A stretch of 64,000 nt of DNA from Thermalbibacter longus (GTDB lineage: Bacteria > Chloroflexota > Chloroflexia > Thermomicrobiales > Thermomicrobiaceae): contig NZ_JAMSLR010000014.1 of the NCBI RefSeq assembly GCF_023806485.1, positions 1 to 64,000 of the forward strand. Reading direction: 5' to 3'. This document shows, in pieces, positions 1 to 64,000 of this stretch. The translations under genes and the position numbers were made by a program. Every line of letters begins with the position of its first letter. Position 1 is the stretch's first letter. A model generated the notes under the pieces. It did no database searches and was not told the origin of the DNA. It saw nothing but the letters and a program-made list of their open reading frames with translations.

Positions 1-1
1 G

Positions 2-739
2 CTGGACGTGGTGGTGAACGTGGCCGGTATCCTGCGCGACCGGATGATCTTCAACATGACCGAGGAGGAGTGGCAGGCAGTCCTGGACGTGCACCTGAAG
101 GGCACGTTCAATGTCTGCAAGTGGGCCTCGGTGCGATTCCGGGAGCAGCGGTGGGGGCGCATCATCAACATGTCGTCGACCTCGGCGTTCGGTGCGCCCG
201 GACAACCGAACTACGCGGCTGCCAAGGCGGGGATCATCGGGTTGACTCTGAGCTGCGCCAACGCGCTGGCCCGCTACAACGTGACCGCCAACGCGATTCT
301 CCCGACTGGTTGGACGCGCATGATCGACTCGATCCCCCGGGTGCGAGAGGAGACGCTCCAGCAGCACGGCAAGCTGCCGAGTGAACTGGCGGCAGGGACC
401 GAGAAGGATCCGGTGAACGTGGCTCCACTGGTAGCTTTTCTCGCCAGCGACCGTGCGCAGTCGGTCAACGGCTACCTGTTCGGGTCCTTCGGCTACAACA
501 TCGCGCTGATGTCGCAGCCGAAGGTGATCAAAACGCTCCGGGCTGACCACCGCTGGACGGTCGAGGAGCTGTGCGAGGTCGTGCCGAAGGCCTTCGCGCA
601 CGAGTTCGAGACCATCACGAACCAGGCGGGCTTTTCGAGCGCCATCGAGGCCATCCCGGAGGGGGAGTGGATCGAGGTGAAGCCAGGGGTTCGCTTCTGG
701 GCGACCAAGCTGGAACCGTACGGGGAGCTGGTGTGGTGA
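2..739 (+). CDS. SDR family oxidoreductase (3-hydroxyacyl-CoA dehydrogenase-like), 5' truncated by window
   Basis: Partial short-chain dehydrogenase/reductase: 245 residues are visible and the frame is open to the window edge, so the N-terminal TGxxxGxG cofactor motif lies outside. Visible are the NAG-type strand (NVAGI), the catalytic Ser in NMSST, and the YxxxK pair in NYAAAKAG. About 85 residues follow the usual core end, a longer tail than a minimal SDR. The gene sits just upstream of a thiolase-fold protein and a DUF35 protein, which suggests the NAD(P)-dependent oxidation of a 3-hydroxyacyl-CoA before C-C cleavage. The substrate cannot be told from sequence. Confidence 0.85.
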   Translation: MDVVVNVAGILRDRMIFNMTEEEWQAVLDVHLKGTFNVCKWASVRFREQRWGRIINMSSTSAFGAPGQPNYAAAKAGIIGLTLSCANALARYNVTANAILPTGWTRMIDSIPRVREETLQQHGKLPSELAAGTEKDPVNVAPLVAFLASDRAQSVNGYLFGSFGYNIALMSQPKVIKTLRADHRWTVEELCEVVPKAFAHEFETITNQAGFSSAIEAIPEGEWIEVKPGVRFWATKLEPYGELVW

Positions 740-800
740 GACGTCATCCCGTCGGAGTCGTGTCGGCGGCTCGGGAGGCGTACGAGCGAAGGAGGGACGG

Positions 801-1952
801 GTGAGGGAACTCTCGGGAAAGGTCGCCATCGTCGGGGTCGCGGAGTCCGACCAGATCGGCCGGGTACCGGACAAGCCGGCGATCATGCTGCATGCTGAAG
901 CGGCACGCTCGGCGCTGGCCGAGGCGGGCCTGACCAAAGACGACGTGGACGGACTGTTCACCGCCGGGATCTCGACGACCGAACTGGGAGAGTACCTGGG
1001 CATCCAGCCCAAGGTGACGGATAACACGTCGGTCGGCGGCTCGTCATTCGTCATCCATGTCGGTCACGCCGCGACAGCGATCGCGACTGGCCGCTGCCAG
1101 GTCGCGCTGGTCACACACGGTGAGAGCGGCCGCTCGCGCGTCGGGATGCCGCCTCGGGTGACGCCGCCAGATTCGCTGCGCGGCCAGTTCGAGGCGCCCT
1201 ACGGGCTGCCGCAACCGGTCGGCGCCTACGCGCTGGCCTGCTCGCGCCACATGCACGAGTTCGGGACGACCAAGGAGCAACTCGCGGAGATCGCCGTGGC
1301 GACGCGCAAGTGGGCGATGCTGAACCCGAAGGCCTACATGCGCGACCCGATCACGATCGAGGACGTCCTCAACTCCCGTCCCATCTGCTGGCCGTTCAAC
1401 CTGCTCGACTGCTGTCTCGTCACCGACGCCGGCGGCGCCTTCGTGATGACCTCCCTGGAGCGGGCGCGCGATCTGCGACAGCACCCGGTCGTCGTGCTCG
1501 GCTTCGGCGAGAGCCACACGCACGCGATGATCTCGCAGATGCCGAGCTACACGAGCTTCGCGGCGAGGCAGTCGGGCAAGGTCGCCTTCGAGATGGCCGG
1601 TATCACCCACGACGACATCGACCTGGCGATGATCTACGACTCCTTCACCTACACGGTGCTGCTGTCCCTCGAAGAGCTGGGCTTCTGCGGAAAGGGCGAG
1701 GGCGGCGCGTTCGTCAGCGGCCAGCGGACAGCTCCCGGCGGGGATTTTCCGATGAATACCAACGGCGGCGGGCTTTCCTATACCCACCCAGGCATGTATG
1801 GGATGTTCGCGGTGATCGAGGCGGTGCGCCAGCTTCGCCACGACTATGCAGACGAGGGGATCCGGCAGGTGCCGAACGCGAGGATCGCGCTCGTCCACGG
1901 GACGGGCGGAGTGCTGTCCTCAGCCGGGACAGCGATCCTGGCGCGCTACTGA
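801..1952 (+). CDS. Thiolase-fold protein (lipid-transfer protein/SCP-x type) lacking the usual catalytic cysteine
   Basis: 383 residues of thiolase fold. The start is GTG at 801, preceded by AAGGAGGG about 4 bases upstream. The N-terminal nucleophile region reads TSVGGSS (about residues 76-82), with no cysteine where thiolases have one. The C-terminal Cys-Gly-Gly region is replaced by HGTGG, while a His-Pro motif (YTHPGMYG) remains. This pattern resembles the lipid-transfer-protein/aldolase branch of the superfamily, whose members work with a DUF35 partner, and a DUF35 gene follows 13 bp downstream. I infer side-chain acyl-CoA cleavage by a thiolase or retro-aldolase route; classical thiolase chemistry looks unlikely. 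Confidence 0.85.
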   Translation: MRELSGKVAIVGVAESDQIGRVPDKPAIMLHAEAARSALAEAGLTKDDVDGLFTAGISTTELGEYLGIQPKVTDNTSVGGSSFVIHVGHAATAIATGRCQVALVTHGESGRSRVGMPPRVTPPDSLRGQFEAPYGLPQPVGAYALACSRHMHEFGTTKEQLAEIAVATRKWAMLNPKAYMRDPITIEDVLNSRPICWPFNLLDCCLVTDAGGAFVMTSLERARDLRQHPVVVLGFGESHTHAMISQMPSYTSFAARQSGKVAFEMAGITHDDIDLAMIYDSFTYTVLLSLEELGFCGKGEGGAFVSGQRTAPGGDFPMNTNGGGLSYTHPGMYGMFAVIEAVRQLRHDYADEGIRQVPNARIALVHGTGGVLSSAGTAILARY

Positions 1953-1965
1953 GCGGAGGAGCGAG

Positions 1966-2388
1966 ATGAGCGAATACAAGAAGCCGTTGCCGAAGCCCGA
2001 CCCGATCACCGCGCCGTTCTGGGAAAGCGTCAAAGCGCACGCGATGAAGATCCAGCGGTGCAACGATACCGGGAAGTTCTTCTTCTATCCGCGAGGGCTC
2101 AGCCCCTTTACGCTCTCGGACAACGTCTCCTGGGAGCCGGTCTCGGGGCGAGGCGTCGTCCATGCGTTCACCATCGTCTACCAGAACCGCGACCCGGCCT
2201 TTGCGGAAGAGGTGCCGTACGTCGTCGCGATCGTCGAGCTCGAGGAGGGCGCGCGGCTGATGTCGACACTAGTCGATGTCGAGCCAGATCCAGAGCACGT
2301 CAGGATCGGCATGCCGGTCGAAGTGGTGTACGACGACGTCACGGAGGAGATCACGTTGCCCCATTTCCGGCCGGTGCGCGCCGACTGA
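1966..2388 (+). CDS. DUF35 OB-fold protein with degenerate zinc ribbon
   Basis: 140-residue member of the Zn-ribbon/OB-fold (DUF35) family, obligate partners of SCP-x-type thiolases and aldolases. The ATG is preceded by GGAGGAG. The rubredoxin-like N-terminal ribbon is eroded: Cys32 remains, but the expected second Cys is Thr35, and the second knuckle is S46-P-F-T49 instead of CPxC. The OB-fold part (GRGVVHAFTIV, then the strands up to VRIGMPVEVVYDD) is intact. It follows the thiolase-fold gene by 13 bp, so the two are probably cotranscribed and form a complex. Zinc binding is doubtful; the acyl-CoA-binding OB domain is probably still functional. Confidence 0.85.
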   Translation: MSEYKKPLPKPDPITAPFWESVKAHAMKIQRCNDTGKFFFYPRGLSPFTLSDNVSWEPVSGRGVVHAFTIVYQNRDPAFAEEVPYVVAIVELEEGARLMSTLVDVEPDPEHVRIGMPVEVVYDDVTEEITLPHFRPVRAD

Positions 2389-2767
2389 GACGCGCGGGGG
2401 CGGCTTACTGGGACTGGTGTAGGGTGCCGAACGCACAAACCGGAAAGCACTTGCTCAAGGATAGAGGTTCGGGGGCGCAGTCAGCACCCGCACACCACGC
2501 AGGGGTGCCACTCTACTGATAGGAACGTGTGAAGGTCTGCCACGACCGCTACGGAGTACGTGCTCTCCAGCCGATCGATGTGGAGGGGCGACAGCCGGTC
2601 GCCCCTCGATCGGATTCGAACAAGTTGGATAGCCTGGACGCCTTTCGACCCCGGAAGACCAGCACACGGGCCGATCCAGCGAGCCGGTGTGTGCGGTTCA
2701 CGCGCCCGGCGTTCACCAGGGAGCCGAAGTACCGCGCTGCTGGCCGGGTGCTCCGCCGGCCAGCGGA
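2389..2767. other. Convergent intergenic region with one hairpin
   Basis: 379 bp between two convergent genes. No reading frame here looks coding. One perfect 9-bp inverted repeat lies at 2584-2606 (arms AGGGGCGAC and GTCGCCCCT, 5-nt loop). Neither side carries a T-tract, so it is not a standard intrinsic terminator, but it is the only candidate transcription barrier between the converging operons. Confidence 0.5.
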
Positions 2768-3826
2768 CTACGATGACGCGACCTGTCCGCGATAGGTCGT
2801 CGCGGCGGCGAGGCGCTTGACGCCTTCCAGCGCGGCCAGGTAGCGCTCGTCGGGTGCGTACGGATCGGCGGGGAGCGGGAAGCTGACCGTGTCGACCAGT
2901 CCTTCGAGGCGCGCGCCGACAGCCGCAGCGATGGTGTCGTAGGTGCCAGAGATGCAGAAGGCATCCAGCACCTCGTCTGGCACCGCCGCGGCCAGCTCGT
3001 CCCACCGGCCTTGGCCTGCGAGGCGGTATAGCACATCGTTCAGGTGTCCCCACCCGTGGTGTTCGATCACGGGCCGGTAGCTGCGGGTGGAACCGTAGAA
3101 CGCGATCCGGTAACGAGCACGCTCGCGGGCGGCCCGTACCTCCTCCTCGGTCGCGCCGGTGGCGATAAAGCCTCCACCCACGAGCTCGAAGTCACCCAGC
3201 GAGCGACCCGCGCGCCGCGCACCCTCGACGACGTTAGGCCAGATCACGTCCCGCGTGTACTCCGGCGTGCTAAACGGGTGGACCCGCAGCCCATCGGCCA
3301 GCTGGCCGGCCAGGCGCAGGTTGTACCGGTTAACCCCGGCGAGGTGAATTTTCGGCAGGCCGTGCTCGGAGGGCCCGGGGTCGAACTCCGGGGTCATCAA
3401 CGACAGCGAGTAAAACCTGCCGCGGAAGCTCAGCGGGGTGCCGTGCTGCCAGGTGGCCCAGACCGCCCGCAGCGCCTGGACGTACTCGCGCAGCCGCGGG
3501 CCGGGCGAGGCCCAGGTCACGCCGAAGCGCCGCTCGATGTGGCCCCTGACCTGCGTGCCGAGGCCGAGCACGAAGCGCCCCCGCGAGAGGTCGTGCAGAC
3601 CGCGCGCAGTGCAGGCGACGACCGTGGGGCTGCGCGGAAAGGCGATAGCGACCGCGGTGGCAAGGCGGACGCGGCGCGTCACAGCGGCGGCCAGCGCCAG
3701 CGGCAGGAAGGGATCGCGCTTGAGCTCGGGCTGGGCGATGCCGTCGAACCCCATCGCCTCGATCGCCTGAGCCAGTCCGGGGATCTCGTCCCAGGGCACG
3801 TCGCCGAGGGTCGCCTCTACACGCAT
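2768..3826 (-). CDS. LLM class F420-dependent oxidoreductase
   Basis: 352-residue luciferase-like monooxygenase (TIM barrel) of the kind that usually uses reduced or oxidised F420. I chose the start at 3826 because AGGAG lies 9 bases upstream, just after the stop of the upstream peptidase gene. Family features are the N-terminal DVPWDEIPGLAQAIEAMGFDG segment, the DLSRGRFVLGLGTQ core, and a C-terminal AFCISGTYDTIAA stretch. It lies 22 bp downstream of the M81 metallopeptidase gene and is probably cotranscribed with it. The substrate is unknown. FMN use cannot be excluded from sequence alone. Confidence 0.85.
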   Translation of the reverse strand: MRVEATLGDVPWDEIPGLAQAIEAMGFDGIAQPELKRDPFLPLALAAAVTRRVRLATAVAIAFPRSPTVVACTARGLHDLSRGRFVLGLGTQVRGHIERRFGVTWASPGPRLREYVQALRAVWATWQHGTPLSFRGRFYSLSLMTPEFDPGPSEHGLPKIHLAGVNRYNLRLAGQLADGLRVHPFSTPEYTRDVIWPNVVEGARRAGRSLGDFELVGGGFIATGATEEEVRAARERARYRIAFYGSTRSYRPVIEHHGWGHLNDVLYRLAGQGRWDELAAAVPDEVLDAFCISGTYDTIAAAVGARLEGLVDTVSFPLPADPYAPDERYLAALEGVKRLAAATTYRGQVASS

Positions 3827-3848
3827 GCGCTCCGCTCCTAGGGCTGGG

Positions 3849-5360
3849 CTACGCCTCGGGAGACCAGGTGGTCTCCGGGTCGAGGGGGTAGATAGGCCGG
3901 CGCAGCTTGCGATAGTCGAAGCGCTCGAGCCGCGGGCTGCTGATGCCGGGAGCGTCGACTTCGATGACCTTCGTCGCGATCGGCTCGAAGGCCGCCCGGA
4001 AGTGGGCGGCGCTCTTGAGCACCAGGATGCGGCGCTCCGTGGGCTCGATGCCGAAGGCGCGGAAGAAGTTGAGGTCGTTCGGATGACCACGCAGCTCAGT
4101 CAGTTGCAGCTCGATGCCGTCGCGCCCGCCGATCTCGAGCACGACGGTCTTGCCGCGGCTGGCCACTGTCCCTTTGCCCATCGGCCCAGCGAGCACGAAG
4201 CTGCCCTCGTGGATCAGCCGCACCATCCCGGTCACCTCGACCGGCTCGCCGTGTAGCCCGTCGTGTTTGCCGCCGACGCGCAGCGTCACGGTCGCGCCGA
4301 CCCCGGCGTCGATGCAGGCATGCACCGCCTCTGGATCCATGATCTGAGCGACCGCGGCTGAGCGGGCATTGGCCTCCAGCAATCCCTTCAACACCGCGGT
4401 ACCGTCGCCAGCCGTACCGCTGGCTCCGGAGTCGGCGATGTCGGCGAGCACGTAGACGCTGCCCGGCGGGGCGGCCATCGCCTCGGCGATCGCATCGGGG
4501 ATGGGGGTAGGTTCTATCCTGAACGTCTCCCGCAAGTCCCAGCAGATCCGAGCCAGCTCGGTCGCGTAGCGGCGAGCGAGCACTGGATCGTTGTCGGTGA
4601 CGACGATGGTCGAGACACCGGCGAAGGGTACGTCGGCAAAGGGGAAGCCACCTAGGACAGTGGCAGCGACCACGCCGGGCTCACGCTCGATCTCACGCGC
4701 GCGGTCGATCGCGGTCTTCAGCGGTGACTGCCAGGTCGTGACCATCGACTGGTTGGGGACGATCAGCGGCAGGCGAACGTGAGCCATCGCCGGCCGGATG
4801 TTCCCGCGGATGGTCTCGACGAGGATCTGCAAGGCACGGGCGCCGGTCTCGGCCGTGTCGATGTGCGGGTACTCTTTGTAGCCCACGAAGGCGTCAGCCA
4901 AGGCCATCATCTCGTCGGAGAGATTCGTGTGCAGGTCGAGCGGAGAGACGATCGGGATATCTGGTCCCACCAGGTCGCGCACGGCGCGCAGCAGGAGACC
5001 CTCGCCGTCGTCGTGGTGCTCGAGAGCCATGGCCCCGTGGATCACCAGCAGCACCCCGTCGAAGGGTTGCGCTCGGCGCAGGCCGTCGAGGATCTCCTCG
5101 CAGAGCGTCTCGAAGGCATGGCGGGTTACCCGGCCACCCGGGACCGCGCGAGCGAACGTGGTGGGGATCAGCTCGATGCCCTGCCGTTTGGCCTCGGCGA
5201 TGACGCCGCCGTAGACCGTCCCAGTGCCCTCAAGCGCCAGGATATCCTCGCCGCGGTGGATGGCGCTCGAGCCGCGCTGGAAGTCCTCGAGGGTCGTCGG
5301 TTGCCACTGGAAGGTATTCGTCTCCTGCGAGATGCCTCCGGTGACGATGCGGATCGGCAT
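3849..5360 (-). CDS. M81 family metallopeptidase (MlrC/microcystinase C-like)
   Basis: 503-residue member of the M81 family: an N-terminal DUF1485 domain and a C-terminal MlrC domain. Visible family signatures are GGISQETNTF at the N-terminus, the metal-ligand motif SPLDLHTN, and YKEYPHIDT. I start it at 5360 (MPIRIVTGG), with GAGGGGGTG upstream; a longer reading to 5429 would overlap the promoter. It is the first gene of a two-gene unit with the F420-type oxidoreductase. Members are zinc enzymes that cleave small or cyclic peptides; the real substrate here is unknown. Confidence 0.88.
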   Translation of the reverse strand: MPIRIVTGGISQETNTFQWQPTTLEDFQRGSSAIHRGEDILALEGTGTVYGGVIAEAKRQGIELIPTTFARAVPGGRVTRHAFETLCEEILDGLRRAQPFDGVLLVIHGAMALEHHDDGEGLLLRAVRDLVGPDIPIVSPLDLHTNLSDEMMALADAFVGYKEYPHIDTAETGARALQILVETIRGNIRPAMAHVRLPLIVPNQSMVTTWQSPLKTAIDRAREIEREPGVVAATVLGGFPFADVPFAGVSTIVVTDNDPVLARRYATELARICWDLRETFRIEPTPIPDAIAEAMAAPPGSVYVLADIADSGASGTAGDGTAVLKGLLEANARSAAVAQIMDPEAVHACIDAGVGATVTLRVGGKHDGLHGEPVEVTGMVRLIHEGSFVLAGPMGKGTVASRGKTVVLEIGGRDGIELQLTELRGHPNDLNFFRAFGIEPTERRILVLKSAAHFRAAFEPIATKVIEVDAPGISSPRLERFDYRKLRRPIYPLDPETTWSPEA

Positions 5361-5400
5361 GCTGCACACCCCCTCACCTCTGACGCGGGCCGGCAGCCGC

Positions 5401-5429
5401 AGTATGGTGCTGGCGCAGCGAGCGTGCAA
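5401..5429 (-). promoter_or_regulatory. Promoter of the M81/LLM operon
   Basis: On the minus strand, TTGCAC (5424-5429) and CATACT (5401-5406) are separated by exactly 17 bp and lie about 40 bp upstream of the chosen start at 5360. It fits a primary-sigma promoter. Confidence 0.6.
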
Positions 5430-5457
5430 GCACGGGATCGCCTCAACGCTGGAGCAT

Positions 5458-5483
5458 CCCTCTCCCCGGTGTGCAGGAGAGGG
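5458..5483. repeat. Inverted repeat CCCTCTCC...GGAGAGGG
   Basis: Short hairpin with 8-bp arms (5458-5465 and 5476-5483) and a loop of about 10 nt. It shares its arm sequence with the larger palindrome that begins 26 bp downstream, so both look like copies or fragments of one dispersed element. Confidence 0.55.
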
Positions 5484-5508
5484 GCAGGGAGTGATGGAGG
5501 GCCGACTG

Positions 5509-5570
5509 CCCTCACCCCGCCTTCGGCACCCCTCTCCCGCTCAAGCGGGAGAGGGGGTAGGGGGTGAGGG
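5509..5570. repeat. 62-bp compound palindrome in intergenic DNA
   Basis: Outer arms CCCTCACCCC (5509-5518) and GGGGTGAGGG (5561-5570) enclose a near-perfect inner palindrome CCCTCTCCCGCT/AGCGGGAGAGGG (within 5529-5556). Elements of this look are typically dispersed extragenic palindromes. It lies between the M81 promoter and the end of the MBL-fold gene. Confidence 0.65.
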
Positions 5571-5639
5571 TGGTGACCGAATCAGGACTACTGAGCCGGT
5601 GTCGAATCGTGGCAATCCCCTAAGGAGTCGGCCGGAATG

Positions 5640-6488
5640 TCAGGTGGGGATTCTCACCTGCCGCCAGGTCGCGTGCCAGATCTCCTCGCCCTCCGGCTCG
5701 ACCTCTCCCTGGTCGCGCAGCTTCTCTAGGTGTGCCAGCACCGTGGCAGCGCCCGCTCGGCGGAACTGCGGCAGGATATCGGGGTACAGCTCAGTGACGA
5801 GCTCGTCGATCGTCATCGGTCCCGAGGCGAGGGCCTCGCGGATCTGCGCCTCGCGCTGGAGGCGCCGCGCGATGTACTCGTCGATCACTCGCTCCGGGTT
5901 AGCGATCTCAGGCCCGTGACCGGGCAGGATGCGCCGCGGTGCAAGCGAGCGCGCCCGGTGGAGCGATTGGAGGTAGGCCCGCATGCTCCCGTGAGGCGGG
6001 ATGATCGCGACTGTGCCGTTGCCGGAGAAGAGGTCGCCGGCCAGGAGCGACCGCCCCGCCGGCTCCCAGAGCGCGACGTGGCCCGGCGAGTGGCCTGGCG
6101 TTTCGATGACCTCCAGGGTGCCTTCCGGGAGATCGATACGCATTCCGTCGTGGAGCTCGATGTCGACCTGTTCCCAGCGCAGGAACCCGCGGAGGATCGG
6201 CTGCTCCTTCGGGTGGAGCATGATGGGACATCCGAACCGGCGACGCAGCTCGCCCGCCGCGGCGACGTGGTCGGGATGCCCGTGGGTGAGGACGATGGCG
6301 CGGACGCGCGCAGTGGTTCGGGTGGCCACAGCCCGGGAGACGAGGTCGATGCCGGCCTCGCTGCCGGGGTCGACGATCAGGAGTTCCTGCGAGCCGACGA
6401 GGTACGCGTTGGTGGGCTGGTCGCCCATCATCGCGGCAGGGTTCGGAACCTCGATGCACTCGATCGGTACGGGCTGTCGCGGGTTCAT
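5640..6488 (-). CDS. MBL-fold metallo-hydrolase with C-terminal winged-helix domain (LACTB2-like)
   Basis: 282 residues of metallo-beta-lactamase fold. The di-zinc motif LTHGHPDH, the HSPGH histidine and the LLAGDLF aspartate are all present. The last 70 or so residues (LQREAQIREALASGPMTIDE and on) look like the winged-helix tail found in beta-lactamase-like protein 2 relatives. The start could be ATG 6488 or GTG 6494; a purine-rich AGGTGGAG overlaps this region, and I prefer 6488. Likely hydrolyses a thioester, phosphodiester or RNA substrate; which one is not decidable. It follows the GH51 gene but has its own promoter-like sequence. Confidence 0.85.
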   Translation of the reverse strand: MNPRQPVPIECIEVPNPAAMMGDQPTNAYLVGSQELLIVDPGSEAGIDLVSRAVATRTTARVRAIVLTHGHPDHVAAAGELRRRFGCPIMLHPKEQPILRGFLRWEQVDIELHDGMRIDLPEGTLEVIETPGHSPGHVALWEPAGRSLLAGDLFSGNGTVAIIPPHGSMRAYLQSLHRARSLAPRRILPGHGPEIANPERVIDEYIARRLQREAQIREALASGPMTIDELVTELYPDILPQFRRAGAATVLAHLEKLRDQGEVEPEGEEIWHATWRQVRIPT

Positions 6489-6508
6489 CTCCACCTATCC
6501 CTGTGCCG

Positions 6509-6530
6509 ATCATATCACCACCGGGTGGTG
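6509..6530 (-). promoter_or_regulatory. Extended -10 abutting a palindrome upstream of the MBL-fold gene
   Basis: On the minus strand, TGATATGAT (6509-6517) is an extended -10 placed about 20 bp upstream of the start. The 15-bp palindrome CACCACC-G-GGTGGTG (6516-6530) directly abuts and overlaps its TG. This is a good position for an operator. Confidence 0.4.
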
Positions 6531-6552
6531 GCGCTCGCTCCCCGCTCCGAGG

Positions 6553-8046
6553 TCACGCGACATGGAAGCGGATCAACGTGACGGAGTGCGCAGGGAATTC
6601 GTAGCTGATCGTCGATCCGCCGGTATCGAGCGCCCTCTCAGAAACTGAGACGATAGCCGGCTGATCGAAGCTGTTCGATGCGTCCGGGCCGGGGCCGTTG
6701 ACCTCGCGGACGAGCGCGCCGGGGCGAACCGCAGTTCCCACGAACTCGATCGTGGCCTGCACGGCCCGTTGGAGGTCGCGGTTGACGACGGCGAGAGTGA
6801 TCTCCTCGCCCGTGCTGTTGACCGTACAGGCGGCGTCGACCAGAGTGAACGGTCCCAGCCTCGCCACTCGGTGTCGCCAGGGCGACCGTGCCTCCTGTTC
6901 GGAACTCAGGTGGTAGGTCTCAGCCTCGACGAACGCGTCGAGGGCGACGTCCAGCGTCCACTCGGAGTACAGGCGGAACTGGTGGTAGATGGACTGGAGA
7001 AACAGCCCCTCTGGGTTGGTGAAGATGGGCGCGATGACGTTCACCATCTGAGCTAGGTTGGCCAAGCGCACCGTCCGGCAGCGACGGATGAAGATGTTGA
7101 GGTAGGTCGCCACCGCGAGCGCGTCCGCGAGCGTATACCGCTCCTCCAAGCCGGCGACGGAGGCGTCGTAGCCCCACTGGCGGAACCACACGTTCCACTC
7201 GTCGTAGGCGACGTAGATAGGATGATCGATCCCCTGCTCGTAGCGGACCCGGTCGATGAGGGCCTGGCAGCTCGCCAGCGCAAAGTCGGCGAGGTGAGGG
7301 GAGAGCACGTTGCCGTAATAGTCGGGACTGCCGGTATAGAGGTGGATCGAATGGTAATCGACGTAGCGAGCGAGGCCTTCGAGCACGACGCGATCCCAGT
7401 CGCTCCAGCCGTTCCAGCCGCAGCTCACGAGCTGGATCGAGGGATCGGTCATCCTCATCACCTTCGCGAACTCGCGCGCTTTCGCCACGTAGTCCTCGGC
7501 GCTCAGCGCGCCGATCTGCCAGGAGCCGTACATCTCGTTGCCCAGGCCCCAGAGCTTGACCCCGTATGGCTCGGGGTATCCGTGCTGGCGCCGGAGGTTG
7601 GCCCAGTAGGTGTGACCGGTGCCGTTACAGTACTCGACCCAGGCCTGGGCCTCGTCGATCGTTCCCGAGCCCAGGTTGACGCAGATGTAGGGCTCCGCCC
7701 CGACCAGGCCACAATACGCGATGAACTCGTCCGTGCCGAACCGGTTCGACTCCTCGATGTGCCAGGCGAGGTTCATGCGGCGAGGGCGCTGGTCGCGCGG
7801 GCCGATGCCGTCCACCCAGTGGTAACCGCTCGCGAAGTTGCCACCAGGCCAGCGCAGGACCGGTATGCGAAGGTCGCGAAGTGCCTGCACGACATCGAGC
7901 CGGAAGCCGCGCTCGTCGCTGAGTGGCGAGCCCTCGTCGAAGATTCCCCCGTAGATGCAGCGGCCGAGATGCTCGATAAAACCGCCGAAGATGCGGCGGT
8001 CGACCGTGCCGATGCGCCGGTCGAGATCGATCTTGATCCTCGCCAC
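6553..8046 (-). CDS. abfA: Alpha-N-arabinofuranosidase, GH51
   Basis: 497-residue GH51 retaining exo-glycosidase that removes alpha-L-arabinofuranosyl residues from arabinan or arabinoxylan fragments. The acid/base is Glu171 in WGLGNEMYG and the nucleophile Glu283 in YDEWNVW. The (beta/alpha)8 barrel is followed by the C-terminal beta-sandwich expected for the family, and the length is normal. The GTG start at 8046 has a strong GGAGGAGGGG upstream. No signal peptide, so it acts in the cytoplasm on imported oligosaccharides. No other carbohydrate genes are near, so it is an isolated scavenging function. Confidence 0.93.
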   Translation of the reverse strand: MARIKIDLDRRIGTVDRRIFGGFIEHLGRCIYGGIFDEGSPLSDERGFRLDVVQALRDLRIPVLRWPGGNFASGYHWVDGIGPRDQRPRRMNLAWHIEESNRFGTDEFIAYCGLVGAEPYICVNLGSGTIDEAQAWVEYCNGTGHTYWANLRRQHGYPEPYGVKLWGLGNEMYGSWQIGALSAEDYVAKAREFAKVMRMTDPSIQLVSCGWNGWSDWDRVVLEGLARYVDYHSIHLYTGSPDYYGNVLSPHLADFALASCQALIDRVRYEQGIDHPIYVAYDEWNVWFRQWGYDASVAGLEERYTLADALAVATYLNIFIRRCRTVRLANLAQMVNVIAPIFTNPEGLFLQSIYHQFRLYSEWTLDVALDAFVEAETYHLSSEQEARSPWRHRVARLGPFTLVDAACTVNSTGEEITLAVVNRDLQRAVQATIEFVGTAVRPGALVREVNGPGPDASNSFDQPAIVSVSERALDTGGSTISYEFPAHSVTLIRFHVA

Positions 8047-8229
8047 CTGATTCCCCTCCTCCCGGCCACGAAGGCGACGGCCGTTCGACCGAGCGGTGAT
8101 CCAGGGCCAATTCGGACTGCTCCTGTTCTAGCCACCTCAGCATCCCACGGTGGAGCCCGATGCTGCAAGATCAAGAGTCGCTATGGACAGGTGCGGATAG
8201 GGCATGCAGCCGCCGGTTCGAGGTGCGCG

Positions 8230-8817
8230 CTAGGCAGGCTTCCAGTAGGTGACAGAACCTTGATTGCGCAGCCGGGCCCCGCGAGGAACCTGGATGGCGA
8301 TGAGAACGAATCCGAACAGATCCATGGATGAAGCGAAGGCATTGAAGGCCCCAGCAGAGAGCCACAGTCCCTGGTGAGCTGGATCGATGGTAGAGAGCAG
8401 CAGGCTAGCGGCGCTCATCACAGCGAACGGGCAGATCAGTGTCAACAGGAACCGCTCGCGGCTGAGCTCGCCCGAGTAGTGCGCGTAGAAGAGGAGCGCG
8501 CGGGGCCAGAAGCCGAGCACGACGTGAGGCGAGCGGAGAGATCCGGGGAATGTCACGGCATGGAGGAGCTCGTGCACGGCAACTACCGCGAGCACGAAGG
8601 CGACGAACGGGAGGAATCGCACGCTGAAGACGAGAACAGTCTGCCTTTGGGGAGCCAGCGCGGCTCCGAGGACGAGGATGGCCAGAGCGGCCAGCAGGCC
8701 GAGTGGCAGGGAGAGCATGATGCTGACCGCGATTTGCCGTGGCTCTCGAAGACGCCGCCACGGCGGGGCGGGATCGAACAGCTCGTCTCTTGGTGGTGGG
8801 CCGACGTGCCAACGCAT
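8230..8817 (-). CDS. DUF3267 family membrane zincin-like protein
   Basis: 195-residue integral membrane protein with about four to five hydrophobic segments. The second carries VHELLHAVTF, the HExxH zincin signature of the DUF3267 family, and a conserved Asp occurs in a later helix (SSMDLFG). These features suggest an intramembrane or membrane-bound metalloprotease, but activity is inferred only. It is preceded by a perfect TATAAT and a strong GC hairpin, so it is probably transcribed alone. No SD of note precedes the ATG. Confidence 0.75.
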   Translation of the reverse strand: MRWHVGPPPRDELFDPAPPWRRLREPRQIAVSIMLSLPLGLLAALAILVLGAALAPQRQTVLVFSVRFLPFVAFVLAVVAVHELLHAVTFPGSLRSPHVVLGFWPRALLFYAHYSGELSRERFLLTLICPFAVMSAASLLLSTIDPAHQGLWLSAGAFNAFASSMDLFGFVLIAIQVPRGARLRNQGSVTYWKPA

Positions 8818-8839
8818 GAAAGCGACTCACCGACCGAAT

Positions 8840-8881
8840 GCGCCGCGGTCGCGGGCGCCGACCGCGGCGCTCGGCATTATA
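8840..8881 (-). promoter_or_regulatory. TATAAT -10 followed by 12-bp GC hairpin at the transcript 5' end
   Basis: The minus strand has a consensus TATAAT (8876-8881) with no clear -35. Just downstream, a perfect 12-bp inverted repeat (arms 8840-8851 and 8859-8870, 7-nt loop) would form at or within a base or two of the mRNA 5' end of the DUF3267 gene. Confidence 0.5.
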
Positions 8882-9026
8882 CCGTGAAGTGCGAGCCAGC
8901 TTGGGTACTCCGTCTGCAGAGGCCCGATCCCGGCGCCTAGTTTCGTGCCTGGCTCAGCTTGCTCTCCTCATAAGCGCGCAGGGACGGTGCTGAGCCTGGC
9001 CACGATGCTGGCCAGGAGGAAGATAG

Positions 9027-10727
9027 CTAGCGACGATGCTGAGTTCGCAACGGAGCGGCGATCGCGCCCGCGGTGCCGGTTGTCGGTGGCTGCTCGGGGG
9101 CTGCGCGCCGAACGTTGCCTCGCAGCGGGATCTCGGGCATGAAGAGCATAGTGACGAAACTGAGCGCCAGCGCCAAGGCACTGATGGCGAACAGGCTGGT
9201 GATCGACGTCGCCAGGCTGTCCCGGAGCGCGAGCATGAACTTATTGAAAAGGTCCACGCCCTGTGGGCCGAGCGCAGCGAACGCCTGCTGCAATTGGGCG
9301 GCGGCATCTGGGGCCTGGAGCGCCTGTGGGTTACGGAGCTGCTCCAGCCTGTCCGGAGACAGAAGCTCGGCGAGCTGGGCCGGAAGCCGCGCGGTCAGCT
9401 CGTGGTTGAAGCGGTTGGTCATGACCGTTCCGAGAATCGCGACACCGATCGTCCCGCCGATCGAGCGGAAGAACTGGAGATTTGCAGTTACCTCGCCGAG
9501 TTTGGACAACGGGAACGCATTCTGCACGACGATGGTGAACAGGCTCATCAGCCCACCGAGGCCGAGCCCGACAATAACCATGTTGCGGATCACTATGCCA
9601 GCCGTAGCAGTCGGTGGCATTTGCCAGAGCAGGAGGTTCCCGAAGACGGCAATGGCGATCCCGGCCAATGCCGGTATCTTGTATCGTCCGGTACGAGCCA
9701 GAATCTGTCCGAAGGCAATGCTGCTCGTCATAAATCCAAGCATCATCGGCATAAGCAATGTACCGGAATTGGTTGCCGAAATGCCCACGACGGCCTGCAG
9801 GAAGAGTGGAATGTACATGATGGCACCGAACATGCCTGCGCTCAACAGAAACGAGGCGAGCACGGACAGCGCGAAGACGCGGTTTCGGAAGAGGCCTGGT
9901 GAGATGATCGGCTCCGGGGCACGTGGCTCAACGACGAAGAGAGCGAGGCTCAACATGACGAGCGCGGCGGCGAAGCAGGAGAGGACCTGCCAGGAACTCC
10001 ATGGATACTCCGTGCCGGCCCAGGAGAATCCCAGCAGCAAGGGGACTGTCCCGGCTACGAGGGTGATGGCACCGAGCACGTCGATCCGGTGCTCGACACG
10101 ACGTACCCGGCCCGGCAGGGCGAGGCCGGCGGTGATGATTGCCAGCACTCCGACCGGCATGTTCACATAGAACACCCAGCGCCAGCCCCAGTGATCCGTG
10201 AGCCACCCGCCTAGCCAGGGCCCGACGATCGACGAGAGCCCGAAGACCGCCATCATCAAACCCTGCCACTTGCCCCGCTCAGCGGGCGGGAAGATGTCGC
10301 CCACAATCGCGATGGCGATGGGCATCATGGCGCCAGCCCCGAGCCCCTGCAAGCCGCGGAACAGGATGAGCTGGGTCATGTCCTGAGCCTGCCCACAGAG
10401 CGCTGAGCCGATCAGGAAGATGACCATGCCGCCGGCGAAGAAGACTCGACGGCCGTACAGGTCGGACAACTTGCCGTAGATCGGGATCGAAACCGTCGAG
10501 GCCAGCATGTAGGCCGTGAAGACCCACGAGTAGTGGTTCAACCCGTTCAGTTCGGCAATGATCCGCGGCATGGCCGTACCGACGACCGTCTGATCGAGCG
10601 AGCTCAGCAGCATACCGAGAAGCACTCCAGCGACGACGAACCAGCGTCGCTCTCGGCTCAGGCTCGCTCGCAGCGAAGCAATCGCTGGCTCGCTCGCGGC
10701 TGGCACTTCCGTTTCCACGTCCTCCAT
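9027..10727 (-). CDS. MFS transporter, DHA2 family (EmrB/QacA, 14 TM) multidrug exporter
   Basis: 566-residue major facilitator with about 14 membrane segments. It shows the DHA2 signatures: SSLDQTVVGTAMP in TM1, GKLSDLYGRR (motif A), LFRGLQGLGAGAMMP, and the antiporter motif region GPWLGGWLTDHWGWRWVFYVNMP. Its role is proton-driven drug or lipid export across the inner membrane. It lies 76 bp downstream of a MarR-family regulator on the same strand, the classic repressor-exporter layout, so expression is probably ligand-inducible. The natural substrate is unknown. Confidence 0.9.
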   Translation of the reverse strand: MEDVETEVPAASEPAIASLRASLSRERRWFVVAGVLLGMLLSSLDQTVVGTAMPRIIAELNGLNHYSWVFTAYMLASTVSIPIYGKLSDLYGRRVFFAGGMVIFLIGSALCGQAQDMTQLILFRGLQGLGAGAMMPIAIAIVGDIFPPAERGKWQGLMMAVFGLSSIVGPWLGGWLTDHWGWRWVFYVNMPVGVLAIITAGLALPGRVRRVEHRIDVLGAITLVAGTVPLLLGFSWAGTEYPWSSWQVLSCFAAALVMLSLALFVVEPRAPEPIISPGLFRNRVFALSVLASFLLSAGMFGAIMYIPLFLQAVVGISATNSGTLLMPMMLGFMTSSIAFGQILARTGRYKIPALAGIAIAVFGNLLLWQMPPTATAGIVIRNMVIVGLGLGGLMSLFTIVVQNAFPLSKLGEVTANLQFFRSIGGTIGVAILGTVMTNRFNHELTARLPAQLAELLSPDRLEQLRNPQALQAPDAAAQLQQAFAALGPQGVDLFNKFMLALRDSLATSITSLFAISALALALSFVTMLFMPEIPLRGNVRRAAPEQPPTTGTAGAIAAPLRTQHRR

Positions 10728-10803
10728 CGCCTGTCTGCTCCTTATCTGACCAGACCGGATGTCCCGAGTCGCTCCTGCCTGGTCGCCGCGATCTTTGACG
10801 TTT

Positions 10804-11286
10804 CTAGCCCTGCATCACCCTCCCAGAGGGTCGGGTACCTGTTCGAGCGCCGGCTTCGACAGCGGGGGCCAGCACGCGAACTCCGCTCGCGATCTCATCG
10901 AGCTCTGGCTGAGTGAGCCTGCTAAACCACGTGCGGAGTCGCTCCTGGTGCGACCACTCGCGCAGGTGCGCGATGAGTGATTCACCCCGTCGGGCCAAGT
11001 AGACGCGTGTTCGCCGTCGATCGTCGGAATCCTCGAACCGCCTCGCAAGCCCAGCCTGGACGAGTTGATCCACGAGGTGACTGCCGGCCGGTGGGCTAAT
11101 ACCGAGCCGGGAGGCGAGCTCACTGACGGTGGTTGGACCCGAGGCCGCGAGACAGAAGAGCGCCTCGAGCTGCGGCATCGATAGGTCGAGCGACGACCAG
11201 GCGGAAAACGCGCGGGTGGCGGCCGCCCGCGCTATCGCCCGTGTGCAGGTGCGGATCTCGCTGATCAACGCATCTCTGGGACGCAT
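10804..11286 (-). CDS. MarR family transcriptional regulator
   Basis: 160-residue winged-helix regulator. The start at 11286 has GGAG 6-7 bases upstream; a GTG at 11319 would lie inside the promoter. The recognition part reads TVSELASRLGISPPAGSHLVDQLVQAGLARR, followed by the wing DSDDRRRTRVYL. It probably dimerises and represses its own operon with the downstream DHA2 exporter, releasing on binding a phenolic or other ligand. The promoter carries a possible operator made of two direct repeats. Confidence 0.88.
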   Translation of the reverse strand: MRPRDALISEIRTCTRAIARAAATRAFSAWSSLDLSMPQLEALFCLAASGPTTVSELASRLGISPPAGSHLVDQLVQAGLARRFEDSDDRRRTRVYLARRGESLIAHLREWSHQERLRTWFSRLTQPELDEIASGVRVLAPAVEAGARTGTRPSGRVMQG

Positions 11287-11303
11287 GCTGTCTCCAGTCA
11301 CGG

Positions 11304-11338
11304 TAGCACAGCCTAGCACATTGCATCGAGAGTGTCAA
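11304..11338 (-). promoter_or_regulatory. marR-exporter promoter with tandem TGTGCTA repeats
   Basis: Minus strand TTGACA (11333-11338), 17-bp spacer, TAGGCT (11310-11315), preceded by TGC giving an extended -10. Two copies of TGTGCTA (11314-11320 and 11304-11310), 10 bp apart, overlap the -10 region. This suits repressor binding on one helix face. Confidence 0.65.
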
Positions 11339-11340
11339 TT

Positions 11341-11670
11341 ATTTCCATGTCATCGATGGTTTTGGCGGAATCGGTTTCGATCGCTCGCCCAGTTCCGCTC
11401 GGAGACCAGGAGGATTATCCAGAGCTGCAGATTGCTGCGGAGTGGGGGAACCCTCGTTCGGCCGTCCGCGCAGCGGGCGCTTCGCGCAGAAACTCGGCTC
11501 GAGTTGGGGGTGAACCGAGCGGTAGGTCAGGTTGACGACAGTGCGCATCGCGGGACGCACAGGCAGCGCGGGCGGCCCTACGATGTTCCAGACGGCTCGG
11601 TGCAAGAGCAGCGCCGCTGTAGGGAAACCGTAGAGGTTGTGACCGCAGTCGCGGAGCTTACTCCCTCGAG
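11341..11670. other. Intergenic region, nothing recognised
   Basis: About 330 bp between the marR promoter and the tRNA terminator. I found no convincing coding frame, RNA gene or repeat in it. Confidence 0.4.
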
Positions 11671-11705
11671 AGAAAACGACACCGCCCTCGAGCCGAGGGC
11701 GGTGT
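11671..11705 (-). terminator. Intrinsic terminator after tRNA-Gly
   Basis: Perfect inverted repeat with 12-13 paired bases (arms ACACCGCCCTCGG and its complement, 11679-11705) followed on the minus strand by CGTTTTCTC. It ends the tRNA-Pro/tRNA-Gly transcript and perhaps the whole nusA-tyrS unit. Confidence 0.85.
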
Positions 11706-11707
11706 CC

Positions 11708-11783
11708 TGGAGCGGGAGACGGGATTCGAACCCGCGACAACCGGCTTGGGAAGCCGGCACTCTGCCAACTGAGTTACTCCCGC
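11708..11783 (-). tRNA. tRNA-Gly(CCC)
   Basis: Full cloverleaf on the minus strand: acceptor GCGGGAG/CTCCCGC, D arm ACTC/GAGT, anticodon loop TTCCCAA (anticodon CCC), T loop TTCGAAT. The 3' CCA is encoded (11708-11710). It reads GGG codons. The 5' end is one base away from the CCA of the preceding tRNA-Pro, so the two must be separated by processing. Confidence 0.95.
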
Positions 11784-11784
11784 C

Positions 11785-11860
11785 TGGTCGGGGTGAGAGG
11801 ACTCGAACCTCCGACCTCAGCGTCCCAAACGCCGCGCGCTACCAACTGCGCCACACCCCG
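11785..11860 (-). tRNA. tRNA-Pro(TGG)
   Basis: Cloverleaf on the minus strand: acceptor CGGGGTG/CACCCCG, anticodon loop TTTGGGA (anticodon TGG, with the G37 expected of tRNA-Pro), T loop TTCGAGT, encoded CCA. It reads CCA and related proline codons. Located 49 bp after tyrS. Confidence 0.95.
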
Positions 11861-11877
11861 AGCCAGTCGCATCGGAT

Positions 11878-11886
11878 AGTATAGCA
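11878..11886 (-). promoter_or_regulatory. Extended -10 promoter for the tRNA-Pro/tRNA-Gly pair
   Basis: TGCTATACT on the minus strand (TATACT at 11878-11883) places a start about 10 nt before tRNA-Pro. No good -35. It suggests that the tRNAs can be made independently of tyrS read-through. Confidence 0.5.
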
Positions 11887-11909
11887 GATATCGCAGCCAG
11901 GCTTCACGT

Positions 11910-13121
11910 TCAGGACACGCGCGGCACGAGCCTCGCGAAACGGCGGCGTCCAATCTGGATCACCGTCGGTCGGTCCAGCCGCAGGACGAGGTCGGGATCG
12001 TCCACGCGCTGTCCATCGAGTCGCACGCCGCCCTGAGCGATGAGACGCCGCGCTTCGTTGTTGCTCGAAGCGAGTCCAGCCTGGACCATGATCTGCACGA
12101 TCCACCCCTCGGCAGGGACTTCGATCTCCGGCATCTGCTCGGGCAGCTCCCGTCGGCGGAAGAGCCGGTCGAACGCCTCGCGCGCTCGTTCGGCCGCCTC
12201 GGCGCCGTGCAGGTCGGCGACAATCTGGAACGCGAGTCGATCTTTGATGTCTCGCGGGTTCAGCGTTCCGGCCTGGGCAGCGGCCAGCATGGAGTCGATC
12301 TCCTGCTCGGGGATATCGGTGAGCAGACGCATGTAGTCGCCCAACACCCAATCGGGGATCGACATGAGCTTGCCGAACATCTCCTCAGGCGGCTCGGTGA
12401 CGCCGATATAGTTGTCCAGGCTCTTGCTCATCTTCTGAACGCCATCGGTGCCGACCAGCAGCGGAACGGTCAGGATATTCTGCGGCTCCTGGCCCATCTC
12501 GCGCATGATGTCGCGACCGACGAGGAGGTTGAAGGTCTGATCGGTGCCACCGATCTCGACATCGGCCTGAATCGCGACGGAGTCATATGCCTGGAGCAGC
12601 GGGTAGAGCAGTTCGGTGATCGAGATCGGCGAGCCCTCCTGGTACCGCCTGGCGAAATCCTCGCGGTCGAGCATGCGGGCAACGGTGTACTTGCTGGTGA
12701 GCCGGATCACGTCCTCCAGGGTGAAGGTGTCGAACCAGGTGCTCTGCCAGACGATCTCAGCACGGTTGATATCGACCACTTTGAAGAACTGGTCGAGGTA
12801 CGTCTGCGCATTGGCGCGCACCTCTTCGGCGGTGAGCATGGTTCGCTGGACCGAGCGCCCCGAGGGATCGCCGATGCGAGCAGTCCAATCTCCGATGATG
12901 ACGACGACCTGGTGGCCGAGAGCCTGGAACTCTCGCAGCTTGCGGAAACAGACGTAATGCCCGAGGTGGATGTCCGGGCGGGTCGGATCGACACCGAGCT
13001 TCACGCGAAGCGGGCGATCGCCCAGCAGCTTGCGTCGCAGGTCGTCGCGGACCACGACGTCGACCACGCCACGGGTGAGCAATCGATCGACAGCGGCGGC
13101 TCGATCCATCTGGCTAACCAT
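11910..13121 (-). CDS. tyrS: Tyrosyl-tRNA synthetase
   Basis: 403-residue class I synthetase that charges tRNA-Tyr. The HIGH-type motif is HLGHY (near residue 53), KMSKS is present near residue 230, and a C-terminal S4 RNA-binding domain covers roughly residues 335-400. The order and sequence resemble the TyrZ-like bacterial branch. The start at 13121 overlaps the end of ribF by 8 bp; the SD (GAGGGAG) lies within ribF, so translation is probably coupled. Last protein gene of the nusA array, followed by two tRNA genes. Confidence 0.97.
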   Translation of the reverse strand: MVSQMDRAAAVDRLLTRGVVDVVVRDDLRRKLLGDRPLRVKLGVDPTRPDIHLGHYVCFRKLREFQALGHQVVVIIGDWTARIGDPSGRSVQRTMLTAEEVRANAQTYLDQFFKVVDINRAEIVWQSTWFDTFTLEDVIRLTSKYTVARMLDREDFARRYQEGSPISITELLYPLLQAYDSVAIQADVEIGGTDQTFNLLVGRDIMREMGQEPQNILTVPLLVGTDGVQKMSKSLDNYIGVTEPPEEMFGKLMSIPDWVLGDYMRLLTDIPEQEIDSMLAAAQAGTLNPRDIKDRLAFQIVADLHGAEAAERAREAFDRLFRRRELPEQMPEIEVPAEGWIVQIMVQAGLASSNNEARRLIAQGGVRLDGQRVDDPDLVLRLDRPTVIQIGRRRFARLVPRVS

Positions 13122-14118
13122 CGGCTGAGACTGCTCCCTCTGCCAGATTGAGAATCGCCCACGTGAGGGGCGGCGGCCAATCCTCTCCTAACTGTGCCAG
13201 GGCTTCGCGGGTCGCGCGCTCGTCGGCTTGCATCTGCTCGATCAGCGCATCGACGCTCGGGAACCACATGTCGCCACGCAGCCGGCGCACGAACAGGACG
13301 GTCAGTCTCCGCCCGTAGAGGTCGAGCGTCACATCGAGCAGGTGAATCTCGATGGCTCGCATCTGGTCCTGGAAGACCGGGCGTGTGCCGATGTACGCCA
13401 TACCGGGGAGAAGCTCGGAGGATCCATCAATAGACACCTGCACGACGTAGATCCCGTCGGCTGGAACGGCGAGCCGATCGATGAGCCGGAGGTTGGCCGT
13501 CGGATAGCCTAGAAGCTGGCCGCGGCGGTGCCCTTCTACCACGTCTCCGGTGAGGGCGTAGGGGCGGCCCAGCAGTTCCGCTGCGACTTCGATCGACCCG
13601 GCACTCACCAGTTGCCTGATGTGCGTGCTGCTGATCGGCTGCGCCTCGAGGTCGACGCGCGGAACGACGGTGACGTCGAAGCCGTACTGCGACCCGAGCT
13701 CGCGGAGCGTCGTCACAGAGCCGCTGCGCCCATGGCCGAAGCGGAAGTCGTCGCCGATGACCAGTTCCACCGGAGCAGCGTAGTGCACAAGCTGCTCGAT
13801 GAATTCCTCCGGCGCCTGGCGAGCGAATTCCTGATCGAACCGGAGCACCAGCACCGAGTCGATCTGGCATGCTCCGATCAGAGCGAGGCGCTCATCGAGG
13901 GTGCAGAGCCGCGGAGGCGCTTCCTGAGGGCGCAGCACTTCGGCGGGTAAGGGATCGAAGGTGAGCACGAGGCTGCGGACGGCCCGCTCGGCGGCACGCG
14001 CTCGCAGGCGGCCGAACAGGTGCTGGTGACCGCGGTGCACCCCATCGAAATTGCCGATCGTGAGAGCGTGTGGCTGTCTCGGCAATTCAGCCAGATCGCG
14101 ATACACGAGGACAGGCAT
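13114..14118 (-). CDS. ribF: Bifunctional riboflavin kinase / FAD synthetase
   Basis: 334 residues that make FMN and FAD from riboflavin. The N-terminal FMN adenylyltransferase part shows GNFDGVHRGHQ and SSTHIRQL; the C-terminal flavokinase part shows LGYPTAN and the GIYVV...YIGTRP stretch. The start at 14118 is 11 bp after the truB stop. It overlaps tyrS by 8 bp. Its place after truB is common in bacteria; rpsO, often next, is not here. Confidence 0.95.
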   Translation of the reverse strand: MPVLVYRDLAELPRQPHALTIGNFDGVHRGHQHLFGRLRARAAERAVRSLVLTFDPLPAEVLRPQEAPPRLCTLDERLALIGACQIDSVLVLRFDQEFARQAPEEFIEQLVHYAAPVELVIGDDFRFGHGRSGSVTTLRELGSQYGFDVTVVPRVDLEAQPISSTHIRQLVSAGSIEVAAELLGRPYALTGDVVEGHRRGQLLGYPTANLRLIDRLAVPADGIYVVQVSIDGSSELLPGMAYIGTRPVFQDQMRAIEIHLLDVTLDLYGRRLTVLFVRRLRGDMWFPSVDALIEQMQADERATREALAQLGEDWPPPLTWAILNLAEGAVSADG

Positions 14119-14129
14119 AATAGACGTCC

Positions 14130-15035
14130 TCACTCGAGCGGATCGGTCACGACCATCGCGGGCGACCACTGCTCGCGCGCATGCTGGTAACGCGCGATTC
14201 CCAGCCAACGCCCATCTAAAGCGTAAACGCGAGCGAGAGACTGGTCGGGAAGCGGGCCAGGCCGGCGCACCGGCGCCCCATGATACCACGCATTCGCCTG
14301 GCCAGGATTGAGCACGAGCGCGGGGAACTCCGCCAGGGCAGCGTCTGGGTGCCAGGCGATCTCGCGCCAGGTCCCGATCGACAGCAGCGGTTCCAGTTCG
14401 TCGAGCGACCAAGCATCCGCGAGTGTAAACGGGCCGACGCGCGTCCGCATCAGGGCGTGGAGATAGGCACCTGTACCCAGCGCCGCGCCGAGATCGCGGG
14501 CGAGAGAGCGAACGTATACTCCTTTGCCGCAGTCGATCGCCAGGACGACGTCAGGGTAGGCAAAGTGCAGGAGCTGTAGGCGGTGGATCACCACGCGGCG
14601 CGGCGCGACCGTGACGACTTCACCGGCTCTCGACCGGCGGTAGAGCGGCCTGCCGCCCACCTTGATCGCGGAGAACGCTGGAGGTACCTGCTCGATCTCG
14701 CCCTCGAAGCGGCTCAACACGCGCTCGACGTCCTCGCGCGCGGGTGGTGTCGACAGTTCGGTGGTCTGGACGACATCTCCCTCGAGATCGTCGGTGGTAC
14801 TGCTTACTCCCAGCACGACGTGCGCCAGGTACTGCTTGCTCGCGTCTTGCAGGAACGATGTTAGGCGAGTCGCCTGACCGACGGCGATGATCAGGACGCC
14901 CTCGGCAGCAGGATCGAGCGTTCCACCGTGGCCCACCCGCTTCTCGCGCAGCCGCCGCCGGACCCAGTTAACGAGGTCGTGCGACGTCCAGCCGCGTGGT
15001 TTGTCGATGATCAACAGTCCATGCGCAGCAGTCAT
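14130..15035 (-). CDS. truB: tRNA pseudouridine-55 synthase
   Basis: 301 residues that make pseudouridine 55 in the tRNA T loop. The catalytic Asp is in GGTLDPAAEGVL; the KPRGWTSHD motif and the VRSLARDLG region are typical. The C-terminal extension is the PUA-like part. The start overlaps the nrnA stop (ATGA), so translation is coupled. Confidence 0.95.
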   Translation of the reverse strand: MTAAHGLLIIDKPRGWTSHDLVNWVRRRLREKRVGHGGTLDPAAEGVLIIAVGQATRLTSFLQDASKQYLAHVVLGVSSTTDDLEGDVVQTTELSTPPAREDVERVLSRFEGEIEQVPPAFSAIKVGGRPLYRRSRAGEVVTVAPRRVVIHRLQLLHFAYPDVVLAIDCGKGVYVRSLARDLGAALGTGAYLHALMRTRVGPFTLADAWSLDELEPLLSIGTWREIAWHPDAALAEFPALVLNPGQANAWYHGAPVRRPGPLPDQSLARVYALDGRWLGIARYQHAREQWSPAMVVTDPLE

Positions 15036-16078
15036 TGGGAGGGATCACCCGCGAGCGCGAGGTCAAGAAGGAAACGCGCGACAGTGTCCAGGAAGGTCTG
15101 GCGGTGTTCCTCTCCGGCGGGCAACCGGCAGCCGGCGGCGCGGCTATGACCACCGCCGCCGAACTGGCTGGCGATCCGGGCCACATCCACGGCGTCGCTG
15201 GAGGAGCGCAGGCTCACCCGCCACCCGTCCGGCTGGCGATAGAACATGATCGCGACCTGCGCACCCTCGGTGCCGCTCAGAAAGTTGACGATGCCTTCGC
15301 CCTCGGCAGCGGTCGCGCCGCTCTCCTCGAGCATGTCAGGCGTGATCTCGGTCCAGACGATCGCGTCCTCGAAGCGGGCGCGACCCAGGGCTAGGCCCCA
15401 GAGGCGGACAGTCGAGAACGGCTTCCTACGGAACAGGTGTGTCACGATCTGCGGCAGGTCGGCGCCCGCGTCGAGGAGATGGGCTGCTAGCCGCATCGTC
15501 TTCGGGCGAGTGCTCGAGGTCTGCAGCCCGAGCGTGTCGCCGTAGATGCCGGTGAGGAGACAGGTCGCGAGGGCCGGGGAGAGGGGCAGGTCGAGCTCGA
15601 CGACGAGCTCGGTCAGGATCTCGGTCGTGGCAGCCGCGGCTGGGTCGACTAAGGAGACGGCGCCGAATCGGGTATTCGTCACGTGGTGATCGATGTTGAC
15701 GATCGGTATGGAGCCGTCGAACCAGCTCGGGCAGCTCTGGAAGAGCGGCCCGAGCCGGCCGGGGTCGGCGCAGTCGACCAGGATGATCCGGTCGAACCGC
15801 TCTTCCGGTGACAGTTCCTGCGTGGAGAGTCGATCGACCGCTGGCAGGAACCTGAGCGCGCGCGGCACGCGACCATCACCGGTCGTCGCGACGAGCCTCC
15901 GTTCCGATCCCTCCAGCAACAGCAGCACCGCGAGCACTGAGGCAACGGCATCGGCATCGGGGTTGGCGTGTGTGGCAACCAGGACTGTTCGTCCCGACGA
16001 CATGGTGTCCCAGACGAGTCGCCATTCGTTCGGAACTTCGCGGCCGTCCGGATGTGCGGAGAGGTGCGCCATCCGCAT
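15032..16078 (-). CDS. nrnA: DHH/DHHA1 phosphoesterase, NrnA-type oligoribonuclease/pAp phosphatase
   Basis: 348 residues. Metal motifs in order: HANPDADAVAS, the VDCADPGRLG aspartate, IDHH, then the DHHA1 motif GGGGHSRAAGC. NrnA enzymes degrade nano-RNAs and dephosphorylate pAp. Placement between rbfA and truB is a common bacterial arrangement. The ATG at 16078 directly abuts the rbfA stop; a second ATG two codons in is also possible. Confidence 0.93.
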   Translation of the reverse strand: MRMAHLSAHPDGREVPNEWRLVWDTMSSGRTVLVATHANPDADAVASVLAVLLLLEGSERRLVATTGDGRVPRALRFLPAVDRLSTQELSPEERFDRIILVDCADPGRLGPLFQSCPSWFDGSIPIVNIDHHVTNTRFGAVSLVDPAAAATTEILTELVVELDLPLSPALATCLLTGIYGDTLGLQTSSTRPKTMRLAAHLLDAGADLPQIVTHLFRRKPFSTVRLWGLALGRARFEDAIVWTEITPDMLEESGATAAEGEGIVNFLSGTEGAQVAIMFYRQPDGWRVSLRSSSDAVDVARIASQFGGGGHSRAAGCRLPAGEEHRQTFLDTVARFLLDLALAGDPSQ

Positions 16079-16474
16079 TCACCTCGATTGCTCGTTCGAG
16101 TCGCTCTGCTCAGTCTCTGGCTCGGAATGGAGCTGCTCGCGGAGCTCATTCAGCGTTCTGGTGACCTGCTCAGCATACTCCATAGAGCGGTCCAGCCGGA
16201 ACGTGAGCTCAGGAATGTGCCGGGTGCGCATCCGCGGTTTCAGCAGGCGCCGGATGAAGCCAGTAGCGCCGTTCAGGGCATCGATGGTCGCCGCTTGTTC
16301 TTCCTCGCTGCCGTAGACCGAGGCGAAGACCTTCGCGTAGCGAAGATCCGGGCTCACCTCGACTCGGGTGATACTGACGAACCCGAGCCTGGGGTCGCGC
16401 ATCTCTCGCCGGATAATCTCGCTGATCTCGTCCCGCAGGAATTCGGCCACCCGCTGCTGCCGGAGGCTGTTCAT
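16079..16474 (-). CDS. rbfA: 30S ribosome-binding factor A
   Basis: 131-residue KH-like factor that assists late 16S rRNA maturation and cold adaptation. Conserved parts are RVAEFLRDEISEII, DPRLGFVSIT and the C-terminal helix after RTRHIPELTF. The ATG is preceded by a strong AAGGAGG. The 111 bp before it hold a structured element (16501-16572) downstream of infB. Confidence 0.95.
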   Translation of the reverse strand: MNSLRQQRVAEFLRDEISEIIRREMRDPRLGFVSITRVEVSPDLRYAKVFASVYGSEEEQAATIDALNGATGFIRRLLKPRMRTRHIPELTFRLDRSMEYAEQVTRTLNELREQLHSEPETEQSDSNEQSR

Positions 16475-16500
16475 GCCCGCGCCTCCTTCCCGGCTGTGGC

Positions 16501-16572
16501 GACCTCGGCCGGGAGCACATGTGGCTGCTCACTCGTGCCCGGTAGCACTCCACCGGCTCGCCGGCCGAGGTC
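16501..16572 (-). other. Predicted three-way-junction RNA element in the infB-rbfA gap
   Basis: On the minus strand a perfect 12-bp stem pairs GACCTCGGCCGG (16561-16572) with CCGGCCGAGGTC (16501-16512). It encloses two 5-bp hairpins (CCGGT...ACCGG and GAGCA...TGCTC, each with an 8-nt loop). It begins 14 nt after the infB stop and ends 26 nt before the rbfA start. I do not recognise it as a known RNA family. Confidence 0.55.
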
Positions 16573-16585
16573 TTCTCATCCAGCC

Positions 16586-18466
16586 TCATGCGCCCCGTGG
16601 CACCTCCTCGACGTGGTAGAACTCGATCTGGTCGCCTGCCTGCACATCGTTGAAGCCTTCGATCGCGAGGCCGCACTCGTAACCGGCGGCCACCTCACGC
16701 ACATCTTCTTTGAAGCGACGTAGCGACGCCACGACACCGTCGTGGATCACGGTACCGTTGCGGAGCACCCGCACGCGCGAGTTGCGCAGAGCTTTCCCGC
16801 TCAGGACGTAGAGCCCGGCAACGATCGTCCGGTTCGGGAGCCGGAACGTCTCGCGCACCTCGGCGTAGCCGTCGGTCACCTCCCGAGTCTCCGGCGTGAG
16901 GAGGCCGGAGAGCGCCGCGCGGATATCGTCGAGCAGGTGGTAGATCACGTTATAGTAGCGCACGTCGACACCAGAGGCGTCCGCAGCGCGCCGTGCGGCC
17001 ACGTCCGGCCGAACGTTGAAGCCGATCACGATCGCCCCCGTCGTGGCAGCCAGCATGATGTCGGATTCCGAGATCGCGCCGGTGCCGCTGTGGACGACTG
17101 TGATGCCGACGGATTCAGTCTCCTCGTTGAGCTTTGCCAAGGCGTTCTGGATCGCTTCTAGCGAGCCTTGTACGTCAGCCTTGAGCACGATCCGCAGCTC
17201 GCGCGTCTCGCCAGCCTCGATCCCGGCATGCAGTTCATCGAGCTTAACAACGCGCATCTCGCTGAAGGTCTCCGCCCGGCGCTGTCGGGCGCGCTCTTCG
17301 GCGAGATCGCGTGCTGTCTTCTCGTCGTCCACGACCTGGAGGAGGTCGCCTGCCTCGGGGACCTCGAGCAAGCCGAGGATCTCGACGGGCGTCGACGGGC
17401 CTGCGCGGCGGACCCGGCGACCGCGGTCGTCGAACATAGCGCGGATGCGGCCCCAGGTGCCACCAACCACAACCACATCGCGGAGCTGAAGTGTCCCCGA
17501 CTGAATCAAGGCGGTCGCAACCGGGCCGCGAGTCTGGTCGACCTTCGCTTCGATGATGACCCCGATGGCCGGCCGGTTCGGGTTGGCCTTCAGTTCCATG
17601 AGGTCGGCGACGAGCAAGATCATCTCGAGCAGATCCTCGATGCCCAGCCGCTGCTTGGCCGAGATCTCCACGACCGGCACGTCGCCGCCGAACTCTTCAG
17701 GGACGACGCCAACCTCGGCGAGTTGCTGCTTCACGCGCATCGGGTTCGCCGATGGCAGGTCGATCTTGTTGATGGCCACGATGATCGGCACATTCGCCGC
17801 CTTCGCGTGGCTGATCGCTTCCTTCGTCTGCGGCATCACGCCGTCGTCGGCCGCCACGACCAAGACGGCGATGTCGGTGACCTGCGCGCCGCGAGCGCGC
17901 ATGGCAGTAAAGGCCTCGTGGCCAGGGGTATCGAGGAAGGTGATCTTCCTCCCCTGAACCTCGACCTGATACGCGCCGATGTGCTGGGTGATGCCACCGG
18001 CCTCTCCCTCGGCGACGTTGGTCTCCCGGATCGCATCCAACAGCTTGGTCTTGCCGTGATCGACGTGGCCCATGATGGTGACGACCGGCGGTCTCGGCTG
18101 CGCCTCCGGGTCGCCAGCGCCCTCGCGGAGCTGATGTTCGATCGCCGCGCTCGCCTGCTGGATGACCTCTGGCACGCGCTCCTCGGTCTCGACGCCGAAC
18201 TCGGCGGCGACTGCGGCGGCCGTCTCGTAGTCGATCTGCTGGTTGATGCTGGCCATGATGCCACGGCGGATCAAACTCTTAATGACCTCGACAGCACTGA
18301 CACCGATGGCCTCAGCCAGTTCGCCGACCGTGACCACGCTCCCGAGCACGACCGGACCAGTGAGCGTCGTCGTAGGCCCAGTGGCTCGCCCGGAGCCGTT
18401 CGGCGCCTCTTCGTACTGCCTCGGGCTCTTCCCTCGCGCTCTCCTCTGTCGCTGCTTCTGGCTCAT
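16586..18466 (-). CDS. infB: Translation initiation factor IF-2
   Basis: 626-residue GTPase that places initiator tRNA on the ribosome. An IF-2 N-terminal subdomain ([21 protein letters not shown]) is followed by the G domain with [16 protein letters not shown] and NKID, then domains II-IV. The N-terminal extension is short compared with enterobacterial IF-2, as in many thermophiles. SD GAGGAGGGAG precedes the ATG. It follows ylxR by 12 bp. Confidence 0.97.
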
Positions 18467-18478
18467 ATTTCTCCCTCC

Positions 18479-18841
18479 TCAAGATGTGTTACTGTCGGGG
18501 TGAGTGCTGCGCTCGCTCTCATCCTCTTCGCGACGAAAGTGGAGATCGGCGTAGCGCAGGAGCTCAGCCCGAAAGTCCGGCGGAACCGTCGCGCGCAGGG
18601 CACGCTCGAGAGCGTTCCCCTCGGCGGCCGCCTGCCAGCACGAGAACCGCCGGCACAGATAGGCACCCCGGCCGTTGCGCTTGCCCGTTGGGTCGATTGC
18701 CAGTTCACCCTCCGGGGTACGAACGATCCGCACAAAACTCCGCTTCGTGTCCTTCTCCCGGCACACGACGCACGTCCGGAGGGGGATATGCTTCAGGCGC
18801 GGCCCACGGCGCCGGGTCGGGGTCCTCTGTGGCTCGCTCAT
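18479..18841 (-). CDS. ylxR: YlxR/RnpM family RNA-binding protein (DUF448)
   Basis: 120 residues, the DUF448 family found between nusA and infB. Conserved features are RTCVVCREK, the GRGAYLCR stretch and a Cys pair that may bind metal (C-V-V-C). In Firmicutes RnpM/YlxR binds RNase P RNA and affects its activity; the role here is inferred from family and context. The tail is acidic. It lies 29 bp downstream of nusA. Confidence 0.92.
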   Translation of the reverse strand: MSEPQRTPTRRRGPRLKHIPLRTCVVCREKDTKRSFVRIVRTPEGELAIDPTGKRNGRGAYLCRRFSCWQAAAEGNALERALRATVPPDFRAELLRYADLHFRREEDESERSTHPDSNTS

Positions 18842-18870
18842 TCATGCCCCCTCGCCGCGCGAGCGCCCCG

Positions 18871-20190
18871 CTACGAGACGTGCGAGGCCTGTTCCTCGGC
18901 CAATGGTAGCGCACGCCCGGTCTCGAAATCGTAGCGGGCGCGAAGCTCTCGGTCGTAGTACACGTTCACCACGCCATCGACGATTTCGACATCGACGCTC
19001 TTTAGGATCAGGTCGGACGGGAGCGGGCCGAACTCGCGGTCGCGCACGCTGATGGTGCCGTCGCCTCGAACCAGCCGCGGCTGTCGTCCCAGAGCCATCA
19101 TGTCCTGCGGCATCTCCGGCAAGCCGGCAGCGGCACGCAGGAACAGTCCCTCCTGGTCGCGGATCGACTCCGGGTCCTTGATATCGATGCGCCAGCCGGT
19201 CAACTTGTAGGCCAACCGCGCGTTCTGGCCATCCTTTCCGATGGCCTGCGACATCTGGTCGGTCGGGACGATAACGCGCGCCACCTTTTCGTCCTCGTTG
19301 AGGAAGACGCTGATCGGCTTGGCCGGGCTGAGGGCGTTGCTGATGAACGTCCGGGTGTCGGGTGACCACTCGATCACGTCGATCTTCTCGCCGGACAGCT
19401 CCGTCACGATGTTCTGGATCCGCACTCCCCGGACGCCGACACATGCGCCCACCGGATCGACCTTCTCCTGGCGCGCTGCCACGGCTACCTTCGATCGCTG
19501 GCCCGGTTCGCGCGCGATTGCCATCACCTCGACGGCACCGCTGAAGATCTCCGGCACCTCGAGCTCGAGGAGCCGCTTGATCAGGTTGGGGTGCGTACGG
19601 GAGACGACGAGCTGCGGGCCGCGAGGATCCTTGTTGACCTCGAGCAGGTAAACCTTGATACGCTGCCCCGGGCGGTAGCGCTCAGTCGGAATCTGCTCGC
19701 GCGCCGGCATGATAGCCTCGGCCTTGCCGAGATCGATGATCACCGCGCGCGGATCGGCTCGCTGGACGATCCCGGTCAAGATCTCGCCGACACGATCGGC
19801 GTACTCGTTGTAGATCGTCTCTCGCTCGTAGTCGCGGATTCGCTGCAGGATGACCTGCTTGGCCGTCTGCGCGGCGATCCGGCCGAAGTTTGCCGGCGTC
19901 CGCTCGAGGCGAACGACATCGCCCACCACGGCCTTGGGGTCGATCGTCCGAGCCTCCTGAACCGAGATCTCGCTGAGCGGGTCCTTGACCTCCTCGACAA
20001 CCCGCTTGGGGGCGAAGATGCGGATCTTTCCCGTGTTGACGTCGAGCTCGATCTCGACCTCTTCCTCGGATCCGGTGATCTTCTTGTACACAGTGCGCAG
20101 GGCATGCTGCACGGAATCCATGACCGCGTCGCGCGGGATGCCTCGCTCGGCTGCTATCTGGGCGATGGCAGTGTACAGATCGCTCTTCAT
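18871..20190 (-). CDS. nusA: Transcription termination/antitermination factor NusA
   Basis: 439 residues: N-terminal RNAP-binding domain, S1 domain (near DRVGEILTGIVQ), KH1 and KH2 (GACVGVRG, GKDGQNARLA). No C-terminal acidic repeats, as in most non-proteobacterial NusA. I start it at 20190, where AAGGAGGG lies upstream. It is the first gene of the array; rimP, its usual upstream neighbour, is missing. Its leader holds a promoter and an intrinsic-terminator-like hairpin, so autoregulation by premature termination is plausible. Confidence 0.96.
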   Translation of the reverse strand: MKSDLYTAIAQIAAERGIPRDAVMDSVQHALRTVYKKITGSEEEVEIELDVNTGKIRIFAPKRVVEEVKDPLSEISVQEARTIDPKAVVGDVVRLERTPANFGRIAAQTAKQVILQRIRDYERETIYNEYADRVGEILTGIVQRADPRAVIIDLGKAEAIMPAREQIPTERYRPGQRIKVYLLEVNKDPRGPQLVVSRTHPNLIKRLLELEVPEIFSGAVEVMAIAREPGQRSKVAVAARQEKVDPVGACVGVRGVRIQNIVTELSGEKIDVIEWSPDTRTFISNALSPAKPISVFLNEDEKVARVIVPTDQMSQAIGKDGQNARLAYKLTGWRIDIKDPESIRDQEGLFLRAAAGLPEMPQDMMALGRQPRLVRGDGTISVRDREFGPLPSDLILKSVDVEIVDGVVNVYYDRELRARYDFETGRALPLAEEQASHVS

Positions 20191-20255
20191 CGATTGGTCC
20201 CTCCTTTCCCGGGATCTCTGGGTGCGGACGTAGCCAGTTGGTCTACGGCCGCCGG

Positions 20256-20284
20256 GCAAAAATTAAAGTGGGCATGGCCCACTT
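20256..20284 (-). terminator. Terminator-like hairpin in the nusA leader (candidate attenuator)
   Basis: Minus strand: AAGTGGGC (20277-20284), 3-nt loop, GCCCACTT (20266-20273), then TAATTTTTGC. It lies between the predicted nusA start of transcription (about 20306) and the nusA ATG (20190), in the sense direction. The opposite strand has no T-tract. Confidence 0.7.
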
Positions 20285-20307
20285 GGACGGGGCACTTCGT
20301 TGACCAC
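20263..20307 (-). CDS. Candidate leaderless leader peptide of nusA (14 codons)
   Basis: GTG begins 5 nt after the -10 hexamer, so an mRNA starting there would be leaderless. The frame encodes MVNEVPRPSGPCPL and its TAA stop abuts the terminator hairpin. Four of 14 codons are proline (one CCC, three CCA) and one is GGG. The region upstream is also open in this frame, so chance cannot be excluded. Confidence 0.3.
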   Translation of the reverse strand: MVNEVPRPSGPCPL

Positions 20308-20312
20308 TGCAC

Positions 20313-20321
20313 AGTATAACA
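20313..20321 (-). promoter_or_regulatory. Extended -10 promoter of the nusA operon
   Basis: TGTTATACT on the minus strand (TATACT at 20313-20318); no clear -35. This is the only promoter-like sequence I find before nusA. Confidence 0.55.
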
Positions 20322-20456
20322 CATCCGTTGACTCGTCGCCAGGGTTGGTAGTCAAACCGTAATGACCTGGCAGGACCATCCTCGAAGACAAGTCGAGACG
20401 AGCCGCGTCGCTCACTCGCCGGCCCTCACTGGCAAGAAGGGTGCGCGAGGATGGCG

Positions 20457-20465
20457 TGTTATACT
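20457..20465 (+). promoter_or_regulatory. Extended -10 promoter of yvcK-gapA
   Basis: TGTTATACT (TATACT at 20460-20465) about 78 bp before the yvcK start, with no clear -35. It is the mirror of the nusA promoter in the same divergent region. Confidence 0.5.
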
Positions 20466-20542
20466 CGCCGGGCGAGGAGAGCGTCACGCTGTGTCTCGGT
20501 TGGAGCAGTTCGACTGCCTGGGGGACAGTAACAGGGGGATAG

Positions 20543-21949
20543 ATGAAACTCAGCACGTGGCTCCGGCCGGGGATGCTCATCAAGCGGTGGGTTTTGCTGC
20601 TGATGCTCGGGCTGGTGATGACCAGCCTCGGCCTGGCGATGGGGCTCGCCTGGGTTTACCGGAACTACGACTTTCCTCACCGAGTCTCGGGACTGGTACA
20701 GGCGGTCACCCTCCAGTTCATCCCGCACCCGTACCGCGAGATGTTGATGCTGATGGTTGGCGGGTGCCTGGTCGTGATCGGATTCATCCAGCTCAGCCGT
20801 TCCCTCCTATCTCCGTTCCTGGAACAGCGGGCCGATGGCCAGGGACTGGCGGAGATCATCCATGCCCACCGGTTCGGTCCGGCCCAGCCCGAGTTCCGGG
20901 TGGTAGCGATCGGCGGGGGAACGGGACTCTCCACGCTGCTGCGCGGGCTAAAGGCGCACAACGTGGCGATCACGGCTATCGTTACGACTGGTGACGATGG
21001 TGGGAGTTCCGGTCGGCTTCGCACTGAGTTCAACATCCCACCGCCGGGCGATATCCGGAACTGCCTGGTCGCCCTGGCGGACTCAGAGCCGCTCATGAGC
21101 GACCTCTTCCAGTTTCGCTTCCCTGAGGTCGGGTCACCGCTAGACGGCCACAGCTTCGGGAACCTGTTCATCACGGCGATGACCCAAGTCACGGGTAGCT
21201 TCGAGCGTGCCGTCGCCGAGTCGTCCCGTGTGCTCGCCGTGCGCGGGCAGGTGATGCCATCGACGCTCGAGAACATCACCGTCTGTGCCGAGATGGCCGA
21301 TGGCCAGGTCGTTCGCGGCGAGTCGCGCATCACACAATATCGGGGTCGTATCCGTCGCATCTTCCTCGATCCTGAGCGGCCCGAGGCCTACGACCCGGCG
21401 ATCATCGCGATATTGTCTGCTGATCTCATCGTGCTCGGGCCTGGCAGCCTCTTCACCTCCGTGATTCCGAACGTGCTCGTTAATGGCATCGCTCACGCGA
21501 TCCGTTTCTCTCCCGCTGTCAAGGTCTATGTGTGCAACGTGACGACGCAGCGTGGCGAGACGGATAGCTTCCGAGCGGTCGATCACGTGCAGGCACTCCA
21601 TGACCATGTCGGAGGGCCACTAGTGGACTACGTGCTGGTCAATAACAATTTCGAACCCAGCCGGCGGATCGACCCTGCGCTCGGCATCGCGCCGGTTAGC
21701 CTAGATGGGATCGACCGGCTCCAGGACGTGGGAGTCATCTTGCGCGACGTGGTGTGTGACGAGCAGCCGATGCGACACGATCCAGCCAAGCTGAGCGCGG
21801 CGCTGCTGGAGATCGTTCGCGAGGCGAAGAGCACGGCACGAACGGCCGATTTTGGGGAAGTCCGCGAACCGGCTGCGATCACTGGGGCAGTGGGAGGGAT
21901 GGCGACTCCGGCGATGGCGGACGCGCGCCGCCGGGTTTCGAGGCAGTGA
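20543..21949 (+). CDS. YvcK/CofD-like gluconeogenesis factor with N-terminal membrane anchor
   Basis: 468 residues. Two hydrophobic segments (about residues 15-35 and 65-85) precede the YvcK domain, which shows IGGGTGLSTLLRGLK, TTGDDGGSSG and PGDIRNCL. YvcK proteins bind UDP-GlcNAc and coordinate central carbon flow and cell-wall precursor supply; CofD relatives transfer a phospholactate group. The cluster with gapA, pgk and tpiA supports the metabolic role. SD AGGGGGATAG precedes the ATG. Confidence 0.88.
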   Translation: MKLSTWLRPGMLIKRWVLLLMLGLVMTSLGLAMGLAWVYRNYDFPHRVSGLVQAVTLQFIPHPYREMLMLMVGGCLVVIGFIQLSRSLLSPFLEQRADGQGLAEIIHAHRFGPAQPEFRVVAIGGGTGLSTLLRGLKAHNVAITAIVTTGDDGGSSGRLRTEFNIPPPGDIRNCLVALADSEPLMSDLFQFRFPEVGSPLDGHSFGNLFITAMTQVTGSFERAVAESSRVLAVRGQVMPSTLENITVCAEMADGQVVRGESRITQYRGRIRRIFLDPERPEAYDPAIIAILSADLIVLGPGSLFTSVIPNVLVNGIAHAIRFSPAVKVYVCNVTTQRGETDSFRAVDHVQALHDHVGGPLVDYVLVNNNFEPSRRIDPALGIAPVSLDGIDRLQDVGVILRDVVCDEQPMRHDPAKLSAALLEIVREAKSTARTADFGEVREPAAITGAVGGMATPAMADARRRVSRQ

Positions 21950-22984
<1,035 letters not shown>

Positions 22985-23152
22985 TCCGGCGGCGAGCGCG
23001 ATGCTGGCCGGGGCACCACTGACTCGTCCCGCGCAGCGAAGCCGGCCAACTCGGGGCCGGTAGCCCTTGTGACTGTCTCGGCTCGCTGCGAGGGCTCGAT
23101 CCAAACTGAGGCTCGGCGCTCGCGGTTTACCGGGAGCAAGGGAGAGAGACGG

Positions 23153-24340
23153 ATGCGACTGCGCACCTTGCGCGATCTCGAGGTCGAAGGGAAGCGCGTG
23201 CTCACCCGGGTGGACTACAACGTTCCCCTGCAGGACGGGCGCGTGGCCGATGATACCCGCATCCGCGCCACTTTACCGACGATCGCTGCGCTGCGCGAGC
23301 GAGGTGCCCGCCTGATCCTCTGCTCTCATCTCGGGCGGCCGAAGGGGCAAGTACGGGAGGACTTGCGCCTAGCGCCGGTGGCGGATCGACTGAGTGCGCT
23401 GCTCGACATGGATGTACGCTACGTTCGGGATATCACCGGCGACGAGGCCAGGACGATGGCCAGTCAACTGGGTCCGGGCGAAGTCGGCTTGCTCGAGAAC
23501 CTTCGCTTCGATCCCCGTGAGGAGCAGAACGACCCCGAGTTCGCACGCGAACTCGCGTCTCTGGCGGAGTGCTACGTCAACGATGCCTTCGGCGCTGCTC
23601 ACCGTGCGCACGCCTCGACCGCAGGAGTGGCTGCCCTGCTTCCCTCGGCGGCAGGGCTGCTGATGGAGCGCGAAATTCACGCGCTTACGCGTGTCCTGGA
23701 GGCGGACGAGCACCCCTTCGTGCTGATCCTCGGCGGAGCGAAGATCTCGGACAAGATCGGCGTCATCGAAAACCTTTCCCGGCGGGCCGATGCCCTGCTT
23801 CTGGGCGGCGGCATGGCGAACACATTCTTGAAGGCGCTCGGATATGAGGTCGGCTGCTCGCTGGCCGAGGAGGATCGCCTCGATGAAGCGAGGCGCCTTC
23901 TCTCTCTCGCTGAGCAGCGGGGCATCGAGGTCGTACTTCCCAGCGATGCCGTCGTAGCGCCGGAGCTGGGCGCGGTCGAGCAGGCACGGACGGTGCCGAT
24001 CGACGGAGTCGGCCCGGACGACGCGATCTTCGACATCGGACCCGATACCGTCGCGCGCTTCTCGAAGGTAATCGGCGACGCGGCGCTCGTGGTCTGGAAC
24101 GGCCCGATGGGAGTATTCGAGATACCGGCCTTTCGCGAAGGGACGCGAGGGATTGCCCAGGCAGTCGCGGCGTGTCCCGGGTTCACGGTGGTCGGCGGGG
24201 GCGACTCAGCGGCCGCGGTCGAGGAGTTAGGGCTGGCTGATCGAATCGACCATGTCTCCACCGGTGGAGGAGCGACGCTCGAGTTCCTCGAGGGCAAGGA
24301 ACTCCCCGGGGTGCGGCTACTTATGGAGGAGAACGGGTGA
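23153..24340 (+). CDS. pgk: Phosphoglycerate kinase
   Basis: 395 residues. N-terminal substrate domain with RVDYNVP, SHLGRP and ENLRF; C-terminal nucleotide domain with GGAKISDKIG and VGGGDSAAAVE. Makes ATP from 1,3-bisphosphoglycerate. The ATG at 23153 is preceded by GGGAGAGAG. The stop overlaps the tpiA start (GTGA), giving coupled translation. Confidence 0.97.
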   Translation: MRLRTLRDLEVEGKRVLTRVDYNVPLQDGRVADDTRIRATLPTIAALRERGARLILCSHLGRPKGQVREDLRLAPVADRLSALLDMDVRYVRDITGDEARTMASQLGPGEVGLLENLRFDPREEQNDPEFARELASLAECYVNDAFGAAHRAHASTAGVAALLPSAAGLLMEREIHALTRVLEADEHPFVLILGGAKISDKIGVIENLSRRADALLLGGGMANTFLKALGYEVGCSLAEEDRLDEARRLLSLAEQRGIEVVLPSDAVVAPELGAVEQARTVPIDGVGPDDAIFDIGPDTVARFSKVIGDAALVVWNGPMGVFEIPAFREGTRGIAQAVAACPGFTVVGGGDSAAAVEELGLADRIDHVSTGGGATLEFLEGKELPGVRLLMEENG

Positions 24341-25140
24341 GCGGGGTAAACCGAGTTCCCCTCATCGCCGGGAACTGGAAGATGCACACCACCTACGACG
24401 AGGCGGTGAGCCTCGCTGAAGCCTACCGGGAGCGCCTGGCCCAGCTAGAGGGGGTGGAGTGCGCGCTGATCCCGCCGTATCCGTGGATCGTGCCGCTTGC
24501 TGAGAAGCTCGAGGGTTCCACGCTGGTGCTCGGCGCGCAGAACTGTGCGACGATCGACCAGGGGGCGCTGACCGGCGAAGTGTCGGCACGGATGCTCGCC
24601 CCGTTCTGCCGCTACGTGATCGTCGGGCACAGCGAGCGTCGTCACCAGCTCGGAGAGTCGGACGAGATGGTCGCGGCCAAGCTCCAGGCTGCTGTGCGCA
24701 ACGGCCTGTCCCCCATCCTCTGTGTCGGCGAGCTTCTCGCGGAGCGCGACCAGGGTCTGGCGGAGCGAGTGGTCGAGCGGCAGCTCGGCAGCGCGCTGGA
24801 GGCACTCGAAGCCGCGCACCTGACCCGGCTGGTCATTGCGTATGAGCCCGTGTGGGCCATCGGAACCGGGCGGCCGGCCACACCGTCCGACGCTCAAGCG
24901 ATAGCTGCCTGCATCCGCGAATGGATCGCGCAGCGGTTCGGCTCGGATCTGGCCGCGACGGTTCGCATTCAGTACGGTGGCAGTGTCAACGCGGGGAACG
25001 CTGCTGACTTCCTCCAGCTACCGGATATCGATGGGGCCCTGGTTGGCGGAGCCAGCCTCGACGTGGAACAGTTTTGCGAGATCGTGCGCGTAGCCCGCGA
25101 GCTCGCCCGGGCTACGAACTGGTCGACGGCTCAGAATTGA
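24337..25140 (+). CDS. tpiA: Triosephosphate isomerase
   Basis: 267-residue TIM barrel that interconverts DHAP and GAP. Lys15 in AGNWKMH, catalytic His98 in IVGHSERR, catalytic Glu170 in AYEPVWAIGTG, and the phosphate-binding YGGSV and GALVGGASL loops. GTG start overlapping the pgk stop. 19 bp before secG. Confidence 0.97.
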   Translation: MSGVNRVPLIAGNWKMHTTYDEAVSLAEAYRERLAQLEGVECALIPPYPWIVPLAEKLEGSTLVLGAQNCATIDQGALTGEVSARMLAPFCRYVIVGHSERRHQLGESDEMVAAKLQAAVRNGLSPILCVGELLAERDQGLAERVVERQLGSALEALEAAHLTRLVIAYEPVWAIGTGRPATPSDAQAIAACIREWIAQRFGSDLAATVRIQYGGSVNAGNAADFLQLPDIDGALVGGASLDVEQFCEIVRVARELARATNWSTAQN

Positions 25141-25159
25141 TCGCGGGGAGCATTCGCCG

Positions 25160-25384
25160 ATGATGGAGACGACCCTTTACCTGGCAATCATCATTACCTC
25201 GGTCCTGCTCATGCTGGTGATTCTTCTGCAATCGAAGGGGTCGGGATTCAGTGGCGCGTTCGGCGGCGATACGTCGTCGATCTACCGGACACGACGAGGA
25301 GTCGAAAAGCTCCTCTTCCAGTTGACGATCGGGGTCGCTGCCCTATTTGTCGTGCTGTCGATCCTCGCGCAATTCCTGCTTTAG
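25160..25384 (+). CDS. secG: Preprotein translocase subunit SecG
   Basis: 74-residue membrane protein with two hydrophobic segments (about 5-22 and 52-73) and the family loop LQSKGSGFSGAFGG between them. SecG assists SecYEG-mediated export at the inner membrane. The position after tpiA is common in bacteria. Confidence 0.92.
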   Translation: MMETTLYLAIIITSVLLMLVILLQSKGSGFSGAFGGDTSSIYRTRRGVEKLLFQLTIGVAALFVVLSILAQFLL

Positions 25385-25486
25385 AATCGTCGCTGTGCGG
25401 CAGGCGACGAGAGTGCATGGTCTGCGCGGAGATACCGTGACACGCGGCAGCCTTGCCACTGATTCGGACGGGCGGACGACAAGAGC

Positions 25487-27208
25487 GTGAGACCACCGAC
25501 ACCAGGCATTGACCGTGCTGCACGTGGCCGGTCCTGGCGCCCGCTCTGGATCCTAACCTCACTGATCGTCGTCTTGGCCAGCGCCGGGTTGTTCTGGCTC
25601 GGCACGTCGCGGGGTGGTGCCCCGGCGATGCCGACCCCAGTCGCCGACCGGCAGACTGCCGGAATGCCGGCAATGCCCCCTACACCCACTTCGGTTCCGG
25701 TGCCAGGCGGTCGATATATCGAAGGGCTGGTCGGGCTGCCTACGACCTTCAATCCACTCCTGGTCTCGAACCCAGCGGAGCGCGATGTCGCCGGCGTGCT
25801 GTTCGAAGGGCTGACGTGGGTCGATGGCAGCGGCAGGCCGCAACCCGAGCTGGCCGAAAGCTGGACCGCGAGCGACGACGGTCTGCGGTACACGTTCAAG
25901 CTTCGACGCGGTGTAACCTGGCACGACGGCCAGCCCTTCACCGCAGACGATGTTCTCTTCACGATCCTGCTGATCCAGTCTCCGGAGTTCCCGGGCAATC
26001 CGGCACTCGCGAAGTTCTGGCGAGGCATCCGCGTGCAGGTCGAGGATCCGTACACAGTGACCTTTAGCTTGCTCGAGCCCTTTGCGCCATTTCCGAATTA
26101 TGTGTCGCTGCCGATCTTGCCGGCGCACCGGCTGCGTGGCGTTCTGCCTGAAGATCTCGTGGATGATCCATTCAACCTCGAGCCGGTGGGGACCGGACCG
26201 TTTCGCCTGGCCAGCTTCGACCGAGAGGGGCGGCGCGTTACGCTTGCGCGGCACGATGGTTACTACGGCCGTCGTCCTTACCTCGATGAGGTCGAGTTCC
26301 GTTTCTACGAGACGACCGACGATTTGCTGAGCGCGTTTCGCGATGGTGAGGTTCAGGGCATGGGCATGGTGCCCTGGGAGGTCATCGCCCACGGTGAAGA
26401 TCTGGGGGAGGACGCTCGTATCTACGCTCCCATGCTCTCGGGGATGACAGCCTTGTTCTTCAATCACCAGACACAGTTCTTCTCCGACGTACGCGTGCGG
26501 CAGGCGATCGCCCTGGCGATCGATCGTGAAGCGCTGGTGCGCGACGTCTTGCTTGGGCAGGCTGAGCCCGGCATGGGGCCGATCCCGGCATCGCTCTGGG
26601 CCTACGATCCGACCGGTAGACCGGTCGATGTCGAGCGAGCGCGTAGTCTGCTCCACGAAGCTGGCTGGGGCGATAGCGACGGCGATGGGATCGTGGACAG
26701 TAACGGGGTCGCCTTCCGCTTCACTCTCCTGGTGAACGACGACGATCCACCTCGCGTGGCAGTGGCGAATCGGATCGCTGAACAATTGCGGCAACTCGGG
26801 ATTGCGGTAACCGTCCAGCCTGTTCCGTCGGGATCGCTACTGCAAGCGCTAGTCAGTCGCCAGTACTCGGCCGCGATCTTCGGGTGGTTCCCGCCCAGTG
26901 GAGATCCCGATTGCTTCGAGCTGTGGCACTCGTCGCAAGCGGAGACGGGGCTCAACTTCAGCGGTTTCCGCAATCAAACAATCGACACGCTGCTGCTCCA
27001 GGCGCGCCAGGCGAGCAGCGAGGAGGATCGTCGCTCGCTGTACGCGGAGTTCCAGCGTGTGTTCTCGGAGCAGGTACCGGCCGTGGTGCTTTACTACCCG
27101 CGCTACTTCTTCGCGGTGAAGGCAGAGATCGGGGGTGTAGAGCCGTTGCCTTTAATCCGGCCCAGCGACCGGCTTCATGCGTTACCGCAGTGGTTCCGGC
27201 ATGCTTGA
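25487..27208 (+). CDS. Peptide/oligosaccharide-type ABC transporter substrate-binding protein (SBP family 5)
   Basis: 573 residues. A basic N-terminus and one hydrophobic stretch (about 20-42) form an uncleaved anchor or signal peptide; no lipobox Cys is seen. The mature part has the family-5 signatures VTWHDGQPFTADDV, GTGPFRL and the C-terminal NFSGFRNQTIDTLL region. Binds peptides or similar ligands outside the membrane. No permease or ATPase genes are adjacent, so it is an orphan component. GTG start at 25487. Confidence 0.88.
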   Translation: MRPPTPGIDRAARGRSWRPLWILTSLIVVLASAGLFWLGTSRGGAPAMPTPVADRQTAGMPAMPPTPTSVPVPGGRYIEGLVGLPTTFNPLLVSNPAERDVAGVLFEGLTWVDGSGRPQPELAESWTASDDGLRYTFKLRRGVTWHDGQPFTADDVLFTILLIQSPEFPGNPALAKFWRGIRVQVEDPYTVTFSLLEPFAPFPNYVSLPILPAHRLRGVLPEDLVDDPFNLEPVGTGPFRLASFDREGRRVTLARHDGYYGRRPYLDEVEFRFYETTDDLLSAFRDGEVQGMGMVPWEVIAHGEDLGEDARIYAPMLSGMTALFFNHQTQFFSDVRVRQAIALAIDREALVRDVLLGQAEPGMGPIPASLWAYDPTGRPVDVERARSLLHEAGWGDSDGDGIVDSNGVAFRFTLLVNDDDPPRVAVANRIAEQLRQLGIAVTVQPVPSGSLLQALVSRQYSAAIFGWFPPSGDPDCFELWHSSQAETGLNFSGFRNQTIDTLLLQARQASSEEDRRSLYAEFQRVFSEQVPAVVLYYPRYFFAVKAEIGGVEPLPLIRPSDRLHALPQWFRHA

Positions 27209-27283
27209 CGTCGTCAGTGGCGCGCGTGTCAGGTATACTGAGAGCGTCACGCGCGGGATGGCTGCGTGAGAAGGAGGACTTTC

Positions 27284-27496
27284 ATGCCGATTCTCCTGGT
27301 ACCGAGTCTCGGGTGGCAGGAACTCGTCCTAATCCTGCTGATCGTCGTGATCATTTTCGGAGCAGGCAAGCTGCCGGAGATCGGCGGCGCACTGGGGCGA
27401 GGAATTCGGGAGTTCCGCCAGGCGACCCGTGAGGAGAACAACGCGCCGGCGGAGACAGAGCCCATCGCGCAGGAGACTGTCAAGAAGGACGCCTGA
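27284..27496 (+). CDS. tatA: Twin-arginine translocase subunit TatA (paralog 1)
   Basis: 70 residues. One N-terminal membrane helix, the GAGKLPEIGGALGRGIREFR amphipathic helix typical of TatA, and a short acidic/polar tail. The start at 27284 has AAGGAGG upstream. A second copy lies at 52896; no tatC is in the window. A TATACT at 27234-27239 is a possible -10. Confidence 0.9.
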   Translation: MPILLVPSLGWQELVLILLIVVIIFGAGKLPEIGGALGRGIREFRQATREENNAPAETEPIAQETVKKDA

Positions 27497-27592
27497 TATT
27501 CGTCCTGCATCCGATCATCAGTGCGTCGAATGCCGGCGCGACACAAGGGGTGATCCCACAGGGACCACCAACATGAGAGGTGCAGCAGGGAC

Positions 27593-27620
27593 AGGGCGTA
27601 GAGGACTACGCCCTTCTGCT
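27593..27620 (+). terminator. Possible terminator downstream of tatA
   Basis: 9-bp perfect stem (AGGGCGTAG / CTACGCCCT, 27593-27614, 4-nt loop) followed on the plus strand by TCTGCTTT. The tail is only moderately T-rich. Confidence 0.4.
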
Positions 27621-27674
27621 TTGCCGTGCTGGAGAGCGACAGCTCGGGGCTCGCAAGAGGCACGCGAACCGTGC

Positions 27675-27938
27675 CTACTGGCCAGTCGTATCGTCGCGGA
27701 AGAACGTGAGAAGCTGCTGCCCTGATGCTGGACCACCTTCGAGGATCTCGATGAACGAGATCCGGCTCCAAGGGTACAAAAAGTGGGTAGCCCCTTCGGT
27801 GATGAAGGTCAGCGCACGACCATCGCGCCGCCTCGGATTGCGCAGAACCACGAAATTGTCTCGCGGATCAGGCATCGTATCCATCTCAGCCAGGAACGGA
27901 TCCTCATTGTGAATGTGGACCACGACCCGGTAGGTCAT
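27675..27938 (-). CDS. Small conserved-looking protein of unknown function
   Basis: 87 residues, start at 27938 with AAGGAGG upstream. The sequence is rich in predicted beta strands (TYRVVVHI, NFVVLRN, ALTFITEG, RISFIEIL), with no membrane segment or Cys motif. I do not recognise the family. It lies 44 bp downstream of the kinase-propeller gene on the same strand and is probably its operon partner. Confidence 0.65.
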   Translation of the reverse strand: MTYRVVVHIHNEDPFLAEMDTMPDPRDNFVVLRNPRRRDGRALTFITEGATHFLYPWSRISFIEILEGGPASGQQLLTFFRDDTTGQ

Positions 27939-27982
27939 GCGTGCCTCCTTCGCACGATACGCGGGTCCATGAACCTGGCAAA

Positions 27983-29962
27983 TCAAGCCTCGACACGCAG
28001 GGCATAGATTCGACCATCCAGCGCGCCGACGACCAGCCATCCGCCGGCGACTGCCGGCGTCGCTACGATTGGAGCGCCCACCGTGATAGACCAGCGGATA
28101 TCGCCATCGAGAGTGAAGGCGACGAGGCGCCCGTCCACCGTTCCGACGAATCCGAGCGACTTCCAGACAGTGGCGCTGCCTGTAATCTGTGCTCCTAAGC
28201 GTTGCGACCAGATAACGGTTCCACGCTCCTGATCGATCGCGTAGAGAGTTCCGTCCGCCGAGCCAATCAGGACGAGTCCACCGGCCACGAGTGGCGTGGC
28301 AACGACCGGCCCAGCCGTCGCCACGCTCCACTGAATCTCACCACTGTCCAGGGCAAGCCGATAGAGCCTCCCGTCCAGGCATCCGATCGCGATACCCGCG
28401 TCGAGGAGAGCTGGCGAGGAGAGCACTGGTCCACCGAGCCCACGCCGCCAGCACGCATGCCCATCGGTTACGGTCCAGCAGTAGACACTTCCGTCGTCAC
28501 TCCCAACCAGGATCCGATTAGCTACCACGAGCGGACTCGATCGAATCGGCGCACGCGTGTGCCGTCGCCAGGCGAGCTGGCCAGACTCACGATCCAGCGT
28601 ATAGCAGAAGCCATCGTCCGACCCGATGACGACGAGAGTGCCGGCGACTGCCGGTGAGGAGCGCACTGGCAGCGCGGTCAGGTAACGCCAGCGCAGGGAG
28701 GAGGTTTTTTGATCCACCGCGTAGACAGCGCCGTCCTCCGAACCGAAGATGACGAGCCCATCGGCTACGGCTGGCCGGGTGACGACTCCACGCCCGGTCG
28801 GGAACCGCCAGACCAGGCGGCCATTGTCCAATTCCAGGGCGTAGAGAAAACCATCGTACGAGCCCACGTACACCACTTCGCCGGCGATGGTAGCGGTGCC
28901 TCGCACCTCGTCACCTGTTCGGGCTGCCCAGACGATCTCGGTGGCGGAGATCGTCGCGGTTCTGGGTTGCTCTCGCGTGTCGACGGGATCCGCCACCAGG
29001 TTGGTCTTGGTGCCAGCGTGGACGATCGGCGATGCCAGCCGCTCCTGCTGCTTGTGCTGCGTGGAGGATGGCTCGCGCAGTGAACGGAGCGCCTCGGCCA
29101 TGGCCGTGGCCGATGAAAAACGGTCGGATGGGTTGTAGGCCAGCGCGCGGAGGATGATCTGCTCGAACCCTTCGCTCAGGGAGGGGTTGACCGTGCGTGG
29201 AGGGCGCTCGGCCAGCGAGAATGGCGGTTCGAGCCTTGGATCGAGCCGGGTAGCGAGATGGTAGAGCGTCGCGCCGAGCGCGTAGAGATCCCCCCTTGGC
29301 TCCGCGATGCCACGGTATTGCTCTGGTGGCGCATAGCCCTCCGTGCCAATCATCGTGCCCCGTTGCAGCGGTTGGAAGACGCGGGCGATGCCGAAGTCGA
29401 TCAAGCAGATGGAGCCGTTCGGCCGGAGCATCACGTTGGATGGCTTCAGGTCTCGGAAAACAATTGGCTCTGGCTCGTGTGAATGCAGGTAGGCCAGCAC
29501 GTCCAGGATCTGAAGTGCCCAATCGATTAATGTCGCTTCCTGGATCGGCGCGGTGGATCGCCCGATCAAGCGCTCGAGGTCTTCGCCCTCGATGAACTCC
29601 AGCACCAGATAGCTGATGTCGTCGAGCGTGAAGAAGTCGAAGACTTGAGGGATTCCTGGATGGCGGAGCGTCGCCAGCATCGCGGCCTCGCGCTCGAAGG
29701 CGTTGCGTTGAAGCGTACGGCTAGCCTCGTCTGGCGCGTGCGAGATCATGGCCTTGACTGCGCAGAGCCGCTCGACCTGCCGAAAGTGAGTGTCCCGCGC
29801 GACATAGACTGTGCTCATCCCGCCACGCCCGGCAACGCGAACGAGCTCGTAACGGTTCATCAGCACGGTACCCGGTGCGAGCGTGTTCGCCTGCGAAGCG
29901 CGGTTGTGGTTCGGCACCACTGAGCTCCCTGCATTTCCGGTGAAGCAACCGCCTTGCGCCAT
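27983..29962 (-). CDS. Soluble Ser/Thr protein kinase with C-terminal eight-bladed PQQ-like beta-propeller
   Basis: 659 residues. The kinase (about 38-305) has GRGGMSTVY, Lys70 in CAVKAM, FRDLKPSN with catalytic Asp171 (the usual His is Phe), Asp189 in DFG and GTEGYAPPEQ. After a polar linker of about 45 residues without a membrane segment come eight repeats of about 40 residues, each ending in DG-x-hydrophobic-Y-A and a Trp strand; the first strand (EIVWAART) closes the last blade. Such propellers bind ligands or proteins. Here it would be inside the cell. Start: ATG 29962, with a weak SD. Confidence 0.9.
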   Translation of the reverse strand: MAQGGCFTGNAGSSVVPNHNRASQANTLAPGTVLMNRYELVRVAGRGGMSTVYVARDTHFRQVERLCAVKAMISHAPDEASRTLQRNAFEREAAMLATLRHPGIPQVFDFFTLDDISYLVLEFIEGEDLERLIGRSTAPIQEATLIDWALQILDVLAYLHSHEPEPIVFRDLKPSNVMLRPNGSICLIDFGIARVFQPLQRGTMIGTEGYAPPEQYRGIAEPRGDLYALGATLYHLATRLDPRLEPPFSLAERPPRTVNPSLSEGFEQIILRALAYNPSDRFSSATAMAEALRSLREPSSTQHKQQERLASPIVHAGTKTNLVADPVDTREQPRTATISATEIVWAARTGDEVRGTATIAGEVVYVGSYDGFLYALELDNGRLVWRFPTGRGVVTRPAVADGLVIFGSEDGAVYAVDQKTSSLRWRYLTALPVRSSPAVAGTLVVIGSDDGFCYTLDRESGQLAWRRHTRAPIRSSPLVVANRILVGSDDGSVYCWTVTDGHACWRRGLGGPVLSSPALLDAGIAIGCLDGRLYRLALDSGEIQWSVATAGPVVATPLVAGGLVLIGSADGTLYAIDQERGTVIWSQRLGAQITGSATVWKSLGFVGTVDGRLVAFTLDGDIRWSITVGAPIVATPAVAGGWLVVGALDGRIYALRVEA

Positions 29963-30133
29963 CAATCATAACCGGTGCGCGCCACGAGGCGATCCCTGCA
30001 AGGTGGCGATTGCCCATGGGGCGGTGGAAACCGGATCTTCTCGAGCATTGTAGACGGTGGTGCGAACTGGATAGAGTGCGTGCACCGCTGCGTATTGTCT
30101 TTTCCCTCGCACGGGCTGCGGTGACCGGCCATG

Positions 30134-30139
30134 TATAAT
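30134..30139 (+). promoter_or_regulatory. TATAAT -10 upstream of lepB
   Basis: Perfect TATAAT 56 bp before the lepB GTG; no convincing -35. It lies in the 232-bp divergent gap between the kinase gene and lepB. Confidence 0.4.
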
Positions 30140-30194
30140 CGGCTCCAGCGGCTCGGAGATGCTGGGCCATATCGGCAGTGTTGGGTAGAGCGAC

Positions 30195-30884
30195 GTGAAA
30201 GATTCGCCAGTCGTGATTCGACGGCAGCATGATGCCACCGCCGAAGGAGCAGCCGCGGCACAACAGGCATCGGGCCGGAGGTCGGCGCTGTGGGACATCG
30301 CGGAAACCTTGCTCCTGGCGTTGATCCTGTTCATCGCGATTCGCGGTGTCGTGCTGAACTATCGAGTCGATGGCTCGAGCATGGAGCCCACACTGCACAA
30401 CGGTGAGATGCTGATCGTCAACCGGCGGGCCTACATGCATGTCCGCCTCGCGCCGCTGGTTGGGTGGATTCCCGGCGTGAACGTCGAAGAAGACGCGGTC
30501 TGGTATCCCTTCGGACCGCCGAAGCGTGGAGACATCGTCGTTTTTCAACCTCCGGGGAATTCGGCTGAGCCGTACGTAAAGCGAATCATCGCGCTCCCCG
30601 GTGAGCACGTGGCGATCCGGAACGGGGCGGTGTATATCAACGGCCAGCGCCTGATCGAGCCCTACCTGAGCGAGCCGACGCTCTGGCGCGGCATGACGCT
30701 CGATCACGAATACGTCGTCGAACCGGGACATGTGTTCGTAATGGGCGACAATCGGAACAACAGCAGCGACTCCCGGGTGTTCGGGGCCGTGCCCCTGGCT
30801 TCCATTGTCGGCAAGGCCTGGGTAACGTACTGGCCACCCGATGAGGTTCAGGTTCTGTCGACCCCGGCCTACGCCTTCCAGTAG
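30195..30884 (+). CDS. lepB: Signal peptidase I
   Basis: 229-residue membrane-anchored serine protease that removes signal peptides. One TM helix (about 37-55), catalytic Ser62 in DGSSMEPTL, catalytic Lys129 in YVKRIIALPG, and the GDNRNNSSDSR box. GTG start with a weak SD. It heads a same-strand run with the DUF151 protein, the zinc-ribbon protein and the sigma/anti-sigma pair. Confidence 0.95.
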   Translation: MKDSPVVIRRQHDATAEGAAAAQQASGRRSALWDIAETLLLALILFIAIRGVVLNYRVDGSSMEPTLHNGEMLIVNRRAYMHVRLAPLVGWIPGVNVEEDAVWYPFGPPKRGDIVVFQPPGNSAEPYVKRIIALPGEHVAIRNGAVYINGQRLIEPYLSEPTLWRGMTLDHEYVVEPGHVFVMGDNRNNSSDSRVFGAVPLASIVGKAWVTYWPPDEVQVLSTPAYAFQ

Positions 30885-31000
30885 CACGCTCGTCACGACG
30901 GTTGTAGAATCGGATCGGGACTCTGTGCGACAACGCGTGGGCACGACCGGCGGGCTTGACACGGAACAAGACCCGACCACGCGGGAGGAAGGTGCAGGGC

Positions 31001-31543
31001 ATGATCGAGACGGTCGTCGAAAGCATTCGTGTCAGCCTCGTGACCCAGCATCGCGTCGTGCTGTTGCGGGAGGTCAACGGAGATCGCCACCTGCCGATTT
31101 GGATCGGCCCGTTCGAAGCCGAAGCCATCGCCATGGCCATCCAGGGAGTCGCGGCTGCCCGGCCGCTGCCGTATGATCTCTTGCGAACCATCATCGCTGA
31201 GATGGGCGGTGAGATCCGGGAAGTTGCGGTGACCGATCTCGCGCAGGACGTGTTTTACGCTCGGATCGTCATCTACGTCGATGGCCGAATTCTGGAGATC
31301 GACAGCAGGCCGAGCGACGCGATCGCGCTTGCAGTGCGGGCGAAGGTTCCGATCTACGTGGATGAGTCGGTCATGGATCGAGCAGGAGTTCAGCTCGAGG
31401 CCGAGGAAGAAGGGGAGGGAGAGAGCGAGTTCGAGCCACCCGAGGCCGAACAGTTGGAGGAGGGGGTGCCCTCGGACGCGGACCTCTCAGTCTTCCGCGA
31501 GTTCATCAACTCGCTCGACCTGGATGACCTCGACAAGAAGTAG
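31001..31543 (+). CDS. Bifunctional nuclease (BFN/DUF151) family protein
   Basis: 180 residues. The DUF151 core (about 1-135) has LPIWIGPFEAEAIAM, RPLPYDLL, and SRPSDAIALAVR; plant members have DNase and RNase activity. An acidic Glu-rich tail of about 45 residues follows. The ATG at 31001 has GGAGGAAGG upstream. In bacteria this family is often found near signalling genes; its role here is not known. Confidence 0.85.
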   Translation: MIETVVESIRVSLVTQHRVVLLREVNGDRHLPIWIGPFEAEAIAMAIQGVAAARPLPYDLLRTIIAEMGGEIREVAVTDLAQDVFYARIVIYVDGRILEIDSRPSDAIALAVRAKVPIYVDESVMDRAGVQLEAEEEGEGESEFEPPEAEQLEEGVPSDADLSVFREFINSLDLDDLDKK

Positions 31544-31574
31544 CGCAAGGGACGCGGGAAGCAGCAACGGCAAG

Positions 31575-31922
31575 ATGAATCACGACTTCGATGAAGTGCG
31601 AGATGTGGTTCTGGGGATGGTCGAGCGGTGCTCCCAATGTGGGCGGCGGCACCGCCCGGAGAACCTGCAGATGGTGGGGCGTTCACGAACGATGTGGGCT
31701 TTCCGGTTGACCTGCCCGATGTGTGGCGCGCAGAGCTTCATTGCGGCCGTGGTGGGCGACCAGCCCTCCGATGACGAAGTCTCAATTAGCCGGACCGAGC
31801 CGGCCCACGACGACAACACCCCGATCACCGAGGACGACGTCGTCGCGATGCGTCGCTTCCTGGAGAACTTCAACGGCGACTTCAAATCGTTATTCTCGCG
31901 AGGTTCCCGAGGCTCAGTCTAA
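31575..31922 (+). CDS. Small zinc-ribbon protein of unknown function
   Basis: 115 residues with two CxxC knuckles (CSQCGRRH about residue 19, and CPMCGAQ about residue 48) that should bind one zinc, a short hydrophobic strand, then an acidic linker and a C-terminal helix (EDDVVAMRRFLENF). I do not recognise a named family. It precedes the ECF sigma gene by 76 bp, in which a weak 6-bp hairpin (31959-31976) is followed by TTTCATGTT. Confidence 0.65.
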   Translation: MNHDFDEVRDVVLGMVERCSQCGRRHRPENLQMVGRSRTMWAFRLTCPMCGAQSFIAAVVGDQPSDDEVSISRTEPAHDDNTPITEDDVVAMRRFLENFNGDFKSLFSRGSRGSV

Positions 31923-31998
31923 CGACGGCCGAGGCGCTCAACAGTAGTGACGATTCAGACGGCCAGCTACGGCCGTTTCATGTTCCAGGGGGAGTAGC

Positions 31999-32589
31999 GT
32001 GACGAACGAGCCCCAGGCGCCAGCGGGCGCTGTTCAGCTCTCCGAAGAGGCGATCAGCCACATCGACGCGTTGTACCGGATGGCGCTTCGCCTGACGGGA
32101 AATGCACCTGACGCGGAGGATCTCGTTCAGGAGACCTATCTCCGCGCCTTCCGGTCGTTGCACCAGTTTCGCCCAGGAACAAACCTGCGCGCATGGTTGT
32201 TCAGAATCCTGATGAATGCGTTCATCAACGAGTACCGGAGGCAGTCGCGCCGGCCAGCGAACACCTCGCTCGAGGATCTCGACGAGTTCTCGCTGTATCA
32301 TCAGATGCTCGAGAGTGATTTTCAACCGTCGGTTGCCCAGCCTGAGCAAGAGGTGCTGGCGAGGCTATCCGAAGAGAGTGTGCTCGAGGCGCTGGACGAG
32401 TTGCCGGTAGAGTTCCGGCAGGTCGTGCTGCTCGCCGACGTCGAGGGCTTTAGTTACAAGGAGATCGCGGAGGTCCTGAGGATTCCCATCGGAACGGTCA
32501 TGTCGCGCTTGCATCGCGGGCGCCGGCGGCTTCAGCGACTGCTCGCGCCTTGCCTGTGCCAGTCGCCGAGCCTGTGTCACGGACAGTAG
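31999..32589 (+). CDS. RNA polymerase ECF-type sigma-70 factor with Cys-rich C-terminal tail
   Basis: 196 residues: sigma2 (about 24-95; PDAEDLVQETYLRAF, RAWLFRILMNAF) and sigma4 (about 128-180; VLLADVEGFSYKEIAEVLRIPIGTVMSRLHRGRRRL). The tail after sigma4 is APCLCQSPSLCHGQ, with three Cys and one His, a possible metal or redox site. GTG start after GGGGGAG. The anti-sigma gene begins 5 bp downstream, so the pair is a classic stress-response switch of the SigR/RpoE kind. Confidence 0.93.
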   Translation: MTNEPQAPAGAVQLSEEAISHIDALYRMALRLTGNAPDAEDLVQETYLRAFRSLHQFRPGTNLRAWLFRILMNAFINEYRRQSRRPANTSLEDLDEFSLYHQMLESDFQPSVAQPEQEVLARLSEESVLEALDELPVEFRQVVLLADVEGFSYKEIAEVLRIPIGTVMSRLHRGRRRLQRLLAPCLCQSPSLCHGQ

Positions 32590-32594
32590 CGACG

Positions 32595-32819
32595 ATGCTC
32601 AACTGTAACGAAGTAGCCGAGCGACTCTATAGCTATCTCGACCGGGAGCTCTCCCCGGAAGAGATGGCCGCCGTCCAACGACACCTGGATGCCTGTCCAC
32701 CCTGCCGGCGGTGGTTCGTCTTCGAGGAGAACATGCTCCGCTACGTTGGGGAGTGCGCGCGCAGGGTGCGGGCGCCCGACGAGCTCACCGAACGCATCCG
32801 GGAGTTACGTCAGTCCTGA
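32595..32819 (+). CDS. Zinc-binding anti-sigma factor (ZAS/RsrA-like)
   Basis: 74 residues. Zinc motif Cys4, His30, Cys34 and Cys37 (HLDACPPC) with the same spacing as the zinc ligands I recall for RsrA, and Cys54 placed like another RsrA Cys. Such proteins release their sigma factor on disulfide stress. It has no membrane segment, so it senses inside the cell. It ends inside a convergent gene (10-bp overlap). The partner is the sigma factor just upstream. Confidence 0.9.
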   Translation: MLNCNEVAERLYSYLDRELSPEEMAAVQRHLDACPPCRRWFVFEENMLRYVGECARRVRAPDELTERIRELRQS

Positions 32820-33253
32820 GCTCGCTGCCAGCGGGCTCGCTCTCGGGCGATCAAGTCCTCGGGGAAGCGGACCAGTTCGTGCGCCATGGATGGACAGCGA
32901 ATATTGTGCAGGTCGATCTTCAGATTGATCTGCCGGGCGAGCTCAATGTACCGGCGTTCGAGTCGTCTCAGGATTGCCGCGTGGCCAGGGTCGGCCGGGT
33001 TCAACCGGGCCGCCGCGGAACGATACTCGTCGAGGGCGGCGCGCACAGCTTTCCGCTCCTCCCAGATCTCCTTCCTGAGCTGCAGCCACTCGGGCAGGAG
33101 CCCGTTCTTGCGAAGCAGCCGGTGAGCTGCCCAGTACTCGCTACTCGGCTCGTCGTCCCGAGGCAGCGGCCGCCCTTCTCCTGGAAGATTGCTAAATTGC
33201 CCTTGCTCCTGAGCGGCCTTGATCCGCTCTTCGATGAGGCGATCCCACCACAT
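32810..33253 (-). CDS. DUF1992 (DnaJC28-like conserved region) protein
   Basis: 147 residues matching the DUF1992 pattern: the N-terminal IEERIKAAQEQGQFSNLPGEGRPL stretch is diagnostic, followed by a Leu/Arg-rich helical region with LLRKNGLLPEWLQL. No J domain. Function unknown. Its 3' end overlaps the anti-sigma gene by 10 bp in convergent orientation. Confidence 0.85.
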   Translation of the reverse strand: MWWDRLIEERIKAAQEQGQFSNLPGEGRPLPRDDEPSSEYWAAHRLLRKNGLLPEWLQLRKEIWEERKAVRAALDEYRSAAARLNPADPGHAAILRRLERRYIELARQINLKIDLHNIRCPSMAHELVRFPEDLIARERARWQRAQD

Positions 33254-33338
33254 GCTTATCCGCCGTGCACTCCGAGCGTTGCCTCAGTCTCAAGTCAGCC
33301 CCCGCACTCGCAAGTATAGCTCTGGGAAACAGGGGGTC

Positions 33339-33347
33339 TGATATACT
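33339..33347 (+). promoter_or_regulatory. Extended -10 promoter of nuoE, predicted leaderless
   Basis: TGATATACT ends 5 bp before the GTG at 33353, so transcription would start at or next to the start codon. No SD is present. Confidence 0.55.
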
Positions 33348-33352
33348 GCTTT

Positions 33353-33937
33353 GTGAAAGACGGCACGAAGGTGGGGACGAGGCGAGCTGCTGTGGCAAAC
33401 CGCATCGATCGGGACGAGAAGATCGATTTGACCCCGCTGCTCGAGGTGCTTGCTAACCGGTTCCGCCCTCGAGACGACCAGGAAGCCTACGAGCTGATCG
33501 TCGGAGCGTGCCAGGAGGCGCAACGGCTCTACGGCTGGGTTCCGCCCGAAGCGGCCCAGGCGATCGCCGATCACCTGGGAGTGACCATTAACCGGGTGTA
33601 CGGCCTGCTCACGTTCTATGCGGACTTCCGTACCGAGCCGCCGGGCAAGCACTTCTTGTGGCTGTGCCATGGCGCCGCGTGTTACGTCATGGGCTCGTCT
33701 CGCCTCATCGAGCTGCTCCGGGATCGCCACCAGCTCGTGGATCACGGAGTCAGCCCCGACGGTGAGCTCACGCTGCATGTGTTCAACGGTTGCCTGGGAG
33801 TCTGTGACCTGGCCCCAGTCATTCAAGTCGATCACCACGAGTACTGGGGACGACTGACCCCCGAGCGCCTCGAGGCGGCGATCGAGGCGTTGAAGCGTGG
33901 TGACAGGTTGGAGGATGCCGATGGCACGGCTGGCTGA
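33353..33937 (+). CDS. nuoE: NADH dehydrogenase 24-kDa subunit-like protein (NuoE/HoxE type)
   Basis: 194-residue thioredoxin-like [2Fe-2S] protein. Ligands Cys105, Cys110, Cys147 and Cys151 follow the CxxxxC...CxxxC pattern of NuoE. It pairs with the NuoF-like protein encoded next (17-bp overlap) to oxidise NAD(P)H. No other complex I genes are near, so it may serve a formate dehydrogenase or hydrogenase, or act as a diaphorase. GTG start with no SD. Confidence 0.92.
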   Translation: MKDGTKVGTRRAAVANRIDRDEKIDLTPLLEVLANRFRPRDDQEAYELIVGACQEAQRLYGWVPPEAAQAIADHLGVTINRVYGLLTFYADFRTEPPGKHFLWLCHGAACYVMGSSRLIELLRDRHQLVDHGVSPDGELTLHVFNGCLGVCDLAPVIQVDHHEYWGRLTPERLEAAIEALKRGDRLEDADGTAG

Positions 33938-35648
33938 CCGGCAAGCATTCGAACGGTATGCCGCCGAAGCTCAGGCGCGTTGGGAGCGACTCTGGGCCGG
34001 TGACCACTGGGTCATCTCGGTCGGGATCAGCGAGTGCAGCATAGCCAAGGGGGCGTTGGAAACGTACCGGCATCTCGAGCTGCTCCTGGCGCAGGAAGGT
34101 ATCCCTGCGACCCTGCGTCGCGTGGGGTGCGCGGGCTGGTGCTTCGCCGAGCCGTTCGTCGAAGTCCGGGCGCCCGGAGCTCCGCCCGTCGTCTACGGCA
34201 ACGTCACTACCGATCGGGTGCCGGATTTGGTGCACGCGCTCAAGCGGGGCGAGGTGAAAAGCGAGTGGGCGCTGGGAGCGCGGGCCGATGAGCCATTCGC
34301 GGGTGTCCAGCCGCTGAGCCAGCACCCGTTCCTCGCTCGGCAGCGGCGTCTCCTCTTCGCCGATGCCGGGGTCATCGATCCGGAGTCGATCGACGACTAC
34401 ATCGCCCGCGGAGGGTATCGCGCGTTCCTCAAGGCTCTCTTCGAGATGACCCCCGACGAGGTCGTCGCCGAAGTCAAGGCGTCGAATCTCCGCGGCCGGG
34501 GTGGGGCCGGGTTCCCCGCCGGCATCAAGTGGGAGAGCGGCCGGCGGACGCAGGCCTGGCCGAAGTACGTGGTGGTGAATAGCCATGAGGGCGAACCGAA
34601 CGTCTTCAAGGATCGACGGCTTTTGGAGACGAACCCTCATCTCGTCCTCGAGGGGCTCTTGATCGGCTGCTACGCGCTGGAGACGCCCTACGGATACAAC
34701 TACATCGGGGGTGAGCACGCGCTGGCCGTCGAGCGTTTCCAGGAGGCGGTTCGCCAGGCCTACGAGCTCGGCCTCCTGGGTGACAACATTCTGGGCACCA
34801 GCTTTAGCTGCCACATCCGGGTGCGAACCGGTGGTGGAGCCTACATCTGCGGCGAGGGCTCGGCTCTGATGTATGCCATCATGGGTCAGCGCGGGCAGCC
34901 ACGCACCAAGCCGCCGCGCTCCGTCGAGGAGGGGCTCTGGAAGCGACCGACCGTGTTGAACAACACCGAGACCTTCGCCTCGGTGCCGAGCATCGTGCTC
35001 AACGGCGGGGCCTGGTACGCCTCGCTCGGCACCGAGCAGAGCACTGGAACCAAGCTGGTCACCATCCAGGGGCCGGTCAAACGTTTGGGGGTCGCCGAGA
35101 TCGAGATGGGCATGACGATGCGCGAGCTCATCTTCGAGGTCTTCGGCGGCATGCGCGAGGGCTACCGCTTCAAAGGCGTGCAGACCGGTGGTGTGTCGGC
35201 GGGGCCCTTGCGTGAAGACCAGCTCGACGTGCCGGTCGACTTCGACTCACTCACCGAGCTGGGCGGAATGCTCGGGTCGGGTGGGTTCGTCGTGTTCGAC
35301 GAGTCGGTCTGCGCGGTCGACTTCGCCCGCTATCTCATGGCCTTCAACCGGTACGAATCGTGCTCGAAGTGCAATCCCTGCCGGCTGGGGAATCCCGCGC
35401 TGGTCGAGATCCTGGATCGGATCCGCAACGGATTCGGACGACCGGCAGATCTCGACATCATCCGCGAGGGCGCCAAGCATATCATCGAGCTCTCGCTGTG
35501 CGGGTTGGGACAGGTCGCGCCGATGCCTCTCCTCGGGATGATGAAAGCCTTCCCCGAGGAGTTCGATGCGCACATTCGCGAGAAGCGCTGCCCGGCCAAT
35601 GTGTGTCCGATCCGCGAAGCGGCGCTGGTTGCCGCGGGAGACGACTAA
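33921..35648 (+). CDS. nuoF: NADH dehydrogenase 51-kDa subunit-like flavoprotein (NuoF/HydB/FdsB type)
   Basis: 575 residues. An N-terminal thioredoxin-like ferredoxin part (about 30-120; SECSIAKGA, VGCAGWCFAEP) precedes the NuoF core: FMN/NADH motifs RGRGGAGFPAG and GGGAYICGEGSAL, then the [4Fe-4S] motif SCSKCNPCR with SLCGLG. The N-terminal fusion is typical of soluble hydrogenase or formate dehydrogenase subunits, not of standard complex I NuoF. The start 33921 has GGAGG 6 bases before it. Confidence 0.92.
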   Translation: MARLADRQAFERYAAEAQARWERLWAGDHWVISVGISECSIAKGALETYRHLELLLAQEGIPATLRRVGCAGWCFAEPFVEVRAPGAPPVVYGNVTTDRVPDLVHALKRGEVKSEWALGARADEPFAGVQPLSQHPFLARQRRLLFADAGVIDPESIDDYIARGGYRAFLKALFEMTPDEVVAEVKASNLRGRGGAGFPAGIKWESGRRTQAWPKYVVVNSHEGEPNVFKDRRLLETNPHLVLEGLLIGCYALETPYGYNYIGGEHALAVERFQEAVRQAYELGLLGDNILGTSFSCHIRVRTGGGAYICGEGSALMYAIMGQRGQPRTKPPRSVEEGLWKRPTVLNNTETFASVPSIVLNGGAWYASLGTEQSTGTKLVTIQGPVKRLGVAEIEMGMTMRELIFEVFGGMREGYRFKGVQTGGVSAGPLREDQLDVPVDFDSLTELGGMLGSGGFVVFDESVCAVDFARYLMAFNRYESCSKCNPCRLGNPALVEILDRIRNGFGRPADLDIIREGAKHIIELSLCGLGQVAPMPLLGMMKAFPEEFDAHIREKRCPANVCPIREAALVAAGDD

Positions 35649-35917
35649 ACCTCACACGTTCGCCATCGCCCTGCACGGGCGGGGACGACCAGCCATACGT
35701 GCAGCGAACTCGCCCGAAGGGCGAAGCCTCACCTGCGAGTCGCTCGCTCCGTAGCGCTCCGCGCGGACGAGGGCATGTCGAAGCGGGCCAGTCAACTGCA
35801 TGCCGGACGGCGCCGGCGAGATGCCACGGAGGCAAATTCGATCATCGTCGAAAGAGATCACTCGGCCCTCTCTCGCGTGCCTCGAGCCCTCCGCGTGCGC
35901 GCCTGCGCGAGCGGGGG
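35649..35917. other. Convergent intergenic region, nothing recognised
   Basis: About 270 bp between nuoF and the cyclodeaminase gene. I see no coding frame, terminator or repeat in it that I can support. Confidence 0.4.
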
Positions 35918-36910
35918 CTAGCGCGTGAGGTCGAACTGCTGACCGCGACCACTCGCCTCAGCCTCGTGGACAGCGCGGGCGGCGACGATGACATCCTGCA
36001 CCGCGTTGCCGACAGACTTGAAGAACGTGATCTGCTCGGTACTGGTACGTCCCGGTGCCTGGCCGGCGACGACCTGGCCGAGCTCCACGCGAATGTGATC
36101 ACGGGAGATTAGCCCTTGGGTGAGCGGCTTAATGAGGTCGCCAGCCTCGGCGAGCGCGGCCTCGACTGAGTCCACGACCACGTACGCCCTGGCCACTGTC
36201 TCCGGCGGGATCTCCTGCATCTCCGGTGTAAAGGCTCCGATGGCGTTGATGTGCACGCCGGGTCTCAGGTCGGCATCGGAGAAGACCGGCGAGCGGGAGG
36301 TCGTCGCCGTGCAGATCACGTCCGACTCGCGGAGAGCGGTCGCCAGGTCACCGACGGGGATCACGCGTGCCGCGAGCGACGGCTCAAGCTGGCGCAGGCG
36401 CTGCTCGAAGCTGGCGACGGCGTCCTGGTTAATGTCGTAGACGTAGATCGTCTCGATCGGCCGCACGCAGGTGACGGCCCATGCCTGGGTGGGACCCTGG
36501 GCACCTGCGCCGATGCAGGTGAGCACGCGGGCGTCCGGGCGCGCCAGGAGGTCGGTCGCCGCGCCGGAGGCAGCGCCTGTGCGGAGCGCGGTGAGGTAGG
36601 TGCCATCCAGCACGGCTACTGGTTCACCGGTCGTGGTGTCGACCAGGACGACGATGGCGTGGATGGTCGGCTTGCCGAGGGCCCGGTTATTGGGAAAAAC
36701 CGATACCACCTTGACGCCGAGTCCCGGAGCCGAGGGGACGTAGGCGGGCATGAAGAGCGTGACACCTGAAACATCCGGTACCTCGATCGGCGTGCGCAGC
36801 GGTGACACCGTCTGACCCGCGGAGAGGTCGCGGAACACCTGTTTCATCAGCTCAATGGCAGTGCGCATCGGCACGAGCTGGTAGACATCCTGCCGTGACA
36901 GTGCGAGCAT
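35918..36910 (-). CDS. Ornithine cyclodeaminase/mu-crystallin family NAD(P)-binding protein
   Basis: 330 residues. The family Rossmann motif is CIGAGAQGPTQ; GVKVVSVFPNN and LTALRTGAASGAATDLLAR are conserved parts, and the C-terminal GLISRDHIRVELGQVVAGQ region is present. Family members deaminate ornithine to proline or act as ketimine reductases or alanine dehydrogenases. Which of these applies is not clear. Start at 36910, with AGGAGGGG upstream. Single-gene unit. Confidence 0.87.
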   Translation of the reverse strand: MLALSRQDVYQLVPMRTAIELMKQVFRDLSAGQTVSPLRTPIEVPDVSGVTLFMPAYVPSAPGLGVKVVSVFPNNRALGKPTIHAIVVLVDTTTGEPVAVLDGTYLTALRTGAASGAATDLLARPDARVLTCIGAGAQGPTQAWAVTCVRPIETIYVYDINQDAVASFEQRLRQLEPSLAARVIPVGDLATALRESDVICTATTSRSPVFSDADLRPGVHINAIGAFTPEMQEIPPETVARAYVVVDSVEAALAEAGDLIKPLTQGLISRDHIRVELGQVVAGQAPGRTSTEQITFFKSVGNAVQDVIVAARAVHEAEASGRGQQFDLTR

Positions 36911-37229
36911 CGTGTCCCCTCCTGTGCTTCGAACTGCGGATAGACCGGCACTCGTAGTCACGCGCAGTGTAGCATCGCGGCTGTGTACCGGCTCGGGGGC
37001 GCCACCGGGAATCGCCCGGTGCACTTCCGCGCCCTACACTGCTCTCTCGTCGCCGTTGTGTGCGGGGTGAACACGATTTCACCCCGCAGTCCTGCGCAGG
37101 CCTCCTTCACTGGAGATTCATGTCCGGGTGTGGTATCTGCCAGGGCCCTGGCACCCAGCGATGCTCGATCGACGACTAAACCGAAAGTGCTAGCTCCAAG
37201 TGTGGGAACGCGCGCAGCCGGTGCAGCGC
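36911..37229. other. Intergenic region with a perfect 10-bp hairpin
   Basis: About 320 bp. The only clear structure is GCGGGGTGAA / TTCACCCCGC (37062-37071 and 37078-37087, 6-nt loop). No T-tract on either strand. No convincing coding frame. Confidence 0.45.
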
Positions 37230-37259
37230 TTGACGGGTTCGCCTGCCATGTGGCAGAAT
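37230..37259 (+). promoter_or_regulatory. tRNA-Asn promoter
   Basis: TTGACG (37230-37235), 18-bp spacer, CAGAAT (37254-37259), about 24 bp before the mature tRNA. Confidence 0.65.
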
Positions 37260-37282
37260 CTACGGGCGACAAGCGGATACGG

Positions 37283-37354
37283 TCCCCGATAGCTCAACGG
37301 TAGAGCAGGCGGCTGTTAACCGCAAGGTTGCAGGTTCGAATCCTGCTCGGGGAG
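37283..37354 (+). tRNA. tRNA-Asn(GTT)
   Basis: Acceptor TCCCCGA/TCGGGGA, D arm GCTC/GAGC, anticodon loop CTGTTAA (anticodon GTT), T loop TTCGAAT, discriminator G. CCA is not encoded, unlike the two tRNAs at 11.7-11.9 kb. Confidence 0.94.
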
Positions 37355-37362
37355 CGAAGCGA

Positions 37363-37394
37363 GCCAGGTAACGTGTAATCGTTACCTGGCATTT
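37363..37394 (+). terminator. Intrinsic terminator after tRNA-Asn
   Basis: Perfect 11-bp stem GCCAGGTAACG / CGTTACCTGGC (37363-37373 and 37380-37390, 6-nt loop) followed by ATTTCTC. Confidence 0.7.
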
Positions 37395-37415
37395 CTCATC
37401 CCTACGAAGGCTCGC

Positions 37416-37535
37416 CTAGTCGACATCCTCCTCTTCGGGTATGTCCCAGTAGTCATAGAGCGTCAGGCGCCATTGGCCCTCACCCTCGTCCTCACTGATC
37501 ATTCGCGTATAGGAGTCGAGTGTGTGCGAAGCCAA
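37416..37535 (-). CDS. Candidate small acidic protein downstream of mutL
   Basis: 39-residue frame starting at TTG 37535, 29 bp after the mutL stop, with GGAG 4 bases before the TTG. It is strongly acidic and ends DYWDIPEEEDVD. An internal ATG would give 28 residues. Third-position G/C bias looks coding in the C-terminal half. Not recognised; it could be chance. Confidence 0.3.
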   Translation of the reverse strand: MASHTLDSYTRMISEDEGEGQWRLTLYDYWDIPEEEDVD

Positions 37536-37564
37536 GGGTCTCCGCCGCTCCGATCGCGTCGAAG

Positions 37565-39292
37565 CTACCAGCCGAAGGTGCGCGCGATCAGCTCCTCGCC
37601 GACGCGCAGGAGCAGCTGCGAGCCGTGCGGGCAGACCGCCGGAGCCGCAGTGTGGCCGAGCGCCTCGACCAGTGCCCTCATCGCCGGCCGCTCGAGGGGC
37701 CGGCCGCGCCGTACCGCAGTGCGGCAGGCAACCTCTACCCAGAGGCGCTCCCTCCAGGTCTCGCCGTAGGCTTCCTCGTCAACGAGCGTCAACAGTGCCT
37801 TCAAGAGCTCGTCCGGCTGACCCAGCGCGGCCAGCCCGTCGCCGCACGGGCCAGGAAGCACGCCGGGCAGCAGAGGGGCCGCGCGCATGAGGAATGTGTG
37901 CGGGCCGAAGACCTCGCAGCGGAAGCCGAGCGCGGCCAGCTCATCGAGCCTCTTGCTGAAACGCGCCGCCTGGGCCGGCCGCAGCTCGATCAATAAGGGG
38001 TCCGCGAGAACGAACGGCTCCTCGACATCGGCTCCGTGCAGGGCCTTCAGGCGCTCGTAGAGGATGCGCTCGTGCGCGCGATGCTGATCGATCAGGTAAA
38101 GGCCGTCCGGGCCCTCCATCAGCACGAGCCGCGCCTGCACCTGTCCGATCAACCGAAGCGGCGGCAGGTTGGGGGTCACGATCGGGCCGTCAGCGTCATA
38201 AGCGTCGGGCTCCTCGGCTACCAAGACCGTGGTGGTGAGCGGGTCGAAGTCGACTCGCGGCGCTAGCCGGAGGGATCGCGGTTCTCTCCCGAGTACGGTT
38301 CGGATCAGCTCTCCGACCGCCCGTGCAATCGCCTGCTCTTCCAGCAGTCGCACCTCGAGCTTCGATGGGTGGATATTGACGTCGACCTGGTCGGGCTCGG
38401 TCTCGATCACCAGTATCAGCAGCGGGTGACGGCCACGCGGCAGTAGCGGGCGGTAAGCGGCTTCGAGCGTCGCGAGCAGGCCGCGCGGCTGCGCCCAGCG
38501 GCCGTTAACGATGATGTGAACCTGGTCTCGGGCCGGTCGAGTGACCTCCGGGTCCGAAATCAGCCCTGAGATACTCGCTCCAGCGACCTCGATCGGGCCG
38601 AGAGGTCGCAGTCGCCCTGCCAGCGGTGGCCCATACAGTTCGATCAGAGCCGTCGCCCGATCGCCAGAGCCGCTCGTCTGCAGCACCTGTCGCTCGTCGA
38701 CCTTCAGCGTCATCCGGGCGTGTGGCGCGGCCAGGGCCAGCCGGCGGACGGTCTGGCTGATCAAGGCTACCTCGGCCTGGGGACGCCCGGCTGCCGCCAG
38801 CCGCGCCGGCACGTTTTGGAACAGGCGGCGCACGGTCACCGTGGTACCGCGCGGTCGCGGGGCCGGCTCGTCGACGACGATCGTGCTGTCGTGTAGCGTT
38901 AGTCGCCGACCGATACCGCTGTCGTCCGCGGCGCTGACCATCGTGAGTTCGGCCACTGCGGCAATGCTGGGCAATGCTTCGCCGCGGAAGCCGAGCGTTC
39001 GGATCTGGGCCAGGTCGTCGCCGAGCAGCTTGCTGGTGGCATGTCGCTGGCAGGCAAGCGGCAGCTCCTGCGGCGGGATGCCGACTCCGTCATCGCTGAC
39101 GCGGATGAGAGCGAGGCCGCCTCCGCGCACTTCGACCTGAACCTGGCGTGCTCCGGCGTCGAGCGCGTTCTCGATGAGCTCCTTGACCACCGAGACCGGA
39201 CGCGCGATCACCTCACCGGCGGCGATGCGCGCGGCGAGCGCAGGCGGCAGCACCCGGATCGGCTGTCGAGTTCGGTGGTTGTTGCCCGTCAT
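37565..39292 (-). CDS. mutL: DNA mismatch repair protein MutL
   Basis: 575 residues. GHKL ATPase motifs ELIENALDAGA, SDDGVGIP and TLGFRGEALPSIAAV at the N-terminus. The C-terminal domain has the metal endonuclease motif DQHRAHERILYE plus ACRTAVRRG and CPHGS, so this MutL should nick DNA itself, as expected where MutH is absent. The start 39292 has AGGGGAG 9 bases before it; ATG 39301 has no room for an SD. It follows mutS by about 46 bp. Confidence 0.95.
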   Translation of the reverse strand: MTGNNHRTRQPIRVLPPALAARIAAGEVIARPVSVVKELIENALDAGARQVQVEVRGGGLALIRVSDDGVGIPPQELPLACQRHATSKLLGDDLAQIRTLGFRGEALPSIAAVAELTMVSAADDSGIGRRLTLHDSTIVVDEPAPRPRGTTVTVRRLFQNVPARLAAAGRPQAEVALISQTVRRLALAAPHARMTLKVDERQVLQTSGSGDRATALIELYGPPLAGRLRPLGPIEVAGASISGLISDPEVTRPARDQVHIIVNGRWAQPRGLLATLEAAYRPLLPRGRHPLLILVIETEPDQVDVNIHPSKLEVRLLEEQAIARAVGELIRTVLGREPRSLRLAPRVDFDPLTTTVLVAEEPDAYDADGPIVTPNLPPLRLIGQVQARLVLMEGPDGLYLIDQHRAHERILYERLKALHGADVEEPFVLADPLLIELRPAQAARFSKRLDELAALGFRCEVFGPHTFLMRAAPLLPGVLPGPCGDGLAALGQPDELLKALLTLVDEEAYGETWRERLWVEVACRTAVRRGRPLERPAMRALVEALGHTAAPAVCPHGSQLLLRVGEELIARTFGW

Positions 39293-39338
39293 GCCGGCCA
39301 TCTCCCCTGATGGAGCGGCCCCTTCGCCGTGTCTCTTC

Positions 39339-42017
39339 CTACCTCGTCATTGCGCGGAGCCGGGCCTGTTGCTCGTAGAGCCAGTCCAGCGCCTCGCGGG
39401 GAGTCATGCTGTTCAGGTCGAGCGCGCACAGCTCTCGTGCCAGGCGCTGGCAAGCGCTCGAGACCGGTTGGAAACCAGTGAGCGCAAGCTGGCACGCCAC
39501 GTCCTCGTTCCCGCCAGCAGTTTGACTAGCAGCCAGTGGCTCCTCTCGCGTGACGAGCTGGTATGTCGACTGACCTGAGGTCAACTCGGCCAGCAATGTC
39601 TCTGCGCGCTCGGCTACCCAGGGCGGCAGTCCGGCGAGGCGCGCGACTTGGATTCCGTACGCGCGGTTCGCTGGCCCTGGTCGAACCTTGTAGAGGAAGA
39701 CCACACGGCCGTCTCGCTCCAGCGCGGCGACGTGGACGTTGGCCACACGTTCGAGCTCCGCTTCGAGCGCGGCGAGCTCCAGGAAGTGCGTGGCGAAGAG
39801 CGTCCTCGCGCCGAGTCGATCATGGATGTCTTCGAGCACGGCACGGGCTATCGCCATCCCATCGTGCGTGCTCGTACCGCGTCCGACCTCGTCGAGAATC
39901 ACTAGACTGCGGCGGGTTGCCTGATGCAGGATCGTGGCGGTTTCGACCATCTCGACCATGAAGGTGCTCTGTCCACCGGCGAGGTCATCCTGAGCGCCGA
40001 CACGGCAGAAGACGCGATCCACCAGGCCGATGCGAGCCTCAGCGGCGGGCACGAACGAGCCGATCTGAGCGAGGAGGACGATCAGGGCTATCTGGCGCAA
40101 GTACGTGCTCTTCCCGCCCATGTTCGGCCCGGTAACCACCAGCACGCGCGGCCCATCGCCGCCGATGTGGCAATCGTTCGGGGTGAACGGCTCGCTAGCC
40201 AGGCTTGTCTCCACGACTGGGTGGCGCCCGGCCACGATATGCAGGACCTCGCTGTCGTCCAGAACTGGCGCGATCCAACCGCCGCGGCCGGCGACCTCGG
40301 CGAGCGCGAGCAGCGCGTCCAGAAAGGCGATCTGGCTGGCAGTCCGGAGCAGCCGCGCGGCGTGGGCCGTGACTACGCCGCTGAGCCGACCCAGGGCCTC
40401 GCGCTCCAGGGCCGCAATCTCCTCCTCAGCAGCCAGAATCCGTGCCTCTGCCTCTTTCAAGGCCGTCGTGACATAGCGCTCGCCGGTCGCGACCGTCTGC
40501 TTGCGGATGTAGTCCGTTGGTACGAGCGACAGGTTGGGCCGCGTGACTTCGATATAGTAGCCGAACACCTTGTTGTAACCGACTTTGAGCGACCGGATTC
40601 CAGTCCGCTCGCGTTCCCGGCGCTCGAGACTCGCGAGCCATCGGCGCGTCTCGCGTATCTCAGCGATGGCCGCATCCAGAGCCGGGCTGAAGCCGGGGCG
40701 AATGCGCGCGCCTTCGGCGTCTTCGACCACCGCGACGTCGAGCAGTTCCTGGAGATCGAGGCAGAGATCGATCTGTTCGCCCAGCCGGCGGAGTGCGGGC
40801 GAGCTGGCGAGCAGGTGTTCGGCGATCGCCTCGACCGCCTGTAGCGACGTCCTGAGGGTCAGGAAGTCGCGAACTCCGGCCAGCCCTTGGGTGATCCGGC
40901 CGGTCAGTCGCTCGAGGTCTCCGGTAGCCACGAGCTGGCGCGCGAGGTGACCGCGCAGGCCGCCATCGTCCACCAGGGCCGCAACGATGGCCTGCCGGCG
41001 CCGCAGCTCGGGGAGATCCCGGAGCGGCCTGTTCACCAGCCGGCGAAGCGCCCGCGAGCCCATCGCGGTACGCGGCTCGCCGAGCACGCCGAGCAGGCTG
41101 CCTCGACTGCCGCCGGTGCCGAAGCTGCGCGTGAGCTCCAGGTTGCGACGGGTCGCGGCATCGAGTCCTACAGAGCTGCCGGTCGACTCAGTGCGCAAGC
41201 CGGTGAGGAGCGGCAACAGCGCCGTGTTCGTCCTGTTCAGGTAGGCGAGAACTGCGCCGGCCGCACCGATCGCCGCAGGCTTCTCGTCGCAGCCATAGGC
41301 TGCCAACGAGCGGACGCGGAAGTGTTCCATCAACCCACCGCGGGCGCGCTCGGGGTCGAAGTGCCAGTGTTCCAGCCGGGTGACGTGGCCGCGCAACGGT
41401 AGGGGCGACTGCAGGTTATCCGGTATGAGGCACTCAGCGGGATCGAGGCGTGCAAGCTCTTCGGCCAACAGCACTTGTGCCTCGTGGCCCTCGAACTCGA
41501 TCACGGCGAACTCACCGGTGCTGACGTCCACCCAGGCCAGACCCAGCCGCTCTCCGCGCGGACAGACGGCAGCGAGGTAACGGTTCTCTCCCACTGGCAG
41601 GAGTGCGGGCTCGGCGACGGTTCCAGGCGTCAACACGCGAGTGACGGCCCGTTCGACGAGGCCGCGCCCCGGCTCGCTGACTTGTTCAGCGATGGCAACG
41701 GTATGTCCCGCCGCGAGCAGACGGGCGAGGTAGTGATTCAGCGCATGGTGCGGGATGCCCGCCATCGGCACACGACCGTTGCGGCCGAAGCTGCGCGAGG
41801 TGAGCGTGATGCGGGCGTCTCCGGCGACGACGCGGGCGTCGTCGTCGAAGGCCTCGTAGAAGTCGCCTAGCCGGTAGAGGAGAATAGCGTTGGGGTACTG
41901 GCTCTTGAGCTCGAGGTACTGGCGCCGGGAAGGCACGAACTCAGCCAGCGGCTGGTGCTCGGCCGCCGGCGATCGCTTGCGCGCGGTCCTGCGCTGGTGT
42001 GTGGCCTCTCGCGTCAT
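39339..42017 (-). CDS. mutS: DNA mismatch repair protein MutS
   Basis: 892 residues. N-terminal mismatch-binding motif (LLYRLGDFYEAFDDDA, with the Phe-x-Glu), clamp and core domains, then the ABC ATPase with Walker A GPNMGGKSTYLRQ and Walker B LVILDEVGRGTSTHDG. Works with the MutL encoded next. The start at 42017 lies 6 nt after a TATACT, with no SD, so a leaderless transcript is likely. Longer upstream readings would run through that promoter. Confidence 0.96.
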   Translation of the reverse strand: MTREATHQRRTARKRSPAAEHQPLAEFVPSRRQYLELKSQYPNAILLYRLGDFYEAFDDDARVVAGDARITLTSRSFGRNGRVPMAGIPHHALNHYLARLLAAGHTVAIAEQVSEPGRGLVERAVTRVLTPGTVAEPALLPVGENRYLAAVCPRGERLGLAWVDVSTGEFAVIEFEGHEAQVLLAEELARLDPAECLIPDNLQSPLPLRGHVTRLEHWHFDPERARGGLMEHFRVRSLAAYGCDEKPAAIGAAGAVLAYLNRTNTALLPLLTGLRTESTGSSVGLDAATRRNLELTRSFGTGGSRGSLLGVLGEPRTAMGSRALRRLVNRPLRDLPELRRRQAIVAALVDDGGLRGHLARQLVATGDLERLTGRITQGLAGVRDFLTLRTSLQAVEAIAEHLLASSPALRRLGEQIDLCLDLQELLDVAVVEDAEGARIRPGFSPALDAAIAEIRETRRWLASLERRERERTGIRSLKVGYNKVFGYYIEVTRPNLSLVPTDYIRKQTVATGERYVTTALKEAEARILAAEEEIAALEREALGRLSGVVTAHAARLLRTASQIAFLDALLALAEVAGRGGWIAPVLDDSEVLHIVAGRHPVVETSLASEPFTPNDCHIGGDGPRVLVVTGPNMGGKSTYLRQIALIVLLAQIGSFVPAAEARIGLVDRVFCRVGAQDDLAGGQSTFMVEMVETATILHQATRRSLVILDEVGRGTSTHDGMAIARAVLEDIHDRLGARTLFATHFLELAALEAELERVANVHVAALERDGRVVFLYKVRPGPANRAYGIQVARLAGLPPWVAERAETLLAELTSGQSTYQLVTREEPLAASQTAGGNEDVACQLALTGFQPVSSACQRLARELCALDLNSMTPREALDWLYEQQARLRAMTR

Positions 42018-42023
42018 GGGGCG

Positions 42024-42029
42024 AGTATA
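42024..42029 (-). promoter_or_regulatory. mutS -10 box, predicted leaderless start
   Basis: TATACT on the minus strand ends 6 nt before the mutS ATG. No good -35 is visible. Confidence 0.5.
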
Positions 42030-42176
42030 CCGGCCACCCGCCGAAACGGTGACTGTCAGACACAGAACTCGGTGGACGACCGGAGACCACGGTGGACGGG
42101 AGCTCGCGCCGGGCGGTAGCGCGGCATTGGGTCTTATGCTTAACATAACGTACCTGGCCGACTCGATCTGTTAGCA

Positions 42177-42205
42177 TTGTTCAGAATCGAGGTGGCCTCT
42201 AGAAT
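42177..42205 (+). promoter_or_regulatory. Promoter of the hydroxyacid dehydrogenase-fabF unit
   Basis: TTGTTC (42177-42182), 17-bp spacer, TAGAAT (42200-42205). The start of transcription would be near 42212, leaving a short leader that still contains the AGGGAGGGG SD before ATG 42229. Confidence 0.6.
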
Positions 42206-42228
42206 CCCTCATGATGAAGGGAGGGGCG

Positions 42229-43212
42229 ATGCGCGTCGCTGTCACGAGGGGGATACCCGAGGCAGGACTCGAACTGCTCCGGCGTGAAGGCGACGTCGTA
42301 GTATGGCCGGAGCCCTGCCCACCGAGCCGTGAGCAGTTGATCGAGTTTGCGGCTGGCGCTGATGGGCTGCTCACTCTCCTCACGGAGCGCATAGACGGAG
42401 AGTTGCTCGATGCCTTGCCGTCGGTGCGGGCAGTCAGCAACATGGCAGTGGGATACGATAACATCGATGTCGAGGCTGCCACGGCGCGCGGAGTCGTGGT
42501 TTGTATTACGCCCGATGTGCTCACCGAGACGACAGCGGACTTCGCTTTTGCCTTGATCCTGGCGGTGGCCCGTAAGGTCAAGCCGGCCGCTGACTCGGTG
42601 CTGCGTGGAGAGTGGCGAACCTGGGAGCCGATGGGGTTCCTCGGTCAGGACGTGCATGGAGCGACCCTGGGGGTCGTGGGGATGGGGCGGATCGGCCAGG
42701 CGGTTGCTCGCCGCGCCCGCGGCTTCAACATGAAGATCCTCTACTCGGATCAGCAGCGCCGGCCGGAGATCGAAGAGGATCTGGGGGCCCGGTTTGCAAG
42801 CTTGGACCAACTCCTGCGGGAGAGCGACATCGTCACGCTACACGTTCCCCTGACGAGGGAGACGCGCAAGTTGATCGGTGCCGAGCAGCTCCGATCGATG
42901 AAGCGCTCGGCGATCCTGATCAACACTGCTCGGGGCGGAGTCGTCGACACCGAGGCGCTCGCAGACGCGCTCGAGAGCGGCACGATTTGGGCGGCTGGGC
43001 TGGACGTGACGGATCCGGAACCGCTGCCGGCCGATCACCGTCTGCTCCGCCTGCCGAACGTCCTCGTTACACCGCATATCGCCAGCGCGAGCGAGGCGAC
43101 GCGCGCTCAGATGTCCCGCCTCGCAGCCGAAAATCTGATCGCGGCGTTGAGAGGTGAAGAACCCCCGCGCTCGCTGAACTGGGAGGCAGTTCGTGGCCTT
43201 GCGCAATCGTGA
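42229..43212 (+). CDS. 2-hydroxyacid dehydrogenase (glyoxylate/hydroxypyruvate reductase-like)
   Basis: 327 residues of D-isomer-specific dehydrogenase. Rossmann motif GVVGMGRIGQAVARRA, the catalytic Arg in INTARGG, the Glu in TDPEP and the His in TPHIASAS. The VSNMAVGYDNID and PDVLTETTADFAFALIL parts fit the glyoxylate/hydroxypyruvate reductase branch. The start 42229 has AGGGAGGGG. It overlaps fabF by 20 bp. Confidence 0.92.
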   Translation: MRVAVTRGIPEAGLELLRREGDVVVWPEPCPPSREQLIEFAAGADGLLTLLTERIDGELLDALPSVRAVSNMAVGYDNIDVEAATARGVVVCITPDVLTETTADFAFALILAVARKVKPAADSVLRGEWRTWEPMGFLGQDVHGATLGVVGMGRIGQAVARRARGFNMKILYSDQQRRPEIEEDLGARFASLDQLLRESDIVTLHVPLTRETRKLIGAEQLRSMKRSAILINTARGGVVDTEALADALESGTIWAAGLDVTDPEPLPADHRLLRLPNVLVTPHIASASEATRAQMSRLAAENLIAALRGEEPPRSLNWEAVRGLAQS

Positions 43213-44461
43213 ACGACAAGCCGAGCGAGTGCGGGTCGTCGTGACTGGCATGGGCATCGTCTGCCCGATCGGCAACGACCTGGAGACCGTCTGGCAGGCT
43301 CTTATCGAGGGGCGATCCGGGACAGACGTGGTGACCCGGGTCGAAGCCAGCGACCTGCCGAGCCAGATCGCCGGAGAGGTGCGGGACTTCGACCCGGTGC
43401 CATGGGTCGGAGCTAAGGAGGCGCGTCGCACCGACCGCTTCATCCAGTTCGCAGTCGCCGCTGCCAAACAAGCGCTCTACCAGGCCGGGCTGGAGATCAC
43501 GGATAGGCTAGCCGACCGGACGGGGGTGCTGATCGGCAGCGCGCTCGGCGGGATGGAGACGATCGAGCGAGAGTTCGGAGTGCTCCAGGCGCGCGGGCCG
43601 TCGCGCGTCAGTCCCTTTTTGATCCCGATGTTCTTGCCGGACATGGCCGCTGGCTACGTGTCGATCGTGTCCGGAGCCCGCGGCCCGAATTTCTCGACGC
43701 TGTCGGCCTGCGCCTCCGGCGCCAATGCCATCGGTGAAGCCGCTGAGATGATCCGGAGAGGGCAGGTCGACGTCGTCCTCGCCGGCGCGAGCGAGGCAGC
43801 TATCACCAGGGGAGCCATTGCCGGCTTCTGCGCTCTCCAGGCGCTGTCGACGCGGAACGACGAGCCGCGCACGGCCAGCCGCCCGTTCGACAAGACGCGC
43901 GATGGGTTCGTTATCGCGGAAGGCGCGGCCGTCCTGGTGCTCGAGCGCCTGGAACACGCGTTGGCGCGCGGCGCGCCGATCCTGGCGGAGCTCAGCGGCT
44001 ATGGCTCGACCGCCGATGCGTATCACATCGTGCAGCCCTGTGCCGGCGGCGAGGGGGCGGCCCGCTGCATGGCGCTGGCGATCGAGGACGCCGGACTCAC
44101 GCCCAGCGATATCGACTACATCAACGCACACGGCACGTCGACGCCGCTGAACGACGCGGCAGAGACTGCCGCAATCAAGGCCGCTTTCGCCGGGCATCGC
44201 GTCCCGCCGGTTAGCTCGACGAAGTCGCTGACCGGGCACTTGCTGGGGGCAGCCGGCGCGGTCGAGGCCGTCTACTCGATCCTCGCCCTGCAGCATCAGG
44301 TTATTCCGCCGACCTGGCACCTGCGTGAGCCTGACCCCGCGTGCGATCTCGATTACGTGGCGGAGGGGCCCCGGCCGGCGCGGCTGCGCCACGTGATCAG
44401 CAATGCATTCGGCTTCGGGGGCCACAACACCGCGCTGGTCTTCAGCCGCTACGAGGAGTAG
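43193..44461 (+). CDS. fabF: Beta-ketoacyl-ACP synthase II
   Basis: 422 residues. Catalytic Cys in SACASGANAIG, His in NAHGTSTPLND and His in TKSLTGHLLGAAG, the Cys-His-His triad of KAS II. It elongates acyl-ACP in fatty-acid synthesis. GTG start inside the preceding gene, so translation is coupled. No other fab genes are near; acpS is at 57 kb. Confidence 0.94.
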   Translation: MALRNRERQAERVRVVVTGMGIVCPIGNDLETVWQALIEGRSGTDVVTRVEASDLPSQIAGEVRDFDPVPWVGAKEARRTDRFIQFAVAAAKQALYQAGLEITDRLADRTGVLIGSALGGMETIEREFGVLQARGPSRVSPFLIPMFLPDMAAGYVSIVSGARGPNFSTLSACASGANAIGEAAEMIRRGQVDVVLAGASEAAITRGAIAGFCALQALSTRNDEPRTASRPFDKTRDGFVIAEGAAVLVLERLEHALARGAPILAELSGYGSTADAYHIVQPCAGGEGAARCMALAIEDAGLTPSDIDYINAHGTSTPLNDAAETAAIKAAFAGHRVPPVSSTKSLTGHLLGAAGAVEAVYSILALQHQVIPPTWHLREPDPACDLDYVAEGPRPARLRHVISNAFGFGGHNTALVFSRYEE

Positions 44462-44552
44462 GCGGCAAGAGAAGAGGGCTAGACCAAGGCAGCAACGGCA
44501 TCGGCTCTGCCATGACGCGAGCCGTCTACGATGCTGGAGGAGTCGAGATCAC

Positions 44553-45725
44553 CTAGTCCAGGTAGCCGCGCAGCACGCGGCTGCAGCTCGGGTGGCGCAA
44601 CTTGCGCAGGGCCTTCGCCTCGATCTGCCGGATGCGCTCCCGGGTAATGCCGAACTCGCGGCCCACTTCTTCGAGCGTGCGGAACTGGCCGTCCTCCAGC
44701 CCGAAACGGAGCACGATGATCCGTCGCTCCCGGTCGCTCAGGCGGCTCAATGCCTCCTCGATCTGGTTGCGGAGCAGTTGCTGGGAAGCGAGCTCGAGCG
44801 GCGCCGGCATCGACTCGTCTTCGATGAAGTCACCCAGGAAGGCGTCGCCGTCTTGCCCGACCGGCGTCTCGAGCGATACCGGGAGGCGGGCCGCCTCCAG
44901 GACATGCCGCACTTTCTCTTCGGGGAGATCGAGCGCGCGGGCGACTTCGAGTTGGGTCGGTTCCCGCTCGAGGATCTGCTGCAGCCGGTGGCTCATCTTC
45001 TTGACGCGGTTGATCGTCTCGCCGACATGGACGGGCAAGCGTATCGTCCGGCTCTGGTCGGAGATGGCACGGGTAATCGCCTGGCGGATCCACCAGGTGG
45101 CGTAGGTCGAGAACTTGTAGCCCCGCTTGTAGTCGAACTTGTCGGTCGCCTTCATCAGGCCGATGTTGCCTTCCTGTATGAGGTCCAGGAAGGAGAGCCC
45201 TCGACCGACGTATTTCTTCGCGACGCTCACCACCAGGCGCAGGTTGGCCTGGATGAGATGGGCGCGTGCCCGCTCACCGTCTTCCTTGTCGGCCAGGAGC
45301 TCGAGCCGCTCCTCTTCGCTCGCATACTCGCCGTTGCGGAGTCGTTGCTCCGCGGCCTTGCCGCGCTCCATACGCTTGGCAAGCCAGACCTCTTCCTGAG
45401 AGGTGAGCAGGGCCGTCTCGCCGATCTCCTGCAAATACAGTCGCACGGTGTCGCTCACACCGGAGAGCGCGTCATCCGCTTCGACGCGATGGGCATGGCT
45501 CCCCAGGCGGCGACCGAGGAGAGACGGAGGGGTTTCCGGTACAGGGTGCTCGTCGGACTCTTCCTCGTCGCGGATCTCGATTCCCTGCTCTTCGAGCGTC
45601 AGGTAGAACTCGTCCAGCGAAGCGATGTCGTCCTCTGCGTGGGGAAATGCCGCCATAACCTCATCGGCATGCAGGTAACCGCGATCCCGGCCGCGCTGAA
45701 TCAGGCTCGAGTCCATGGAATCCAT
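44553..45725 (-). CDS. rpoD: Primary sigma factor RpoD/SigA
   Basis: 390 residues: a short region 1.1-like part, region 1.2-2 ([46 protein letters not shown]), region 3, and region 4 ([40 protein letters not shown]). The region 2.4 helix is standard, which fits the TATACT-type -10s seen in this window. The ATG at 45725 has only a weak SD. A 170-nt leader with its own promoter, reading frame and terminator-like hairpin precedes it. Convergent with fabF. Confidence 0.96.
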
Positions 45726-45774
45726 CGGAGATCACCCCAACCTTCCAGACGCCCTACCCCGCACCCGCGCGACG

Positions 45775-45811
45775 CAAAGAAATCGCCCTGCGATTAGCAA
45801 CGCAGGGCGAT
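45775..45811 (-). terminator. Terminator-like hairpin in the rpoD leader (candidate attenuator)
   Basis: Perfect 11-bp stem ATCGCCCTGCG / CGCAGGGCGAT (45801-45811 and 45782-45792, 8-nt loop), followed on the minus strand by TTCTTTG. It lies between the rpoD promoter and the rpoD ATG; no other minus-strand gene could own it. Confidence 0.65.
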
Positions 45812-45877
45812 CAGGACATGCGGAGAAAACCTCTCAGCGAGCGGCTGAACTCGATTTTTCCAGCAATTTGGCTTCAT
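45794..45877 (-). CDS. Candidate leader peptide of rpoD (27 codons)
   Basis: ATG 45877, about 20 nt after the predicted start of transcription, with GGGGAG and AAGG upstream. It encodes a 27-residue peptide starting MKPNCWKNRVQPLAERF and stops at TAA inside the loop of the terminator-like hairpin. That arrangement is typical of translated attenuators, but the frame is short enough to occur by chance. Confidence 0.35.
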   Translation of the reverse strand: MKPNCWKNRVQPLAERFSPHVLIALRC

Positions 45878-45902
45878 GCCCGCCTTGTCACTCCCCAGGA
45901 TC

Positions 45903-45931
45903 AGTATAGCCTGATTTTGCTACCATTTCAA
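45903..45931 (-). promoter_or_regulatory. rpoD promoter
   Basis: TTGAAA (45926-45931), 17-bp spacer, TATACT (45903-45908) on the minus strand. One of the best sigma-70 promoters in the window. Confidence 0.75.
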
Positions 45932-46016
45932 GCTCGGGGTACGAAACGGCAGATCGAAGCTGTCTGAGTACCAGAAACGGCATATCTGCGTCAATGTGTA
46001 GCGTTGGCAGGGGCTC

Positions 46017-46529
46017 ATGGGAACGGTCATCGGTGTCGATCCGGGGACAGCATTGCTCGGTTATGGGGTTATCGAGGACTGCGAGCCTCCGCGGCCGCTC
46101 GCCTACGGCGTGGTCGCAACGCAGCCCGATCGCCCGATGGCTGAACGGCTGCTGCAGCTCTACCGGGAGCTCGATCAGCTCTTCCAGCGCTATTGCCCGG
46201 CCGCGGTCGCCATCGAGCAGCTCTTCTTCGCTCGCAACGTGACGACCGCGCTCGCAGTCGGCCAGGCCCGTGGTGTCGTTCTCCTGGTCTCGGCCCAGCG
46301 AGGGATCCCAGTGGTCGAGTACAAGCCGGCGGAAGTGAAGCACGCCGTGGCCGGCTACGGCCGGGCGACGAAGGCACAGATGCAGGAGATGGTTCGCCTG
46401 CTGCTCGACCTGCCGGTCGTGCCCCAACCGGACGATGCTGCCGATGCGTTGGCCGTGGCACTGTGTCACCTCCAGATGTCGCGGTTCGAGCGCCGGCTGG
46501 AAGAGCGTGGTGGCGGTGGTTTGCGGTGA
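46017..46529 (+). CDS. ruvC: Holliday junction resolvase RuvC
   Basis: 170 residues of RNase H fold. Acidic active site: Asp in GVDPGT, Glu in VAIEQLFFARN, and the Asp pair in PDDAADALAVALCH. Resolves four-way junctions made during recombination. ruvA and ruvB are not adjacent. Its stop overlaps the tlyA start (GTGA). Confidence 0.94.
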   Translation: MGTVIGVDPGTALLGYGVIEDCEPPRPLAYGVVATQPDRPMAERLLQLYRELDQLFQRYCPAAVAIEQLFFARNVTTALAVGQARGVVLLVSAQRGIPVVEYKPAEVKHAVAGYGRATKAQMQEMVRLLLDLPVVPQPDDAADALAVALCHLQMSRFERRLEERGGGGLR

Positions 46530-47335
46530 CGAACCGAATCCGTGCAGATGAGCGGCTGGTCCAACAAGGGGTGACCGAATCACGCAGCCAGGCGCGCGCT
46601 CTGATCATGGCCGGGCGCGTGTCGCTCGGGGACAGGCGGATCGACAAGCCAGGAATGCTGGTCCCGGCCGAGTCGGAGCTCACCGTAACTCGTCCGCCTC
46701 GCTTCGTCAGTCGCGGTGGGGAGAAGCTCGACCATGCACTGGCAGTGTTCGGGGTGGACGTCGAGGGGCTCGTCTGTGCCGACTTCGGGGCGTCGACGGG
46801 TGGTTTCACCGATGCACTGCTCCAGCGGGGAGCGAGCCGGGTCTACGCGATCGATGTTGGCTACGGTCAGCTCGACTACCGGCTTCGTCAGGATCCTCGG
46901 GTGGTGGTGATGGAGCGGACGAACGTCCGCTACCTACAGGTACTGCCTGAGCCGATCGATCTGGTGACGATTGATGTATCGTTCATCTCGCTGCGGCTCG
47001 TGCTCCCGGCCGCGCGCCGCGTTCTGCGACCGGGTGGCAAGGTCGTTGCTTTGATCAAGCCGCAGTTCGAGGCTGGGCGGGGGCGAGTGGGCAAGGGCGG
47101 AATCGTGCGCGACCCGGCAGTTCATCGCGAGGTCCTGGAGGCGGTGCTCACGAGCGCGATCGAGCTCGGCTTTACGCCCGAAGCATTGACGCGGTCACCT
47201 ATCACCGGAGCTGAGGGAAACGTCGAGTTCTTTGCGCTGCTGCGCCGGGATGCGGGCACGCCACCTGCCGAGCTCAATCGACTGATTGCGCCAGTGTTGA
47301 CGCCAGAGCGGGCGGAGGCTGGTGGTGACGACTGA
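46526..47335 (+). CDS. tlyA: TlyA family rRNA 2'-O-methyltransferase (S4 + FtsJ)
   Basis: 269 residues. An N-terminal S4 domain (ADERLVQQGVTESRSQARALIMAG) is joined to an FtsJ/RrmJ methyltransferase with CADFGASTGGFTDALLQRG and VSFISLRLVLP. TlyA methylates cytidines in 16S and 23S rRNA and determines capreomycin sensitivity in mycobacteria; some relatives were called haemolysins. GTG start overlapping ruvC. Confidence 0.92.
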   Translation: MTNRIRADERLVQQGVTESRSQARALIMAGRVSLGDRRIDKPGMLVPAESELTVTRPPRFVSRGGEKLDHALAVFGVDVEGLVCADFGASTGGFTDALLQRGASRVYAIDVGYGQLDYRLRQDPRVVVMERTNVRYLQVLPEPIDLVTIDVSFISLRLVLPAARRVLRPGGKVVALIKPQFEAGRGRVGKGGIVRDPAVHREVLEAVLTSAIELGFTPEALTRSPITGAEGNVEFFALLRRDAGTPPAELNRLIAPVLTPERAEAGGDD

Positions 47336-48116
47336 GCGGGACATCTTCGCCGCATTGCGAGCTGCTCTCGCCGGGGTTCACCAGGGCTACGTCGAAAACC
47401 CGGGCTTGTGGCTGGACCCGGAGCGCGAGGTACGGACCGGCACGCCGGAGATCGTCCTGGCCGAGGGGAAGTCGATGGAGCAGCTCGAGGAGAGTGTGCG
47501 ATTGATGCTTGCTGAGACCGGCCGGGTGATCGTCAGCCGCTTGGCGGAGTCGCAGCGACGGCACCTTCAGGCGGCCTTCCCGAGCGCCGTATGGCGACAT
47601 AACCCAGGAGGCCGGACGGCGGTCATCAGTGGCCCAGAATACCAGCGCCCGCACAGCGGCGGTCGCGTAGGAGTCTTGACCGCGGGCGCGTCCGATTTTC
47701 CAGCAGCAGACGAGGCGCGGCTGGTCGCCGAGGAGATGGGGTGTAGCGTCCGGCTCTACCAGGATGTGGGAGTCGCTGGACTGCATCGCCTGGTGGTTCC
47801 CCTGCGCGAGTTGCTCGACTGGGAGGCAGACGTGCTCATCGTGGCGGCTGGGATGGACGGCGTGCTACCGTCTGTCGTCTCCGGGCTAGTGCCGCTGCCG
47901 GTGATCGGCTTGCCGACGCCCGTAGGGTACGGCGTCGGGGGGCGTGGCGAGGCCGCGCTGCTGAGCATGCTGCAGACATGCGCGCCAGGTCTCGCCGTGG
48001 TCAACATCGACAATGGCGTAGGAGCCGGCATCGCGGCAGCGCGTGTCGCCAACGTCGCGGCCAGGGCGCGCGGCCGGGTGCAGGCGGGAGTCAGGAGCGA
48101 CTCGCGGGGAAGCTGA
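47322..48116 (+). CDS. larB: LarB, nickel-pincer cofactor biosynthesis carboxylase/hydrolase
   Basis: 264 residues. The C-terminal AIR-carboxylase-like domain has VLTAGASDFPAADEA, the IVAAGMDGVLPSVV loop and the PTPVGYGVGGRGEAAL motif of LarB. LarB makes the pyridinium dithiocarboxylic precursor of the nickel cofactor of lactate racemase. larA, larC and larE are not in the window. GTG start overlapping tlyA by 14 bp; the 3' end overlaps meaB by 26 bp, convergent. Confidence 0.88.
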   Translation: MVTTERDIFAALRAALAGVHQGYVENPGLWLDPEREVRTGTPEIVLAEGKSMEQLEESVRLMLAETGRVIVSRLAESQRRHLQAAFPSAVWRHNPGGRTAVISGPEYQRPHSGGRVGVLTAGASDFPAADEARLVAEEMGCSVRLYQDVGVAGLHRLVVPLRELLDWEADVLIVAAGMDGVLPSVVSGLVPLPVIGLPTPVGYGVGGRGEAALLSMLQTCAPGLAVVNIDNGVGAGIAAARVANVAARARGRVQAGVRSDSRGS

Positions 48117-49044
48117 GTCGTAAACGCTCGATCAGCCGCATGGCGAGCGTGCGCGGGTCGAGCTGCCGGGTTTCGAGCGACGCGCGATCTTCAGCCGGCA
48201 GCGTTTCGAGAACTTCGTCGAGCTGGTCTGCGAGCGCCTCCAGCGCGAGATAACGCGCCTCAGCGAGGAGCCGGCGCTGGGTGCGCTCGGTGAGCTGACC
48301 GTGGATCTCGAGCTGGCGGCGATGCTCCAGGATCGCGCGCAACACCTGGTCGATACCCTCGCCAGTCGTGGCGACGGTGGACAGAATCGGTGCCTGCTCA
48401 GCCGCACCGACCATGAGCCGCTGCATCACCCGCAGGTCGCGCACGACCTGGTTCGCTCCGGGCAGATCCGCCTTGTTCACGACGAAGATGTCCGCGACCT
48501 CGAGCGTCCCGGCCTTCAGCGACTGCACGCCGTCACCCAGGCCAGGTACCAGGACGAGCACGGTGGTATCGGCGAGGCGAGCGATGTCCACGTCGTCCTG
48601 CCCAGCGCCCACGGTCTCAAGCAGGACCAGATCGAACCCGAAGGCGTCGAGCACGTGAGCCATGGCACACAGCGCGGGGGCCAATCCCCCACCGCGGCCG
48701 CGTCCGGTGACGCTGCGGATGAATACTCCCTCATCGGATTGCACGTCGAGCATCCGGATGCGATCTCCCATCACCGCTCCACCGGTAACCGGGCTGGTGG
48801 GGTCGACGGCGAGCACGGCGGCGGTGAGGCTCTGGCGGCGTGCCTCGCGGATCAGACCTGCCACGAGGGTGCTCTTCCCGGCGCCTGGCGGCCCGGTAAT
48901 GCCGATCAGGTGCGCTCTCCCGGTGAGCGGATACAGTTCCCGCTCAGCCTGGATACCGAACGGGGTTCGGTTCTCGACGTGGGACAGCAAGCGGGCCAGC
49001 GCCCTGCGTTCCCCAGCCCGGAAGCGCTCGAGAAGGTCGCTCAC
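48091..49044 (-). CDS. meaB: MeaB, methylmalonyl-CoA mutase-associated GTPase
   Basis: 317-residue G3E GTPase. Walker [13 protein letters not shown], the [19 protein letters not shown] stretch, [11 protein letters not shown] and NKAD. It loads and protects B12 on methylmalonyl-CoA mutase. GTG start overlapping the upstream B12-binding gene. The large mutase subunit is not in the window. Confidence 0.95.
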
Positions 49045-49490
49045 TCCTCACTCTCCCGGGTGGGCGCGTGCTCTCGGATAAAGCGCACGATCTCCTGCAG
49101 TGGGGTGCCCGGACCGAAGATGGCTGCGATGCCGAGCGCTTTCAGGTGGGGGACGTCGTCCTTGGGGATGATGCCGCCCGCGATGACGAGCACGTCATCC
49201 AGCCCGGCGCGACGGAGCTGTCCCATGATCTCGGGAAAGAGCTGGTTGTGCGCGCCTGACAAGATGCTCAGCCCGACGACGTCGACGTCCTCGTCGGCGG
49301 CAGCCCGCGCGATCATCTCCGGTGTCTGGAAGAGCCCGGTATAGATGACCTCCATCCCAGCATCGCGAAGCGCGCGGGCGAGTACCCTCGCGCCCCGATC
49401 ATGTCCATCCAGACCCGGCTTGGCGATGAGCACGCGGATAGGGCGGGACCGCGCTGCTCGCCGGGTCGCGGGTGTCGCCTGCTTCGCCAT
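49041..49490 (-). CDS. Methylmalonyl-CoA mutase C-terminal/B12-binding subunit
   Basis: 149 residues of the cobalamin-binding Rossmann fold. The lower-axial His30 is in LDGHDRG (DxHxxG); [11 protein letters not shown] and [19 protein letters not shown] are typical. Encoded as a stand-alone subunit, as in split mutases. It overlaps meaB by 4 bp (coupled). Confidence 0.94.
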
Positions 49491-49529
49491 CGGTTCGCCC
49501 TTCGCTCAGCGGCACGAGTGGCACGAGCA

Positions 49530-50096
49530 TCAATAGTGCAACCCGCGGCGGAGCTGGTGCGGCTCGGCCTCCCGCGATTTGACCGTCTGCATCACGGTGA
49601 CCGTATCGGCCGCGTCTTCCAGAGCCGGCGTCGCGGCACGACCGGTCACGACGATATCTGTCCAGGGAGCCGCGCTCTCGACCAGCTCGAGTACGGTCCG
49701 ATCGGGCACCATGCCCTCATCGACGAGGGTCAGTAGTCCGTCGAGGATCAAGATGTTGGTGACACGCTGCGCGATGTGCCGTCGCGCTTCGCGTAAGGCG
49801 AATTCGAGCCGCTCCGGGGCGATACCGGGCCCGGGAATGTCCTCGGCCCGAGTACCCACGTCGATCAAGCCGTACTGGGACAGCGATACCCCGGTAAGGA
49901 AGGAGACGGCCGCGACCTCACCGCGCTCCCGACCGGTCTTGAGGAACTGGATGATGTGGATGCGCAGGCTGTGGCCGGCGCCCCGCAGAGCAATCCCGAG
50001 CGCCGCGTCCGACGTGCGTCGCTCGTCCCCGACCAGGAGCATGAGATAGCCCCGGCCTTCAGGGCGCTGCTCGTCGTCAACGTGCTCCTCGCGCAT
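49530..50096 (-). CDS. CobA/CobO-like corrinoid adenosyltransferase homolog with degenerate P-loop
   Basis: 188 residues aligning in fold and length with ATP:cob(I)alamin adenosyltransferase. After the P-loop strand, the ALGIALRGAG...IIQFLKTGRERGE part is close to CobA. The P-loop itself reads GDERRTSDAALG (residues 23-34), where CobA has GNGKGKTTAALG, so the Lys and Thr are lost; the usual DEI motif is DGL. ATP binding is doubtful. It lies in a B12/methylmalonyl-CoA cluster 39 bp before the B12-binding subunit. Start 50096 has GGAGG. Confidence 0.8.
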   Translation of the reverse strand: MREEHVDDEQRPEGRGYLMLLVGDERRTSDAALGIALRGAGHSLRIHIIQFLKTGRERGEVAAVSFLTGVSLSQYGLIDVGTRAEDIPGPGIAPERLEFALREARRHIAQRVTNILILDGLLTLVDEGMVPDRTVLELVESAAPWTDIVVTGRAATPALEDAADTVTVMQTVKSREAEPHQLRRGLHY

Positions 50097-50123
50097 ACCT
50101 GAATCCTCCACTCCCTGGGGATA

Positions 50124-50981
50124 TTACTCCTCGTAGCGATAGAAGCCCTCCCCGCTCTTTCTTCCAAGTTTGCCAGCCGCGACCATTTGCCGCAGCAGCG
50201 GGGAGGGACGATACCGCGGATCGCCGAAATCATGGTGCAGCACGTCCAGAATCTGAAGCACGACATCGAGGCCGATCAAGTCGGCCAGCTCTAGTGGCCC
50301 CATGGGGTGATTAGCCCCGAGTCGCATCACGGTATCGATCTCTTCAGCCGAGGCGACTCCCTCCATCAAGGCATCGATGGCCTCGTTGATCATCGGCATC
50401 AGCACGCGGTTGGACACGAAGCCCGGCGAGTCCCTGACCACAACCGGAGTCTTGTCGAGTCTCAGAGCGAACTCCACGGCTGTCTCGATCGTCTCGTCGG
50501 ACGTCCGCAGGCCCCGTACTACCTCAACGAGCTTCATAACCGGCACGGGGTTGAAGAAGTGAAGTCCCAGCACCCGCTCTGGGCGGCCGGTGGCCGCCCC
50601 TAGGAGCGTGATCGAGATCGAAGACGTGTTCGAGGCTAGTAGTGCCTCCGGCGCACAATACTGGTCCAGACGGCGGAAGACATCTCGTTTGAGATCGACT
50701 ACTTCCGGCACGGCTTCGATCACGAGGTCGGCATCGCTGGCTGCTTCTACGCTGGTGTCCACGGCGATCAGGCTGAGCGCGACACTCGCCTGCTCAGCAT
50801 CCAGCCGCCCACGCTCGACGGCCCGTTCGAGCTGCGCGCGGATCCGCTCCAGCGCCGAACGCACGATCTCTGACTCGCGGTCGATCAGCGTAACCACGAG
50901 CCCGGCCTGCGCCACCACCTGGGCGATGCTCCGGCCCATCGTTCCGGCACCGACGACCGCAACTCGCTGGATTCGGCTCAC
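50124..50981 (-). CDS. 3-hydroxybutyryl-CoA dehydrogenase
   Basis: 285 residues. Rossmann motif [15 protein letters not shown]; catalytic His in [15 protein letters not shown]; substrate region [16 protein letters not shown] and the C-terminal [11 protein letters not shown]. Oxidises (S)-3-hydroxyacyl-CoA with NAD. The GTG start at 50981 has AGAGGGG upstream. It lies at the head of the CobA-like/mutase/meaB run, so acyl-CoA catabolism and propionyl-CoA disposal are linked. Confidence 0.94.
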
Positions 50982-51047
50982 GGCGACTTCCCCTCTCCCG
51001 CGTAACACGACGTTACCTAGCTCTGTGACCCCGCTCTCTGGCCTGAA

Positions 51048-51653
51048 CTAGCGCTGCAGCGCCCTCGACCCGCCACCGTCCGCGCGGTTGAAGAGGTTCA
51101 TGGCCTTGACGATTCCCTCCCGGCTCCAGGTCAGTGCCGCTTCCGCCGCTCGCTCGATGATACCCGGGAGCCTCTCCTCCTCCTCCGGGGTGAAGCGGGT
51201 CAACACGTAGGCGGTGACATCTCGACCGTCGCGCGGGCGACCGATACCGACCCGCAGCCGCGCGAAGCGGTCACTGCCGAGCGCGACGATGATGGATTCG
51301 ACCCCGTGGTGGCCGCCGCTGCTTCCTCCGAGCCTGATCCGAATGGTGCCGAACGGCAGGTCTACATCGTCGTAGACGACGAGCAACCGGTCGAGAGGCA
51401 CACGATACCAGCTCAGGGCCTGCTGTACTGAGCGGCCACTAAGGTTCATATAGGTCATAGGCTTGAGCAAAATGAGGCGCCTGCCAGCCTCATCGCAGGT
51501 GGCGAGCTGGGCATCGAATCGCTCGTGCCACTGCTGCACGCCGAGCCGGCGGGCCAGAACGTCTACGACCATGAAGCCGGCATTGTGTCGTGTGCGGGCG
51601 TAGCGAGCCCCTGGGTTGCCGAGCCCGGCAATCAGAGTGATCTCCTGGCTCAT
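51048..51653 (-). CDS. pth: Peptidyl-tRNA hydrolase
   Basis: 201 residues. Catalytic His23 in TRHNAGFMVV, GLGNPG, the KPMTYMNLSG and YDDVDLPFG motifs. Recycles peptidyl-tRNAs dropped from ribosomes. The start overlaps the glycosyltransferase stop (ATGA). Confidence 0.96.
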   Translation of the reverse strand: MSQEITLIAGLGNPGARYARTRHNAGFMVVDVLARRLGVQQWHERFDAQLATCDEAGRRLILLKPMTYMNLSGRSVQQALSWYRVPLDRLLVVYDDVDLPFGTIRIRLGGSSGGHHGVESIIVALGSDRFARLRVGIGRPRDGRDVTAYVLTRFTPEEEERLPGIIERAAEAALTWSREGIVKAMNLFNRADGGGSRALQR

Positions 51654-52777
51654 CGATCGAGTAGCTCCCGATAGAGCATGAGGGTCTGCCGTGCCGTCTC
51701 TTCCCAGCGGAACCGCTGAGCCCGGCTACGTCCGCGCTCCGCGAGGATGGTGCGCATTTTGTCGTCATTCAGCAATCGCATGATCTCCTCGGCCCAGTCG
51801 TCCGGACAATCCGACTCGACCAGGTGGCCAGCTTCCCCCACGATTTCAGGGAGCGCGCCACGGTTCGCGGCCAGCACCGGCAGTCCGCACGCCATCGCCT
51901 CGGCCGCCGGGAGACCGAAGCCCTCGTCCAGCGAGGGTACCACTAGCAGCGTCGCTGTGGAGTAGAGCGCGCGGAGGAGCCGGTCGTCGGCATCCGTGTA
52001 CCAGAGAGCCTGGCAGGCAGCGACTGCTGCCTCGATCCGATAAGTCAACTCAGCGTGTCGCCATCCCGGTTGGCCGGCGATAACGAGCATCGGAGCGCCG
52101 TCCCGGTATCGGTCCCAAAGGTGGCCCATGGCCTCCAGGAGGAGGCCGTATCGTTTGCGAGGTTCGACCGTTCCGACCGCGAGCACGAAGCGCCGGTCCC
52201 GCAGTCGCGCGCACTGGTCCGGGCTGGTCGCCCGTGCGATCGTTTGCCAGGGATCCTCCGACGGCTGCAGGAAGAAGGCATCGTCTACGCCGTTGTGTAT
52301 GACGCGGACGCGAGGCGAGAGAGAAGGGAAGTGGTGCTGGATGCGCTGCGCTGTCCAGCGGGACACCGCGATGATGCGGTCAGCATCGGCGAGAGCATGC
52401 CTAAGCTGGCCGTAGTACCGCTCGCCTTCAGTTGCCAGGAGTTCCGGGTGGTCCAGGAAAGCCAGATCGTGCACGGTCACAACCGCCCGCACGCTCCGAG
52501 GTAATCGCGGAGGAATGAAGTCTGGGCTGTGGACCAGGGCCGGCCGGCGCAGCGCCAGCTCTGCTCCGAGGAGGCGGCGTTCCCACCGGTGGTGTACGGG
52601 AGTAAACACCCGGACGACCGGGAGGGGAGACACGAAGGGCCGGTTCTGGACTAAGCGGATGTCGAGCTCCGGCTCCAGACGCGCAAATGCCCGGGCCAGC
52701 CCCAGCACGTAACGCTGGATGCCGCCACGTCGATAGGCGAGCAGCCGTCCATCGATCAGAACACGCTGGCTCGACAC
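51650..52777 (-). CDS. Glycosyltransferase family 4
   Basis: 375 residues of GT-B fold. The [30 protein letters not shown] motif (E-x7-E) marks the GT4 nucleotide-sugar site; [13 protein letters not shown] is the typical start of the C-terminal domain. It probably adds a hexose such as mannose to a glycolipid or polysaccharide. The start is GTG 52777 or TTG 52780; GAGG lies 6-9 bases before. It is coupled to pth. Confidence 0.9.
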
Positions 52778-52823
52778 CAAGTACTACCTCGGTCTTCGTC
52801 GTCTCTGCCTCGCGACGACCGAC

Positions 52824-52832
52824 TGGTATACT
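52824..52832 (+). promoter_or_regulatory. Extended -10 promoter of the second tatA
   Basis: TGGTATACT (TATACT at 52827-52832), 64 bp before the start, in the divergent gap with the glycosyltransferase. No clear -35. Confidence 0.5.
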
Positions 52833-52895
52833 ACCGTTTACGGAGGGCTCCTGCGTTACAGGCGGCTGGGCCCCGGCGTGATCGAGGAGCAGAGC

Positions 52896-53387
52896 ATGAA
52901 CTTCTTCGGCATGGGCCCGATGGAACTGGCGGTGATCCTGGTTATCGCCCTGATCATCTTCGGGCCGGGTAAGCTGCCAGAGATCGGCGCGGCCATCGGG
53001 CGCAGCATTCGCGACTTCCGCGCTGCGACGCGTGAGCTGACCAGCGAGTTCGAAGAGACGATCCGGGAGGTCGAGACAACCGCGACCGAGGTGAAGGGTA
53101 CGGCCCGGGAGGTCGGCGAGACGACCCGGACGGTACTCGCTGAGGCTCAGACGACGACCCGTTCGGCCGTGGCCGAGCCGAAGGCGGATCAGGCCCCTGC
53201 ACCCGCTACGGCTCCGGCGAATCCAGCGGTGCCGATCGTCACGGTCGATCGCACGCCCGAGGATCCTGCGCCGCCAGAGGCGAATACCAGTCAGCCGGTG
53301 AGCAACACTCCGACCAAGGCGGATCCGCTGGCTGATCTGGCATCCTTCGGGGCTGTGCTCGACGAGACCGCCCCGCCGAGGAGCTGA
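52896..53387 (+). CDS. tatA: Twin-arginine translocase subunit TatA/TatB (paralog 2, long tail)
   Basis: 163 residues. An N-terminal TM helix and [21 protein letters not shown] amphipathic helix as in TatA. The extra helix and long Pro/Ala/Thr-rich tail of about 100 residues make it TatB-like in size. The ATG 52896 has GAGGAG. Compare the 70-residue copy at 27284. No tatC nearby. Confidence 0.88.
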
Positions 53388-53401
53388 CACACCAGCGGTG
53401 A

Positions 53402-54049
53402 TTAGCTCGCTGCGGGGACTGACTCGCGGCGCGTCGCCACCCAGACCAAAGCACTGCCGCGCTGGCACGGCTGGAGCTGCCACTCGCCGGGAAGCACGTC
53501 GCTCGTGAGCGCTTTCCTGGAATGCCGTTCAGCCTGGTTTGCAGACCCGTAGAAGAGTCGCACGGCGAGCCGCAGTGGCAACTGCCACCATTCCCATCGA
53601 CACATCGTTCCGCTGACCACGACGACGAGCCGGCCACCCGGCTCCAGGACGCGCGCGATCTCCGCCTGCGTCTCGTGGTCGAGGATGTACTCGGATGGGA
53701 AGGTACTCACGACGGTGGTGAAGGCCGCCGGCCGAAAGGGGAGCGCGCGGGCGTCGCCACGCACCAGGTCTACCCGGCAGCACTCCGCCCTCCGACGAGC
53801 GCGGCGCAGCATGGCCGGCGAGCGGTCGAACCCGACAACCAGCGCCGCGCGACTAGCCAGGTCGGGAAGCAGTTGACCGGTTCCACAGCCGAGATCCAAG
53901 ATGCGGTCTCCCTGGAGCCATGGCAGAACACTGCGTTGCCACTCGCGCCACTCTCCGGCGAAGAGTAGGATGGTGAGGGGGTCGTAGACCGCGGCTCCGC
54001 GCGTGTAGAGCCAGTCGAAAATTCGCCGCTGGAGCCAGCGGGGAACCAT
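53402..54049 (-). CDS. Class I SAM-dependent methyltransferase
   Basis: 215 residues. Motif I ILDLGCGTGQLL, motif II region VVGFDRSPAMLRRAR, and GDARALPF give a UbiE-like small-molecule or lipid methyltransferase. The C-terminal part (LPLRLAVRLFYG) is hydrophobic. The start 54049 has AGGAG 8 bases upstream. Substrate unknown. Confidence 0.87.
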   Translation of the reverse strand: MVPRWLQRRIFDWLYTRGAAVYDPLTILLFAGEWREWQRSVLPWLQGDRILDLGCGTGQLLPDLASRAALVVGFDRSPAMLRRARRRAECCRVDLVRGDARALPFRPAAFTTVVSTFPSEYILDHETQAEIARVLEPGGRLVVVVSGTMCRWEWWQLPLRLAVRLFYGSANQAERHSRKALTSDVLPGEWQLQPCQRGSALVWVATRRESVPAAS

Positions 54050-54112
54050 TCTCAGCACTCCTGTGGGTACTGTTCGGTGGGCGTCGACGTGAGGAATGAC
54101 GCAGAGGCAGGG

Positions 54113-55339
54113 ATGACAAACGAAGACGCGGCAGAACATTTCACTATCCTGGCACGCGACAGCCATACTCGGGCGCGAACGGGCGTGTTGCATACGCGGC
54201 GCGGCGATGTCCGTACACCCGCATTCATGCCGGTCGGTACACAGGCCGCTGTCAAGTCAGTGACGCCGGACGAAGTCCGGAGCACCGGCTCAGAGATCAT
54301 TCTCGCGAACACCTATCATCTGATGCTGCGACCCGGCCTCGAGATCATTCAGGCCGCTGGCGGCCTCCATACGTTCATGGCCTGGCCACACCCGATCCTC
54401 ACTGATTCGGGCGGATTTCAAGTCTACAGTTTGGCCGGTCTCCGAGAGATTACCGAGCGCGGGGTTCGCTTCCGCTCGCACATCGACGGGAGCCTCCACG
54501 AGCTCACACCGGAGTCGGCGATCGCGCTTCAACTCGGCTTCGGTTCGGACATCATCATGCCACTCGATGACGTCGTGGGCTACGGCAGCGAGCTGACTCG
54601 GCAGCGCGAAGCGGCTGAGCGAACGCATCGGTGGCTGCTGCGGGCGCTCGAATACTTCCGCACGATGGTCGACACGGCGGAGCCCTCCCGCCCTTGGGTA
54701 TTCGGCATTACCCAGGGTGGCTTCGATCTCGACCTGCGGCGCCGGAGCTGTGACTTCGTCGCCGGGCTACCGGTAGATGGTTGCGCTATCGGCGGCCTCA
54801 GCGTCGGAGAGCCCAAGCCGGTGATGCTGGCTTTCCTGGAAGAGGTCGCGCCGCTGCTGCCGGAAGACAAACCACGCTATCTGATGGGAGTTGGGTCGCC
54901 GGAAGATCTGTGGTTGGCCGTGGCCGCCGGTGTCGACCTGTTCGATTGCGTCCACCCGACGAGAGTGGCCCGCCACGGTGGCCTCTACACTCCCGAGGGT
55001 AGAGTAGACATAACTAGCAGTCGTTTCCGCTCTCACTTCGCGCCAGTTGATGAGACCTGCGACTGCCTGACGTGCACGCAGTTCACTGCAGCCTATCTAC
55101 ATCACCTCTTTCGGGCGCGCGAGTTACTGGCCTACCGGCTTGCGACGATCCATAACCTGCGATTCATTCAACGGGAGATGGAACGGATTCGCCAATCGAT
55201 CGCAGAGGGACGTTTCGTCATCGAGCTCGAGGAATTCCGCGCTCGCTATCGGCCTGCGGATCAGGAAGCTGCCCAGGTGCAGCGACGCCGGAGGGCCGGC
55301 TCGAAGAGCGGCGAGGGGGTGGGGGACATTGACGAGTGA
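54113..55339 (+). CDS. tgt: tRNA-guanine transglycosylase
   Basis: 408 residues. Active-site stretches TDSGGFQVYS and the catalytic Asp in LFDCVHPTR; the zinc site CDCLTC plus His is intact. Inserts preQ1 at the wobble position of GUN anticodon tRNAs, which include the tRNA-Asn(GTT) seen in this window. ATG after GAGGCAGGG. Overlaps the acylphosphatase gene. Confidence 0.96.
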   Translation: MTNEDAAEHFTILARDSHTRARTGVLHTRRGDVRTPAFMPVGTQAAVKSVTPDEVRSTGSEIILANTYHLMLRPGLEIIQAAGGLHTFMAWPHPILTDSGGFQVYSLAGLREITERGVRFRSHIDGSLHELTPESAIALQLGFGSDIIMPLDDVVGYGSELTRQREAAERTHRWLLRALEYFRTMVDTAEPSRPWVFGITQGGFDLDLRRRSCDFVAGLPVDGCAIGGLSVGEPKPVMLAFLEEVAPLLPEDKPRYLMGVGSPEDLWLAVAAGVDLFDCVHPTRVARHGGLYTPEGRVDITSSRFRSHFAPVDETCDCLTCTQFTAAYLHHLFRARELLAYRLATIHNLRFIQREMERIRQSIAEGRFVIELEEFRARYRPADQEAAQVQRRRRAGSKSGEGVGDIDE

Positions 55340-55619
55340 GGAGCAAGCCGCGCTGCACTGCGTCGTGTACGGGCGAGTACAGGGCGTTGGCTTCCGCTTC
55401 TTCGTTGTCGATGAGGCTGAGCGGCTCGGGTTGACCGGGTGGGTGCGCAACCGGCCCGATGGCCGATCGGTCGAGCTCGTCGCTGAGGGCCCGCGTTCGC
55501 GACTCGAAGAGTTGCGCCGGGCCGTGACGAAGGGACCGCCGGGCGCATGGGTCGAGCGCGTCGAGTGTTCCTGGCAAGCACCCAGCGGGGAGCACACTGG
55601 CTTCTCCATCCGGCGTTAG
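55329..55619 (+). CDS. acyP: Acylphosphatase
   Basis: 96 residues. Catalytic Arg23 in YGRVQGVGFRFF and Asn41 in GWVRNRPDG. Hydrolyses acyl phosphates. TTG start at 55329, overlapping the end of tgt, after a G-rich SD; a TTG start is less usual but no ATG or GTG fits better. Confidence 0.9.
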   Translation: MTSEEQAALHCVVYGRVQGVGFRFFVVDEAERLGLTGWVRNRPDGRSVELVAEGPRSRLEELRRAVTKGPPGAWVERVECSWQAPSGEHTGFSIRR

Positions 55620-55699
55620 TGCCGGGTTGGCGCCGCGCTACACGGGTATACTGACGCCGGTAGTCGCACCGGAGTGCGGCCTGGAGGGACACGGGGCAC

Positions 55700-56998
55700 A
55701 TGGCGGTCATTTCCATTATCGGGATGGGGTACGTCGGCCTGGTTTACGGCGCTGCCTTCGCTGACCTCGGCAACCAGGTCTATGGCGTGGACATCGACAC
55801 GGACAAGGTCGCGAAGCTGCAGCGGGGAGTCGTCCCGATCTACGAGCCGGGACTCGACGAGCTCATCCGTCGCAACCGTGAAGCTGGTCGCCTGCGGTTC
55901 ACTACAGACTACGCCGAGGCAGTGCCGGCATCGGAGTTCGTCTTTATCTGCGTAGGTACCCCGTCGACGTTCGACGGCGACGCCGATATGCGGGCGGTAC
56001 GGTCGGCGGCCGAGATGATCGGCCGCAACCTGCGGGGCTACACGATCGTCGTCAACAAGAGCACGATGCCCATCGGGTCCGGCGACCTGGTCACGCAGCT
56101 CATCGCAGAAGCCAAACCGGCTGAGGCGACCTTCGCGGTGGTGAGCAACCCGGAGTTCCTGCGCGAAGGATCGGCGGTCTACGATGTCTTTCATCCGAGC
56201 CGCATCGTGCTCGGAGCGGACGACCGGGAGGCAGCGGAGACAGTCGCCGAGCTGTACCGCGTGCTGAACGCTCCGATCTTGATCACCGATCGGCGCAGCG
56301 CCGAGATGATCAAGTATGCCTCGAACGCGATTCTGGCCACGCGCATCAGTTTTATCAACGAGATCGCACAGATCTGCGAGCAACTGGGCGCAGATATCAA
56401 AGTCGTGGCACAGGGGATGGGTTACGATCCGCGGATCGGGCCGCACTTCCTCGAGGCCGGGATCGGATTCGGCGGAAGCTGTTTCCCCAAGGATGTCCGG
56501 GCACTCGCCTACATGGCCGAAGAGGCAGGATGTCACCCGCAGTTGCTTCACACGGTGCTGGAGATCAACCAGGATCAGCGACGGCGCTTCGTCCGCAAGC
56601 TGCAGGATCTTCTCGGCTCTCTCCATGGCAGGCCGATCGCGCTGTGGGGACTATCGTTCAAACAGGATACGGACGACATTCGCGAGTCGCCTGCTATCGA
56701 CGTGCTTCGCTTGCTGGTGCAGCGTGGAGCAGAGGTGACCGCCTACGACCCGGTTGCGATGCCGCACGCTGCGGCGCTGGTACCGGAGGCGCGCTACGCG
56801 CCCGATCCCTATTCGGCGGTAGAGGGGGCCGACGCGCTGTTGATCGCCACACCCTGGAACGAGTTCAAGCAAGCCGACCTGAGTCGAGTCAAGGAACTGA
56901 TGCGGACGCCGATCCTGCTCGACGGGCGCAACATCTACGAGCCAGCCGATGTCCGGGCTCTCGGCTTCGTCTATGTGGGGGTCGGCCGTGGCGTATGA
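55700..56998 (+). CDS. ugd: UDP-glucose 6-dehydrogenase
   Basis: 432 residues. N-terminal ISIIGMGYVGLVYG, Thr/Lys-type motif VNKSTMPIGSG, catalytic Cys in GFGGSCFPKDVRAL, and C-terminal SFKQDTDDIRESPA. Makes UDP-glucuronate for cell-surface polysaccharides. ATG after GGAGGG. A possible -10 (TATACT) is at 55647-55652. Its end overlaps acpS. Confidence 0.94.
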   Translation: MAVISIIGMGYVGLVYGAAFADLGNQVYGVDIDTDKVAKLQRGVVPIYEPGLDELIRRNREAGRLRFTTDYAEAVPASEFVFICVGTPSTFDGDADMRAVRSAAEMIGRNLRGYTIVVNKSTMPIGSGDLVTQLIAEAKPAEATFAVVSNPEFLREGSAVYDVFHPSRIVLGADDREAAETVAELYRVLNAPILITDRRSAEMIKYASNAILATRISFINEIAQICEQLGADIKVVAQGMGYDPRIGPHFLEAGIGFGGSCFPKDVRALAYMAEEAGCHPQLLHTVLEINQDQRRRFVRKLQDLLGSLHGRPIALWGLSFKQDTDDIRESPAIDVLRLLVQRGAEVTAYDPVAMPHAAALVPEARYAPDPYSAVEGADALLIATPWNEFKQADLSRVKELMRTPILLDGRNIYEPADVRALGFVYVGVGRGV

Positions 56999-57419
56999 GC
57001 CGATCTGGGACCCGGAGGCGGCCGGCCCAGTCGAGGTGGGCATCGATGTGATCGAGATCGAGCGGATTGCGCGCGCGCTCAACCGCTTCGGCGACCGGTT
57101 CTTGCGACGGGTGTACACCGAGCAGGAGCGGGCGCGTTATGCCGGCCGCGTCTCGGAGCTGGCGGCCAGGTTCGCGGCCAAGGAAGCGACGATGAAGGCG
57201 CTCGGCACCGGCGTGCGCGGGATTCGATGGCGCGAGATCGAGGTGCTCTCGAATCGACGTGGGAAGCCGATCCTGGTGCTTCACGGTGGAGCGCGGGAGC
57301 GTGCCGAATCACTCGGATTTCGGCACATGGCCGTCTCGCTGACGCATTCCCGCACGCAGGCGATCGCGGTCGTGGTCGCATTCCAGGAGCCCTCCAGGAG
57401 GAGCAGCGAACGATGTTGA
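56988..57419 (+). CDS. acpS: Holo-[acyl-carrier-protein] synthase
   Basis: 143 residues. Metal-binding Asp in VGIDVIEIERI and Glu in RFAAKEATMKAL; the C-terminal SLTHSRTQAIAVVV is typical. It transfers phosphopantetheine to ACP. GTG start at 56988 within ugd; an ATG at 56973 is an alternative. Coupled to the nnrDE gene (7-bp overlap), a common pairing. Confidence 0.92.
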   Translation: MAYEPIWDPEAAGPVEVGIDVIEIERIARALNRFGDRFLRRVYTEQERARYAGRVSELAARFAAKEATMKALGTGVRGIRWREIEVLSNRRGKPILVLHGGARERAESLGFRHMAVSLTHSRTQAIAVVVAFQEPSRRSSERC

Positions 57420-59002
57420 AGTTGTGCCGCGTCGAAGAGGTGCGGCGGGCCGAGGAGGCAGCCGTCGCGGCCGGGCGGTCGCTCGAGGATCTGATGGCGG
57501 CTGCAGGGCTTTCCGTGGCCGAGCAGATTACGAAGCGCGCGAAACACGCCGGTACAGCGCTGTTTCTGGTTGGGCCCGGTAACAACGGCGGCGATGGCCT
57601 GGTGGCGGCCAGCCATCTCGTTGCGCGCGGCTGGCGCTGCCTGGTCTGGACCTGGCGGCGGAGCGAGCCCGGCACTCTGCCAGCGGAGCGTGGGCTGCTG
57701 GAGCGCTTGCTCTGGATCGATCCCGCAGAAGTCGGCACTGCGATCGCGTCGGCCGACTTGATCGTCGACGCGGTCTTCGGGATCGGCGGGAAGCCGTCCC
57801 TGCCGGGAGAGGTCGCCCAGGTCTTCGACATGGCACGGGATACTCGGGCCCGGCGCGGTACCCCGCTCGTGGCAGTCGACACGCCGTCAGGCGTGGACTG
57901 CGACAGCGGTGAGGCCGATCCGCGAGCGTTCCGGGCCGATCTCACCGTGATGCTGGGGCTGCCGAAGATCGGGTTGTACAAGCCGCCGGCCCTGCGGCAC
58001 ACCGGGGTGATCGAACTGGCCGATATCGGCCTGCCGGCACCGCCAGCCGAGCCCGGATCGACCGTGCTGGCAACCCCAGAGGACGTAAGGGAATGGCTAC
58101 CTCGGAGGCCGGCGGATACACACAAGCGTGCCGTGGGGACGCTGTTGATCGTGGGCGGCTCGCCGGCGTTCTACGGCGCACCGCGGCTCGCCGCGGGAGC
58201 AGCGCTCCGCGCGGGCGCCGGTCTCGTGACGCTCGCCGTCACGCGTGCGTTGATCTCTCCCATAGCGGCGGCGCTGCCGGAAGTGACCTTCTTGCCTCTC
58301 CCTGACGGCGAAGTCGGGGCTGGGGTACGGATGGCTGAGCTCGTGCGGGAGGCACTACCGCGGTACGACGTTGTGCTGATCGGCCCTGGCCTGGGGCAAG
58401 AGCCGCCAGTGCCCGAGTTTCTCGCCGCGCTCCTGGGTCTACGCGGGGCGCCGAGGCCGATCGGTTTCGGGCAACCGGCGGCGCCTGGTCTTCCGCAGCG
58501 GTTCGGGGGTAGAGCCGTGATCGACGCTGACGGTTTGAACTGGTTGGCCACGCAGCCTGAATGGTGGAATCAGATCCCTGGGGCCGACCTCATCCTTACG
58601 CCCCACCCTGGGGAGCTGGCTCGACTCCTCAATATCGAGACCGACGCGATCACGGCCGATCCGTGGGCACGAGCGGTGGAGGCTGCGCAGCTCTTCAATC
58701 AGCATGTCGTCCTCAAGTATGGGCACGCGACGGTAGCTTGCCCGGACGGTACGCTGATCGTCTCGCCGCAGGTTCACCCGGCGCTTGCCACGGCGGGTAC
58801 CGGGGACGTTTTGGCCGGCCTGATCGCCGCGCTAGCGTCACAGGGTCTCGGTTCACGGGAAGCTGCGGCCGCCGGGCTGGTGATCGGTAGCGAGGCGATG
58901 CTGCGAGCGGTGGCCAAGAAGGGGACACTAGGGCTCGTTGCGGGCGACCTCATCGAAGAGATCGCGGGAGCGCTCGCCGAGGTCTATGACGCGAGCTGGT
59001 AG
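57413..59002 (+). CDS. nnr: Bifunctional NAD(P)H-hydrate epimerase/dehydratase
   Basis: 529 residues. The N-terminal YjeF_N epimerase part has GPGNNGGDGLVAA and the VDTPSGVD motif; the C-terminal kinase-fold dehydratase has VGGSPAFYGAP, IDADGLNWL, LTPHPGELARLL and ATAGTGDVLAG. Repairs damaged NADH and NADPH hydrates. ATG with GGAGGAG upstream. A fused form like that of E. coli. Confidence 0.94.
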   Translation: MLKLCRVEEVRRAEEAAVAAGRSLEDLMAAAGLSVAEQITKRAKHAGTALFLVGPGNNGGDGLVAASHLVARGWRCLVWTWRRSEPGTLPAERGLLERLLWIDPAEVGTAIASADLIVDAVFGIGGKPSLPGEVAQVFDMARDTRARRGTPLVAVDTPSGVDCDSGEADPRAFRADLTVMLGLPKIGLYKPPALRHTGVIELADIGLPAPPAEPGSTVLATPEDVREWLPRRPADTHKRAVGTLLIVGGSPAFYGAPRLAAGAALRAGAGLVTLAVTRALISPIAAALPEVTFLPLPDGEVGAGVRMAELVREALPRYDVVLIGPGLGQEPPVPEFLAALLGLRGAPRPIGFGQPAAPGLPQRFGGRAVIDADGLNWLATQPEWWNQIPGADLILTPHPGELARLLNIETDAITADPWARAVEAAQLFNQHVVLKYGHATVACPDGTLIVSPQVHPALATAGTGDVLAGLIAALASQGLGSREAAAAGLVIGSEAMLRAVAKKGTLGLVAGDLIEEIAGALAEVYDASW

Positions 59003-59131
59003 GCTCGAGGCGGATGACCGAGGGGGAGAGCCGGTGTCGCGGTCCGCGTCAACGACATATCCCCTGATGATCGCAAAACGACTTGTCCCTCTATCGCGCC
59101 ACTAGACCCCAGCTACAGAGCTAGGCCATGA

Positions 59132-59650
59132 TCAAGCTGACTCTTGCTGGCGCCGGAGCTGTTCCACATCCTCGCGCACCACGAAGGTGCGCCCTGACAT
59201 CTCGTCGCGCACGTACTCGAGCTTGCGCTCGTCCATCCAGCGGTAGATCGTCGGGCGAGTGACGCCGAGCTGCTGGGCCGCGCTGCCGATGCTGAGCAGC
59301 TCGCTCGGCTCGTAGGCGCGGAACTTGGCCAGCGAGAGGAGGCGACCGAGGTCAGTCTCCCAAAAGCTGCGGGGAACGGAGTAGTCTTCGGCTCCTGGCG
59401 CCCAGAAGAGCATCTGGAGTACGAGCTCGATCGCTTCGAGTGTCCGCTCGCGGTTTTCGGAGATCTTGCCCTGGGCAACCGCCGCGAGACGCTGCAGGAC
59501 CTGGCCCAGCGGGCCCTGGCGAAGCTGCTCGAGTGAAAGTTGCTGCACCGCCGCCGGGTAGAGCCGGTTCATGAGCCGGTGGTGCTGTGAGTACAACAGC
59601 TTCAGCGCATCGTCGATGACCTTCTGGTAGTCCAGCGCCTCAGGCTCCAC
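59132..59650 (-). CDS. Excisionase/MerR-type HTH protein with unknown N-terminal domain
   Basis: 172 residues. The C-terminal 55 or so residues (LLSIGSAAQQLGVTRPTIYRWMDERKL...GRTFVVREDVEQL) are a helix-turn-helix of the excisionase type. The N-terminal 115 residues are helical with no recognised domain. The GTG start at 59650 has GAGGGGG. It is divergent from the ABC exporter pair and could regulate it, but no operator is visible. Confidence 0.75.
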   Translation of the reverse strand: MEPEALDYQKVIDDALKLLYSQHHRLMNRLYPAAVQQLSLEQLRQGPLGQVLQRLAAVAQGKISENRERTLEAIELVLQMLFWAPGAEDYSVPRSFWETDLGRLLSLAKFRAYEPSELLSIGSAAQQLGVTRPTIYRWMDERKLEYVRDEMSGRTFVVREDVEQLRRQQESA

Positions 59651-59775
59651 TGTGCCCCCTCTCACCCGCGAACGGACAAGCCTTGTACGTACCCATTTTA
59701 CGGACACCATTGCGGCAGGTCAATAGCGACGAGCGAAATCTCTCTCGTGCTCACCAGATGTGGTGGAGCGATCAC

Positions 59776-59804
59776 TTGCGCTTCAGTCGCACGTCGGCTA
59801 TACC
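59776..59804 (+). promoter_or_regulatory. Promoter of the ABC exporter pair
   Basis: TTGCGC (59776-59781), 17-bp spacer, TATACC (59799-59804). Transcription would begin 2-3 nt before ATG 59814, so the mRNA is nearly leaderless and would lack the AAGGGG. Confidence 0.5.
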
Positions 59805-59813
59805 CAAGGGGCT

Positions 59814-61565
59814 ATGAGCGTTCTGTGGCGCATCCTCAGCTATCTTCGACCGTACCGGTGGACTCTCCTTTCCGGCTACGTAGCGCTTCTCCTCGGCGTA
59901 GCAGCGCAGCTTGCCATTCCGCGATTGGTAGAGGTTGCAATCGATCGAGGTATCGCCGGGCAGCAAAAGCATGTCGTTCTGGCGGCATCGGCAGCCCTCG
60001 TGCTAGCAGGGATCGCGCAGGGACTCTTGACCTTCGCTCGGAGCTACTCTTTTCAAGCACTCGCGGAGAACATCGCATATCGGTTGAGACGCGAGCTGTA
60101 CGAGCATCTCGAGCGTTTAAGTTTTTCCTTCTTCGACCAGGCATATACAGGTCAGCTCATGGCACGCGCTACCGAAGACGTGAATGCCATTCGGCGCTTC
60201 TTCTGGGTCGTGCCGCGGACCGCCGTGCAGAGCCTGGGCACCCTCGTCGCCGTATCCGTGATGTTGTTCCTCATGAACTGGCGCCTGGCTGCCCTCTCTC
60301 TCAGCGTCTTGCCTCTGCTAGCGCTAGCCACGGTTCATTTCAGTCAGAAAGCGCGGCATCTCTTTCTCGAAGTGCAGCAGCAATTCGGAGTCATGACCAC
60401 CGTGCTCCAAGAGAACCTGGCAGGGGCCAGGATCGTGCGCGCCTTCGCGCGAGAGGACGCCGAGCGCGCGCGCTTCGACACTGAGCTGCAAACGCTCCAG
60501 CAACGGTCGCTCAGGGCCGCACGGTGGTCATCCCTCTACACGGCTGTCGTGACCACGCTCGGGGCTCTCGGCATCGTCGCTGTTGTCTGGTACGGGGGAC
60601 GGCAGGTACTCGCGGGCAACCTGTCCATTGGACAATTAACCGCCTTCTACTTCCTCCTCGTCCTGACCACCCAGCCCATCCGCATGCTCGGCTGGATGGT
60701 CAGCAGCACGGCACGGGCGATCGCATCTGGCCAGCGAGTCTTCGAAGTTCTCGACCAGCGACCCGAGATAACGTCCCCTCCCAATGGCATCGATGCGTCG
60801 CGGATCCGCGGTGCCGTCGAATTCCGCTCAGTGAGCTTCCGCTATCCGGAATCGGGTACGGCGAGCCTGCACGACATCACGTTCGCGGCCGAACCCGGAC
60901 AGCGGATCGCCGTATTCGGACCCACCGGATCTGGCAAGAGCACTCTCGTCGCCCTCATCCCGCGGTTCTACGACGTGACCGAGGGCACGGTGCTGATCGA
61001 CGGAGTCGACGTGCGCGCCTATGACCTGCATTCATTGCGGCGGCGCGTCGGCCTCGTGCTACAGGATACGCTGCTCTTCTCCGTCAGCATCAGGGAAAAT
61101 ATCGCGTTCGGACGGCCAGACGCTAGCGAACAGGAGATCATCGAAGCTGCCAGGGCGGCCCAGGCGCACGACTTCATCATGGATCTGCCATTCGGGTATG
61201 ACACGGTTGTCGGGGAGCGTGGCGTCTCCCTCTCGGGCGGCCAGAAGCAGCGTATCGCGATTGCCCGCGCGCTGTTGATGGATCCTCGTATTCTCGTCCT
61301 CGACGAAGCGACCTCCAGCGTCGATGCCGAAACCGATCGACTCATCCAGCAGGCGTTACAGCGACTTATGGAGGGCAGAACAGCATTCATCATCGCGCAC
61401 CGGATCCTGACGCTACAGAACGCCGATTTGATCCTGGTGCTAGAGAATGGCCGCCTCGTCGAACGAGGTACGCACGAAGAGTTGTTGGCGCGTGGTGGCC
61501 TATACGCGCGCCAGTATGCTCGACAGGCACAGGAGCAGGTTCCCTTGCGTAGCGCCGGGGACTAG
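59814..61565 (+). CDS. ABC exporter half-transporter (type IV fold), subunit 1
   Basis: 583 residues: six TM helices (about 15-310) and a nucleotide-binding domain with Walker A GPTGSGKST, signature LSGGQKQR, Walker B ILVLDEATSSVD and H-loop IAHRILT. The second half-transporter follows 9 bp later. The pair most likely forms a heterodimeric lipid or multidrug exporter of the BmrCD/TM287-288 kind. Confidence 0.93.
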   Translation: MSVLWRILSYLRPYRWTLLSGYVALLLGVAAQLAIPRLVEVAIDRGIAGQQKHVVLAASAALVLAGIAQGLLTFARSYSFQALAENIAYRLRRELYEHLERLSFSFFDQAYTGQLMARATEDVNAIRRFFWVVPRTAVQSLGTLVAVSVMLFLMNWRLAALSLSVLPLLALATVHFSQKARHLFLEVQQQFGVMTTVLQENLAGARIVRAFAREDAERARFDTELQTLQQRSLRAARWSSLYTAVVTTLGALGIVAVVWYGGRQVLAGNLSIGQLTAFYFLLVLTTQPIRMLGWMVSSTARAIASGQRVFEVLDQRPEITSPPNGIDASRIRGAVEFRSVSFRYPESGTASLHDITFAAEPGQRIAVFGPTGSGKSTLVALIPRFYDVTEGTVLIDGVDVRAYDLHSLRRRVGLVLQDTLLFSVSIRENIAFGRPDASEQEIIEAARAAQAHDFIMDLPFGYDTVVGERGVSLSGGQKQRIAIARALLMDPRILVLDEATSSVDAETDRLIQQALQRLMEGRTAFIIAHRILTLQNADLILVLENGRLVERGTHEELLARGGLYARQYARQAQEQVPLRSAGD

Positions 61566-61574
61566 GAAGCAGAC

Positions 61575-63389
61575 ATGCTGCATCACGGAGAGCTCCTTGG
61601 TGCAACCGAGCAGGCATTGAGCCGGCGAGCCTTGCGCAGATTGGTGCGCCAGGTACTGCCCCACCGGAAAGCTCTGGGACTTGCCACGACGATGATGCTG
61701 CTCAGCGCTGTAGCCGAGCTATCACTGCCATATCTCTTCGGCGTGGCGATCGATCTGGTCAATCCCGGCAGCGGCCGAACGCTCTTCGGTGTTGGTGGCC
61801 AGCGTGCTCTCGATCTGCTCGCGGTGGCGCTCCTCGCCATGATCGTCCTCAGATTCGTCGCCACTGCTGGGCAGCTCTATCTCGCCCAGGTAGTGGGACA
61901 AAGGCTCGTCTTCGATCTACGCTCGCGCCTATTCGCCCACCTGCAACGTGTCAGCTTGCGTTACCTGGATCGTCGGGGAATCGGCCCGGTGATGTCCCGG
62001 ATTCAGAACGACGTGAGCGTCATCAATGAGCTGTTCAGCGATGGTCTCGTCGGCGTGTTGAGTGATCTGCTCACCTTGCTCGGGATCGTCACCGTCATGC
62101 TGTTGACCAACTGGCGCCTCGCACTGGTCAGCTTCGTAGCCATGCCGATCATGATCGCAGGAATGCTCTGGTGGAGGCGGCACGCGATCGAGGCGTACCG
62201 CGCTACACGGATCGCGGTAGCCCGGTTGAACGGTCACCTGGCTGAGAGCATCAACGGGATCCGAGTGATCCAGGCCTTCTCCCAGGAGGAACGGCAGCTC
62301 CGGCGTTTCGAGGCGATCAATGGCGAGTATCTCGGTGCGAGCCTGCGTGCTGCTCGTCTCTCCGCGCTTCTGTTTCCCTCGGTTCAAATCGTGGAGGCGG
62401 CCACCACGGCGCTGTTGATCGGCGTCGGCGGCTGGCTGCTCCTGGGAACGCAGGCCTTCACAGTCGGCGAGTTGGTCACGTTCGCTGCGTATGTGTCGCG
62501 GTTCTACGAGCCGATCCGGACACTGAGCATGCGCTACGATACGCTGCAGGCCGCGACGACGGCAGCCGAGCGTATCTTCGAGCTTCAGGACGTCCGCCCC
62601 GAAGTCGAGGATCGCCCTGGCGCGATCGAGCTTCCGGCGGTTCGCGGTGAAATCGTCTATGACCACGTCACGTTCGGTTATGACCAGTTGCCCGTCCTTC
62701 ACGATATCACCCTTCGCATCGAGCCTGGAGAGACCGTTGCGCTGGTCGGGGAGACCGGGGCAGGCAAGAGCACTATGGCGGCTCTCCTCGCGCGCTACTA
62801 CGATGTCTGGTCCGGCTCGATTCGCATTGACGGCTACGATCTTCGAGAGGTGACGCTCACATCGCTTCGCTCGCAGATCGGTATCGTGCCTCAGGACCCG
62901 TTCCTCTTTGCCAGCACCGTGCGTGAGAACATCGCGTATGGCCGGCCCGAGGCAACCGAGCACGAGATCATCGAGGTCGCGAAGGCGGTGGGCATCCATG
63001 AGACGATCGCGCGCTTGCCGCAGGGGTACGACACGCCGGTGCACGAGCGGGGCGTGCGGCTTTCGATGGGCCAGCGGCAGTTGATCACCATAGCCCGCGT
63101 GCTATTGGCTGATCCCCGTATCGTCATCCTCGACGAGGCGACAGCGCATGTCGACACCGAGACAGAGCTGCTCGTCCAGCAGGCGATCCGCCGATTGCTA
63201 TCCGGTCGCACTGCCGTCGTCATCGCGCATCGCCTCTCTACGGTCCGCGAGGCGTCGCGCATTCTGGTGCTACACCAGGGACGGGTCGTCGAGGTGGGCA
63301 CGCACGCAGATCTGCTGACCAGGAATGGCCACTACCAGCGACTCTACCGGTTGCAGTTCCAACCGGCAGGCGGAGTGGCTGCGGACTAG
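61575..63389 (+). CDS. ABC exporter half-transporter (type IV fold), subunit 2
   Basis: 604 residues, same architecture: Walker A GETGAGKST, Walker B VILDEATAHVD and H-loop IAHRLST. The signature is LSMGQRQL in place of LSGGQ, so one composite ATP site of the heterodimer is altered, as in many asymmetric exporters. The catalytic Glu is kept. An N-terminal extension of about 30 residues precedes TM1. Confidence 0.93.
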   Translation: MLHHGELLGATEQALSRRALRRLVRQVLPHRKALGLATTMMLLSAVAELSLPYLFGVAIDLVNPGSGRTLFGVGGQRALDLLAVALLAMIVLRFVATAGQLYLAQVVGQRLVFDLRSRLFAHLQRVSLRYLDRRGIGPVMSRIQNDVSVINELFSDGLVGVLSDLLTLLGIVTVMLLTNWRLALVSFVAMPIMIAGMLWWRRHAIEAYRATRIAVARLNGHLAESINGIRVIQAFSQEERQLRRFEAINGEYLGASLRAARLSALLFPSVQIVEAATTALLIGVGGWLLLGTQAFTVGELVTFAAYVSRFYEPIRTLSMRYDTLQAATTAAERIFELQDVRPEVEDRPGAIELPAVRGEIVYDHVTFGYDQLPVLHDITLRIEPGETVALVGETGAGKSTMAALLARYYDVWSGSIRIDGYDLREVTLTSLRSQIGIVPQDPFLFASTVRENIAYGRPEATEHEIIEVAKAVGIHETIARLPQGYDTPVHERGVRLSMGQRQLITIARVLLADPRIVILDEATAHVDTETELLVQQAIRRLLSGRTAVVIAHRLSTVREASRILVLHQGRVVEVGTHADLLTRNGHYQRLYRLQFQPAGGVAAD

Positions 63390-63418
63390 CCATCGGGTCA
63401 TGGATCTTACCCCCATAC

Positions 63419-63447
63419 TTGCGCACGTACGCCTCGCATGACAGAAT
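63419..63447 (+). promoter_or_regulatory. Promoter of the HU-like gene
   Basis: TTGCGC (63419-63424), 17-bp spacer, CAGAAT (63442-63447), about 92 bp before the HU start. Confidence 0.5.
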
Positions 63448-63539
63448 GCTGGTAGAGCACCCGAAGACGCGCCAGGGCTCCCCGGCGAACCGGTGGACGA
63501 GACCGACTCGGTGTATCGTCCTGCCGAGAAGGGGATACG

Positions 63540-64000
63540 ATGAAGAAGGCCGAGCTCGTTTCGAGAGTGGCCCAGCACAGCGGACAGACAGTGGAGGAGA
63601 CGACGCGAATCGTCGAGTCCATGATCGAGGTCATCCAGGAAGCGCTTCGGCGCGGCGAGGCCGTCCAGGTGGCTGGCTTCGGTAGCTTTCGCCGGCGCTA
63701 CTTGACACCTCGGCAGGTTCCTGATCCACGCACTGGTGAGGTCCGTGACATTGCGGGGCGCTTCGTGCCAGCATTCGTGCCGAGTAAGCGCTTCAGGCAC
63801 GCGGTCGGCTTCCAAGGGCAACGATGGAGTTCGGAGGCGATGGGCGGGCAGGAAGTAACCAAGGAGGGCCTCAACGAAACGGTCGAGATGAGAGCGCCAT
63901 CGGTACGCAGAGTGCACGCCTCGACCGACCAGCTCAGCCGGAAAGTCGGGGTACATCTCTACCTGCCCCAGAGCGTCGTTGTCGGTGAGATCTTCGTGTC
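63540..64000 (+). CDS. HU-family DNA-binding protein with long C-terminal extension, truncated by window end
   Basis: ATG 63540 after GAGAAGGGG. The first 90 or so residues are HU/IHF-like: KKAELVSRVAQHSGQ, an alpha-helical dimer part, VQVAGFGSF, and a basic arm with PDPRTGE; the usual C-terminal FVPSKRFRHAV is present. The frame then stays open for at least 60 more codons to the window edge, with codon use like the rest of the genome. Standard HU ends near residue 90, so this may be a fusion or a tailed HU. Confidence 0.8.
   Translation, partial: MKKAELVSRVAQHSGQTVEETTRIVESMIEVIQEALRRGEAVQVAGFGSFRRRYLTPRQVPDPRTGEVRDIAGRFVPAFVPSKRFRHAVGFQGQRWSSEAMGGQEVTKEGLNETVEMRAPSVRRVHASTDQLSRKVGVHLYLPQSVVVGEIFV

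Follow-up and report, generated by a model that had tools for sequence, protein, structure and literature searches.

Our comparative analysis identifies a short element at the head of the nusA-infB operon of Thermalbibacter longus, in which an extended -10 promoter and a terminator-like hairpin form one cassette conserved across Chloroflexota. The hairpin stem covaries, the element is present as a single copy in its genome, and it lies before nusA, with no rimP found in the genome. It is very probably a real attenuator, of an already known type: at a probability of about 0.8, we consider the element a promoter-proximal attenuator of the operon and the Chloroflexota counterpart of the rimP-leader, most likely acting by NusA-stimulated termination. 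A sequence-only reading had proposed a nusA attenuator controlled by a proline-rich leader peptide at this place. The attenuator survives the comparison with relatives, but the peptide does not, as its start, frame and Pro codons are unconserved, sometimes even within the genus.

In the window, the whole stretch of 64,000 nucleotides that was analysed, all of the pieces reported at 20256-20321 on the minus strand are present on direct reading, and they occur in the order originally described: an extended -10, a GTG 5 nt later, a 14-codon frame, a hairpin with a T-rich tail, and nusA. The extended -10 of the operon, TGTTATACT (20321-20313, minus strand), was likewise read directly, and a consensus scan found no match to a -35 element upstream of it. 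Between the probable transcription start and the hairpin lies a short leader, GTGGTCAACGAAGTGCCCCGTCC (20285-20307, minus strand), which was delimited in an alignment of leaders (A1) and contains a weakly conserved GG(A/T)nAAC-like motif. The hairpin itself, AAGTGGGC-CAT-GCCCACTT (20266-20284, minus strand), is of the rimP-leader type and was recognized by pattern scan, folding, covariation and a covariance model. Its 8 bp stem has a folding energy of -12.0 kcal/mol (z -3.8) and is followed by an interrupted T tract, TAATTTTTG (20257-20265, minus strand, direct reading). nusA, the first gene of the operon (18874-20190, minus strand), starts 75 nt beyond the hairpin with an ATG at 20190 that is preceded by the ribosome site AAAGGAGGGA, and encodes a protein 74% identical to the closest named NusA. 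It is followed in order by infB, rbfA, a DHH phosphoesterase gene, truB, ribF and tyrS. A second copy of the extended -10 TGTTATACT occurs at 20457-20465 on the plus strand, upstream of a divergent CofD/YvcK-like gene at 20543.

By pattern scan alone, a single terminator-like site of this kind is not unusual, with 4 observed against 4.0 expected. Despite this count, the promoter and hairpin cannot be attributed to chance because they are conserved. The search for NusA covered all 21 family genomes and 61 genomes of the order, and upstream sequence was collected for 51 genomes. The hairpin was found in all 51 of these Thermomicrobiales nusA leaders, although in one of them (L121) it was placed by eye, its tail scoring below the T count of the script. 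A TGnTATAnT-like -10 box precedes the GGG of the stem by 30-35 nt in 48 of the 51. The stem arms read AAGTGGGC/GCCCACTT in the family of the window, and AACGTGGG with CCCACGTT or CCCGCGTT in most other leaders. Among 39 aligned sequences, 97.4% of the stem cells form pairs, and this value drops to 23-61% in slid controls. Changes on both sides of the stem were observed in four of the eight pairs, including a compensatory exchange at column pair 47/67 (C-G in 23 sequences, A-U in 15), while the three inner G-C pairs are nearly invariant. The loops vary in length, mostly from 3 to 8 nt.

The same arrangement extends well beyond the order. When the 51 order leaders are combined with 39 from the wider Chloroflexota, the TG of the -10 box is present in 79 of 90 leaders, and the distance from the end of the -10 box to the GGG is 28-37 nt in 86 of 90. 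The typical wider form consists of TGnTATACT, about 30 nt, and the stem AAAAGTGGG..CCCACTTTTCTTGTTGT. The interruption of the T tract is also kept, as AA in the family of the window and as C or G elsewhere. A covariance model built on the cassette (R1) has a single match in the T. longus genome, directly before nusA (E 8e-10); in one congener (G010), two matches correspond to one element split by a contig break. With strict filters, R1 has matches with E of 0.1 or better in 107 of the 251 Chloroflexota genomes searched, and nusA lies directly downstream in 39 of the 40 matches that were fetched from the phylum.

The closest known system is the rimP-leader, a short terminator in which a stem of conserved GGGc(...)gCCC sequence is followed by a T stretch and no antiterminator is present (PMC2965389, Naville & Gautheret 2010). 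Both elements occupy the 5′ UTR of the same operon, which in the window and its relatives continues after nusA with infB, rbfA and truB, and both combine a short hairpin bearing a GGGc..gCCC core with a T stretch. The rimP-leader is found 4-130 nt before the first gene, compared with 75 nt here, and neither element has a visible antiterminator; for the present cassette, a conserved one was sought with RNAalifold, which gives one helix only, the terminator. The elements differ in that the operon usually starts with rimP, a matter of setting and not of sequence, whereas here nusA comes first and rimP was not found. They also differ in the -10 box at a nearly fixed short distance and in the conserved interruptions of the T tract. 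RF01770, which represents the gammaproteobacterial form of the rimP-leader and which the E. coli rimP leader matches at 102 bits, has no match in the window, even at permissive thresholds, and none above the cut-off in the 21 family genomes. With these observations, the range of the rimP-leader attenuator comes to include the phylum Chloroflexota, which the main text of the 2010 description does not name. Given its place before nusA in the absence of a detected rimP, we describe the form seen here as a nusA-leader version.

The identity of the regulator can be addressed through the distribution of rimP, which encodes a 30S maturation factor. NusA, which is known to repress the operon, was proposed as the best candidate regulator of the rimP-leader, and the same first description also considered RimP for this role (PMC2965389). 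That discussion gives some credit to a reading in which the hairpin responds not to NusA but to RimP, another protein of the operon or a small molecule. However, the RimP_N domain (PF02576) was detected in 0 of 61 order genomes, T. longus included, by a search that detects it in ten bacterial control genomes, and the hairpin is retained in all 51 leaders examined. That the hairpin persists without rimP speaks against a regulatory role of RimP, and the roughly 30-nt leader before the hairpin is too short for a sensor domain of riboswitch size. We therefore regard action by RimP or such other factors as very unlikely. Lineages that keep the hairpin without a detected rimP provide a natural experiment that points to NusA over RimP as its reader, and the evidence favours NusA as the regulator.

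Loci that do carry rimP are informative in a different way. RimP_N was found in 29 of 251 Chloroflexota genomes, and one of the rimP-bearing families has a GGGCC..GGCCC hairpin and T tract before rimP, not before nusA; no such hairpin was found close to rimP in the other rimP-bearing Chloroflexota families. In clostridial loci, a GTGGG..CCCAC hairpin is present upstream in 17 of 24, and it precedes a RimP-like ORF in the five loci checked that have room for one. Because the hairpin stands before nusA, rimP or a RimP-like ORF in different lineages, its position tends to follow the beginning of the operon and not a particular gene. The clostridial hairpin sits about 500-800 nt before nusA, and its loop is near-invariant (GGGAACAAATCCC; L023, L029, L032, L035, L039 and others), in contrast to the variable loops of Chloroflexota; this near-invariant loop may be bound by something. 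One clostridial locus (L022) also has a T-box-like leader at 1211-1390 on the plus strand, scoring just below the gathering score, upstream of the nusA region.

Based on these comparisons, RNA polymerase would start just downstream of the extended -10 and make a leader of about 50 nt. The GTGGGC/GCCCAC hairpin would then form, and the polymerase would pause or terminate in the interrupted T tract before nusA. NusA would most likely boost this termination, and plentiful NusA would lower transcription of its own operon. We infer both termination in vivo and the role of NusA as the sensor from the conserved layout and its likeness to known systems. According to a review (PMC12288461), NusA of B. 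subtilis regulates its own gene by stimulating termination in the nusA leader. In both that leader and the present one, an intrinsic terminator close to the promoter is placed to control entry into the nusA operon, although NusA dependence was measured there and we infer it here. Interruptions in the distal U tract are common in terminators dependent on NusA or NusG (PMC8060035), and the interrupted T tract of the cassette resembles those of the NusA-dependent ones. Given this interruption, factor-free termination may be weak and the site may be mainly a pause. Taken further, the site could be a NusA-stimulated pause and not a terminator at all, with the polymerase held near the promoter at a conserved T/G step before it moves on into nusA, a delay that would serve timing or factor loading. 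The terminal G of the tract, about 10 nt past the GTGGG..CCCAC core and kept in 45 of 51 order leaders and 26 of 37 wider leaders, resembles a Y/G pause step, and the interrupted tract would fit such a role. Yet the tail is still T-rich, and the layout is that of known terminators in leaders of this operon (PMC2965389). We consider a pure pause unlikely, and NusA-stimulated termination remains the preferred reading.

The leader also contains a candidate site for direct contact with a protein. In 22 of 51 order leaders, the stretch between the -10 and the hairpin carries a GAAYYRA-like motif, compared with a shuffle mean of 1.5 and none in the upstream control; in the wider phylum, 6 of 39 leaders have it. 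The RNA GAACUCAAUAG binds mycobacterial NusA. The GAAYYRA-like motif recalls this RNA and is possibly a protein-binding site. No 16S gene, and hence no rRNA leader to compare for a similar motif, was found in the assembly. A more specific proposal would combine two elements: that the rigid nusA cassette (extended -10, leader of roughly 31-34 nt, GTGGG hairpin and interrupted T tract) is kept without rimP, and that the GAAYYRA-like motif is a site for the KH domains of NusA, so that NusA would be captured by the nascent leader ahead of terminator formation. We hold this combined proposal to be rather unlikely and offer it tentatively.

The leader peptide deserves separate consideration, as the frame on which it was based does exist. 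Starting at the GTG at 20307, 5 nt after the extended -10, the 14-codon frame MVNEVPRPSGPCPL (20307-20263, minus strand) translates as (M)VNEVPRPSGPCPL* and ends just past the hairpin. It contains the codons that had been reported, with CCC, CCA, CCA and CCA for its four prolines and GGG for its glycine. A ribosome on this leaderless frame could, in principle, stall at CCA or GGG when charged tRNA-Pro or tRNA-Gly is scarce, mask the hairpin and thereby allow nusA to be transcribed. The nearest relative and three genomes of a different genus have a similar frame beginning with ATG, which could be taken in its favour. Across the order, however, a start codon at the same place occurs in only 5 of 51 leaders, in disagreement with the conservation in relatives that the peptide would call for. 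If starts anywhere in the GGG-reading frame are counted, 14 of 51 leaders have one, a chance level given 13.3 in shuffles. Even within the genus, the start position is CTG in two of four genomes. The 11 leaders of the two most similar genera vary about equally at all three codon positions (3, 4 and 3 variable columns for positions 1, 2 and 3), and no leader but that of the window has CCA as codon 8, which is CAA, GAA, ACA, AGA or AAA elsewhere.

The composition of the frame has a simpler explanation in the hairpin. The hairpin itself supplies the GGG and all but one of the three CCA codons, and the frame beyond the hairpin shifts because the loop length varies. When the leader of the window is shuffled with the hairpin fixed, 21% of shuffles yield such a frame and 4% yield one with at least three CCA codons. 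In addition, the usual promoter spacing puts the start of transcription where the GTG lies, at base 6 after the -10. The GTG therefore may not be fully transcribed. Attenuators of the trp and his type share with this locus a short frame that overlaps a terminator hairpin, but they rely on a conserved short ORF with conserved control codons and on mutually exclusive antiterminator and terminator helices. Here, the start, frame and Pro codons vary, only the terminator helix is conserved with no competing alternative, and the product of nusA is unrelated to the supply of proline or glycine. Control by such a peptide is thus extremely unlikely, and the frame, which we judge not to be a real gene, is by its codon pattern a by-product of reading the hairpin arms as codons. 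More generally, translating a palindrome can give the false appearance of a proline-rich leader peptide. A longer frame of 41 codons (20312-20187, minus strand) begins with a GTG beside the -10 and stays open to a TGA overlapping the nusA start; it is probably due to chance, and its start is too near the -10 for the frame to be transcribed whole.

The sequence-only reading had also connected the Pro and Gly codons of the frame to two tRNA genes of the same array, tRNA-Pro(TGG) (11860-11785) and tRNA-Gly(CCC) (11783-11708). These genes lie 8.3 kb downstream of the leader on the same, minus strand, beyond tyrS, and a pattern scan places a strong terminator-like hairpin after the pair. In two relatives of another genus (G013 and G017; loci L177 and L181), the Pro/Gly pair, close to where the nusA operon ends, lies on the opposite strand to nusA. 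In three congeners (G010, G011 and G012), the tRNA-Gly at the equivalent locus has the anticodon TCC, compared with CCC in the window. Together with the codon comparison above, the strand and anticodon comparisons led us to reject the link between these tRNAs and the leader. A tRNA-Gly gene with the anticodon TCC was not found in the assembly of the window, and over 75 bases the tRNA-Gly of the window does not differ from a second CCC copy, which lies on another contig (C12). As judged from these sequences, the CCC anticodon at this locus is peculiar to this assembly and probably arose either through misassembly of near-identical genes or through gene conversion.
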